Assembly (NCBI GenBank): GCA_019162745.1 | Contig: JAFLLC010000140.1 | Span: 1-36,537 of the forward strand | Origin: Deltaproteobacteria bacterium | GTDB lineage: Bacteria > Desulfobacterota > Desulfuromonadia > Geobacterales > Pseudopelobacteraceae | Direction: 5' to 3' | Length of the DNA: 36,537 nucleotides | Shown: positions 1 to 36,537 of the stretch, piece by piece | How positions within the stretch are numbered: position 1 is the first letter of the stretch | Layout of the letters: each line of letters starts with the position of its first letter | Made by a program: the position numbers and the translations under genes | The notes under the pieces: model-generated | The model's input: the letters and a program-made list of their open reading frames with translations, nothing else | Databases searched by the model: none | What the model was told of the DNA's origin: nothing

Positions 1-304
1 TACAACTATCACATAGTGCACAAATAGTCATGTAATTATTTTACAGCTCCTTAGTTGATTCTTAAATCGCCCCAAGGGGCGGGGAATTTACCCATAGAGA
101 TTAAATTTATAAGGACTAAATTTATACTCTGTAAAACATTGATCGTCAAACAGGGAATGATTAGAATTGTGTTCACGGCAACTCTGTCAACCGGTGCAGC
201 GCTTTCATAAAGACACCCCAAACAGAATTAAAGCCGTTTGGGGTGTTTTCATGCCGAGTGAGATATGATCAGGCAATAACGTAAGGAATCAAAACTTATG
301 ATAT
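1..304. other. Gene-free left flank
   Basis: No convincing coding frame is visible in the first 300 bases. The stretch is AT-rich. It contains a short GC-rich hairpin (CGCCC/GGGCG near 68-81), a 10-bp direct repeat TAAATTTATA at 102-111 and 117-126, and the strong terminator hairpin listed separately. It is probably the 3' flank of whatever lies to the left, plus the downstream region of the minus-strand yicC gene. Confidence 0.5.
213..249. terminator. Rho-independent terminator, possibly bidirectional
   Basis: An 11-bp perfect stem (ACACCCCAAAC at 213-223 against GTTTGGGGTGT at 236-246) encloses a 12-nt loop and is followed on the plus strand by TTTT. On the minus strand the stem is followed by CTTT, so it may also end transcription of yicC. 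Confidence 0.75.
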
Positions 305-1183
305 TCACTCCACATTCTGAACCTGTTCCCGCATTTTTTCCATCTCTGCCTTGATCTGGATAACCAGATTCGTAATTCCGGCATCATTAGATTTTGAGCC
401 GATCGTATTGATCTCCCGATTCATTTCCTGCATCAGGAAGTCAAGTTTGCGACCTACCGGCTCGGAACTGCGCAGGGTCTCATCAAACTGGTTAAAATGG
501 CTCGAAAGCCGAACAAGTTCCTCCGTTATATCACAGCGGTCGGCCAACAGGGCTACTTCCTGCGCCAGACGGCTTTCGTCCATATCTGTCCCTTCAAGCA
601 GCTGAGCCAGCCGCACCTTCAGCTTCTGGCGGTAATCTATCACCATCTGCGGTGTCCTCTCACCTATTTGGGCAGACCACTCGGCAACCTGCCTCCGCCT
701 GCTCTGCAGGTCATCGGCCAGTGCCTCGCCCTCCCGGAGTCGCATGCCTTCCAGCGCAAGAACAGCATTCTCCACGGCTGCAAGAAGATACGGCTGCAAT
801 TCAGTTTCATCGACAGAGGCGGTGACCTCTTTCATCACTCCTTTTTGGGACATGATAAGAGAAAGTGGCGCGTCCTGCGGCAGATTCAGCTCTTTTGACA
901 AACGGGTATAAGCGTCATAATATCCCCGTGCAACAGACATATCCAGTTGCGGTGCGGTATTAGCGGCAGCAGTTTCATCCCACTGCACGGAAATATCGAT
1001 TTTACCCCGCTTGAGGAGTGATGCTGCAACTTTCTTCACTTCGTTTTCAAGTGCATAAAATGATCGCGGCAGCCGCACTGAAATTTCACCGTAGCGATGA
1101 TTTACCGCACGAATCTCCACCAAAAAGTTGCCGTTTGGAGCCGTTGCTTCCCCTTTACCATATCCTGTCATGCTTTTGAGCAC
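305..1183 (-). CDS. yicC: YicC/YloC family endoribonuclease
   Basis: This 292-residue protein has the family's usual length and layout. The N-terminal YicC domain begins K-S-M-T-G-Y-G, and the C-terminal DUF1732 region carries the hallmark NREINTIGSKSNDAGIT near the end. Members are known as endoribonucleases acting in RNA turnover, and they often sit near gmk and rpoZ. The start is GTG at 1183, chosen because GGAGG lies 8 nt upstream; an in-frame ATG four codons later (1171) lacks such spacing. A perfect 18-bp terminator separates it from the upstream fumarase gene, so it is probably transcribed independently. Family assignment is secure; the physiological RNA target is not known from sequence. 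Confidence 0.95.
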   Translation of the reverse strand: MLKSMTGYGKGEATAPNGNFLVEIRAVNHRYGEISVRLPRSFYALENEVKKVAASLLKRGKIDISVQWDETAAANTAPQLDMSVARGYYDAYTRLSKELNLPQDAPLSLIMSQKGVMKEVTASVDETELQPYLLAAVENAVLALEGMRLREGEALADDLQSRRRQVAEWSAQIGERTPQMVIDYRQKLKVRLAQLLEGTDMDESRLAQEVALLADRCDITEELVRLSSHFNQFDETLRSSEPVGRKLDFLMQEMNREINTIGSKSNDAGITNLVIQIKAEMEKMREQVQNVE

Positions 1184-1289
1184 TTAAAATACCTCCGTAT
1201 ATTTTCCGTTCACATACCGTAATTCCTGCTTGTTTGTCCAGCCATTTGGCAGAGCGGATATATAGGCCGCTTCTTGCAATTATGAAATA

Positions 1290-1337
1290 AGCAAACTAAA
1301 GCCCCGCGTACAAGAGTATGCGGGGCTTTAGTTTGCT
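1290..1337. terminator. Strong terminator downstream of fumarase
   Basis: A perfect 18-bp stem (arms 1290-1307 and 1320-1337, core AAAGCCCCGC/GCGGGGCTTT) with a 12-nt loop lies 14 nt beyond the fumarase stop codon. On the minus strand it is followed by a T-rich run (TTATTTC). It insulates yicC from the fumarase transcript. Confidence 0.85.
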
Positions 1338-1351
1338 ATTATTTTATGCTC

Positions 1352-2977
1352 TTACAAGCCGAGCTGTTTAAAGAAATCATTACCTTTATCGTCCACCAGA
1401 ATAAAGGCGGGGAAATCTTCGACCTCAATCTTCCAGACCGCTTCCATACCCAGTTCAGGGAAGTCGATACACTCAACCTTCTTGATGTTTTCCTCTGCCA
1501 GGAGTGCCGCCGGACCACCGATGGAACCGAGGTAGAAACCGCCATTTTTCTTACAGGCATCGGTCACCTGCTGGGAGCGATTGCCCTTGGCGATCATGAT
1601 CATTGACCCCCCATTTTCCTGCAGGAGACCAACGTACGAATCCATACGACCGGCGGTGGTTGGGCCAAAAGATCCGGAAGGCTTGCCGACGGGAGTCTTG
1701 GCCGGACCGGCATAATAAATAGGGTGATTCTTGAGATATTCTGGGAGCGGCTTGCCGCTGTCCAGGATTTCCTTGAACTTGGAATGGGCGATGTCTCGGC
1801 CGACCACAATCGTGCCGCTCAGCAGCAGCGGTGTAGAGACCGGATGCTTGGTCAGTTCGGCCAGAATATCCTTCATCGGCTGGTTAAGATTGATCTTGAC
1901 GCCATGGCCATGTTTGCCGCGGTACTGTTCAGGGATCAGACGTCCCGGATTGCGATCCATCTCCTCTACGAACAGGCCATCTTTGGTGATCTTGGCCTTG
2001 ATATTGCGGTCAGCGGAGCAGGAAACACCCATACCGACCGGGCAGGAGGCGCCGTGGCGAGGCAGTCTGATGATCCGCACGTCATGGGCAAAGTATTTAC
2101 CGCCGAACTGGGCACCGATGCCGAGTTTTTGCGCAGCTTCCAGAAGTTTATTCTCCAGTTCGATGTCACGGAAGGCCTGACCGTGCTCATTGCCTGCAGT
2201 CGGCAGACCATCGTAATATTTGGCTGAAGCCAGTTTTACGTGCTTCAGACATGCCTCAGCGCTGGTGCCGCCGATAACAAATGCAATGTGATACGGCGGG
2301 CATGCAGCTGTGCCAAGGGTTTTCATCTTTTCTACCAGGAATTTGAACAGACTCTCCGGAGTCAGGAGCGCTTTGGTTTCCTGGTACAGATAGGTTTTAT
2401 TTGCAGAACCGCCCCCTTTGGCAACAAAGAGGAATTTATATTCCATCCCCGGGGTAGCATAGAGATCGATCTGGGCAGGCAGATTGGTGCCGGTGTTGAT
2501 TTCTTTGTACATGTCGAGCGCGACAGTCTGCGAATAGCGCAGGTTTTCTTCTGCGTAGGTCTTGTAGACCCCTTTTGAAAGCCACTCTTCATCAGTCACA
2601 CCGGTCCAGACCTGCTGTCCTTTTTTACCTACTATGATAGCTGTGCCGGTATCCTGGCAGAACGGCAGCTCAAAGTTGGCAGAAATCTCGGCATTACGCA
2701 GGAAGGCCACGGCGACCCCTTTATCGTTCTGAGAGGCCTCCGGATCGGTCAGTATTTTAGCCACCATTTCGTTGTGTTCAGGACGCAGGGTAAAGGCAAC
2801 ATCACGCATTGCCTCGTTAGCCAGAATGGACAAAGCCTCGGGACAAACCCGAATGACTTCCTGATCGCCGAACTTCTCCACAGCAATATACTTTTCAGTT
2901 CCTTCTATCTTACGAAATGCAGTCTGATCCTTCGCAAGCGGGAATGGTTCCTGATAAACAAACGGTTTGACAGACAT
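1352..2977 (-). CDS. fumA/fumB-type: Fumarate hydratase, class I (iron-sulfur)
   Basis: Class I fumarases use an oxygen-labile [4Fe-4S] cluster to interconvert fumarate and malate in the cytoplasmic TCA cycle. The 541-residue product matches the single-chain class I length. Cysteines fit the known ligands: C107 (in FCQDTGTA), C226 (in AACPPYH) and C320 (in [10 protein letters not shown]). The frame stays open further upstream, but the start at 2977 is preferred because AAAGGAG lies just before it and homology begins there (MSVKPFVYQ). It is monocistronic by appearance: a promoter candidate at 3117-3144 and a strong terminator at 1290-1337. The oxygen-sensitive class fits an anaerobic lifestyle that oxidises acetate through the TCA cycle (inference). 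Confidence 0.95.
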
Positions 2978-3107
2978 CGGTACTCTCCTTTTTAGTAAGT
3001 TAGAAGATGTTTTCCGCATTTTTATGACAGAAATCAACTTCGTTATCGCACTTATCCTGTTTGTAGGGCCAGATGGCGGCTGTTCAACCTGCTGTGCAGA
3101 TTCAAGT

Positions 3108-3144
3108 AGTGTATACAATATACGATGGTATTTTAGTAATGCAA
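3108..3144 (-). promoter_or_regulatory. Candidate fumarase promoter with overlapping palindrome
   Basis: Read on the minus strand, TTGCAT (3139-3144) and TATATT (3117-3122) are 16 nt apart, a plausible sigma-70 promoter. An 11-of-12 match to the palindrome ATTGTATACAAT (ATTGTATACACT, 3108-3119) overlaps the -10 box. Palindromes of this TTGTATACAA type are bound by some FadR/VanR-subfamily GntR repressors. The operator role is inference. Confidence 0.4.
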
Positions 3145-3177
3145 ACTGCTTTATAAATCAAGGCAAAAATCATTCAT

Positions 3178-3636
3178 TTACATATACTGGCAACGAAGCA
3201 GCTTGATTCCGTCTTTAAAAAGGACCTGCATCTTGTTAGGGACAGTAACAGTTTTAACAACGCCAATACCGAATACCGGGTGATCTATCAGACGCTTGGT
3301 CATAAATCTGCAGTTCATATCATACGGGAGCGCTTTTTCAAGATCAAAAGTCGGCGAGAGTGATGCCCACTCTTCACGCTCGACTTCAGCAGGATCCCTC
3401 CTGGATGTGCGCGGTACAGCGGTTGTTGAGCGTGGTTTACTTGCAGTTATTTTAGGGGCTTTAGCTGCTTTAGCCGCTGGAGGCGGATAATAGTTGTGTA
3501 CGCCATTGCAGGTGTTGCATTCGACCCGCACGACTTTTCCTTCTACCATGGCAACAATTCTGTGATTCAGCACTTCACGGCATTTGGTACAACGGGACTC
3601 AATAATATCGCCTGCTGATAGAATTTTAGTAGTCAT
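3178..3636 (-). CDS. Hypothetical zinc-ribbon protein with C-terminal Tudor/CarD-like motif
   Basis: This 152-residue cytoplasmic protein has no firm family name. Residues 1-48 hold two CxxC pairs (C16/C19 and C40/C43), typical of a zinc ribbon that binds nucleic acid or protein. Residues about 52-95 form an Ala/Lys/Pro/Arg-rich basic linker. The last 45 residues contain HPVFGIGVVKTV and MQVLFKDGIKLL, resembling the small beta barrel (FGxGxV...F..GxK) found in CarD-like and UvrD C-terminal domains. The start at 3636 is favoured over the longer open frame by AAGGAAG immediately upstream. It is flanked by a terminator on its upstream side, so it is probably a single-gene unit. A role in transcription or DNA transactions is inference only. 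Confidence 0.75.
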   Translation of the reverse strand: MTTKILSAGDIIESRCTKCREVLNHRIVAMVEGKVVRVECNTCNGVHNYYPPPAAKAAKAPKITASKPRSTTAVPRTSRRDPAEVEREEWASLSPTFDLEKALPYDMNCRFMTKRLIDHPVFGIGVVKTVTVPNKMQVLFKDGIKLLRCQYM

Positions 3637-3701
3637 TTGCTTCCTTCTTTTATTCGGATTATTTCGCTCTAGTATAAACGATCGTTTTTTAATACTTTCA
3701 T

Positions 3702-3742
3702 AAAAAAGCCGCTCAACAGCATCACAGCTGGTGAGCGGCTTT
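3702..3742 (-). terminator. Terminator downstream of paaK
   Basis: The minus strand shows the stem AAAGCCGCTCA/TGAGCGGCTTT (arms 3732-3742 and 3705-3715), extended inside by CAGC/GCTG and followed by a run of six T. It lies 28 nt beyond the phenylacetate-CoA ligase stop codon and closes the ispG-proS-paaK run. Confidence 0.85.
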
Positions 3743-3769
3743 ACAAATAAATGTGATAAACGGCCCTTA

Positions 3770-5080
3770 TCAAAACACCCGTTTATCGATAACTCTCTGA
3801 GCCTTCCCCTCATGACGCGGTATACTGTTTGGTTCTACCAGCTTTACCGTCACGCCGACACCGAGGACAGAATCAATCCTTTTTCCGACCATATCAAGAA
3901 AAGCGCGTTGTTTTTTCATTTCGTCGAAGAAGATATTCTCTCTCACCTCGATACAAACCTCCAGCACATCCAACGCACCCTTACGATCAACAACCAGTTG
4001 ATAGTGCGGTTCACACCCCTCTATCGCAACCAGCACCTCCTCTATTTGGGAAGGGAAAACGTTAACCCCCTTGATTATCAGCATATCATCAGTACGCCCC
4101 ATGGTTTTTTTCATTCTGGCCATGGTCCTTCCACAGAGGCAGGCAGCATAGTCAAGAGTAGTAATATCCCGAGTACGATAGCGAATCATCGGGAGGGCTT
4201 CCTTGCTGATAGTGGTCAGCACGAGTTCACCGACACTTCCCGGGGGGAGGACCTGACAGGTTTCCGGATCGATTATCTCGGCGATGAACGCATCCTCGGC
4301 GATATGCATGCCGTTTTTAAAGTGGCATTCACCCGCAACACCAGGACCGATAATTTCAGAAAGACCGTAATTATCAGTGGCGCTGATCATCAGGCGTGAC
4401 TCTATTTCGGTGCGCATAGCTTCAGACCAGGGTTCACCGCCAAAAAGGCCGACCCTAAGAGAGAGCGTCTGCGGATCTATACCCTGTTTTTCAATCAGTT
4501 CCGCAAGCGTGACCGCATAGCTCGGGGTACAGACAAGCGCAGTAGATTTGTAGTCCTGCATGATCATGATCTGCTTGTCGCTGTTCCCTCCGCTCATCGG
4601 GATAACAGCCGCTCCAATCGCCTCAGATCCGTAGTGGAGACCAAATGCCCCGGTAAACATGCCATAACCGAATGCGATCTGCACAACATCATCGTGGGTA
4701 ACACCGGCTGCTGTCATGATTCTGGCGACCAGATTGGACCACATTTTCAAATCATTTTTGGTGTATCCGACAACGGTAGGCTTTCCGGTCGTACCTGACG
4801 AGGAATGGATACGGACAATCTCGCGCAGCGGCACTGCAAACATCCCGTACGGGTAATTGAGTCGCAGATCCTCTTTGGTAGTAAAGGGGAGCTTCGACAG
4901 ATCAGACAGTGAAGCAACATCCTCCGGAACAATGCCAAGTTCATTAAACTTGTTTCGGTAACATGGCACATTCTTGTAGACGCGATTTAATGTCGCCTGA
5001 AGACGCTCCAACTGGAGTTGTTCAAGCTCTTCACGAGGCATACATTCATGTTGAGAATCCCATATCTGGCTTGACTGCAT
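3770..5080 (-). CDS. paaK: Phenylacetate-CoA ligase family AMP-forming enzyme
   Basis: The 436-residue product belongs to the adenylate-forming superfamily, PaaK branch, whose members activate aryl acids such as phenylacetate with ATP and CoA. The phosphate-binding loop [10 protein letters not shown] occupies residues 91-100, followed by VVGYT. The adenosine-binding motif DNYGLSE and the RYRTRD hinge region are present, and the C-terminal AMP-ligase domain ends with the lysine-containing [10 protein letters not shown]. It starts 28 nt after the proS stop codon, so it is probably co-transcribed with proS. Paralogues of this family in anaerobes include indolepyruvate-linked arylacetyl-CoA ligases and F390 synthetase-like proteins, so the exact acid substrate is uncertain. 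Confidence 0.9.
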
Positions 5081-5108
5081 TTAAAAAAACCTCGCGCCGA
5101 AGTTATTG

Positions 5109-6839
5109 TTAATCTTTGTTTGCCAATGCCGCATCTATCAACTGTTTAACGGTAGTCGCCACATCATCCAGCAAAAGCGGCAGCACTTCACCGGTCGAGC
5201 GGATCTTCAGCTCAACCTTCCCTTCGGCCAACCCTTTACTTCCGACTACAATCCGGAAAGGAATTCCGATCAGGTCGTTATCTTTGAATTTCACACCCGG
5301 GCGCTCGTCCCGATCATCAAAAAGCACCTCAACACCGAGTTTTTCGAGACAGAAATAAATTTCTTCGGCAGCAGCCATGACGCCGGAGTCCTTGGTATTA
5401 ACTGCTACCACCGAGCAGTGAAATGGAGCGATTGCAACAGGAAATATGATGCCGTTTTCATCATGATTCTGCTCGATAGCCGCTGCAACGGTGCGACCTA
5501 TACCGATGCCGTAACACCCCATGAAGATAATCTGCTCTCTGCCGTTGGCATCAAGGTAGGTAGCATTCAGCGCCTTGGAATATTTGGTCCCGAGTTTGAA
5601 CACATGTCCGACTTCAATCCCGCGCCAAATTTCAAGTTTTCCGGATTGGCAGCGAGGACAAGCATCACCCGCCTCGGCTGTACGGATATCGACAAACCCG
5701 GAAACCTCAAAATCACGGCCCAGATTGGCGTTAACGTAGTGCTGATCCTTTTCATTGGCACCTAAAACAGCATTGGTCATACCCTCAATTACCCTGTCGG
5801 CAATCACCGGAATGTCCTCTTTAAGGCCAATTGGTCCCAAGAAACCGACAGGAGACCCGGTGCAGGCAAGTATCTGCTCTTCACTCGCCATCAGGATTTC
5901 GTCCCATCCAAGATAATTTTTGAGTTTAAGCTCGTTAAGTTCATGATCGCCACGCAGCAGCGCCATCACCAGATCGCCGCTGCCTGAAGCGTAAACAAGC
6001 GTTTTTATTGTTTGATCAGCTGTAACATTCAGAAATGCGGCAACATCGGCAATAGTTTTCATTTCAGGTGTTGAAACTTTCTGTAATGATTTAACAGCAG
6101 CATCAGATGATGCCGAATATAAAGGAGATTCAGCTTTTTCTATATTCGCTGTATATCGGCATGCATCGCAGGAAACTATGGCATCTTCGCCAGAATCAGC
6201 CAGCACCATGAACTCATGCGAAGAAGATCCACCGATACTGCCGGTGTCAGCTTCCACAGCTCTGAAATTAAGGCCGCAGCGTTCGAAAATGCGCATATAC
6301 GCGTTAAACATTTTTTCGTAGGAGAGATCTGCCGCTGAGCTGTCTACATCAAATGAGTAGGCATCTTTCATGATGAACTCGCGTCCGCGCATCAAGCCGA
6401 AGCGGGGGCGAATTTCGTCGCGAAACTTGGTCTGGATCTGATAGAAATTAAGCGGCATCTGCCGGTAGCTTTTTATCTCGCGCCGCACCATGTCGGTAAT
6501 GACCTCTTCGTGGGTCGGTCCCATACAGAATTCGGCCTCTTTACGGTCCTTGAAGCGGAGCAGTTCTTTACCGTAAAAAGCCCAGCGCCCTGACTCCTGC
6601 CACAGTTCGGCCGGCTGAACGCTCGGCATCAGCATCTCTATTGCATCGGCTCTGTTCATCTCTTCGCGGACGATATTCTCGAATTTGCGGATCGAACGGA
6701 GCCCAAGCGGCAGATAGTTATAGATCCCGGAGGCGAGCTTGCGGATCATTCCTGCTCTCAGCATCAGCTGGTGTGAGATAACCTCAGCGTCAGAGGGAGT
6801 TTCCTTGATGGTCGGTATAAAATAGCGCGAGTAAAGCAT
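5109..6839 (-). CDS. proS: Prolyl-tRNA synthetase, bacterial type
   Basis: Class II aminoacyl-tRNA synthetase that charges tRNA-Pro. At 576 residues it has the bacterial architecture: catalytic core with N-terminal LMLRAGMIRKLASGIYNYLP, motif 2 around FRDEIRPRFGLMRGREF, the editing (INS) domain in the middle (including DACRYTAN), motif 3 at CYGIGIGRTVAA, and a C-terminal anticodon-binding domain. It starts ATG 10 nt downstream of the ispG stop codon, so ispG and proS look like one transcript, as in other Geobacter-type genomes. No missing key element was seen. Confidence 0.97.
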   Translation of the reverse strand: MLYSRYFIPTIKETPSDAEVISHQLMLRAGMIRKLASGIYNYLPLGLRSIRKFENIVREEMNRADAIEMLMPSVQPAELWQESGRWAFYGKELLRFKDRKEAEFCMGPTHEEVITDMVRREIKSYRQMPLNFYQIQTKFRDEIRPRFGLMRGREFIMKDAYSFDVDSSAADLSYEKMFNAYMRIFERCGLNFRAVEADTGSIGGSSSHEFMVLADSGEDAIVSCDACRYTANIEKAESPLYSASSDAAVKSLQKVSTPEMKTIADVAAFLNVTADQTIKTLVYASGSGDLVMALLRGDHELNELKLKNYLGWDEILMASEEQILACTGSPVGFLGPIGLKEDIPVIADRVIEGMTNAVLGANEKDQHYVNANLGRDFEVSGFVDIRTAEAGDACPRCQSGKLEIWRGIEVGHVFKLGTKYSKALNATYLDANGREQIIFMGCYGIGIGRTVAAAIEQNHDENGIIFPVAIAPFHCSVVAVNTKDSGVMAAAEEIYFCLEKLGVEVLFDDRDERPGVKFKDNDLIGIPFRIVVGSKGLAEGKVELKIRSTGEVLPLLLDDVATTVKQLIDAALANKD

Positions 6840-6849
6840 TTCAAAGCCC

Positions 6850-7896
6850 CTATAATTTGGATATTTCTTCCATCAATGCATCAGCGAGATTCTCTTCAGG
6901 CACCTTACGAACAATTTCACCATAGCGGAATACGAGTCCTTCGCCTTTTCCGCCAGCAATCCCGACATCAGCTTCACGTGCTTCACCTGGTCCATTGACG
7001 GCGCATCCCATGACGGCAACGGTAATCTGTTTATCAACCCCCTGCAGTCGCCTCTCAACCTCCTCCGCAACCCTGATCAGATCAATCTGGCACCGCCCGC
7101 AGGTGGGACAGGAAACAAAGTTTACCCCACGCTGGCGTAATCCGACCGCTTTAAGAATATCATAGGCAACCCGTACCTCATCTCTCGGCGCACCGGTCAA
7201 AGAGACCCTCATCGTATCACCGATCCCGTCCGCCAGAAGGATGCCAAGTCCGACCGACGATTTAATCGTCCCGGAGAAAAGTGTGCCGGCTTCTGTAACA
7301 CCGATATGTAGAGGGTAATCGGACTGCGCCGAGAAAATACGGTATGCGTCGACAGTTTTCATTACGTCAGATGCTTTAAGAGAAATCTTTATTTCCCGAT
7401 AATTTAAATCCTCGAGGATGCGAATGTGGCCCATAGCAGATTCAACCATAGCCTCGGCTGTCGGATGGCCATACCTCTGCAGCAGCTCTTTTTCAAGCGA
7501 ACCGGCATTGACCCCTATCCTGATCGGAACCTTGCGCTCGGCAGCAGACGCAACAATTTCGGCAACCTTCCATTTCTCGCCGATATTGCCGGGATTGAGC
7601 CGCAGACCGTCGATGCCCCCTTCAAGAACCTGCAGCGCCAGTTTATAGTCAAAATGGATATCGGCGACAACCGGAATGGGGCTCATCTGCTTGATCTCTG
7701 CCAAGGCGAGGGCAGCGTCCATATCGGGTACCGCACAACGGACTATTTCGCAGCCGACTTCGGCAAGCTCTTTAATTTGGGCGATTGTAGCAGATATATC
7801 ACGTGTATCGGTGCTGCACATCGACTGTACTGAACAGGGAGCATCACCACCGATCGGTACAGAGCCGATATAAATTTGCCGGGTTATTTTTTTCAT
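6850..7896 (-). CDS. ispG: 4-hydroxy-3-methylbut-2-enyl diphosphate synthase
   Basis: IspG (GcpE) converts methylerythritol cyclodiphosphate to HMBPP in the MEP isoprenoid pathway using a [4Fe-4S] cluster. The TIM-barrel N-terminus carries SVQSMCSTDTRD. Near the C-terminus the cluster ligands appear as SCPTCGRC plus GCAVNGPGEA. The start is uncertain: the ATG at 7896 gives 348 residues beginning MKKITRQIYIG, close to where family homology starts, while a TTG at 7914 would add six residues. Neither has a good Shine-Dalgarno sequence. proS follows after 10 nt. In related genomes rseP often precedes ispG; here the neighbour is a formate/nitrite channel instead. Confidence 0.93.
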   Translation of the reverse strand: MKKITRQIYIGSVPIGGDAPCSVQSMCSTDTRDISATIAQIKELAEVGCEIVRCAVPDMDAALALAEIKQMSPIPVVADIHFDYKLALQVLEGGIDGLRLNPGNIGEKWKVAEIVASAAERKVPIRIGVNAGSLEKELLQRYGHPTAEAMVESAMGHIRILEDLNYREIKISLKASDVMKTVDAYRIFSAQSDYPLHIGVTEAGTLFSGTIKSSVGLGILLADGIGDTMRVSLTGAPRDEVRVAYDILKAVGLRQRGVNFVSCPTCGRCQIDLIRVAEEVERRLQGVDKQITVAVMGCAVNGPGEAREADVGIAGGKGEGLVFRYGEIVRKVPEENLADALMEEISKL

Positions 7897-7978
7897 GGAG
7901 GTGCATAGTGCCAAAGACGGGCGGGAAAGTCAAGAACGACGCGTAGTTTCAGTGATGCATCAGCCCAGATGGATTCTA

Positions 7979-8806
7979 CTATAGCGGCCGTTCCGGTGCA
8001 TCTATTGCGCCGTAGGCGTACCAATACGCACCGGCAACAAAAAAAACGCCACCGATAATATTGCCAAGAGTAACCGGCAGCAGATTCACAACTAAGAAGT
8101 TATACCAGTTCAGCGCATGATCTGGAGACGCATTTTTGCCGGTAATAAACAGACCGGTTGGAATGTAATACATATTGGCAATAGAGTGTTCAAAACCACT
8201 CGAAACAAAGGTCATGATAGGCACATAGCACGCAAGTAATTTTCCGGTAATATCACGGGCGGCTGTGGCCATAAACACAGCAAGGCAGACAAGCCAGTTA
8301 CAGAGGATTCCCCGAACAAAAGCGGCAGTAAAAGAGAGCTGACATTTGACAGTTGCAGTGCGAATGGCGTTTTCGGCAACGCTCCCCTGTTCCCAAAGTC
8401 GCGTTTCGTACATTAACCAGGCAAAGAACAGGGCTCCTGCAAAATTACCGACCAGCACAATTGCCCAGTTTTTGGCAAGACTACTCCATGATATTTCACC
8501 ATGAAGGGCCGCCCCGGCCAGCAGACTGTTTCCGGTAAACAGTTCAGCGCCGCAGACAACAACGAGCATCAAACCGATGGAAAACAGGCTCCCGCCCAGA
8601 AACCGGGCAATCCCGACGCCGACAAAAGGGGCTGCATCCTGTGTGATCACAGTTGACAGTTGAGCGCCGAAGGCGATGTAAAATCCGGCCAGAAGACTGA
8701 GAACAAGGGTCCGCCCGACGCTTTGCTCCAGGACACGGCGCCCGTTCTTTGCAATCGCATGTGCCGCCTCTCGTGGCGTTAAAAACATTCTATGGTCAGA
8801 ACTCAT
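7979..8806 (-). CDS. Formate/nitrite transporter (FNT) family channel
   Basis: FNT proteins are pentameric inner-membrane channels for formate, nitrite, hydrosulfide or related small anions. The 275-residue product has six predicted membrane spans, with family-typical stretches such as GAELFTGN and SSGFEHSIANMYYIP, the latter corresponding to the central pore region. The frame is open further upstream, but residues before MSSDHRMFLTPREAA look unlike the family; 8806 is chosen on homology, with a weak ribosome-binding site. It lies head-to-head with the selenocysteine peroxiredoxin and 65-83 nt upstream of ispG on the same strand. FocA and NirC subtypes cannot be separated safely by eye. Confidence 0.88.
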   Translation of the reverse strand: MSSDHRMFLTPREAAHAIAKNGRRVLEQSVGRTLVLSLLAGFYIAFGAQLSTVITQDAAPFVGVGIARFLGGSLFSIGLMLVVVCGAELFTGNSLLAGAALHGEISWSSLAKNWAIVLVGNFAGALFFAWLMYETRLWEQGSVAENAIRTATVKCQLSFTAAFVRGILCNWLVCLAVFMATAARDITGKLLACYVPIMTFVSSGFEHSIANMYYIPTGLFITGKNASPDHALNWYNFLVVNLLPVTLGNIIGGVFFVAGAYWYAYGAIDAPERPL

Positions 8807-9003
8807 AACTCGCACCGGAAACTGGTAATAGAAACGACGTGGCGACAAGAAAAGAAAAGTGATATAGCTGGATCGCAGCAACCAATTAGATACTACCCAA
8901 CTGTTACTTAGATTTAGCCCGGGTTTTATAGCAGAGAACTGAACTCTCTGACAGCGGAAAATACACGACATCTGTAATTGCACATACAAAATCTCTACGC
9001 TGC

Positions 9004-9031
9004 TTGTATTATGACAAGGTTGTGCTAAACT
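9004..9031 (+). promoter_or_regulatory. Candidate promoter of the selenocysteine peroxiredoxin
   Basis: TTGTAT (9004-9009) and TAAACT (9026-9031) are separated by 16 nt, a reasonable sigma-70 match, 73 nt upstream of the first good start codon of the peroxiredoxin gene. No obvious redox-regulator operator was recognised. Confidence 0.35.
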
Positions 9032-9208
9032 GTATCTGTGGCGTGGTGTCCTGCGTCACAGCTACTCGTCGGCAGTACCATTTCGGGAGAAAGGAGATTG
9101 CGTATGGGAACCAGTCAGGGCTGCGTCGCAACGGCAGCAGGTCCATTGACAGCAGGCAACATGCCGGATTCATCAACTTCAGCACAACCACCAAAGGAGG
9201 AGCGAATT

Positions 9209-9814
9209 ATGACAGTCGCACGCGTCGGGCATCCTGCCCCGGATTTTGAGGCCAACGTCTATCTGAACGGCGGCTTCGAGACCATGAAACTCTCTGATTC
9301 AAAAGGAAAGTGGATCGTCCTCTGTTTCTATCCGGGCGATTTCACCTTTGTTTGACCGACTGAACTGACGGCGGTCGCCGTCAAGCATGCAGAATTGAAG
9401 GAACTGGGGGTAGAGGTATTCTCAGCAAGCACCGACAGCCGCTTTGTCCACAAGATATGGCAGGCAGAAGAACTTTCCAAGATGATACCCGGCGGGGTGC
9501 AGTTCCCGATGATCGCCGATGCAAGTGGCCTCATTGGCCAGGCCTACGGCGTCTTTGAACCGGCCGCAGGCGTTGATATCCGCGGTAGATTCCTTATTGA
9601 TCCCGATTTTAACATCAGAGCCATGGAAGTAATGACACCGGAGGTCGGCCGCAATGTCAACGAACTGATCCGCCAGATCAGGGCGTTCCAGCATGTACGT
9701 GCCACCGGCGAAGTGACACCCGCCGGTTGGGTGCCAGGAAAACCGACCCTGAAACCGGGACCGGATCTGGCTGGCAATGTCTGGAAAGAGTGGAAGCCGG
9801 AGATGGCATTCTGA
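9209..9814 (+). CDS. prxU: Selenocysteine-containing peroxiredoxin (in-frame UGA = Sec49)
   Basis: Peroxiredoxins reduce peroxides through a reactive residue in PxxxTxxC. Here the motif reads P42-G-D-F-T46-F-V-[TGA] with TGA at codon 49 (9353-9355). The reading frame then continues without shift ([11 protein letters not shown]...) through a complete peroxiredoxin C-terminus to TGA at 9812-9814, giving 201 residues. A SECIS-like hairpin follows the TGA, so read-through as selenocysteine is strongly supported. The resolving cysteine of typical 2-Cys enzymes is absent (VTPAGW where VCPAxW is usual); the only cysteine is C39. AAAGGAGG lies 8 nt before this ATG. An in-frame ATG at 9104, also with AAGGAG at 7 nt, would add 35 residues. 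Standard translation would split the gene into two false fragments. Confidence 0.93.
9353..9383 (+). promoter_or_regulatory. Bacterial SECIS element following the UGA
   Basis: Eleven nucleotides after the UGA (9353-9355) comes a perfect 6-bp stem GACGGC (9367-9372)/GCCGTC (9377-9382), extendable by one U-A pair, with the tetraloop GGUC. The spacing and the G-G-U apical loop match the known SelB-binding hairpin of formate dehydrogenase mRNAs. The hairpin is also coding sequence (ELTAVAV). Confidence 0.85.
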
Positions 9815-9843
9815 TTTTGATGCTAAGAGTGTTTCTTTAACAC

Positions 9844-9917
9844 AAAGACGCAGGGTTACAAAGGAAACCGGAGGCTTATTCAGCCAGTGTTTCCGGAGTG
9901 CTTTGCGTCTTTTTTTT
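9844..9917 (+). terminator. Terminator of the peroxiredoxin gene
   Basis: A compound hairpin begins 29 nt after the stop codon: outer stem AAAGACGCA (9844-9852)/TGCGTCTTT (9904-9912), middle stem GGAAAC/GTTTCC, inner stem GGCT/AGCC, then eight T (9910-9917). It indicates a single-gene transcript. Confidence 0.85.
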
Positions 9918-10022
9918 ATAATCGCACCTATGATGAACTGGACAGCGCAATTTAGGAGCAACGGTCCGGCCTCATTTTATCGCACGAATGAACATTTGCA
10001 GCTTCGTGTAATAACTCCGTAT

Positions 10023-10077
10023 AATAAAACAAGTAAGCTTCCTATATCAGTCATATAGGAAGCTTACTTGTTTTATT
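10023..10077. terminator. Perfect 25-bp inverted repeat, ancestral tRNA-Ala terminator
   Basis: Arms 10023-10047 and 10053-10077 are perfect complements around a 5-nt loop. Read on the minus strand the hairpin directly follows the CCA end of the tRNA remnant and ends in a T-rich tail (TTGTTTTATTATA). It is best explained as the terminator that served the tRNA-Ala gene before an element inserted. Confidence 0.8.
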
Positions 10078-10123
10078 TGGTGGAGGTTAACGGGATCGAA
10101 CCGATGGCCTCGTCGCTGTCAGC
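10078..10123 (-). repeat. Duplicated 3' half of tRNA-Ala (attachment-site remnant)
   Basis: This 46-bp segment matches 11415-11460, the CCA end through the anticodon region of the intact tRNA-Ala(GGC), at 44 of 46 positions. The match stops abruptly in the anticodon stem. A partial tRNA copy separated from the intact gene by foreign-looking DNA is the standard footprint of tyrosine-recombinase integration into a tRNA 3' end. Confidence 0.88.
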
Positions 10124-10471
10124 CATAACACGCTGAAATATCAGAACTAAACTTACTTTTTAGCACTTATTTAGTTGTCAATTTACGTCGAACTAATGGG
10201 ATCGAAAACAGGCAAAGTTTCTACCCTCTATAAGTACCCTTTTAAGCTCCAAAAACGCTCAACAAGCCTCTCTAAGATTATTTCTATAAGCGATATGGAT
10301 AGCAACATAACAGGGGCTTAGAGGGTACTCTATGGATCCTTGTCTGATGAATGAGCCAGTAGATTACTTTATGTTAGACTTTAAGTCTGATGCTGTTAGT
10401 TATTGGATTGCTTATTTCCGCCTCAGGAGTAAAGCAGATGGACTTCACTCCAGTGCCTTTTCGCAGGTCAT
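10124..10471. other. Non-coding end of the integrated element with repeated RAGGGTACT motifs
   Basis: No credible gene is seen. A short motif recurs in both orientations: TACCCTCTA at 10222-10230, an AGGGTACTTA copy on the minus strand just beside it, and TAGAGGGTACTCTA at 10319-10332. Clustered short repeats near an attachment site could be recombinase arm or excisionase sites, but no protein is present to test this against. Confidence 0.35.
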
Positions 10472-10690
10472 TCATTGTGACTTTATTTTTCGAACTACCT
10501 TTAGCTCTGTCTTGGACTTAGTAACACTTACTTCATTTTTAGGTTTTGTAGCATTCTTTACCCATTCTGCTAATTTCTGCTGCTCATTGGTTGCTGGTTT
10601 TGCCATGTCTGCAGCTGTACGGATACCTTCAGATTCTGCCCATACTCTACCGAATATTGCGACACAATCCCCTTTTGTTAATTTACTCAA
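10472..10690 (-). CDS. Hypothetical 72-residue protein of the integrated element
   Basis: I do not recognise this protein. It is soluble and basic, with a lysine-rich C-terminus (SKTELKVVRKIKSQ) and an N-terminal part beginning MSKLTKGDCVAIFGRVWAES. The start is TTG at 10690, supported by ATAGGAG seven nucleotides upstream. It is the last gene of the element's minus-strand gene run, which points away from the tRNA. The composition is more AT-rich than neighbouring chromosomal genes. A DNA-binding or regulatory role would be a guess. Confidence 0.6.
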   Translation of the reverse strand: MSKLTKGDCVAIFGRVWAESEGIRTAADMAKPATNEQQKLAEWVKNATKPKNEVSVTKSKTELKVVRKIKSQ

Positions 10691-10700
10691 TGTTTATCTC

Positions 10701-10795
10701 CTATTGTTTTGATGACATGTCAAGAGCATGAAACTCCACGCCCTCATAATGTAAACTATTGTGAGGGATAATTAAACTATAGGAGCTTTGATAAC
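10701..10795 (-). pseudogene. Decayed copy of the element's 36-codon ORF
   Basis: On the minus strand this stretch ends SLHYEGVEFHALDMSSKQ-stop. It matches the end of the intact 36-residue ORF (SLKYEGVEFVGL) in protein and over about 27 nt of DNA (10731-10757 against 11160-11186). No ATG, GTG or TTG start is available upstream in frame. It sits just before the 72-residue gene, as the intact copy sits just before the 108-residue gene, suggesting a duplicated two-gene module. Confidence 0.45.
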
Positions 10796-10797
10796 TC

Positions 10798-11124
10798 CTA
10801 CTTTTTAGCTAGTTGATCTTGAGGCTTTCGTTTAGTCCTATAACCATCCTTTTTATTACTTGCTTGCATAAACTTTAGCTCTTCTTCAGTCATGACTATA
10901 ACAGACGTAATATCTTCTGTATCAGCTATACTTGCTTTCTTTGTTGACTTACTCCTCCCCGATGATGCCGATGCCTTGGCTGCTTTATTAATCCTCTTCA
11001 TAGGCGGTGCTGTAGGATCATAGCCAGAACAAACAACACTGTAAGGAAATTCTGTGAGGATACAACCAGCAAATACTGTAGATGGTAGAGTAAGTAATAG
11101 AAACACTATCAGGCTTTTCATCAT
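10798..11124 (-). CDS. Hypothetical secreted or lipid-anchored 108-residue protein
   Basis: The N-terminus is a clear signal peptide: two Met and a Lys, a hydrophobic core SLIVFLLLTLPSTVFA, then GC at residues 20-21. The sequence FAGC is close to a lipobox, so lipid anchoring is possible, although the -3 Phe is not ideal. The mature part contains PMKRINKAAKASASS, followed by a Lys/Arg-rich tail. No known domain is recognised. The start is supported by CAGGAG 8 nt upstream, and the ATG overlaps the stop codon of the 36-residue ORF (ATGA), indicating coupled translation. It belongs to the tRNA-bounded element. Confidence 0.65.
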   Translation of the reverse strand: MMKSLIVFLLLTLPSTVFAGCILTEFPYSVVCSGYDPTAPPMKRINKAAKASASSGRSKSTKKASIADTEDITSVIVMTEEELKFMQASNKKDGYRTKRKPQDQLAKK

Positions 11125-11231
11125 TTAATAAACTCCTGCTGAAACTCCGTGAGTCCTACGAACTCCACGCCTTCATACTTCAGACTGTCTATGGTTGCCT
11201 TCATCTTGGCTATCTTGTATCTACTTACCAT
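11121..11231 (-). CDS. Small 36-residue ORF coupled to the secreted protein
   Basis: The product begins MVSRYKIAKMKATIDSL and ends in EFQQEFIK; no family is recognised. Its TGA overlaps the ATG of the 108-residue gene (ATGA). A degraded copy of its last third lies at 10701-10795. Conservation of SLxYEGVEF between the copies suggests it was truly translated. The ribosome-binding site is weak, so it may depend on translation of the overlapping 24-codon ORF upstream. Confidence 0.45.
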   Translation of the reverse strand: MVSRYKIAKMKATIDSLKYEGVEFVGLTEFQQEFIK

Positions 11232-11295
11232 AACGTCCGGTGGTCAGGCGATAGTAATACATTTCTTTAACTTGGTATAGATTTGGTGTGGTCAT
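11221..11295 (-). CDS. Possible 24-residue leader-type ORF
   Basis: MTTPNLYQVKEMYYYRLTTG followed by RYGK and TAG. A good ribosome-binding site (AAGGGGGA) precedes the ATG at 11295, and the 3' end overlaps the start of the 36-residue ORF by 11 nt in another frame. It may be a coupling leader for the element genes, or the truncated front of a longer protein broken by a frameshift into the 36-codon frame. Confidence 0.35.
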   Translation of the reverse strand: MTTPNLYQVKEMYYYRLTTGRYGK

Positions 11296-11362
11296 AATGT
11301 CCCCCTTTGTGGGCAAAGAATTGGGACAACCTAGGAAATGCTATTGGAAGGAGTTTTAGATA

Positions 11363-11401
11363 CAAAAAAATCACTCTATCTTTAAGTAAGTTAGAGTGAT
11401 T
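11363..11401 (-). terminator. Terminator of tRNA-Ala supplied by the element
   Basis: On the minus strand, AATCACTCTA/TAGAGTGATT arms (11392-11401 and 11369-11378) form a 10-bp stem followed by seven T. It lies 13 nt beyond the CCA end of the intact tRNA, inside the element. Confidence 0.8.
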
Positions 11402-11414
11402 CTAAAGTGTGTTT

Positions 11415-11490
11415 TGGTGGAGGTTAACGGGATCGAACCGATGACCTCGTCGCTGCCAGCGACGCGCTCTCCCAGCTGAGCTAAACCCCC
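11415..11490 (-). tRNA. tRNA-Ala (anticodon GGC)
   Basis: The 76-nt minus-strand sequence folds as a full tRNA with encoded CCA. The acceptor stem is GGGGGTT/AACCTCC and includes the G3:U70 pair that specifies alanine. The D arm is GCTCAGCTGGGAGAGC, the anticodon stem is CGTCG/CGACG around CTGGCAG (anticodon GGC), and the T arm contains GGTTCGATCCC. It reads Ala GCC and GCU codons. Its 3' half is duplicated at 10078-10123, marking it as an integration site. Confidence 0.97.
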
Positions 11491-12194
11491 AAACATTGAA
11501 CATTTTATGTACCTACGAATACCGATACGCGCTTAGCAACATAAATCTGTGTAAATTATGCGTATTTTTGTAAAAAAGCATCCGCATGACCCGAAGTTGG
11601 CGGCTCCGAAAATGTCCGAAGTAAATACAACAAACAGTGGCTCTCGTCAATATATATTTTCATAAAAGCTCCAGCGGGAAAACTTCGAACATTGATGCTG
11701 CTATTCACAGAAAGGTTTTGAGAGAAGTCACGAAGCACTCTTTCCACCCGTCAGCAGCACGTGTTTTGTTAACCAGACGCCGGGGGTATGAGGTAGACTG
11801 TCCGCCTATTCTGGACTCCGGCAAGCTGGATTTGGAAATGGATCAAGGAGATTGAGTCTAGCGGCAGCGGATGGATGATATGACGGGGAGGTCGACTATT
11901 ACCACATTATGAAAGTGGGTGTTAATACAGGCATTACGTGCTATACAGAATTCGCTCGTTGGGGTGATTGAAAACAGCAAAATCAAGATCGTGCTGGATG
12001 TTTTGGTAGCGAAGAGCGGGACTACCGGAGACAGGCTGATATAAAAGTCACGGGATAAATGTTCCATTTGGGTAGATCACCGTTTCAAGCGAGCACGTGA
12101 AACGGTCTACAACGAGTTGAGATAACGTCGACACCGATCAGGTATAAATCTAGAATCAGGCTTACATTCCACGCAGCTTATGGAGTTTTAAAAC
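11491..12194. other. About 700 bp without an intact gene, probably decayed DNA
   Basis: No open frame here has both a credible start and family-like sequence. A 43-codon stretch at about 11922-12053 on the plus strand (ending VLVAKSGTTGDRLI-stop) looks protein-like, but no start or partner frame is convincing. An imperfect hairpin ACCGTTTCA (12079-12087)/TGAAACGGT (12098-12106) lacks a T tail. The stretch lies directly outside the tRNA-Ala gene and may hold remains of older insertions. Any promoter for tRNA-Ala must also lie here. Confidence 0.4.
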
Positions 12195-13496
12195 ATGTTA
12201 CTTCGCTACCTTATCGGTCTGTTATGTGCGGTCCTGTCGACAGCTTCCGTATGCTCTGCGGCAGTAAATGGCTCCGCATTATCTGTCATAAATCTCAGTG
12301 TTGATGCAACCACTGCCGATTTAAGCCGCATTCTCAACCAATCTTTGCAGAAAGTGTTGTACAAGGGGAATGGCGCTCTAGGAACTTCTGTGGAGGTTCT
12401 AAGAGCCGGACCGGCGGTCATAACTGCCGCGAACGATTTTGTGTATGTATCATTACCGGTGCAGTTATCGTTTGGCTACGGCATGTTCACGACTGCCCCG
12501 CTGAGGACGGATCTTCGCTTTAAGGCCAAAATAACCCCAACCACCGACTGGCGACTTAAAACGGAGCTTTACTATACCGGGCTTTCCGATGGACTCGCGG
12601 AGAATGTCAAACTGGGGCCGCTTACACTGAAGCCGAAAAGCATGATTGAAGGAGTCATGCAACCGGTCCAGAAACTGCTTGCGCCAATTATCAATACAAA
12701 AGTCAACGAAGCCGTCAGGCTCCGGGAAAAAATAGCCCCCCTGTGGCAGAGTGCCTTTACCCCGGTGCTGGTTGACAAGAACTTCAGTGCATGGCTGAAA
12801 TTAGCGCCGGAGAAGATTGTGCTTGGACCTTTGCAGACAGCAAATAACAAGCTTCATTTCTCCGTCGGCCTTGTTACCGCCGCCGAAATTTGTCTCGGGC
12901 CAAAGCCTGCAGCAGTAGCGGCACGACCATTACCGACTGCCCAGCAACTCACCGCGGTAGACAACCAGTTTCATATCCGCTTGGCCACCGATATCTTCTT
13001 TGCTGATTTTGTGACGGCGCTGAACCCGCTATTAGTGAATCAGACTTTCGGTGATGACAAAAAAATTACCGTTCGAAGTTTCACCCTGAAAGGTGAAGAC
13101 GGGAAGCTTGTTATAACATTGACGTCAACAGGCGATTTTGAGGGTGAACTGACGTTGATTGCAAAACCTGTTTATAATCCACAGCTCAATGTACTCTCCT
13201 TCGAAAATGTAGATTTCGTCACGAAAAATACCAGACTCTTCGTCGGTGTCGGCAGCTGGCTCTTTAGCGGCACTATTCGCGACATGATCAAAGAAAAATT
13301 AAATAGCTCGGTTGTCAGCCAACTTGAGAGCACGCGATTAAAAGCGTCCTCGGCATTAGCCGGAGTTCCGCTCGGCGGACACATTCTTCTTTCCGGCTCA
13401 GTCAGCTCATTGAAGCTTGGCGAGAGCGTTGTTGCAAACGACCGGCTGTCCATCCAGGTTCTTGTTGAGGGGGCATCAAACATAAGTTTGAGGTAG
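12195..13496 (+). CDS. Secreted DUF4403 family protein
   Basis: The 433-residue product starts with a signal peptide (hydrophobic LIGLLCAVLSTASVCSA, cleavage near residue 22) and so is expected in the periplasm or outer envelope. Its length, its alternating beta-rich pattern, and features such as ADLSRILNQSLQKVLYKG near the N-terminus fit DUF4403, a family whose repeated long beta/helix folds resemble lipid-binding TULIP proteins. No catalytic motif is evident. The start is supported by GGAG 9 nt upstream. The function is unknown; envelope lipid handling is inference from the fold. It appears monocistronic, with 191 nt to the next gene. Confidence 0.8.
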   Translation: MLLRYLIGLLCAVLSTASVCSAAVNGSALSVINLSVDATTADLSRILNQSLQKVLYKGNGALGTSVEVLRAGPAVITAANDFVYVSLPVQLSFGYGMFTTAPLRTDLRFKAKITPTTDWRLKTELYYTGLSDGLAENVKLGPLTLKPKSMIEGVMQPVQKLLAPIINTKVNEAVRLREKIAPLWQSAFTPVLVDKNFSAWLKLAPEKIVLGPLQTANNKLHFSVGLVTAAEICLGPKPAAVAARPLPTAQQLTAVDNQFHIRLATDIFFADFVTALNPLLVNQTFGDDKKITVRSFTLKGEDGKLVITLTSTGDFEGELTLIAKPVYNPQLNVLSFENVDFVTKNTRLFVGVGSWLFSGTIRDMIKEKLNSSVVSQLESTRLKASSALAGVPLGGHILLSGSVSSLKLGESVVANDRLSIQVLVEGASNISLR

Positions 13497-13619
13497 GCCT
13501 GACAGAATATTGTCTGGGCAGTCCGCCACACTTAAACTGGCGACACGACGAAAGACCAGCCGACCTCCAGCAGAACCGTACATGCTTATAAACACTGCCT
13601 GCTGCAGCACCGCCCTACC

Positions 13620-13649
13620 TTGACGCCATCTATAGATACGGTGTATAGG
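13620..13649 (+). promoter_or_regulatory. Candidate promoter for the M3 oligoendopeptidase
   Basis: TTGACG (13620-13625) and TATAGG (13644-13649) with an 18-nt spacer lie 38 nt before the start codon. The match is fair but not decisive. Confidence 0.35.
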
Positions 13650-13687
13650 TTCTCAACACTACTTTATCGATCCGGAGACTGACCATA

Positions 13688-15457
13688 ATGCCGCACACCG
13701 ATCTGACATGGAACACCGCCCTGCTCTACCCTGCCCCCGATTCTCCTGAACTGGAAGCCGATCTCGGCTCATTCGAGCAGCTCGCCACCGATTTTCGCGA
13801 TAAATATTTTGAAAAAGTTGCGGCACTCGACAACGCCGCTCTTCTGGACTCTATCCGTGAGTACGAAGCGTTCCAGAACCGCATGTCCAAGCCGTTCTGC
13901 TATGCCCATCTGCTGTTTGCCGATGACTCTGGAAATGAGACCTTCCGGGCCCTATCCCAGCGCTGTTCCGAACTGGGGAGCCGACTGTCCCAGCAACTGC
14001 TCTTTTTCGACCTGGAGTTGATGGAGTTAGACGATGAACGTTTTGAATCATTCCGCACATTCCCCGGTGCGGCCCCCTACATCCATTTCCTCGAAGGGAT
14101 GCGTAAATTCCGCCCCCATACCCTTAAAGAGAACGAGGAACGGCTCCTGACCCGCAAGGATCTGACCGGAGTTCGCGCCTTTACCAAACTGTTCGATGAA
14201 CTTTCTGCGTCATTCAGCTATCAAATGGAACTGGATGGCGAACAGCGGGAGTTTACCGGTGAAGAGCTGCTTTCTCTCCTCCATCACACCTCACCCGATG
14301 TCCGTTTCCGGGCGATGACGACCTTCCTGGAACGGCACGGCGAGCACGGCATCGTCTTCAACGCCGTCTTCAACAATATGGCTCTCGACCATGGTCAGGA
14401 GATGGAGTTGCGCAACTACAGTACGCCGATCCAGCCGACCAATATCGGCAATGAGATCCCGGACGAAGCAGTTGAACACCTGATGTGCGTAACCGAAGCC
14501 AATTACGGTCTGGCTCAGGAGTATTTTCGGATCAAGGCCGGGATGCTCAAGATGGATAAGCTGCGCAATTGCGATGTCTACGCCCCGGTTGCCGAGGCGG
14601 AACGGAAATATGCCTTTGCTGAGGCAAAAGATCTGGTGGTTGATTCATACCGGGAATACGATCCGAAATTTGGCAATATTGTCGATGCATTCTTCACCGA
14701 ACGGCGTGTTGATGTAATGCCCCGCACCGGAAAATCGGGTGGAGCCTTTGCCATGGGGATATCGCCTGACCTGCCGCCGTTCCTGTTGCTGAACTTCACC
14801 GGCACACTGCGCGATCTGGCTACCATCGCCCATGAAGCTGGGCATGGCCTGCACTTTGTAATATCCCAGAAGCAGAGCCTGTTGAATTACCATGCCCCGC
14901 TCCCTCTCGCCGAGACCGCATCAGTGTTCGGCGAAATGCTGCTGACCCGCAGACTGCTTGATAACGAACGTGATCCGGTCGTGCGCAGGTCGCTGCTCTG
15001 CGCCAAAATTGAAGACATCATTGCCACAACCTTCCGGCAGACCGTGCTGACGCGCTTCGAGCTTCGCCTCCATAATGAACGGGCCGGGGGGCTCCTCTCG
15101 AATGACCGCATTGCTCAAATCTGGCTGGAGGAAAACGGCAAGCTGTACGGCGATTCTGTTGAGATGATCCCTGCCTATCGCTGGGGATGGAGTTACATCA
15201 GCCACTTTATTCACAGCCGCTTCTACTGTTATTCCTACACATTTGCCGAATTGCTGGTGCTGGCGCTATTCCAGAAATATCGCGAGGAGGGAGATTCATT
15301 CAAACCGGGCTACCATGCCCTGCTGGAATCTGGCGGCGCGCTTTCACCGGCCGATACCGCCCGTCTTGCCGGTATCGACATCACCGACAGCGGCTTTTGG
15401 CAAAAAGGGTATGATGTTCTGGCAGGTTTGCTTGAAGAGCTGAAACTGATCGCCTGA
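13688..15457 (+). CDS. pepF: M3B family oligoendopeptidase (PepF-like)
   Basis: A cytoplasmic zinc metallopeptidase that cleaves short peptides. The 589-residue length and helical architecture fit M3 subfamily B. The zinc site is H382-E-A-G-H386, followed 27 residues after H382 by the third ligand E409 in LAETASVFGEML. Further down, the conserved YRWGWSYISHF and FYCYSYTFAELL line the substrate channel. GGAG precedes the ATG at proper spacing. The gene is likely transcribed with the DUF2721 gene, which follows after 36 nt. Nothing suggests loss of function. Confidence 0.93.
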   Translation: MPHTDLTWNTALLYPAPDSPELEADLGSFEQLATDFRDKYFEKVAALDNAALLDSIREYEAFQNRMSKPFCYAHLLFADDSGNETFRALSQRCSELGSRLSQQLLFFDLELMELDDERFESFRTFPGAAPYIHFLEGMRKFRPHTLKENEERLLTRKDLTGVRAFTKLFDELSASFSYQMELDGEQREFTGEELLSLLHHTSPDVRFRAMTTFLERHGEHGIVFNAVFNNMALDHGQEMELRNYSTPIQPTNIGNEIPDEAVEHLMCVTEANYGLAQEYFRIKAGMLKMDKLRNCDVYAPVAEAERKYAFAEAKDLVVDSYREYDPKFGNIVDAFFTERRVDVMPRTGKSGGAFAMGISPDLPPFLLLNFTGTLRDLATIAHEAGHGLHFVISQKQSLLNYHAPLPLAETASVFGEMLLTRRLLDNERDPVVRRSLLCAKIEDIIATTFRQTVLTRFELRLHNERAGGLLSNDRIAQIWLEENGKLYGDSVEMIPAYRWGWSYISHFIHSRFYCYSYTFAELLVLALFQKYREEGDSFKPGYHALLESGGALSPADTARLAGIDITDSGFWQKGYDVLAGLLEELKLIA

Positions 15458-15493
15458 TTCAGATTACAAACTGTAATTCGAGGATATGCAACT

Positions 15494-16012
15494 ATGGCCG
15501 TCCATGAAAAAGAGCTCCTGGAAGCGCTCGCCAGTTCACAAGTTCTCACTTCGATGATTACTCCGGCGGTTCTGATATCAGCTTGTGGAACGCTGATATT
15601 TTCAACGTCAGCCCGTTTGGGGCGGATCTTTGATCGGGTAAATGTCATGAAGGGCGAAGTGGAGGCTATAATAACGGGGATAATTTCGCACCCGGAAGAA
15701 CGGCTGAAGCATCTGCGCGTGCAGATTGGACTGCAGAGACGCCGGGCAATGCTGATCCACAAGGCGATGGCCGCCCTGTACACCGCAACGTTATTCTTTG
15801 TGGCTTCAAGCCTGGCCATAGCTGTTAATGTTGCCTACGGCAGTACCGGTCATGCCTGGATTCCGACAGTATTAGCCTTGAGTGGCGGACTTTTTCTCTT
15901 TGCAGCGTCTGCGGCATTGTTGTACGAAAGCCGCTTTAATCTTCGTTTTGTCCATCGTTCGATCGATTTCATCGAATTCCTTGAAAAAAAAGCGGAGGAG
16001 CAGAATAAATAG
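15494..16012 (+). CDS. DUF2721 membrane protein
   Basis: This 172-residue protein carries the DUF2721 signature at its N-terminus (LTSMITPAVLISACGTLIFS followed by TSARLGRIFDRV). It has one hydrophobic segment near residues 17-37, then two more at about 90-110 and 115-137, separated by a charged cytoplasmic loop with QIGLQRRRAMLIHKAM. It is an inner-membrane protein of unknown function. GAGG lies upstream of the ATG. It follows the M3 peptidase by 36 nt. The last codons form half of the terminator stem, an economical arrangement between convergent genes. Confidence 0.85.
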   Translation: MAVHEKELLEALASSQVLTSMITPAVLISACGTLIFSTSARLGRIFDRVNVMKGEVEAIITGIISHPEERLKHLRVQIGLQRRRAMLIHKAMAALYTATLFFVASSLAIAVNVAYGSTGHAWIPTVLALSGGLFLFAASAALLYESRFNLRFVHRSIDFIEFLEKKAEEQNK

Positions 16013-16033
16013 CCTGCTCCTCCGTCTGTTTTT
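15983..16033. terminator. Bidirectional terminator overlapping the DUF2721 stop codon
   Basis: A 12-bp stem with one G-U pair (15992-16003 against 16014-16025, core GGAGGAGCAG/CTGCTCCTCC) brackets the TAG stop. It is followed by TCTGTTTTTT on the plus strand and by CTTTTTTTT on the minus strand, so it serves both the DUF2721 gene and the convergent aminotransferase. The minus-strand stem and T run fall inside the DUF2721 coding end. Confidence 0.85.
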
Positions 16034-17226
16034 TATCCCTTCAGCCCGACCTCTTTTGCAAGCGCTTGCCAGGCGGGCAGGCTCCTCTCAATCATACCGA
16101 CATCAAAACAGTAGGCGATCCGGAAGTAACCCGGGGCGCCGAAACCGGCACCAGGGACAAGCAGTATATGGTGTTTCTGGGCCAGCTTGACGAATTCAAC
16201 ATCATCGGCCAGTGGCGATTTCGGGAAGATATAAAAAGCGCCGTCCGGCTTGACCATGCTGAAACCCATTCCTGACAACTCGTTCACGAGCAGATCCCGC
16301 TTTGCCTGATATGCTCCAATATCTACCGATTCATCCTGCAGTTTGGCAACAAGTCGCTGCATCAGCGCCGGAGCATTGACAAAACCGAGTACTCGATTAC
16401 TGAAGACCGCACCCTCGATAAACTGCCCTGCCGTTGCCATGCGGGGATTGGCTGCCAGATAACCGATCCGCTCGCCCGGCAGGGCCAGATCTTTACTGTG
16501 CGATGTAACGATGACCGAGCTTTCGACCAGAGGGAAGATATTCGGCACATGCTGACCGTCAAAAGCGATGCGGGCATACGGTTCATCGGATATGACGTAG
16601 ACAAGATGGCCATTCTTTTCATGGATTCTTTTTAGCACATCGCCAAGACGCTTCAGGCTTTCCGCCGGATAGATGACTCCGGTCGGGTTGTTGGGAGAGC
16701 AGATGATGATCGCACGGGTTTTTGCGGTAATCGCTTTTTCGATGGCGTCGATATCAAGTTGAAAGGTGTCATGATCCGTCCAGACCTCAACCGGCACGCC
16801 ACCATGATTGTCGATGTAAAACTTGTATTCAACGAAGTAGGGGGCCAGGATAATGACCTCCTCCCCCGGGTTGAGAATAGTCTTGAGCACCACGTTCAGT
16901 GCACCGCCAGCGCCACAGGTCATGATAATATTGTCCGCCGGGACGGTAAGAGCGGAATCTTTGGAGATCTTTTCCGCTACGGCACTCCTTGTTTCGGCAT
17001 ACCCTGCATTATTCATGTAGCGATGCATCCCGGGCAGCGGGTTCTGCGCCAGCTCAAGCAGTTCGCGGCTAAATGATTCGGGCGGCTCTACATCAGGATT
17101 TCCCAGTGTAAAATCATAGATTTTATCAGCGCCAAACTCCTGACGCAGGCGTTCACCCTCTTCAAACATCTTGCGGATCCAGGATGATTTGGATATTTGA
17201 CTGGCGATCTTCATAGCAATAGCCAT
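16033..17226 (-). CDS. Class I/II pyridoxal-phosphate aminotransferase
   Basis: A fold-type I aminotransferase of 397 residues. PLP contacts are visible: CSPNNPTG at about 176-183, the aspartate D214 in VISDEPY, the Schiff-base lysine K245 in SHSKDLALPGERIGY, and a C-terminal substrate-binding arginine in GYFRIAYC. The start at 17226 is preferred over the longer frame because GGAGG lies 8 nt upstream. It closely resembles aspartate/aromatic aminotransferase-like enzymes of Geobacter-type genomes. The amino donor cannot be fixed by eye. It stands alone, convergent to the DUF2721 gene and divergent from the DUF2156 gene. Confidence 0.9.
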   Translation of the reverse strand: MAIAMKIASQISKSSWIRKMFEEGERLRQEFGADKIYDFTLGNPDVEPPESFSRELLELAQNPLPGMHRYMNNAGYAETRSAVAEKISKDSALTVPADNIIMTCGAGGALNVVLKTILNPGEEVIILAPYFVEYKFYIDNHGGVPVEVWTDHDTFQLDIDAIEKAITAKTRAIIICSPNNPTGVIYPAESLKRLGDVLKRIHEKNGHLVYVISDEPYARIAFDGQHVPNIFPLVESSVIVTSHSKDLALPGERIGYLAANPRMATAGQFIEGAVFSNRVLGFVNAPALMQRLVAKLQDESVDIGAYQAKRDLLVNELSGMGFSMVKPDGAFYIFPKSPLADDVEFVKLAQKHHILLVPGAGFGAPGYFRIAYCFDVGMIERSLPAWQALAKEVGLKG

Positions 17227-17302
17227 TACAGATTTCCTCCATAACAATTTTTCTGATAGGATACTAAAGGCGGGATACTACAACAATTCACGGATAACTT
17301 AA

Positions 17303-18208
17303 ATGGAAATTCCTCAGTATCCTGCATCACGACCGCTTGAGATGGCAGACAAATCTCTCCTGGACCGGTTATGTGACGATCTTCAGCCGCGTATTTCCGA
17401 ACTGACATTCGCCGGGCTCTATCTTTTCCGGGGAGCGCACGACTATCGACTGACAACCACAGCAGATTCGATTGTCGTGCTGGGCAGAGGATATGACGGG
17501 TCAGATTACTTCCTGCCGCCGCTCGGCGGAGATGTTGCAGAGGCTTTAAATATCATGTTTAACAACGGGCACACTCTATATGGCGCTGATGATCGGTTCG
17601 TGGACAGATATCTTGCCGGGGAAACCTTTACTATTACTGAGCTGCGCGACTCGGCCGACTATCTCTACCTTCGTGAGGAGCTGGCGACATTGCCGGGAAG
17701 CCGCTTTCATAAGAAGAAAAACAGGATCAGTTATTTTACCAGCCGCCATAACTATACTGTCACCACCTTTTCCAGAGAGCATATCGAAGGCTGCCTGAAC
17801 CTTTTGAACAAATGGTTTCAAAATTTCGGGAATGACGCCGAAATATCACTTATCATGGAGGTGGAAGCAACTTCCGAAGCGCTGCGCTCTACCGAGCTGC
17901 TCGGACTTGAGGGGATCGTAGTCATTGTAAATGATCGCGTGGAGGCCTTTGCCCTTGGCGAGCGCCTTAACCGTGATACCGCCGTGTGCCATTTTGAGAA
18001 GGGCGATCCTTTTACAGAAGGACTGTACCAACTGGTGAACCGCGAGTTCGCCCGGCTGCTGTTTAAGGAGCGCCGATTTCTTAACCGGGAGCAGGATCTG
18101 GGCGACATGGGGCTCCGCAGCGCCAAACTTTCGTATCATCCGGTGGAACTGGTAAAAAAATACTCCGTAAAACATCGCGATCATAAAGATTTTGTTGCAC
18201 TTTACTAA
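17303..18208 (+). CDS. DUF2156 (LPG synthase C-terminal-like, GNAT-fold) protein
   Basis: The 301-residue protein corresponds to the soluble C-terminal domain of lysyl-phosphatidylglycerol synthases, without any membrane part. The fold is a tandem GNAT-like acyltransferase. Recognisable elements include PGSRFHKKKNRISYF (about 133-147) and GLRSAKLSYHPVELVKKYSV at the end. Stand-alone members may transfer aminoacyl groups from tRNA, but their substrates are largely unknown. The start ATG at 17303 has a weak ribosome-binding site and lies 76 nt from the divergent aminotransferase start. The rpsF leader follows after the stop codon. Confidence 0.85.
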   Translation: MEIPQYPASRPLEMADKSLLDRLCDDLQPRISELTFAGLYLFRGAHDYRLTTTADSIVVLGRGYDGSDYFLPPLGGDVAEALNIMFNNGHTLYGADDRFVDRYLAGETFTITELRDSADYLYLREELATLPGSRFHKKKNRISYFTSRHNYTVTTFSREHIEGCLNLLNKWFQNFGNDAEISLIMEVEATSEALRSTELLGLEGIVVIVNDRVEAFALGERLNRDTAVCHFEKGDPFTEGLYQLVNREFARLLFKERRFLNREQDLGDMGLRSAKLSYHPVELVKKYSVKHRDHKDFVALY

Positions 18209-18311
18209 AAAGCATAGTAAAAGACTTGTTCTTTTAAAGACGGCAATATTTGCCGAAATCTCCTTGTTCCGGCTAGGACCGGGGCTCGAATCCGTGAGGA
18301 GGATTATCAAC
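18209..18311 (+). promoter_or_regulatory. Leader region of the rpsF operon
   Basis: About 100 nt precede rpsF. They contain a small hairpin GGCAA/TTGCC and a second one, TTCCGG-CTAGGA-CCGGGG, near 18268-18285, shortly before the AGGAGG of rpsF. Many bacteria carry an S6:S18-binding structure with a conserved CCG here for autoregulation. This leader has suitably placed CCG elements, but the match was made by eye. Confidence 0.3.
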
Positions 18312-18704
18312 ATGAGGAAGTACGAAACAATTTTCATCCTCCAGCCTGAACTGAGTGAAGACGACATCAAGTCGGTCACTACAAAGGCACAAGACGTCAT
18401 CTCGACGTACAAAGGCGAGTGTTTCAGGATGGATGACTGGGGTATCAGGAAACTGGCCTATCCTATCAAGAAGTGCGCCAGAGGACGGTATTATTATCTC
18501 CGCTTTGACGGAGAAAGTGCTCTTATCGCTGAACTTGAGCGGCGACTGAGACTTGACGACAAGGTTCTGCGTTACCAGAGTGTAAACATAACTGACCTGC
18601 CGGAGCGTGCAGTACCGGAGAAGAAAGCTGAACTGCCGGAAGCAGTAACCGAAGAGACACCTGTAGCTGAAGAAACACCTGCCGCTGAAGAAGCCGCCGA
18701 ATAA
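18312..18704 (+). CDS. rpsF: 30S ribosomal protein S6
   Basis: S6 binds S18 on the platform of the small ribosomal subunit. The core (residues 1-97) shows the ferredoxin-like fold starting MRKYETIFILQPEL, with GIRKLAYPIKKCARGRYYYL. The last 30 residues form an acidic Glu/Ala/Pro-rich tail (TEETPVAEETPAAEEAAE), common as a variable S6 extension. The frame is open upstream, but the start at 18312 is fixed by GAGGAGG and homology. It is the first gene of rpsF-rpsR-DUF2232-rplI. Confidence 0.97.
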   Translation: MRKYETIFILQPELSEDDIKSVTTKAQDVISTYKGECFRMDDWGIRKLAYPIKKCARGRYYYLRFDGESALIAELERRLRLDDKVLRYQSVNITDLPERAVPEKKAELPEAVTEETPVAEETPAAEEAAE

Positions 18705-18725
18705 TTTCCAGGAGGAGATATACTC

Positions 18726-19112
18726 ATGAGTGAAGCTACACCAACAGCAGCACCAACATCGGCACCAAGACCAACTTCATCCTATCAGCGTCCTGCAAGT
18801 TCCGGCCAGCGTCCGACAGGTGGACAGGGACAGCGTCCAGCAGGCCCCGGTGGCCCCGGCGGACAAGGCGGACCACGCAAGAGACGCCCTTTTCAGCGTC
18901 GTAAAGTATGCCGTTTCTGTGCAGAAAAGAACCTCGTAATCGATTATAAAGAGCCACGGACACTCCGCTTTTTTATTACTGAGCGCGGTAAAATCGTCCC
19001 TCGCAGAATTTCCGGAAACTGTGCAGCACATCAACGGCACATTACTGAAGCCATCAAACGTGCCAGAAACATCGCTTTACTGCCGATTGCAGCCAATCAC
19101 GCAGTAAACTGA
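18726..19112 (+). CDS. rpsR: 30S ribosomal protein S18 with long N-terminal extension
   Basis: S18 partners S6 on the 30S platform. The conserved core begins near residue 51 ([18 protein letters not shown]) and ends about residue 125. Ahead of it lies a roughly 50-residue low-complexity extension rich in Pro, Gly, Gln, Thr and Ser, making 128 residues against the usual 75-90. GGAGGAG precedes the ATG at 18726, and no good start lies closer to the core, so the extension is probably real. The CxxC pair is present but not the full zinc set. Confidence 0.95.
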
Positions 19113-19122
19113 TATTATCTGC

Positions 19123-20085
19123 ATGACTCTGAAAACACTAACCGACCACAACCTGCTCGTACGCCTGAAAGCGTCTTTGCTTGGAGTGGTCGGTTCGTTT
19201 GTATTATTTGCGTCCTATCTGGCTGTACCACCTCTTGGAATTTTTTCCGGGGTACTGGCGCCGTTTCCTGCCGCATATAACCGTTTGATTCATGGCCGTG
19301 CTTCGTCACTGATTGTCATCCTTGGTGCAACTACCGCCATTACAGTGCTGTTTGGGGTTTTTGCCGGGGGACTGTACCTTGGCATGTGTGGAATGATAGG
19401 GTTTTTAATGCCGGAACTCCTTCTGCGGGGCGTTAGCGGCAGTCGGGCGCTTTTCTGGACTACGGCAGCTAATCTGCTGGTTTTCACCGCCGGTTTCATA
19501 GTCTACAGCACAGCTTCCGGCATCAACCTGCAGGGGTTGATTTCTGCCGAAATTTCAGGCAGCCTGAAACAGGCGGTCGATTTATACGAAAAAGGCGGAG
19601 TAACTGGAGAAGATATGGAAGTTATCAAACGTTCCATGTCTACAGCAGCCGATCTGCTGCAGCGACTCTACCCGGCTCTTGTCACGGCAATGCTTGTTGT
19701 CATCGCCGGAGTCAACCTTGTTCTACTTAGAAAGAGTACTGCAAAAGCGGCTCTAAATCTTGCTATTGGCGATTTCAGCACTTTCAGAAATCCGGATCTT
19801 CTTGTCTGGATTCTGATTGCTGCCGGATCTTCACTGATGTTGCCGGTCTCCCCGATAACAACGCCGGCACTCAATCTTTTACTGATTATTATCATGCTCT
19901 ATTTTTTTCAGGGTATGGCGGTTATCACCGCCTTGATTAAAAAGCATTCTGTTTCCGCACTATTGCGGATACTACTGTACGTAATGCTGATCATCCAACC
20001 ATACCTGCTGGCACTTGTTGCCGGCATTGGATTGTTCGATCTCTGGGTCGATTTCAGAACCCCGAAAACACAGGAAAACCTGTAA
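19123..20085 (+). CDS. DUF2232 (YybS-like) membrane protein
   Basis: A 320-residue polytopic inner-membrane protein with about eight hydrophobic segments, including clear pairs at residues 20-60 and 255-305. It belongs to the DUF2232 family, whose genes often lie between rpsR and rplI as here. Its role is unknown. It starts 10 nt after the rpsR stop codon with only a weak ribosome-binding site, suggesting translational coupling to S18. rplI follows 34 nt after its end. Confidence 0.85.
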   Translation: MTLKTLTDHNLLVRLKASLLGVVGSFVLFASYLAVPPLGIFSGVLAPFPAAYNRLIHGRASSLIVILGATTAITVLFGVFAGGLYLGMCGMIGFLMPELLLRGVSGSRALFWTTAANLLVFTAGFIVYSTASGINLQGLISAEISGSLKQAVDLYEKGGVTGEDMEVIKRSMSTAADLLQRLYPALVTAMLVVIAGVNLVLLRKSTAKAALNLAIGDFSTFRNPDLLVWILIAAGSSLMLPVSPITTPALNLLLIIIMLYFFQGMAVITALIKKHSVSALLRILLYVMLIIQPYLLALVAGIGLFDLWVDFRTPKTQENL

Positions 20086-20119
20086 CATACTTGACAGGCT
20101 CGAAAGGAGAAAACAAAAG

Positions 20120-20563
20120 ATGAAAGTAATTTTGAATGAGAATATTGAAACGTTGGGTCACATTGGTGACATCGTAAAGGTAGCGCCCGGCTATGCACGC
20201 AACTATCTGCTCCCTAAAAAGCTGGCAGTCCTGGCCACAGAAGGCAACGCCAAGGCTCTTGAACACACAAAACGTCAAATGGCTTATAAGAAGAACAAGG
20301 CTCTTGATACCGCTAAAAACCTGGGAGCAAAACTGGAAGCGCTGTCAATCGTTCTGTCGCATAAAGCCGGTGAGGAAGGCAAACTGTTCGGCGCAGTAAC
20401 CAACATGGATATTGCCGCCTATCTGAAAGCCAACGGCTTCGATATTGATCGCAAGAGTATAGTTCTTGCCGATGCTATCAAGCACACCGGCGAGTACTCT
20501 GCATCGCTGAAGATTCATCCTGAAGTGACAGCAACTTTAAAAATTACCGTCACTGCCGCATAA
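20120..20563 (+). CDS. rplI: 50S ribosomal protein L9
   Basis: L9 binds 23S rRNA with its N-terminal domain and reaches out with a long helix to a second RNA-binding domain. The 147-residue product shows the signature MKVILNENIETLGHIGDIV and the glycine-rich GYARNYLLPKKLA, a charged connecting helix and the C-terminal domain with GKLFGAVTNMDIA. The start at 20120 is fixed by AAAGGAG and homology although the frame extends upstream. It is the last gene of the operon, followed by a terminator. Confidence 0.97.
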   Translation: MKVILNENIETLGHIGDIVKVAPGYARNYLLPKKLAVLATEGNAKALEHTKRQMAYKKNKALDTAKNLGAKLEALSIVLSHKAGEEGKLFGAVTNMDIAAYLKANGFDIDRKSIVLADAIKHTGEYSASLKIHPEVTATLKITVTAA

Positions 20564-20581
20564 TAAAGGCGTCACAACTTG

Positions 20582-20623
20582 AAAGAGAGCCCGCAGATTT
20601 CAGTTCTGCGTGCTCTCTTTTTT
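20582..20623 (+). terminator. Terminator of the rpsF-rplI operon
   Basis: The outer stem AAAGAGAGC (20582-20590)/GCTCTCTTT (20612-20620) and inner stem CGCAGA/TCTGCG are followed by more T (six in all). Confidence 0.9.
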
Positions 20624-20665
20624 CCACATTCTCCCCGATTGTCGTACTCCAGCCCCTTTGGTAAC

Positions 20666-20693
20666 TTGCAGTTAAATCTCGTTATGGTATGCT
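20666..20693 (+). promoter_or_regulatory. Candidate promoter giving a leaderless mRNA
   Basis: TTGCAG (20666-20671) and TATGCT (20688-20693) are 16 nt apart. The -10 box ends only 6 nt before the A of the ATG at 20700, so transcription would begin at or next to the start codon. No Shine-Dalgarno sequence precedes that ATG. Confidence 0.45.
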
Positions 20694-20699
20694 GTACGC

Positions 20700-22280
20700 A
20701 TGTCTGCATCCGCCATGACCACATATATTCTGGAATCACTCCGGAATCCGACTGCATACCCGGTTCAGACCAGTACGGTAGAACTTGTACAAACGCACAT
20801 CTCCTGGCTCTTTCTGACCGACACACACGTCTTCAAACTCAAAAAGCCGGTTAATTTCGGTTTTCTCGACTTTTCAACACTCGATCTTCGCCGTTTCTAC
20901 TGTTATGAGGAACTTCGTCTCAATCGGCGTCTCTGCCCGGATATTTACGAACAGGTCATAGCGCTTCGTGAAACAGATGCCGGCGCCGCTTTTGTCGGTA
21001 ACGGGAAAGTGATTGAGTATGCCGTTATGATGAAACGGCTCCCTGCTGACAGAATGCTTGACATCCTCGTTGACTGCGGCATGATTTCAACCGAAGAGAT
21101 TCAGATAATAGCGCTTGAAATAAGCAGATTCCACTCAAACGCCGCCACTTCGCCGCATATTTCTAAATTCGGCTCTCTTGAACAGATTCAGTATAATTGG
21201 CGAGAAAATTTTGAACAGGCACTCCCATTCCAGACCTCCACCCTCCCACCTGATGTCTTTGAAACCATTCGCTCCTACGTTGAAATGTTTACCGACTCAC
21301 ACAGCGCTCTTTTTGCTGAGAGGGTTGAGAACGGCTATATCCGTGAATGTGACGGTGATATCCACCTCGAGAATATCTGCCTGCTGAACAATACTGCATA
21401 TATCTTCGACTGCATCGAATTTAATGAACGCTTTCGCTATTCAGATACAGCCGCCGACATTGCCTTTTTGCTTATGGATCTTGACTTCCACAGTCGTTCT
21501 GACCTCGCTGATGCGGCGCTGACGGCCTATATCACGGCAAGCGGCGACACGGGCCTTATAAAATTAATTACTTTTTATAAGGTGTATCGCGCCTTCGTTC
21601 GCGGTAAGGTCGAAAGTCTACAGCTTCAAGACACCGGTATTATTAAAGAAGCTCGCACTGTCGCAGAAAAAAAAGCCATCCGCTACTTCCAGCTGGCACA
21701 GGGTTACTGCTTGAGAAGCGCTCTCCCCCCTACCCTGTTTATAACCTCCGGTACAATGGGATGCGGAAAAAGTACTCTGGCAGGCCAGCTTGCATTTGAA
21801 CTCGGCCTTGCAATCTTCAACTCGGATACCGTACGTAAGCAATTGGCAGGATTACTGCCGCAAACGGCGATCCAGATATCATTTGGAAAGGGGCTTTATT
21901 CCCGCGAAATGAGCCAGAGAACCTACCGTGAACTTGAGCGATTGGCCAAAAGTGAACTCGCCTCCGGGCATTCAACCGTAATTGATGCAGGTTTTGGAAC
22001 CGCTGCCGAGCGAGCCCGATTTGCTCAATTGGCCGCTTCTAAAGGCTTAGAATTTATCATTCTATTCGTAGAGTGTGAGCCCGACGAGCAGCGACAAAGA
22101 TTACGCGAGCGTTCTTCACGCGGTGACTCAGTTTCCGATGGAAGAGTTGAATTATTGGATCAACAAAAAACTCTTTTTGAACCTCCTTCTGATTCGGAAG
22201 GCAGGATCATTTCAATTTCTACAAGCGAAGGAGCAGAATTCGCTTTACAATCAGTTTACACAAAGCTGTTCCGGTCATGA
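20700..22280 (+). CDS. Bifunctional APH-like kinase / P-loop ATP-binding protein
   Basis: A 526-residue fusion of an aminoglycoside-phosphotransferase-like domain (COG2187 type, residues about 1-330) and a P-loop kinase-like domain (COG0645 type, about 340-526). In the first half the catalytic loop reads IRECDGDIHLENI; the first position of the usual HGDxH motif is Asp rather than His. The DFD-like metal motif appears as FDCIEFNERFRYSD. In the second half Walker A is G351-TMGCGKST, followed by FNSDTVRKQL. The substrates are unknown; drug resistance is not implied. The stop codon overlaps the next start (ATGA), so it is translationally coupled to the small membrane protein and symporter-phosphatase. 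The ATG at 20715 is an alternative start. Confidence 0.85.
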   Translation: MSASAMTTYILESLRNPTAYPVQTSTVELVQTHISWLFLTDTHVFKLKKPVNFGFLDFSTLDLRRFYCYEELRLNRRLCPDIYEQVIALRETDAGAAFVGNGKVIEYAVMMKRLPADRMLDILVDCGMISTEEIQIIALEISRFHSNAATSPHISKFGSLEQIQYNWRENFEQALPFQTSTLPPDVFETIRSYVEMFTDSHSALFAERVENGYIRECDGDIHLENICLLNNTAYIFDCIEFNERFRYSDTAADIAFLLMDLDFHSRSDLADAALTAYITASGDTGLIKLITFYKVYRAFVRGKVESLQLQDTGIIKEARTVAEKKAIRYFQLAQGYCLRSALPPTLFITSGTMGCGKSTLAGQLAFELGLAIFNSDTVRKQLAGLLPQTAIQISFGKGLYSREMSQRTYRELERLAKSELASGHSTVIDAGFGTAAERARFAQLAASKGLEFIILFVECEPDEQRQRLRERSSRGDSVSDGRVELLDQQKTLFEPPSDSEGRIISISTSEGAEFALQSVYTKLFRS

Positions 22281-22531
22281 AGCGGCTGCTTTCACAAATG
22301 CTCTACCGTCTGCAACTGCCGGAATCATGGGTAATTTTTTTCATTCTCGGCATTATCATGATGACATTTCCGTTTTTGCATATTTTCAACAAACCGGTAC
22401 TACTGTTCGGTGTGCCGCTGCTGTTTCTCTATTTAACAGCGGGGTGGATAATTTCGATTATCGTAATTTACCTTTTTATGATTGCCAGTCGCCATGGAAG
22501 CAGGCCTACGGATGAAAAGGACGAGTTATGA
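22277..22531 (+). CDS. Small two-helix membrane protein coupled to the symporter-phosphatase
   Basis: The 84-residue protein has two strong hydrophobic segments: about 19-37 (VIFFILGIIMMTFPFLHIF) and 41-69, then a short charged tail. It overlaps the gene before and the gene after it by 4 nt (ATGA at both ends). No family is recognised. The arrangement recalls CbrX, the small hydrophobic protein coupled to the symporter-kinase CbrA in Pseudomonas, and small helper subunits of other SSS transporters. It may assist folding, stability or sensing by the 1082-residue partner (inference). Confidence 0.8.
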   Translation: MKRLLSQMLYRLQLPESWVIFFILGIIMMTFPFLHIFNKPVLLFGVPLLFLYLTAGWIISIIVIYLFMIASRHGSRPTDEKDEL

Positions 22532-25500
22532 ACGGCGTTATCTCCTCAGTTGCTGTCATATCGGTTATTTATACCGCACTGATATTTCTGATCGCATGGT
22601 ACGCTCACCATCGCAAAGAGACCGGGCGGAGCATAATCAGCAATCCAATCATCTATTCTCTCTCACTGGGAGTTTACTGCACATCATGGACCTTCTTCGG
22701 CAGCGTTGGAAAGGCGGCTACGACCGGAATTGATTTCGTACTGATTTACCTCGGTCCATCGCTAACAGCTTTTTCATGGCTTTTCCTTCTTCGCCGTATT
22801 ATCAAGATAAGCAAAGAACATAACATCACTTCGATTGCTGATTTTCTTAGTAGGCGCTACGGAAAATCACCATGGCTTGGCGCGCTTGTCACACTTATCG
22901 CCTTCCTCGGCATCATGCCTTATATTGCTCTGCAGTTAAAGGCCGTTTCAACCAGCTTTTTTCTTCTCAGCGGTTTTCAAAAAGATCCTAACAATTATAT
23001 TACACTTGCATCCGGCACTACCATTCCTATTGCCCTGCTTCTGGCCTTAATTCTGGCTCTTTTCAGTATCGTTTTTGGAGCAAGGAGGCTTGTATCGTCA
23101 GAGCGGCATGAAGGTCTGATTGCGGCTATAGCTTTTGAATCAATTGTCAAACTGGTCGCCCTCCTCGCCGTCGGATTATTTGTCACCTACGGCCTTTTTG
23201 ATGGTTTCATTGATATCTTCGAACGATTCAGGATCACAAACCCGGAAAAATTCTCGCAATTATTCACATTCGCAGTTTCCAGAAATGATCCCAATTACAT
23301 ATCAACCTTTACACTCCTGTTTTTATCAATGGGTGCGGTTATGCTCCTGCCGCGCCAGTTTCACGTCATGGTCATTGAAAATTCAGATGTACGTCACATT
23401 GCTACTGCGATGTGGCTCTTCCCTGCATATATGTTCCTTATCAATCTCTTCGTCATGCCGATTGCCATCGGCGGCATCCTCACCACCGGCAGCAGCAGTG
23501 GTGCTGACTACTTTGTTCTTTCCCTCCCTCAGCTTGCAGGATACCGCGGTATTGCTCTACTTGCATTTCTGGGCGGTTTTTCAGCCGCTGCCGGAATGGT
23601 TATGGTTGAATCAATTGCCATATCAACCATGTTACTAAACCATATCTTCATGCCGATCATTGTCCTGTTTACTCCCAGAACATGGTTCCCTATTTTACTG
23701 ATTAACTTAAAGCGATTTGGAATACTTCTGGTTGTATTGATGGGATATTTTTATTACCGGATAATAGGTGACTCGTACACACTGGTGAATATGGGACTAA
23801 TCTCCTTTGCTGCGGCCGCGCAATTCATGCCGGCCATGCTGGGGGGGCTTTACTGGAAACGCGGCAACAAGGCCGGAGCAATCAGCGGCATCCTGCTCGG
23901 CTTTCTGATCTGGCTCTATACCTTGCTGCTCCCTTCTTTCAGCAAATCAGGCTGGATTCCGGATAATCTCTTTTCAAACGGTCCCTTCGGCATCACGTTG
24001 CTTAAACCGACCGAACTATTCGGTCTGACCGGCATGGATCTTTGGAGCCATTCCCTGTTCTGGAGCATGCTTTTCAATGTCAGCTCCTATATTATTTGTT
24101 CGATACTCTTAAATCAGAATGAACAGGAGCGCGAACAGGTTCATAAATTCATCGGTATTTTTGGCCATGATGAATCTCAAAAACGTACCGAGCGAAAAAG
24201 GCTTTCAAAACCGGTTACAACCGATCAGTTCGTAACGCTTATGAGCAAGTTCATCGGTGAATCTGAAGCCCGGCGGGCACTTCAACTTTATTCAAACGGT
24301 CGGAACATAACCGGAGACGGAACCATTTCCGAATTTGAGCTCCCGGACCTGAAGCGATTTACAGAAAAAACCTTGGCAGGTTCGGTAGGTGGTGCAGCAG
24401 CTGGGGCTATCGTAAACAACTTCCTCTCTGACATCGGCTCCAGCATGGAGCCGGTTTATGACATTTTCAGCAGCGTTAGAACAAATCTTGACCAAAATCG
24501 CGAATCATTATTTGTACGTCTGAAGGCTTCCGAGATCATCAATCGTACGTTAGACCTGCAGGTAATCATGGATGACCTGCTCAGATTGTTGGTGAAAGAG
24601 TTCAAGCTTGATGTGGCACTGATAGTTAAAAAGAATGATGAAGGTACTTTTTCAATCGTCAGTAGCCAGGGAGAAAAACTTTCACCAACCAATCCGCCTC
24701 ACTTATGTCTGAAAAATGTACCACTACTAAATTTGGTCTATCACGATAAAAAAACACATTTTATAAATGATCTGCGACTAGACCGTGCTGCTGTCACGCT
24801 TGATCCAAAAACGGATCAAAGCTACATTTCGTGTGCTCATATCCCGATCTATCGAGAAGGGGAACCGGTTATAGCGGTACTTTCCCTGTTATCTAAAACA
24901 ATAGCCGGTCTTTTTACCCAGGAATTCATCGAGCTGTTGTCAAGCCTTGCGGGCCAGCTTGCTCAGGCTATCACAATAGTCCGGGAGGTTGAAGCCAAGC
25001 AGCTTGAACGGAGTCAAAAAGAAGCGGCTCTTCTGAAAACTGCCAGAATCACGCGCGACATGGAAATCGCCCAGCAGATTCAAAAATCTTTCCTCCCCGA
25101 TTCCGCACCGTCAATAGCGGGTGTCGATATTGCCGGACGCTGCATTTCCGCTGCTCTTGTCGGAGGGGACTACTATGACTTTTTTCTCCGCAGCCGCCAG
25201 ATCGTAGACATTGTTATTGCCGATGTTTCAGGTCATAGCATCGGTGCTGCTCTGATAATGTCGGAAGTGCGCACACTGCTGAGAGCAGAGGCCAATTCTG
25301 TTCACACCCCGTGTGCCGTCCTTGAAACCCTCAATAATCAACTGCATGATGATCTGTCCCGGGCCGAACTGTTCATTACAATGTTTTATGCAGAATACAA
25401 CGCAGAGACCGGTATACTCAGCTACTCCAACGCCGGTCACAATCACCCGGTTCTTCAGCGCAGGGACGAATCTGTACCAATGGAACTGGATACGGAAGGA

Positions 25501-25776
25501 TTGATATTGGGGGTTAAAAAAGATGTCCTTTTTGAAGAACGAACCATTAAACTTATAGCCGGTGATGTTCTTCTTTTCTACACAGACGGCCTGACAGAAG
25601 CATGCAACAGCAAAGGCGAGATGTTTGACCTGTCAGGTGTGTACAGCCATCTCAAAACATGCCTACATCTCTCTGCTGAAGAAATTCTTGATTCATTTTA
25701 TGCCAGGATTCATGAATTTACCGGTTCTCAAAATCTGCAGGATGATATATCGTTTATAGCAGTAAAAATACTTTGA
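22528..25776 (+). CDS. Sodium/solute symporter-STAC-GAF-PP2C (SpoIIE) phosphatase fusion
   Basis: A 1082-residue inner-membrane protein. Residues 1 to about 530 form an SSS-family sodium/solute symporter with roughly 13 spans (for example YCTSWTFFGSVGKAATTG). Residues about 560-635 resemble the STAC domain that links symporters to signalling modules (ending FTEKTLAGSVGGAAAGAIV). A GAF domain spans about 670-830. The C-terminal PP2C domain (about 845-1082) has EIAQQIQKSFLP, the metal-site VGGDYYDF (about 877), DVSGHS (898), AGHNHP (970), FYTDGLTEA (1015) and QDDISF. Related CbrA-type proteins end in a histidine kinase; here a phosphatase takes its place. A STAS protein and an RsbW-like kinase follow at once, so the fusion probably dephosphorylates that STAS protein when substrate is bound or transported (inference). 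Confidence 0.92.
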   Translation: MNGVISSVAVISVIYTALIFLIAWYAHHRKETGRSIISNPIIYSLSLGVYCTSWTFFGSVGKAATTGIDFVLIYLGPSLTAFSWLFLLRRIIKISKEHNITSIADFLSRRYGKSPWLGALVTLIAFLGIMPYIALQLKAVSTSFFLLSGFQKDPNNYITLASGTTIPIALLLALILALFSIVFGARRLVSSERHEGLIAAIAFESIVKLVALLAVGLFVTYGLFDGFIDIFERFRITNPEKFSQLFTFAVSRNDPNYISTFTLLFLSMGAVMLLPRQFHVMVIENSDVRHIATAMWLFPAYMFLINLFVMPIAIGGILTTGSSSGADYFVLSLPQLAGYRGIALLAFLGGFSAAAGMVMVESIAISTMLLNHIFMPIIVLFTPRTWFPILLINLKRFGILLVVLMGYFYYRIIGDSYTLVNMGLISFAAAAQFMPAMLGGLYWKRGNKAGAISGILLGFLIWLYTLLLPSFSKSGWIPDNLFSNGPFGITLLKPTELFGLTGMDLWSHSLFWSMLFNVSSYIICSILLNQNEQEREQVHKFIGIFGHDESQKRTERKRLSKPVTTDQFVTLMSKFIGESEARRALQLYSNGRNITGDGTISEFELPDLKRFTEKTLAGSVGGAAAGAIVNNFLSDIGSSMEPVYDIFSSVRTNLDQNRESLFVRLKASEIINRTLDLQVIMDDLLRLLVKEFKLDVALIVKKNDEGTFSIVSSQGEKLSPTNPPHLCLKNVPLLNLVYHDKKTHFINDLRLDRAAVTLDPKTDQSYISCAHIPIYREGEPVIAVLSLLSKTIAGLFTQEFIELLSSLAGQLAQAITIVREVEAKQLERSQKEAALLKTARITRDMEIAQQIQKSFLPDSAPSIAGVDIAGRCISAALVGGDYYDFFLRSRQIVDIVIADVSGHSIGAALIMSEVRTLLRAEANSVHTPCAVLETLNNQLHDDLSRAELFITMFYAEYNAETGILSYSNAGHNHPVLQRRDESVPMELDTEGLILGVKKDVLFEERTIKLIAGDVLLFYTDGLTEACNSKGEMFDLSGVYSHLKTCLHLSAEEILDSFYARIHEFTGSQNLQDDISFIAVKIL

Positions 25777-25792
25777 GCGTAAGGGGGATGGC

Positions 25793-26131
25793 ATGGATCT
25801 TAAAACTGAAAACATGGAAGGTGTTGCCGTGCTGTTTGTCAGGGAAGACCGCCTTGATGCAAACAATTCTGAAGAGCTTAAAACAGAATTACGGCGTCTT
25901 TTTGATAGCGGCACGAAAGATCTGGTGATTGATCTTAAGGAAATACATTTTATCGACAGTTCAGGGTTGGGGGTACTGGTTTCAGGTTATAAAAATGCTT
26001 CTATCCTGCACGGCAGTCTTAAATTGTCGAATTTGCAGTCTCAGGTGAAGTCAATGTTCGAATTAACGAGGCTGCAGAGGGTTTTTGATATTTTTACATC
26101 TGTTGATGACGCACTGCAGAGTTATCGGTAA
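25793..26131 (+). CDS. STAS domain anti-sigma factor antagonist (RsbV/SpoIIAA-like)
   Basis: This 112-residue single-domain protein is the switch of a partner-switching circuit. Unphosphorylated, such proteins bind the anti-sigma kinase and free its other partner; phosphorylated on a serine, they let go. The phospho-site motif HFIDSSGLGVLVSG is intact, and the first serine, S56, aligns with SpoIIAA S58. AGGGGG precedes the ATG. It begins 16 nt after the symporter-phosphatase stop codon and is followed by the HATPase gene, completing the set. Confidence 0.93.
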   Translation: MDLKTENMEGVAVLFVREDRLDANNSEELKTELRRLFDSGTKDLVIDLKEIHFIDSSGLGVLVSGYKNASILHGSLKLSNLQSQVKSMFELTRLQRVFDIFTSVDDALQSYR

Positions 26132-26176
26132 TTCCCTGATTTAAAGATGGGAGACAGACGCCGTGACGGGAGACTT

Positions 26177-26605
26177 ATGAAAAATGACATCGACATTGAT
26201 ATCAGAGTACCAAGTCATACTCGCTACTTGCGTATGATCGGCAGGATTGGTGAAGAAGTGGCCAGGGAGACAGATTGTCCGGAAGGAATTCGTGAAACGT
26301 TACCCAGTCTGCTTGCCATTGTTTTGACAGAAGGCGTGGTCAACGCTATAAAACACGCACACAGCGCCGATTCGGAGGAGGATCTTCATGTCCGGATTAA
26401 CGTATCCAAGAAAGATCTGGTGGTTCGTATCTACGACAACGGCATCGGCTTTGACCTGGATGCCGTGCCGAATCACTCCCTTAATTCAAACGGACTTGAG
26501 GAAAAAGGGCGAGGAATATTCATAATTCGTTCACTGATGGACACGGTAAAGTACATACGGTCTAATAACACAAATGTTCTGGAGATGAGAAAGAGTCTGG
26601 CTTAG
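26177..26605 (+). CDS. Anti-sigma factor / serine kinase, HATPase family (RsbW-like)
   Basis: The 142-residue protein is a GHKL ATPase of the RsbW/SpoIIAB type. The N box TEGVVNAIKHA (51-61, N56), the G1 box DNGIGFD (87-93) and the G2 box EKGRGIFII (109-117) are complete, so it should bind ATP and phosphorylate the neighbouring STAS protein. The start at 26177 with GGGAG close upstream is preferred; an ATG at 26147 in the same frame has no ribosome-binding site. No sigma factor gene is in the window, so the released target is unknown and might be a response regulator or enzyme rather than a sigma factor. Confidence 0.9.
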   Translation: MKNDIDIDIRVPSHTRYLRMIGRIGEEVARETDCPEGIRETLPSLLAIVLTEGVVNAIKHAHSADSEEDLHVRINVSKKDLVVRIYDNGIGFDLDAVPNHSLNSNGLEEKGRGIFIIRSLMDTVKYIRSNNTNVLEMRKSLA

Positions 26606-26767
26606 TGGGGTTTCGCCTCCATACCACAATCAGCAAATTCGTTATGTATGCCCCATAAAGCCTGATACTGCCTGCCAGCAGCTCCTCAAGTCTCCTCATC
26701 TGAAATGTCAACAAGGGCGCATAAATGTAAATGCGCCCTTGTTGACCAGATTCAAAAAAGTTATGAA
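26606..26767. terminator. Convergent-gene spacer with 16-bp hairpin
   Basis: Between the HATPase gene and the convergent ferritin-like gene a perfect 16-bp stem (26707-26722 with 26731-26746, core AAGGGCGCAT/ATGCGCCCTT) has an 8-nt loop. Neither side has a strong T run, so it may stop transcription inefficiently or protect the 3' ends. Confidence 0.55.
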
Positions 26768-27259
26768 CTATTCCCTGACAAAAGTATCTATATCAGTTTC
26801 GTGAACCATACCCATTAAACGGGCATATTCAGACTCGATCAATTCATAGTGATGATGTGTTTCCTTGGCATTCAGCTCATAAACAGCTTTAATTTCTGGC
26901 ACATCAATCTTCGCAGCAGTCTCCAACAGAACTTCTTCAAGATTTTTCTCTCGTTCCATTGCCAGTTCGAGCGCTTTCTGTTCACTAAAATCTGCTGTAA
27001 TCAGGCGGGCAATAGTTGAAACCCAGCTTGATTCGTTATCCGGGGCAGCATCCATGAACATATTGAAAGAAGGAATATCCGAGCCTTTATAAATTTTGTA
27101 AAACTGAGTGGCATGTTCACGTTCCTCACTGGCAAGCAGCTCAAAGGTGCGACGCGCATCGGGGTTTTTCATCTTTTGTGCACCAAGCTGATAAAAATTC
27201 ATGGCATTTTTTTCAGTCTGGATGGAGCGTTTGATCGCCTCTTGGATGTCTATACTCAT
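26768..27259 (-). CDS. Ferritin-like diiron (rubrerythrin-type) protein
   Basis: This 163-residue four-helix protein has the paired ligand pattern of the ferritin/rubrerythrin superfamily: E16, E46-x2-H49 (EEREH), E103 and E133-x2-H136 (KETHHHYE). It lacks the C-terminal rubredoxin domain. Such proteins serve iron storage or peroxide defence in anaerobes. The start at 27259 is set by AAGGAGG 8 nt upstream, although the frame extends 14 codons further. The promoter is strong, TTGACA-16-TATTCT. Divergent from ettA. Confidence 0.88.
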   Translation of the reverse strand: MSIDIQEAIKRSIQTEKNAMNFYQLGAQKMKNPDARRTFELLASEEREHATQFYKIYKGSDIPSFNMFMDAAPDNESSWVSTIARLITADFSEQKALELAMEREKNLEEVLLETAAKIDVPEIKAVYELNAKETHHHYELIESEYARLMGMVHETDIDTFVRE

Positions 27260-27289
27260 AATTATGTCCTCCTTAAAATGTAATGAGAA

Positions 27290-27317
27290 AGAATACCACA
27301 TTGATCAAGTTTGTCAA
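27290..27317 (-). promoter_or_regulatory. Promoter of the ferritin-like gene
   Basis: On the minus strand TTGACA (27312-27317) and TATTCT (27290-27295) lie 16 nt apart, 31 nt before the start codon. This is near-consensus sigma-70. Confidence 0.65.
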
Positions 27318-27350
27318 GATTTTGCTCGACGCCACGAAAATCCAAAGCAA

Positions 27351-27380
27351 TTGACATAAACAGTGATCGCCATGTAAAAG
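27351..27380 (+). promoter_or_regulatory. Candidate promoter of ettA
   Basis: A consensus TTGACA (27351-27356) is followed after 18 nt by TAAAAG (27375-27380), 37 nt before the ettA start. Confidence 0.5.
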
Positions 27381-27417
27381 AGATGACTCAATACAGACAA
27401 ATTCAGAGAGGAAACTC

Positions 27418-29097
27418 ATGGCTATTGAACCAAACAAGATTATTTATTCAATGATGCGGGTCAGCAAATTTTACGACAAGAAACCGGTTATAAAGGACAT
27501 ATCGCTATCCTATTTTTATGGTGCAAAGATCGGTGTACTGGGTTTAAACGGTTCCGGAAAATCGTCTCTGCTCAGGATTATGGCGGGAGTGGACAAGGAT
27601 TTTAATGGTCAGGCGGTACTGTCACCGGGATATACTGTGGGCTATCTGGAGCAGGAACCGCGGCTTGACGAAACCAAAACGGTGCGCCAGATTGTCGAAG
27701 AAGGGGTTCAGGAAACAGTTGACCTGTTGGCTGAGTTTAATGCCATTACCGATAAATTTTCTGAACCGGATGCCGATTTTGAAAAACTGTGTGATCGCCA
27801 GGCGCTCCTCCAGGAAAAACTGGACCATCAGGATGCCTGGGATCTGGACTCGCGCCTGGAAATGGCTATGGATGCCCTCCGCTGCCCGGATGGAGATACA
27901 TCGGTAAGAGTTCTTTCCGGCGGTGAGAAGCGACGTGTTGCACTCTGCCGTCTGTTGCTCAAGAAACCGGATATTCTGCTTCTCGACGAACCGACTAACC
28001 ATCTGGATGCTGAAACAGTCGCCTGGCTGGAGCATCATCTGCACAACTACCCCGGGACGGTTATAGCCGTTACTCACGATCGCTATTTTCTGGATAATGT
28101 TGCCGGCTGGATATTGGAGTTGGACCGTGGTGAAGGTATCCCATGGAAAGGAAACTATTCTTCCTGGCTTGAGCAAAAGCAGAACCGTCTGGCGAATGAA
28201 GAGAAGCAGGAATCCGAGCGGCAGAAAACTCTGAAGCGCGAGCTTGAGTGGATCAGAATGTCACCGAAAGGTCGGCATGCCAAGTCGCAGGCGCGTATTA
28301 GTTCCTATGAAGATATGGTTGCACAGGAGAGCGAAAAGCATGCAAGGGATCTTGAAATTTACCTGCCGCCAGGTCCACGCCTGGGGGATATCGTTATTGA
28401 GGCGGAAAAAGTAGCAAAAGGATACGGTGACCGACTGCTTGTTGAGGATATGACATTCCGGTTGCCGCGCGGCGGGATTGTCGGCATCATCGGCCCGAAC
28501 GGCGCCGGAAAAACGACACTCTTCCGCATGATTACCGGACAGGAGAAAGCCGACTCCGGAACTTTCAGAATTGGTGATACAGTTCAGCTGGCATATGTCG
28601 ATCAGAGCCGAGATGCGCTCAATCCGGACAAGACTATCTGGGAAGAAATTTCAGAAGGGCAGGAAGCGATCCAGTTCGGCAAGGTGCTGGTAAATTCTCG
28701 GGCCTATGTTTCACGCTTCAATTTTTCCGGCAGCGATCAGCAGAAAAAAGTCGGGACACTTTCAGGGGGAGAACGCAACCGGGTGCATCTGGCCCGGATG
28801 CTGAAGAGCGGCGCCAACGTGATCCTGTTGGATGAACCGACCAATGATCTGGATGTCAACACTATGCGGGCTCTTGAAGAGGCCCTTGAAAATTTTGCCG
28901 GCTGCGCTGTCGTTATTTCCCATGACCGCTGGTTTCTGGATCGTATCGCTACACATATTCTGGCGTTTGAGGGTGATTCAAAAGTGGTCTGGTTTGAAGG
29001 GAATTATTCAGAGTATGAAGAGGATCGCAAAAAACGGCTGGGGTCTGCTGCCGACATTCCGCACCGTATCAAGTACCGCCAGCTGACGAGGTCCTGA
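27418..29097 (+). CDS. ettA: Energy-dependent translational throttle protein EttA (ABC-F)
   Basis: ABC-F ATPases bind the ribosomal E site; EttA gates entry into elongation according to the ATP/ADP ratio. The 559-residue protein has two ABC domains and no membrane part. Walker A motifs are G42-LNGSGKSS and G359-PNGAGKTT; signatures are LSGGEKRRVALCR and LSGGERNRVHLAR; Walker B regions are LLLDEPTNHLD and ILLDEPTNDLD. The linker between the domains (about 245-300) is charged and helical with SPKGRHAKSQARI. The length and C-terminus (IKYRQLTR) are as in the EttA subgroup. GAGAGGAA precedes the ATG. Confidence 0.95.
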   Translation: MAIEPNKIIYSMMRVSKFYDKKPVIKDISLSYFYGAKIGVLGLNGSGKSSLLRIMAGVDKDFNGQAVLSPGYTVGYLEQEPRLDETKTVRQIVEEGVQETVDLLAEFNAITDKFSEPDADFEKLCDRQALLQEKLDHQDAWDLDSRLEMAMDALRCPDGDTSVRVLSGGEKRRVALCRLLLKKPDILLLDEPTNHLDAETVAWLEHHLHNYPGTVIAVTHDRYFLDNVAGWILELDRGEGIPWKGNYSSWLEQKQNRLANEEKQESERQKTLKRELEWIRMSPKGRHAKSQARISSYEDMVAQESEKHARDLEIYLPPGPRLGDIVIEAEKVAKGYGDRLLVEDMTFRLPRGGIVGIIGPNGAGKTTLFRMITGQEKADSGTFRIGDTVQLAYVDQSRDALNPDKTIWEEISEGQEAIQFGKVLVNSRAYVSRFNFSGSDQQKKVGTLSGGERNRVHLARMLKSGANVILLDEPTNDLDVNTMRALEEALENFAGCAVVISHDRWFLDRIATHILAFEGDSKVVWFEGNYSEYEEDRKKRLGSAADIPHRIKYRQLTRS

Positions 29098-29128
29098 TCT
29101 TGACAAACGGAATAAGTGCGTTAACGAC

Positions 29129-29161
29129 GTTACTTTCTGCAATAAATCCGCAGAAAATAAC
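29129..29161. terminator. Weak hairpin between convergent ettA and the DUF721 gene
   Basis: TTTCTGC (29134-29140)/GCAGAAA (29150-29156), extended by GTTA/TAAC across a C-A mismatch. It lies 31 nt beyond ettA. The T tail is poor on both strands. Confidence 0.35.
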
Positions 29162-29175
29162 TTCTAACGTACTAA

Positions 29176-29649
29176 TCAGCTTTGCTGTTCCAGACTGGTC
29201 CGCATCAGCTCGATAAATGCCTGTCTGGTTTCCGGATCTTTAATGGTGGAGGATTGCGCTTCAATTAACGACAGCTGATGCGGGGTGAGTTGCCGGGGAG
29301 CTGCTATTGTTTCCGGTACTTCTGAGGTCTGTATTTTAACCCTGCCCGCTTTAAGCACTATTTCACTGACAACCTCAGCCCCGAGACGGCTGTTGAGTTT
29401 TTCCTTCATCAGAGCGGTCATGAAACGTAGCTCCTGCATCCATGGCGCACTGGACACAGCCACGGTCAACGTGCCGTTGATGATACGCACCGGGTGCGCC
29501 CGACTGGCAAGTGCTCCTCCGACAACATCCGGCCATATACGCCATATTTCCGCTTCACGCAAACGTTCCGCTAGCCCGAAACCGACCAGACTTTCCTGAA
29601 CCAATCCTGACAATGGACGGGGAAAAGGCATCTTAGGGCGCTTTTGCAT
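29176..29649 (-). CDS. DUF721/DciA family protein
   Basis: DciA is the ancestral loader of the replicative helicase in many bacteria. The 157-residue product carries the family core (residues about 12-100: LREAEIWRIWPDVVGGALA, then TLTVAVSSAPWMQELRFM), a KH-like fold binding nucleic acid. The C-terminal part (LTPHQLSLIEAQSST) resembles no known domain. GGAG lies 9 nt upstream of the ATG. Its first 17 nt overlap the end of the upstream small membrane gene. Loader function is inferred from family only. Confidence 0.85.
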   Translation of the reverse strand: MQKRPKMPFPRPLSGLVQESLVGFGLAERLREAEIWRIWPDVVGGALASRAHPVRIINGTLTVAVSSAPWMQELRFMTALMKEKLNSRLGAEVVSEIVLKAGRVKIQTSEVPETIAAPRQLTPHQLSLIEAQSSTIKDPETRQAFIELMRTSLEQQS

Positions 29650-29899
29650 TTAGCTTTCTCCGGCGGCTTACGGCACTGCCAATAATCTGCCCTGCTACTG
29701 AGCCGCCCAGTGTTAAAGGAATAATATGCCAGCTAAGACCGGCTTTAAGGCGCAGCAGCACGATAAAAGGGATCGGCAGATGAATCAGAAGAAACCACAT
29801 GAAGGAATATTTGGGATAATTTTGACGAATATAACCACATGGAATACTAACAATTAAAGCGAGAATAACCAGTCCTGTAATGATAGTTGCGCCTTCCAT
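29633..29899 (-). CDS. Small hypothetical membrane protein
   Basis: The 88-residue protein is mostly hydrophobic, with likely spans at about 5-23, 32-50 and 56-76, ending in a basic tail (SRRRKLNAKAP). No family is recognised. The ribosome-binding site GGAGCTTTAA precedes the ATG. The 3' end overlaps the dciA-like gene by 17 nt, so the two are co-translated. Confidence 0.7.
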   Translation of the reverse strand: MEGATIITGLVILALIVSIPCGYIRQNYPKYSFMWFLLIHLPIPFIVLLRLKAGLSWHIIPLTLGGSVAGQIIGSAVSRRRKLNAKAP

Positions 29900-30002
29900 T
29901 TAAAGCTCCTTTCCGGGCATAGTAGGAACTCATAACGCTTTTGTCAATTAGCATTACACTGAGGTCTGTATAGTTGAGCTCAAATTACGGGAGATCATTA
30001 CA

Positions 30003-30290
30003 TTGGTTCAAAATGGACAGTTACTTGCGGTATTCAACTCAGCACATCGTGTCATGAAAGCTGAAAGCGTTCTCAAAAATTCAGGCGTGACAATCCTGCT
30101 CATACCAGCCCCCAGAGCGCTTTCAACCGACTGCGGCCTGGCAATTTGCTATAACAGCGATCTTTATGACAGTGTACTGCACTTTCTCACTAGCAAAAAT
30201 ATTTTACCGGACGTTATCTACCTTAAAGAGAGCGATTTGCGCTATGAGCCGGTCTGGAGTCCCAATAACATTAAAGATTCAGGCGTTTGA
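30003..30290 (+). CDS. DUF3343, Se/S carrier-like protein
   Basis: The 95-residue protein matches the DUF3343 family, described as putative selenium/sulfur carriers. The key cysteine lies in STDCGLAICYN (about 38-48). Members occur mostly in bacteria that make selenoproteins or in strict anaerobes. The start is TTG at 30003 with GGGAGA 8 nt upstream; no in-frame ATG fits better. It is a single gene lying before the ffh operon. It agrees with the selenoprotein gene at 9209, though no physical link is shown. Confidence 0.8.
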   Translation: MVQNGQLLAVFNSAHRVMKAESVLKNSGVTILLIPAPRALSTDCGLAICYNSDLYDSVLHFLTSKNILPDVIYLKESDLRYEPVWSPNNIKDSGV

Positions 30291-30404
30291 ACAGATTGTT
30301 GCCACAGGTGTGCATACCATGCTGAACATCACAAAACGACACCAGCCAATGACATAATCGTCCTCCGGCACCCCGCCTAATACAGCTTTAAAAACAAATA
30401 GTTC

Positions 30405-30433
30405 TTGACAGCGATGGGGTGCACCTTTATAGT
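30405..30433 (+). promoter_or_regulatory. Strong promoter of the ffh operon
   Basis: TTGACA (30405-30410), a 17-nt spacer and TATAGT (30428-30433) make a near-perfect sigma-70 promoter 46 nt before the ffh start. It also fixes the start at 30480, because the longer open frame would begin inside the promoter. Confidence 0.85.
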
Positions 30434-30479
30434 GACCCCCTTTTGGAATAACTCTGTATCCGAGGCAGAATTACCTACG

Positions 30480-31850
30480 ATGTTTGACAGCCTATCCGAC
30501 AAACTGGAATCAGTCTTTAAAAAACTTCGCGGTCAGGGGGTAATGACTGAGGATAACATCAAGGACGCTTTACGCGAAGTTCGCCTGGCTCTCCTTGAGG
30601 CCGATGTCAACTTCAAGGTTGTCAAGGATTTTGTAGAGAATGTCAGGCGCAAGGCGGTTGGCACCGAAGTTCTGAGCAGCATGTCACCTGGTCAGCAGGT
30701 AATCAAGATTGTCCATGACGAACTGATTGCTATCATGGGAGGTGGTGAGGACAACTCACTGAACCTCGCTGCAAAACCACCTGTAGCCATCATGATGGTC
30801 GGCCTGCAGGGAGCTGGTAAAACTACGACGTGCGGTAAACTGGGTAACCTGCTCAAAAAGCAGAAACGGCGCCCATTGCTGGTGCCGGCCGACGTATATC
30901 GACCGGCGGCCATTGAACAGCTGAAAACGGTAGGACGCCAGCTCGGCCTTGAGGTTTTTGCCTCATCCGCCGATCAGAAGCCTCTCGACATCTGTATAAG
31001 CGCCATGAAGTTTGCTGAACTGAACGGCTACGACACCGTTATTCTCGACACCGCAGGGCGTCACCAGATCGATGACTTTCTGATGAACGAGCTGCGCGAG
31101 ATTAATGAAGCTGTTCAGCCGCGTGAAATACTTTTTGTTGCTGACGCCATGACCGGCCAGGAAGCGGTTACTATCGCCAGCGGCTTTAATGACCGACTTG
31201 AGATCAGCGGCGTCGTCCTCTCCAAACTTGACGGAGATGCAAAAGGTGGAGCAGCACTTTCCATCAAAGCGGTTACCGGTAAACCGATAAAATTTGTCGG
31301 ACTTGGTGAAAAGCTGGACGCATTGGAAGTTTTCCATGCTGATCGGCTCGTGTCGCGTATTCTCGGCATGGGTGACGTCCTTACGCTTGTTGAAAAAGCA
31401 CAGTCCCTTTTTGATGAGAAAGAAACAACACTCCTACAGCAGAAACTGAAGAAAAATCAGTTTGATCTGGAAGATTTTCTCGCACAGATGCAGCAGTTAA
31501 AAAAACTCGGTTCAGTTGAATCAATCATGGGAATGATCCCTGGTATGGGCAAAATGATGAAGCAGATGAAGGGTGCCCAGCCAAGTGAAAATGAAATCAA
31601 GCGCATTGAAGCAATTATCCGCTCGATGACACCGGGTGAACGCGCTAACCACGGCATTATAAACGGCAGTCGCCGTCTACGGATATCTAAAGGGAGCGGC
31701 ACATCAGTACAGGAAGTCAATCTGCTGCTTAAACGATTTACTGAAGCACAAAAGATGATGAAGATGATGCAGAAGCTTGGCCCAAAGGGTCTACTCAAAG
31801 GAATGGGGGGACTTGGCGGAGCTGGAAAAGGTATGATGCCTTTTCGCTAA
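30480..31850 (+). CDS. ffh: Signal recognition particle protein Ffh
   Basis: Ffh with 4.5S RNA brings nascent membrane proteins to FtsY. The 456-residue product contains the N domain, the GTPase G domain with P loop G108-LQGAGKTT, DTAGRH and TKLDGDAKGG-like SKLDGDAKGGAAL, and the methionine-rich M domain from about 325 (MIPGMGKMMKQMKG, MTPGERANH, MKMMQKLG). The start at 30480 lies after a strong promoter at 30405-30433, so upstream in-frame codons are not translated. It heads ffh-rpsP-khpA-rimM-trmD and further genes. Confidence 0.97.
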   Translation: MFDSLSDKLESVFKKLRGQGVMTEDNIKDALREVRLALLEADVNFKVVKDFVENVRRKAVGTEVLSSMSPGQQVIKIVHDELIAIMGGGEDNSLNLAAKPPVAIMMVGLQGAGKTTTCGKLGNLLKKQKRRPLLVPADVYRPAAIEQLKTVGRQLGLEVFASSADQKPLDICISAMKFAELNGYDTVILDTAGRHQIDDFLMNELREINEAVQPREILFVADAMTGQEAVTIASGFNDRLEISGVVLSKLDGDAKGGAALSIKAVTGKPIKFVGLGEKLDALEVFHADRLVSRILGMGDVLTLVEKAQSLFDEKETTLLQQKLKKNQFDLEDFLAQMQQLKKLGSVESIMGMIPGMGKMMKQMKGAQPSENEIKRIEAIIRSMTPGERANHGIINGSRRLRISKGSGTSVQEVNLLLKRFTEAQKMMKMMQKLGPKGLLKGMGGLGGAGKGMMPFR

Positions 31851-31914
31851 TCCATGTATGGTATGTGTTCAAAAATATAACTTCTAAGAAGCACAAAATC
31901 AGGAGGAAACACCA

Positions 31915-32181
31915 ATGGCTACAAAAATCAGGCTTGCACGTGCAGGCGCTAAAAAGAGACCTTTCTACCAGATCGTTGTTGCCGATGGGCGCAGTCGCAG
32001 AGATGGCAGCTTCATTGAAAATGTCGGTACATACGACCCTACCAAAAACCCGGCTGTTGTTAAACTGAAGGTAGAGAAAGCTGCCGAATGGCTCAGCAAA
32101 GGCGCTCAACCGACCGATACGGTTCGTCAGCTTTTAAAAAATGCCGGACTTCTTGGCAAGTCTCCTGAAACAGCAGCTTAA
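31915..32181 (+). CDS. rpsP: 30S ribosomal protein S16
   Basis: S16 is a 30S assembly protein. The 88-residue product has the hallmark N-terminus [20 protein letters not shown] and [16 protein letters not shown] lies upstream of the ATG at normal spacing. It follows ffh by 64 nt and precedes the KH-domain gene in the usual rpsP-rimM-trmD order. Confidence 0.97.
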
Positions 32182-32239
32182 CGTATCCTGTATTCTCCGG
32201 TCCGCCGGTCACTCTATATGAGCAACAGAGGATACCTCC

Positions 32240-32470
32240 ATGAAGACTCTTGTTGAAAGCATTGCTAAGGCACTGGTCGATGACCCGACTCACGTAAATG
32301 CGACCGAGGAGACGGAAGAGGATACTCTGGTCATCAGCTTGACCGTCGCCAAGGAAGACATGGGGCGCATCATCGGCAAGGAAGGACGGACCGCCAAAGC
32401 GATCCGTACGATTCTTAATGCTGTATCGACAAAAGACAACAAGAAGGCGATCCTAAAGATTGTAGAATAA
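32240..32470 (+). CDS. khpA: KH domain RNA-binding protein KhpA (YlqC)
   Basis: A 76-residue single KH-domain protein with the GxxG loop in GRIIGKEGRTAKAIRTIL. KhpA proteins bind small and messenger RNAs, often together with KhpB/Jag. It is placed between rpsP and rimM as in many genomes. The stop codon is directly followed by the rimM ATG (no gap), suggesting coupled translation. Confidence 0.93.
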   Translation: MKTLVESIAKALVDDPTHVNATEETEEDTLVISLTVAKEDMGRIIGKEGRTAKAIRTILNAVSTKDNKKAILKIVE

Positions 32471-32992
32471 ATGACAGATCTGGATGAATTGATTCCGGTA
32501 GGCAAGATAATCGGTACTCACGGAATAAAGGGGCTTTTGAAGGTCTTTTCCTATTCCGGAAATATAAATAGTTTGCAAGCTGCTAAAACCGCTTTTCTTA
32601 AAGGGAAGGACGGCACACTTTGTGAGTATGCCGTAAAAAGTGTTTCAGCACATGCCGGCGGCTTTATTATTGGGCTGGATTCTTTTTCCGACATAAATCA
32701 GGTTCTCTCCATGAAAGGATCAGAGGTTTGTTTGAAGCGAAGCCAGTTACCGGTTCCGGATGAAGATGAATATTACTGGCGAGACCTGATCGGTCTTGCC
32801 GTTCAAACCGATCAAGGTCTCGAACTTGGTACACTTGTTGATATCTTTGAAACCGGCAGCAGCGATATCTATGTTGTGCGCGGCAGTTCCAAAGAGTATT
32901 TAATCCCGGCTATTGCCGACGTAATTGCGCATATTGATATACCCGGAAAAAAAATGATTATCACCCCGCTTGACGGCTTGCTCGATCTATGA
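32471..32992 (+). CDS. rimM: Ribosome maturation factor RimM
   Basis: RimM assists assembly of the 30S head by acting with S19. The 173-residue product has the N-terminal RimM domain ([17 protein letters not shown]) and the C-terminal PRC barrel ([11 protein letters not shown] ... [15 protein letters not shown]). The ATG abuts the khpA stop codon and the end overlaps trmD by 4 nt (ATGA), so it is expected to be translated with both. Confidence 0.96.
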
Positions 32993-33732
32993 TTTTTGAC
33001 ATTCTGACTCTGTTTCCCGGGATGTTTTCCGGGCCTTTTGATGAAAGTATTATCAAGCGGGCCAAAGACAAACAGCTCATTGACATTTCGCTCCACAACA
33101 TCCGCGACTGGGCAACGGATCGCCATCAGACGGCAGATGACGCCCCCTACGGCGGCGGTGCGGGAATGGTCATTAAAGCCGGCCCTCTGGCAGCATGTAT
33201 TGAGTCGGTGAAGGGACAGCACCCGACATCAACGATTGTACTCACATCTCCCCAGGGAAGGCCGCTTACCCATAGCGTAGCCATGGAACTTGCAGAACGG
33301 CCCGGATTGATTATTGTTTGCGGCCGTTATGAGGGTATCGACGAGAGAATCCGCTCTATTTACGCTGAAGACGATATTTCACTTGGTGATTTTGTCCTCT
33401 CGGGCGGAGAGATTGCTGCTATGGCAATTGTCGACTCCGTAACCAGATTGATTCCCGGGGCGCTTGGCAGTAACGAATCAGCTGATTCCGACTCTTTTGG
33501 TGACGGCTTGCTGGAGTATCCACACTATACTCGTCCACCTGAATTTAAGGGTCTGACTGTTCCTGATGCATTACTTTCGGGAAATCATGAGCTGATCAGA
33601 AAATGGCGCCGCAAGGAATCGTTGCGTAAGACCAGGTCACTGCGACCGGATTTGCTCGCAAATGCCACAATGACACGGGAAGACCGGAAGATGTTGATGG
33701 AGATTGAGCGGGAGGAAGCCAATGATATGTAA
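32989..33732 (+). CDS. trmD: tRNA (guanine37-N1)-methyltransferase TrmD
   Basis: TrmD methylates G37 next to the anticodon, keeping the reading frame. The 247-residue SPOUT protein has the trefoil-knot SAM motifs [24 protein letters not shown] and GDFVLSGGE, and the interdomain EYPHYTRP stretch. It overlaps rimM by 4 nt and the next methyltransferase gene by 11 nt. Confidence 0.97.
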
Positions 33733-34306
33733 CTCCTTGGCTCGTAACAACCTGGCTCTCGCCCTTGTTCATTATCCGGTTTACAATAAGCATCACGAGG
33801 TTGTAACCTCTGCTTTAACAAACCTTGACCAGCATGATATCGCCCGTTCATCAAAAACATTCGGGCTTGACCGATTTTATATTGTGACCCCTTCCGAGGA
33901 ACAGCGAAAGCTGGCCGAACGGATAAGCGGCCATTGGCAGCAGGGATGGGGAGCTGGTTATAATCCTGATCGTAAACAGGCACTCGATATTGTCCGGGTA
34001 ACCCCAACGATAGCAGCAGCAGTAACAGACTTTCAAAGCGGATTTAATAAACCGGTCAGAATTGCGGTTACCGGTGCAGCGCAACGCCCTGGATCGACCG
34101 CTTTGATTACATTCAGGAAACTCCTGCAGGAACCTGATCAGCCGTACCTGCTTTTGTTGGGTACCGGATGGGGATTGACGGAAGAATGTTTTTCAACAGC
34201 TGATCTTATACTTGAACCAATCGCAGGAAACGGAATATACAACCACCTCTCTGTTCGATCTGCAGCAGCAATAATGCTTGATCGGCTCAGAGGAATTGAA
34301 CGCTAA
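33722..34306 (+). CDS. SPOUT-like RNA methyltransferase (COG4752 type)
   Basis: A 194-residue SAM-dependent RNA methyltransferase of the knotted class. The body begins [20 protein letters not shown], and the SAM region appears as [15 protein letters not shown] with [20 protein letters not shown] towards the end. The RNA target is not known. GGAGG (within the trmD end) sets the start at 33722, which overlaps trmD. Its stable place between trmD and rplS suggests an rRNA or tRNA substrate. Confidence 0.88.
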
Positions 34307-34354
34307 GATACATAAACTCACAAACTGAGCATCATACTAGGAGGAAAGCACCCA

Positions 34355-34714
34355 ATGAACACCATCGATTTTCTGGAATTTGACCAAATGAAGAAAAATG
34401 TAATCCCTTTCAAGGTCGGGGATACTGTAAAAGTACATGTACGAATTGTCGAAGGTGACAAACAGCGTATCCAGGCGTATCAGGGCGTTTGTATTGCCCG
34501 CCAGAACGGTGGCGTGCGCGAGACGTTTACGGTACGTAAAATTTCTAATAATATCGGTGTTGAAAGAACATTCCCTCTCCACTCACCTAATGTTGAAAAC
34601 ATTGAAGTTATGGTTCGAGGTCATGTACGTCGTGCCAAACTCTACTACCTGCGTAAATTGCGCGGTAAAGCAGCCAGGATCCGCGAGAAAAAATACGTAC
34701 CGGTTGCCAAATAG
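34355..34714 (+). CDS. rplS: 50S ribosomal protein L19
   Basis: L19 sits at the 30S-50S interface. The 119-residue protein has [33 protein letters not shown]-like [13 protein letters not shown] and the end [22 protein letters not shown] precedes the ATG. It closes the ribosomal part of the operon and is followed by a strong terminator. Confidence 0.97.
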
Positions 34715-34717
34715 TTC

Positions 34718-34751
34718 ACAAAAAAGCCCCGCTCATGCGGGGCTTTTTTGT
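34718..34751 (+). terminator. Terminator after rplS
   Basis: A stem with AAAAAAGCCCCGC/GCGGGGCTTTTTT arms and a 4-nt loop TCAT (34733-34736), the right arm itself being the T run. It is 4 nt from the stop codon and separates rplS from rnhB, at least partly. Confidence 0.9.
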
Positions 34752-34835
34752 ATGAGTACATCAGAAGAAGTTTCAGCTGTTCTGGCAGAAACGGCTTGAA
34801 TTTAAACACTTAATCTTTATAAGGCAGGACCGGTT

Positions 34836-35489
34836 ATGACAGATCAAGGCGAGCTGTTTTCTGCAGCACATATCGACACTCTGATGTTCGAAAAGAGAGC
34901 TTATAACAACGGCTATAGGTATGTGGCAGGAATTGATGAAGCAGGCAGAGGTCCGCTGGCTGGTCCTGTCATGGCTGCGGCAGTTATTCTGCCCACAGGT
35001 CTCTCCATAATCGGTGTTGACGATTCCAAGAAACTCACCCACGGCAAGCGGGAAAAACTGTTTGATATCATCATGGCGCAAGCGCTGTCTGTCGGTGTCG
35101 GCATCATTACACCATCAGAAATAGACCGGATCAACATTCTGCAAGCCACCCGCCGCGCCATGTTGGCTGCTGTACAACAGCTTTTCCCCCAACCGGACTA
35201 CCTGTTAATCGATGGAATCAGTACCATAGACAGCGCCGTCCCCCAGAAAACCATAATCAAGGGTGATTCCTTAAGCCTTTCTATAGCTGCCGCCTCAATT
35301 ATTGCCAAGGTAACCCGTGACAGGCTTATGATAGAAATGGATGCAAAATATCCCGGATACGGTTTAGCTGGGCACAAGGGGTATGGGAGCGCCGCTCACA
35401 TGGCAGCGATCAGGATACTCGGCCCGTCCCCCATTCATCGGCTGACTTTTGGTGGCGTGAAGGAGTATGTTGAATGTACCTCTTCCTGA
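34836..35489 (+). CDS. rnhB: Ribonuclease HII
   Basis: RNase HII removes RNA from RNA-DNA hybrids, including single ribonucleotides. The 217-residue protein has the DE-containing motif AGIDEAGRGPLAGP (about 32-45), DDSKKLTHGKRE, LLIDG and the late DSLSLSIAAASIIAKVTRDR region with the last acidic site. AGGA lies upstream of the ATG. The end overlaps the following metallophosphoesterase by 16 nt. Confidence 0.95.
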   Translation: MTDQGELFSAAHIDTLMFEKRAYNNGYRYVAGIDEAGRGPLAGPVMAAAVILPTGLSIIGVDDSKKLTHGKREKLFDIIMAQALSVGVGIITPSEIDRINILQATRRAMLAAVQQLFPQPDYLLIDGISTIDSAVPQKTIIKGDSLSLSIAAASIIAKVTRDRLMIEMDAKYPGYGLAGHKGYGSAAHMAAIRILGPSPIHRLTFGGVKEYVECTSS

Positions 35490-36537
35490 TAACATTCCTC
35501 ATTCTTTACGGCGGCATGCATCTTTATGCCTTCTTAAAACTGCGCCATGCTTTTCAACCACAGCCGCTTATAAGATGGCTACTTTTTTCCTGGATGAGCA
35601 TCATGACGGTCATCCCGCTTCTGGTGAGGGCAGCTGAACAGCTCCAGATGGAGAGATCTGCCCTTTTTTTCGCGTGGCCCGGCTATCTCTGGATGGGCTT
35701 CCTGTTCATCTTCTGCTCGATCCTGCTATTTTCAGATGTAGTACATTTCTTCTGTAAAGTCACAATCCGTTATGTTCCCCTACGGTTAGCGGAACATATT
35801 TCCTCAATTAACGCATGCAGATTTGCGCTTGTAGTGGCTCTCTGCACAAGCCTCTATGCTTTTATTGAAGCGGGGCGGATCCGCACCGAACATGTCGTTA
35901 TCACCTCATCCAAACTCCCTCCTTCCCTGTCAAGGGTCAGAATTGTCCAGATATCCGATATGCACATCGGTCTGCTGCTGCAAAAGAGTCGCCTTCAGCG
36001 TATTTTAGCAGTAGTCAGGGAGGCAAAACCTGATATTTTAGTATCAACTGGCGACTTGGTTGACGGCAAATTAAACCGCGATGACTCAATTTCCGGTCTA
36101 AATCCATTAGCAGCCTTGACAGCGGTTGTTCCGGCACCTTCAGGCAAGTTTGCCATCATCGGCAATCACGAAGTTTATGCAGGTCTTCCCCAGGCTGTTG
36201 CTTTCAGCCGTGCGGCCGGCTTTACAATGCTCCGCAATCAGTCAGTGCAGCTGACGAACGGCATAGCGATATCAGGCGTTGATGATCGTGCCGCAAACTC
36301 TGAATCACCTTCTGACGCAATCCGTTAAACCGTTCTTCTCAATTCAGTGTCACCCGGTTCGTTCCATCTGCTGCTGAAGCATCGACCCGAGGTCCTTGCG
36401 GAAAGTGACGGCCGCTTCGACCTTCAACTCTCCGGGCATGTTCATGGCGGCCAGATTTTCCCGTTTAATTTACTCGTCAGGCTCAGGTTCCCTATTCCGT
36501 GCGGAACAACAAAAACACCCGCTGGATCGATTATTTA
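35474..36537 (+). pseudogene. Membrane metallophosphoesterase interrupted by in-frame TAA; cut by window end
   Basis: The frame starts at 35474 (overlapping rnhB) with four membrane spans (residues about 1-130), then a calcineurin-like phosphoesterase domain: D162-M-H164, G-D194-LVD197, GNHE (230-233). A TAA stop at 36326-36328 (codon 285) cuts it, yet the same frame goes on without shift through FHLLLKHRPEV, the essential GHVH (321-324) and GGQIFPF to the window edge. Since no frame change is needed, a point nonsense mutation (or base error) is the simplest cause. Without GHVH the truncated product should lack activity. TAA excludes selenocysteine. Confidence 0.8.

Follow-up and report, generated by a model that had tools for sequence, protein, structure and literature searches.

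Among the closest described counterparts of the locus studied here is the CbrX-CbrA transceptor of Pseudomonas (PDB 10ed; PMC13022988), which resembles it in the SLC5-STAC sensor, in the lysine of the Na2 site and in the overlapping upstream gene for a small hydrophobic hairpin. In the solved transceptor, the peptide CbrX is bound to CbrA, and K196 of CbrA fills the Na2 site of the cryo-EM structure (PMC13022988). The cbrX and cbrA genes overlap by 17 nucleotides, and alteration of the CbrX sequence was reported to leave CbrA translation nearly normal (PMC6591292). CbrX is described as dispensable for growth on histidine (PMC13022988). CrbS/MxtR and RpuS, which regulate acetate or pyruvate use, share the SLC5-STAC sensor architecture with the present locus and, as described, differ from it in that their output is a histidine kinase working with a response regulator (PMC9100948, PMC5715377). 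CbrA itself ends in a PAS-DHp-CA histidine kinase, whereas the protein described below ends in GAF-PP2C.

The locus was found at positions 22277-26605 of the window (the whole stretch of DNA analysed, 36,537 nucleotides). According to the ORF listing, four consecutive ORFs encode a two-helix small membrane protein, a fusion of SLC5(SSS), STAC, GAF and PP2C domains, a STAS protein and an RsbW-like HATPase. The features of these genes and of the gene upstream of them are the following.

20700..22280, + strand: upstream kinase-like gene, AAA_33 at residues 346-496 (ORF and Pfam)
22277..22531, + strand: CbrX-like small membrane protein, 84 aa (ORF, hydrophobic segments, profile)
22528..25776, + strand: SLC5-STAC-GAF-coiled coil-PP2C fusion, 1082 aa (Pfam, PDB profile match, model)
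22528..24117, + strand: SLC5/SSS transporter-like domain of the fusion, about residues 1-530 (10ed_A match, fold matches)
23149..23151, + strand: Lys208 codon of the fusion (aligned with K196 of the CbrA Na2 site)
24205..24426, + strand: STAC-like linker domain of the fusion, about residues 560-633, boundaries approximate (aligned with the 10ed STAC region)
24550..24972, + strand: GAF domain of the fusion, residues 675-815 (Pfam, 2qyb)
24973..25092, + strand: helical, coiled-coil-like linker of the fusion, residues about 816-855 (AlphaFold2 model)
25123..25773, + strand: PP2C/SpoIIE-type phosphatase domain of the fusion, residues about 866-1082 (Pfam SpoIIE, aligned aspartates)
25793..26131, + strand: STAS antagonist, RsbV/SpoIIAA-like, 112 aa, with DSSG (Pfam, NCBIfam, alignment)
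26147..26605, + strand: RsbW-like HATPase kinase, 152 aa as called, probable true start 26177 (Pfam, NCBIfam, orthologue starts)

The row of four genes and the order of domains are those proposed in a sequence-only reading of this DNA, and ORF coordinates, Pfam and the 10ed match agree on them. That reading had also noted ATGA joins between the first two genes and between these and the preceding kinase/ATPase gene; the overlaps are present at 22277-22280 (upstream kinase gene and small protein) and at 22528-22531 (small protein and fusion). Among the 20 loci L083-L102, 12 had the AAA_33 gene where expected, as did 29 of the 44 loci of a neighbour survey. It is probably a frequent, not a constant, neighbour and peripheral to the system. 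The N-terminal half of this gene's product has no family assignment, and PADLOC gave a weak VakA match (21.4 bits) for the gene and no match for the fusion, STAS or HATPase. Neither a promoter scan (11 promoter-like sites versus 11.5 expected) nor a terminator scan (9 terminator-like sites versus 6.1 expected) revealed a clear excess. Elsewhere in the window, the GC content of positions 10001-12000, which surround tRNA-Ala(ggc) at 11415-11490, was 0.41 versus about 0.45-0.53 in the rest.

The sensor half of the fusion was recognised through CbrA. A profile of 24 relatives matched residues 1-633 to the CbrA SLC5-STAC chain 10ed_A with E=3.2e-87 and 296.6 bits. The Pfam family SSF (PF00474) scored below its cut-off (19.0 versus 22.8 bits) and was seen only when residues 1-558 were scanned alone. 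STAC was not named by the profile libraries scanned; it was called because the sequence up to residue 633 aligns with the part of 10ed that contains STAC. Because Pfam and NCBIfam were unconvincing for both SSF and STAC, the symporter-type assignment is based on homology to CbrA (10ed) and on Foldseek. An AlphaFold2 model of the fusion was of moderate quality (mean pLDDT 66.8, pTM 0.47). Its SLC5 part matched SGLT1, NIS and SiaT, and the symporter fold on which the sequence-only reading had staked its proposal was thus found in the predicted structure, mediocre as the model is, in agreement with the homology to 10ed.

Conservation was judged from an alignment of 69 fusion rows, 68 of them distinct (L015 is identical to L118), which omits the partial fusions L019, L024, L030 and L033 as well as L034. 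Lys208, which aligns with CbrA K196, was Lys in 68 of the 69 rows. The transporter part had been called a sodium symporter; considering that its Na2 site holds a lysine, as in the proton-coupled CbrA, the word sodium is probably a misnomer. In the 10ed alignment, the CbrA ligand contacts Y51, S53, W55, F71 and Y75 align with Y50, T52, W54, F70 and Y74 of the fusion, and W54 was present in 69/69 rows. CbrA has F248, S251 and H257 where the fusion has S267, A270 and R276; R276 was conserved in 49 of the 50 fusions compared, and Arg was also found in 12/12 sister kinase forms. Since the pocket differs from that of CbrA at S267, A270 and R276, histidine is not implied as the ligand. Most naturally, these alignments suggest that the site is proton-coupled or does not use sodium and that its ligand is not histidine.

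In the remaining part of the fusion, Pfam detected GAF_2 (47.3 bits, residues 675-815) and SpoIIE (172.6 bits, residues 893-1081) and found neither HisKA nor HATPase_c, i.e., no C-terminal histidine kinase. The GAF crystal structure 2qyb from Geobacter sulfurreducens PCA matched residues 662-840 with 260.6 bits. In the model, a helix at residues 798-855, partly with pLDDT under 50, lies between the GAF domain and the phosphatase. The PP2C aspartates D881, D884, D899, D1020 and D1073 were present in 69/69 rows and D1072 in 68/69, and Foldseek matched the fusion model to the phosphatases RssB, RsbU-RsbW (3ke6), SpoIIE and SiaA. The PP2C active site, a further feature by which the proposal was to be judged, is therefore intact in its metal-binding aspartates and accompanied by fold matches to phosphatases.

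The STAS protein scored 69.1 bits with Pfam STAS and the HATPase 80.2 bits with HATPase_c_2. In NCBIfam, they scored RsbV/SpoIIAA-like and RsbW-like, respectively, both under the equivalog cut-offs (RsbW far below). D55, S56, S57 and G58 of the STAS protein were present in 62/62 rows, so that the phospho-serine site previously described as intact is indeed so across the alignment; by analogy, S57 is presumably the phospho-acceptor. The HATPase retained N-box residues E62 and N66, the DxGxG motif, G121 and G123 in 61/61 rows. Its true start is probably the ATG at 26177, where the orthologues begin and which is preceded by a GGGAGA-like ribosome site. The phosphatase, kinase and partner-switch chemistry attributed to these proteins, as well as transduction through the linker, are taken by analogy from known families.

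The small protein has hydrophobic segments at about residues 16-38 and 44-70, and W18, G25, P32, F33, F37, P47, Y52, G56, W57 and F67 were invariant among 61 aligned small proteins. Its gene overlapped the fusion gene by four bases in 40 of 59 loci. A PDB search with the small protein found no homologous chain. A profile made only from PP2C operons was then run against 167 candidate ORFs: it detected the small protein just upstream of 24 of 34 PP2C-less sensors with E below 1e-5, and 2 further sensors of this kind were matched more weakly. This profile search gave no match upstream of 8 of the 34 (one of which has just 39 upstream bases) or upstream of any of 9 lone PP2C fusions. Its presence upstream of PP2C-less sensors ties the small protein to the sensor, and STAS and HATPase are tied to PP2C; the small protein goes with the sensor, not with the output, except in the lone copies. 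From its position, size, topology and intermediate relatives, it looks like the counterpart of CbrX. Its occurrence with sensors of different output speaks for a genuine subunit and against a role solely as a translation leader.

The distribution of the operon was studied in the class to which the window belongs. The fusion was matched in 238 of 277 genomes at E<=1e-100, a count that includes kinase forms. The small protein, fusion, STAS and HATPase occurred together in 20/20 full-length loci of other families in the class, taken from among the matches listed (in L085 the contig ends within the HATPase), as well as in 14/14 further loci of the order; loci for comparison were chosen from match lists, not randomly. 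The recurrence in other families, together with the (nearly) invariant active-site residues, indicates that the four-gene grouping is not due to chance. The HATPase was found in 46 of 58 relatives (E<=1e-25), and in all 46 a hand comparison placed it next to the fusion or to a fragment of one at a contig end. Among the 12 relatives without the HATPase, 11 lacked any match that covered both SSS and PP2C, and the remaining one, G024 (66% complete), had a fusion copy of the lone type. Such lone fusions were also seen in L103-L105 and L119-L121, which are lower-scoring or second copies with none of the three partner genes beside them, and in L021 and L031; in L032 the contig ends soon after the fusion. 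In several genomes, a lone SLC5-STAC-GAF-PP2C copy is a second copy beside the operon-borne one, and these second copies may provide that switch with a further input. Of 44 loci whose flanks were judged by eye, 28 had an lgt-like gene and 32 a gene resembling those of solute-binding proteins, and these old flanking genes suggest that the operon stands in its ancestral position. A pattern scan of one genome per species found fusions only in Geobacter-type records, although exact peptides were required and the scan is no census.

Relatives of the sensor were also sought more widely. In a phylum sample, 77 of 395 genomes matched the fusion, 17 of them in the class. Among the matches listed for the other 60, none extended beyond fusion residue 858, so the PP2C domain was not reached. 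In the phylum of L034 (Neptuniibacter), 150 of 398 genomes matched, with none beyond residue 709 among the matches listed, and 367 of 72,556 plasmids matched, none covering 80% of the query. A domain scan of 34 PP2C-less sensors identified HisKA in 31, HisKA_3 in 1 and GGDEF with EAL in 1; GAF was matched in 25 and SpoIIE in 0 of the 34. The contrast drawn earlier between the fusion and CbrA-type kinases therefore stood, but the accompanying rule that symporter-STAC sensors end in a histidine kinase was too narrow, because STAC-GGDEF proteins exist (PMC5715377; L155). In L155 (positions 4760-8156, plasmid pAZKH of Azoarcus sp. KH32C), an SLC5-STAC sensor with GGDEF-EAL output is preceded by a 66-aa CbrX-like ORF. 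This small ORF carries no functional name, and the large gene after it probably begins upstream of its annotated start (5214).

A FastTree phylogeny of the SLC5-STAC regions was calculated for 82 sequences, namely 50 fusions, 31 kinase-form or other sensors and CbrA as the root; L130 and L131 are omitted from the tree and were kept in the small-protein profile search and in the domain scan of sensors. In this tree, obtained by one method with one root, all fusions formed one clade with support of 1.0. Because the fusion clade lies amid kinase-form branches, a single kinase-to-phosphatase replacement is suggested. As judged from these sequences, the kinase output of a transceptor was most likely swapped once for a phosphatase feeding a partner switch.

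Taken together, the product of the fusion gene is probably a transceptor of the CbrA type that carries a PPM (PP2C) serine phosphatase in place of the histidine kinase and acts through it on the neighbouring STAS/HATPase switch. This view is backed by the domains, the conserved active sites, the operon, the co-occurrence, the clade structure and the small protein's occurrence beside the sensor. In the proposed mechanism, the CbrX-like hairpin would pack against SLC5. Input at SLC5, in the form of a bound ligand, transport or the proton gradient, and/or an intracellular metabolite at GAF, would change the dimeric helical linker and thereby the phosphatase. The HATPase would phosphorylate the STAS protein, and the fusion phosphatase would strip that phosphate. 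Dephosphorylated STAS could then capture the HATPase and free a sigma factor or other target held by it; alternatively, STAS itself might be the effector. Linker-driven dimerisation is thought to switch PP2C proteins with helical linkers, and a coiled-coil linker toolkit common to PPM phosphatases, histidine kinases and GGDEF proteins has been proposed (PMC12143880). An exchange of outputs on such a linker seems to have occurred naturally at this locus.

It counts against this explanation that sensing by SLC5 is doubtful in the relatives. The dispensability of CbrX noted above, the sensors and lone PP2C copies for which the profile found no small protein, the mediocre model and the lack of a linked or co-lost sigma factor weigh against it as well. 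CbrA devoid of its transmembrane part was reported still to respond to carbon availability when overproduced (PMC6591292), and the SLC5 domains of CrbS and CbrA are described as exchangeable, this exchange and deletion of STAC having little phenotype in P. fluorescens (PMC5715377). Considering also that GAF-PPM proteins are described as common regulators (PMC12143880), the GAF domain with an intracellular metabolite could be the real sensor, and SLC5-STAC-CbrX a membrane anchor or an independent transporter without control of the phosphatase. This is regarded as rather unlikely, since the pocket and Na2 residues of SLC5, including W54 and K208, are nearly invariant, and since copies within the operon retain the small protein, for which a simple anchor would have no use. 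Lone PP2C fusions beside neither STAS nor HATPase and three further STAS matches in the window's own genome could mean that the neighbouring genes are coincidental and that the phosphatase acts on other STAS proteins. However, the adjacency in 46/46 relatives, the joint absence and the same gene order across families make such a coincidence very improbable.

With the preferred transceptor-phosphatase reading, two end-points of the switch were weighed. It had been noted from the sequence that no sigma factor is next to the operon, and the five sigma-factor genes found in the genome were indeed located on other contigs. A sigma70_r2 match at G000:C43:13285-13491 lies in a 751-aa open frame, besides a 584-aa frame of RpoD size. 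There is a real chance, a little short of even, that the HATPase holds a sigma factor as RsbW does, e.g., a stationary-phase-type sigma encoded elsewhere in the genome; the family resemblance of STAS and HATPase and the number of sigma genes favour it. It is opposed by the lack of an adjacent sigma gene and of any visible co-loss: sigma70-family genes were kept in 58/58 relatives, and among the matches listed at least 8 of the 12 HATPase-less relatives had another sigma frame, 330-356 aa long. A sigma factor as a co-lost target is therefore not supported, as sigma genes persist in genomes without the operon. In addition, no sigma partner is reported as found for RbaW of Rhodobacter capsulatus (PMC3999984). 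The same absence of a linked or co-lost sigma gene suits the other end-point, in which the phosphorylation state of STAS switches an enzyme or other effector, and for which SiaC, acting on the diguanylate cyclase SiaD (PMC7647112), and the similar role proposed for RbaV (PMC3999984) are precedents. As RbaVWY of Rhodobacter (PMC3999984) and SiaABC of Pseudomonas (PMC7647112) show, a switch of this type can have an end-point other than a sigma factor. Nevertheless, no linked effector gene was recognised, and the class-wide neighbours are, by eye, not signalling genes; in the survey of 44 loci, they looked house-keeping from their N-termini and gave no hint to the target. STAS as the output is accordingly credible, at clearly less than an even chance.

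If the output of a transceptor of known sensor structure has been swapped, signal passage through SLC5-STAC becomes addressable by a simple serine-phosphatase read-out. It is plausible that Geobacter-type bacteria have a protein on/off switch to which nutrient sensing is directly linked. Such a link would give the Geobacter class, which is metal-reducing and current-producing, a nutrient-coupled partner switch not found described in the open-licence literature. More broadly and more tentatively, CbrX-SLC5-STAC(-GAF) may be an exchangeable nutrient-sensing cassette carried on histidine kinases, on GGDEF-EAL and, through a single event at the base of the Geobacter class, on a PPM phosphatase running a class-wide non-sigma partner switch; this generalisation is speculative and less probable than not.

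Parts of this arrangement are already in print, namely SSS+GAF+PP2C in Actinobacteria (PMC7918813) and STAC-GGDEF (PMC5715377). Searches of the open-licence literature did not reveal a STAC-linked phosphatase that has CbrX-like, STAS and HATPase proteins as partners, and the main text of a phosphatome survey (PMC2887360) mentions neither Geobacter nor symporters. The actinobacterial SSS+GAF+PP2C_SIG+HATPase_c proteins of a 2021 review (PMC7918813) resemble the fusion in joining SSS with GAF and PP2C. Compared by description only, they differ in carrying the HATPase on the same polypeptide, and the review's description makes no mention of STAC, a CbrX-like protein or a STAS partner (PMC7918813). 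The STAC-GGDEF proteins (PMC5715377) and L155 have the same sensor, in L155 with its CbrX-like ORF upstream, and L155 has GGDEF-EAL instead of PP2C as the output. In the described 5TMR (S-component fold)-SpoIIE fusions (PMC11109136), a transporter-related membrane fold is likewise fused to a PPM phosphatase, but that fold is unrelated and is not SLC5-STAC. Finally, RsbU/RsbV/RsbW, RbaY/RbaV/RbaW and SiaA/SiaB/SiaC share with the present operon the combination of a PP2C phosphatase, a STAS-type switch protein and a kinase. They differ from it in that their sensors are not transporter-like; in addition, SiaC is phosphorylated on Thr, and RsbW acts on a sigma factor.
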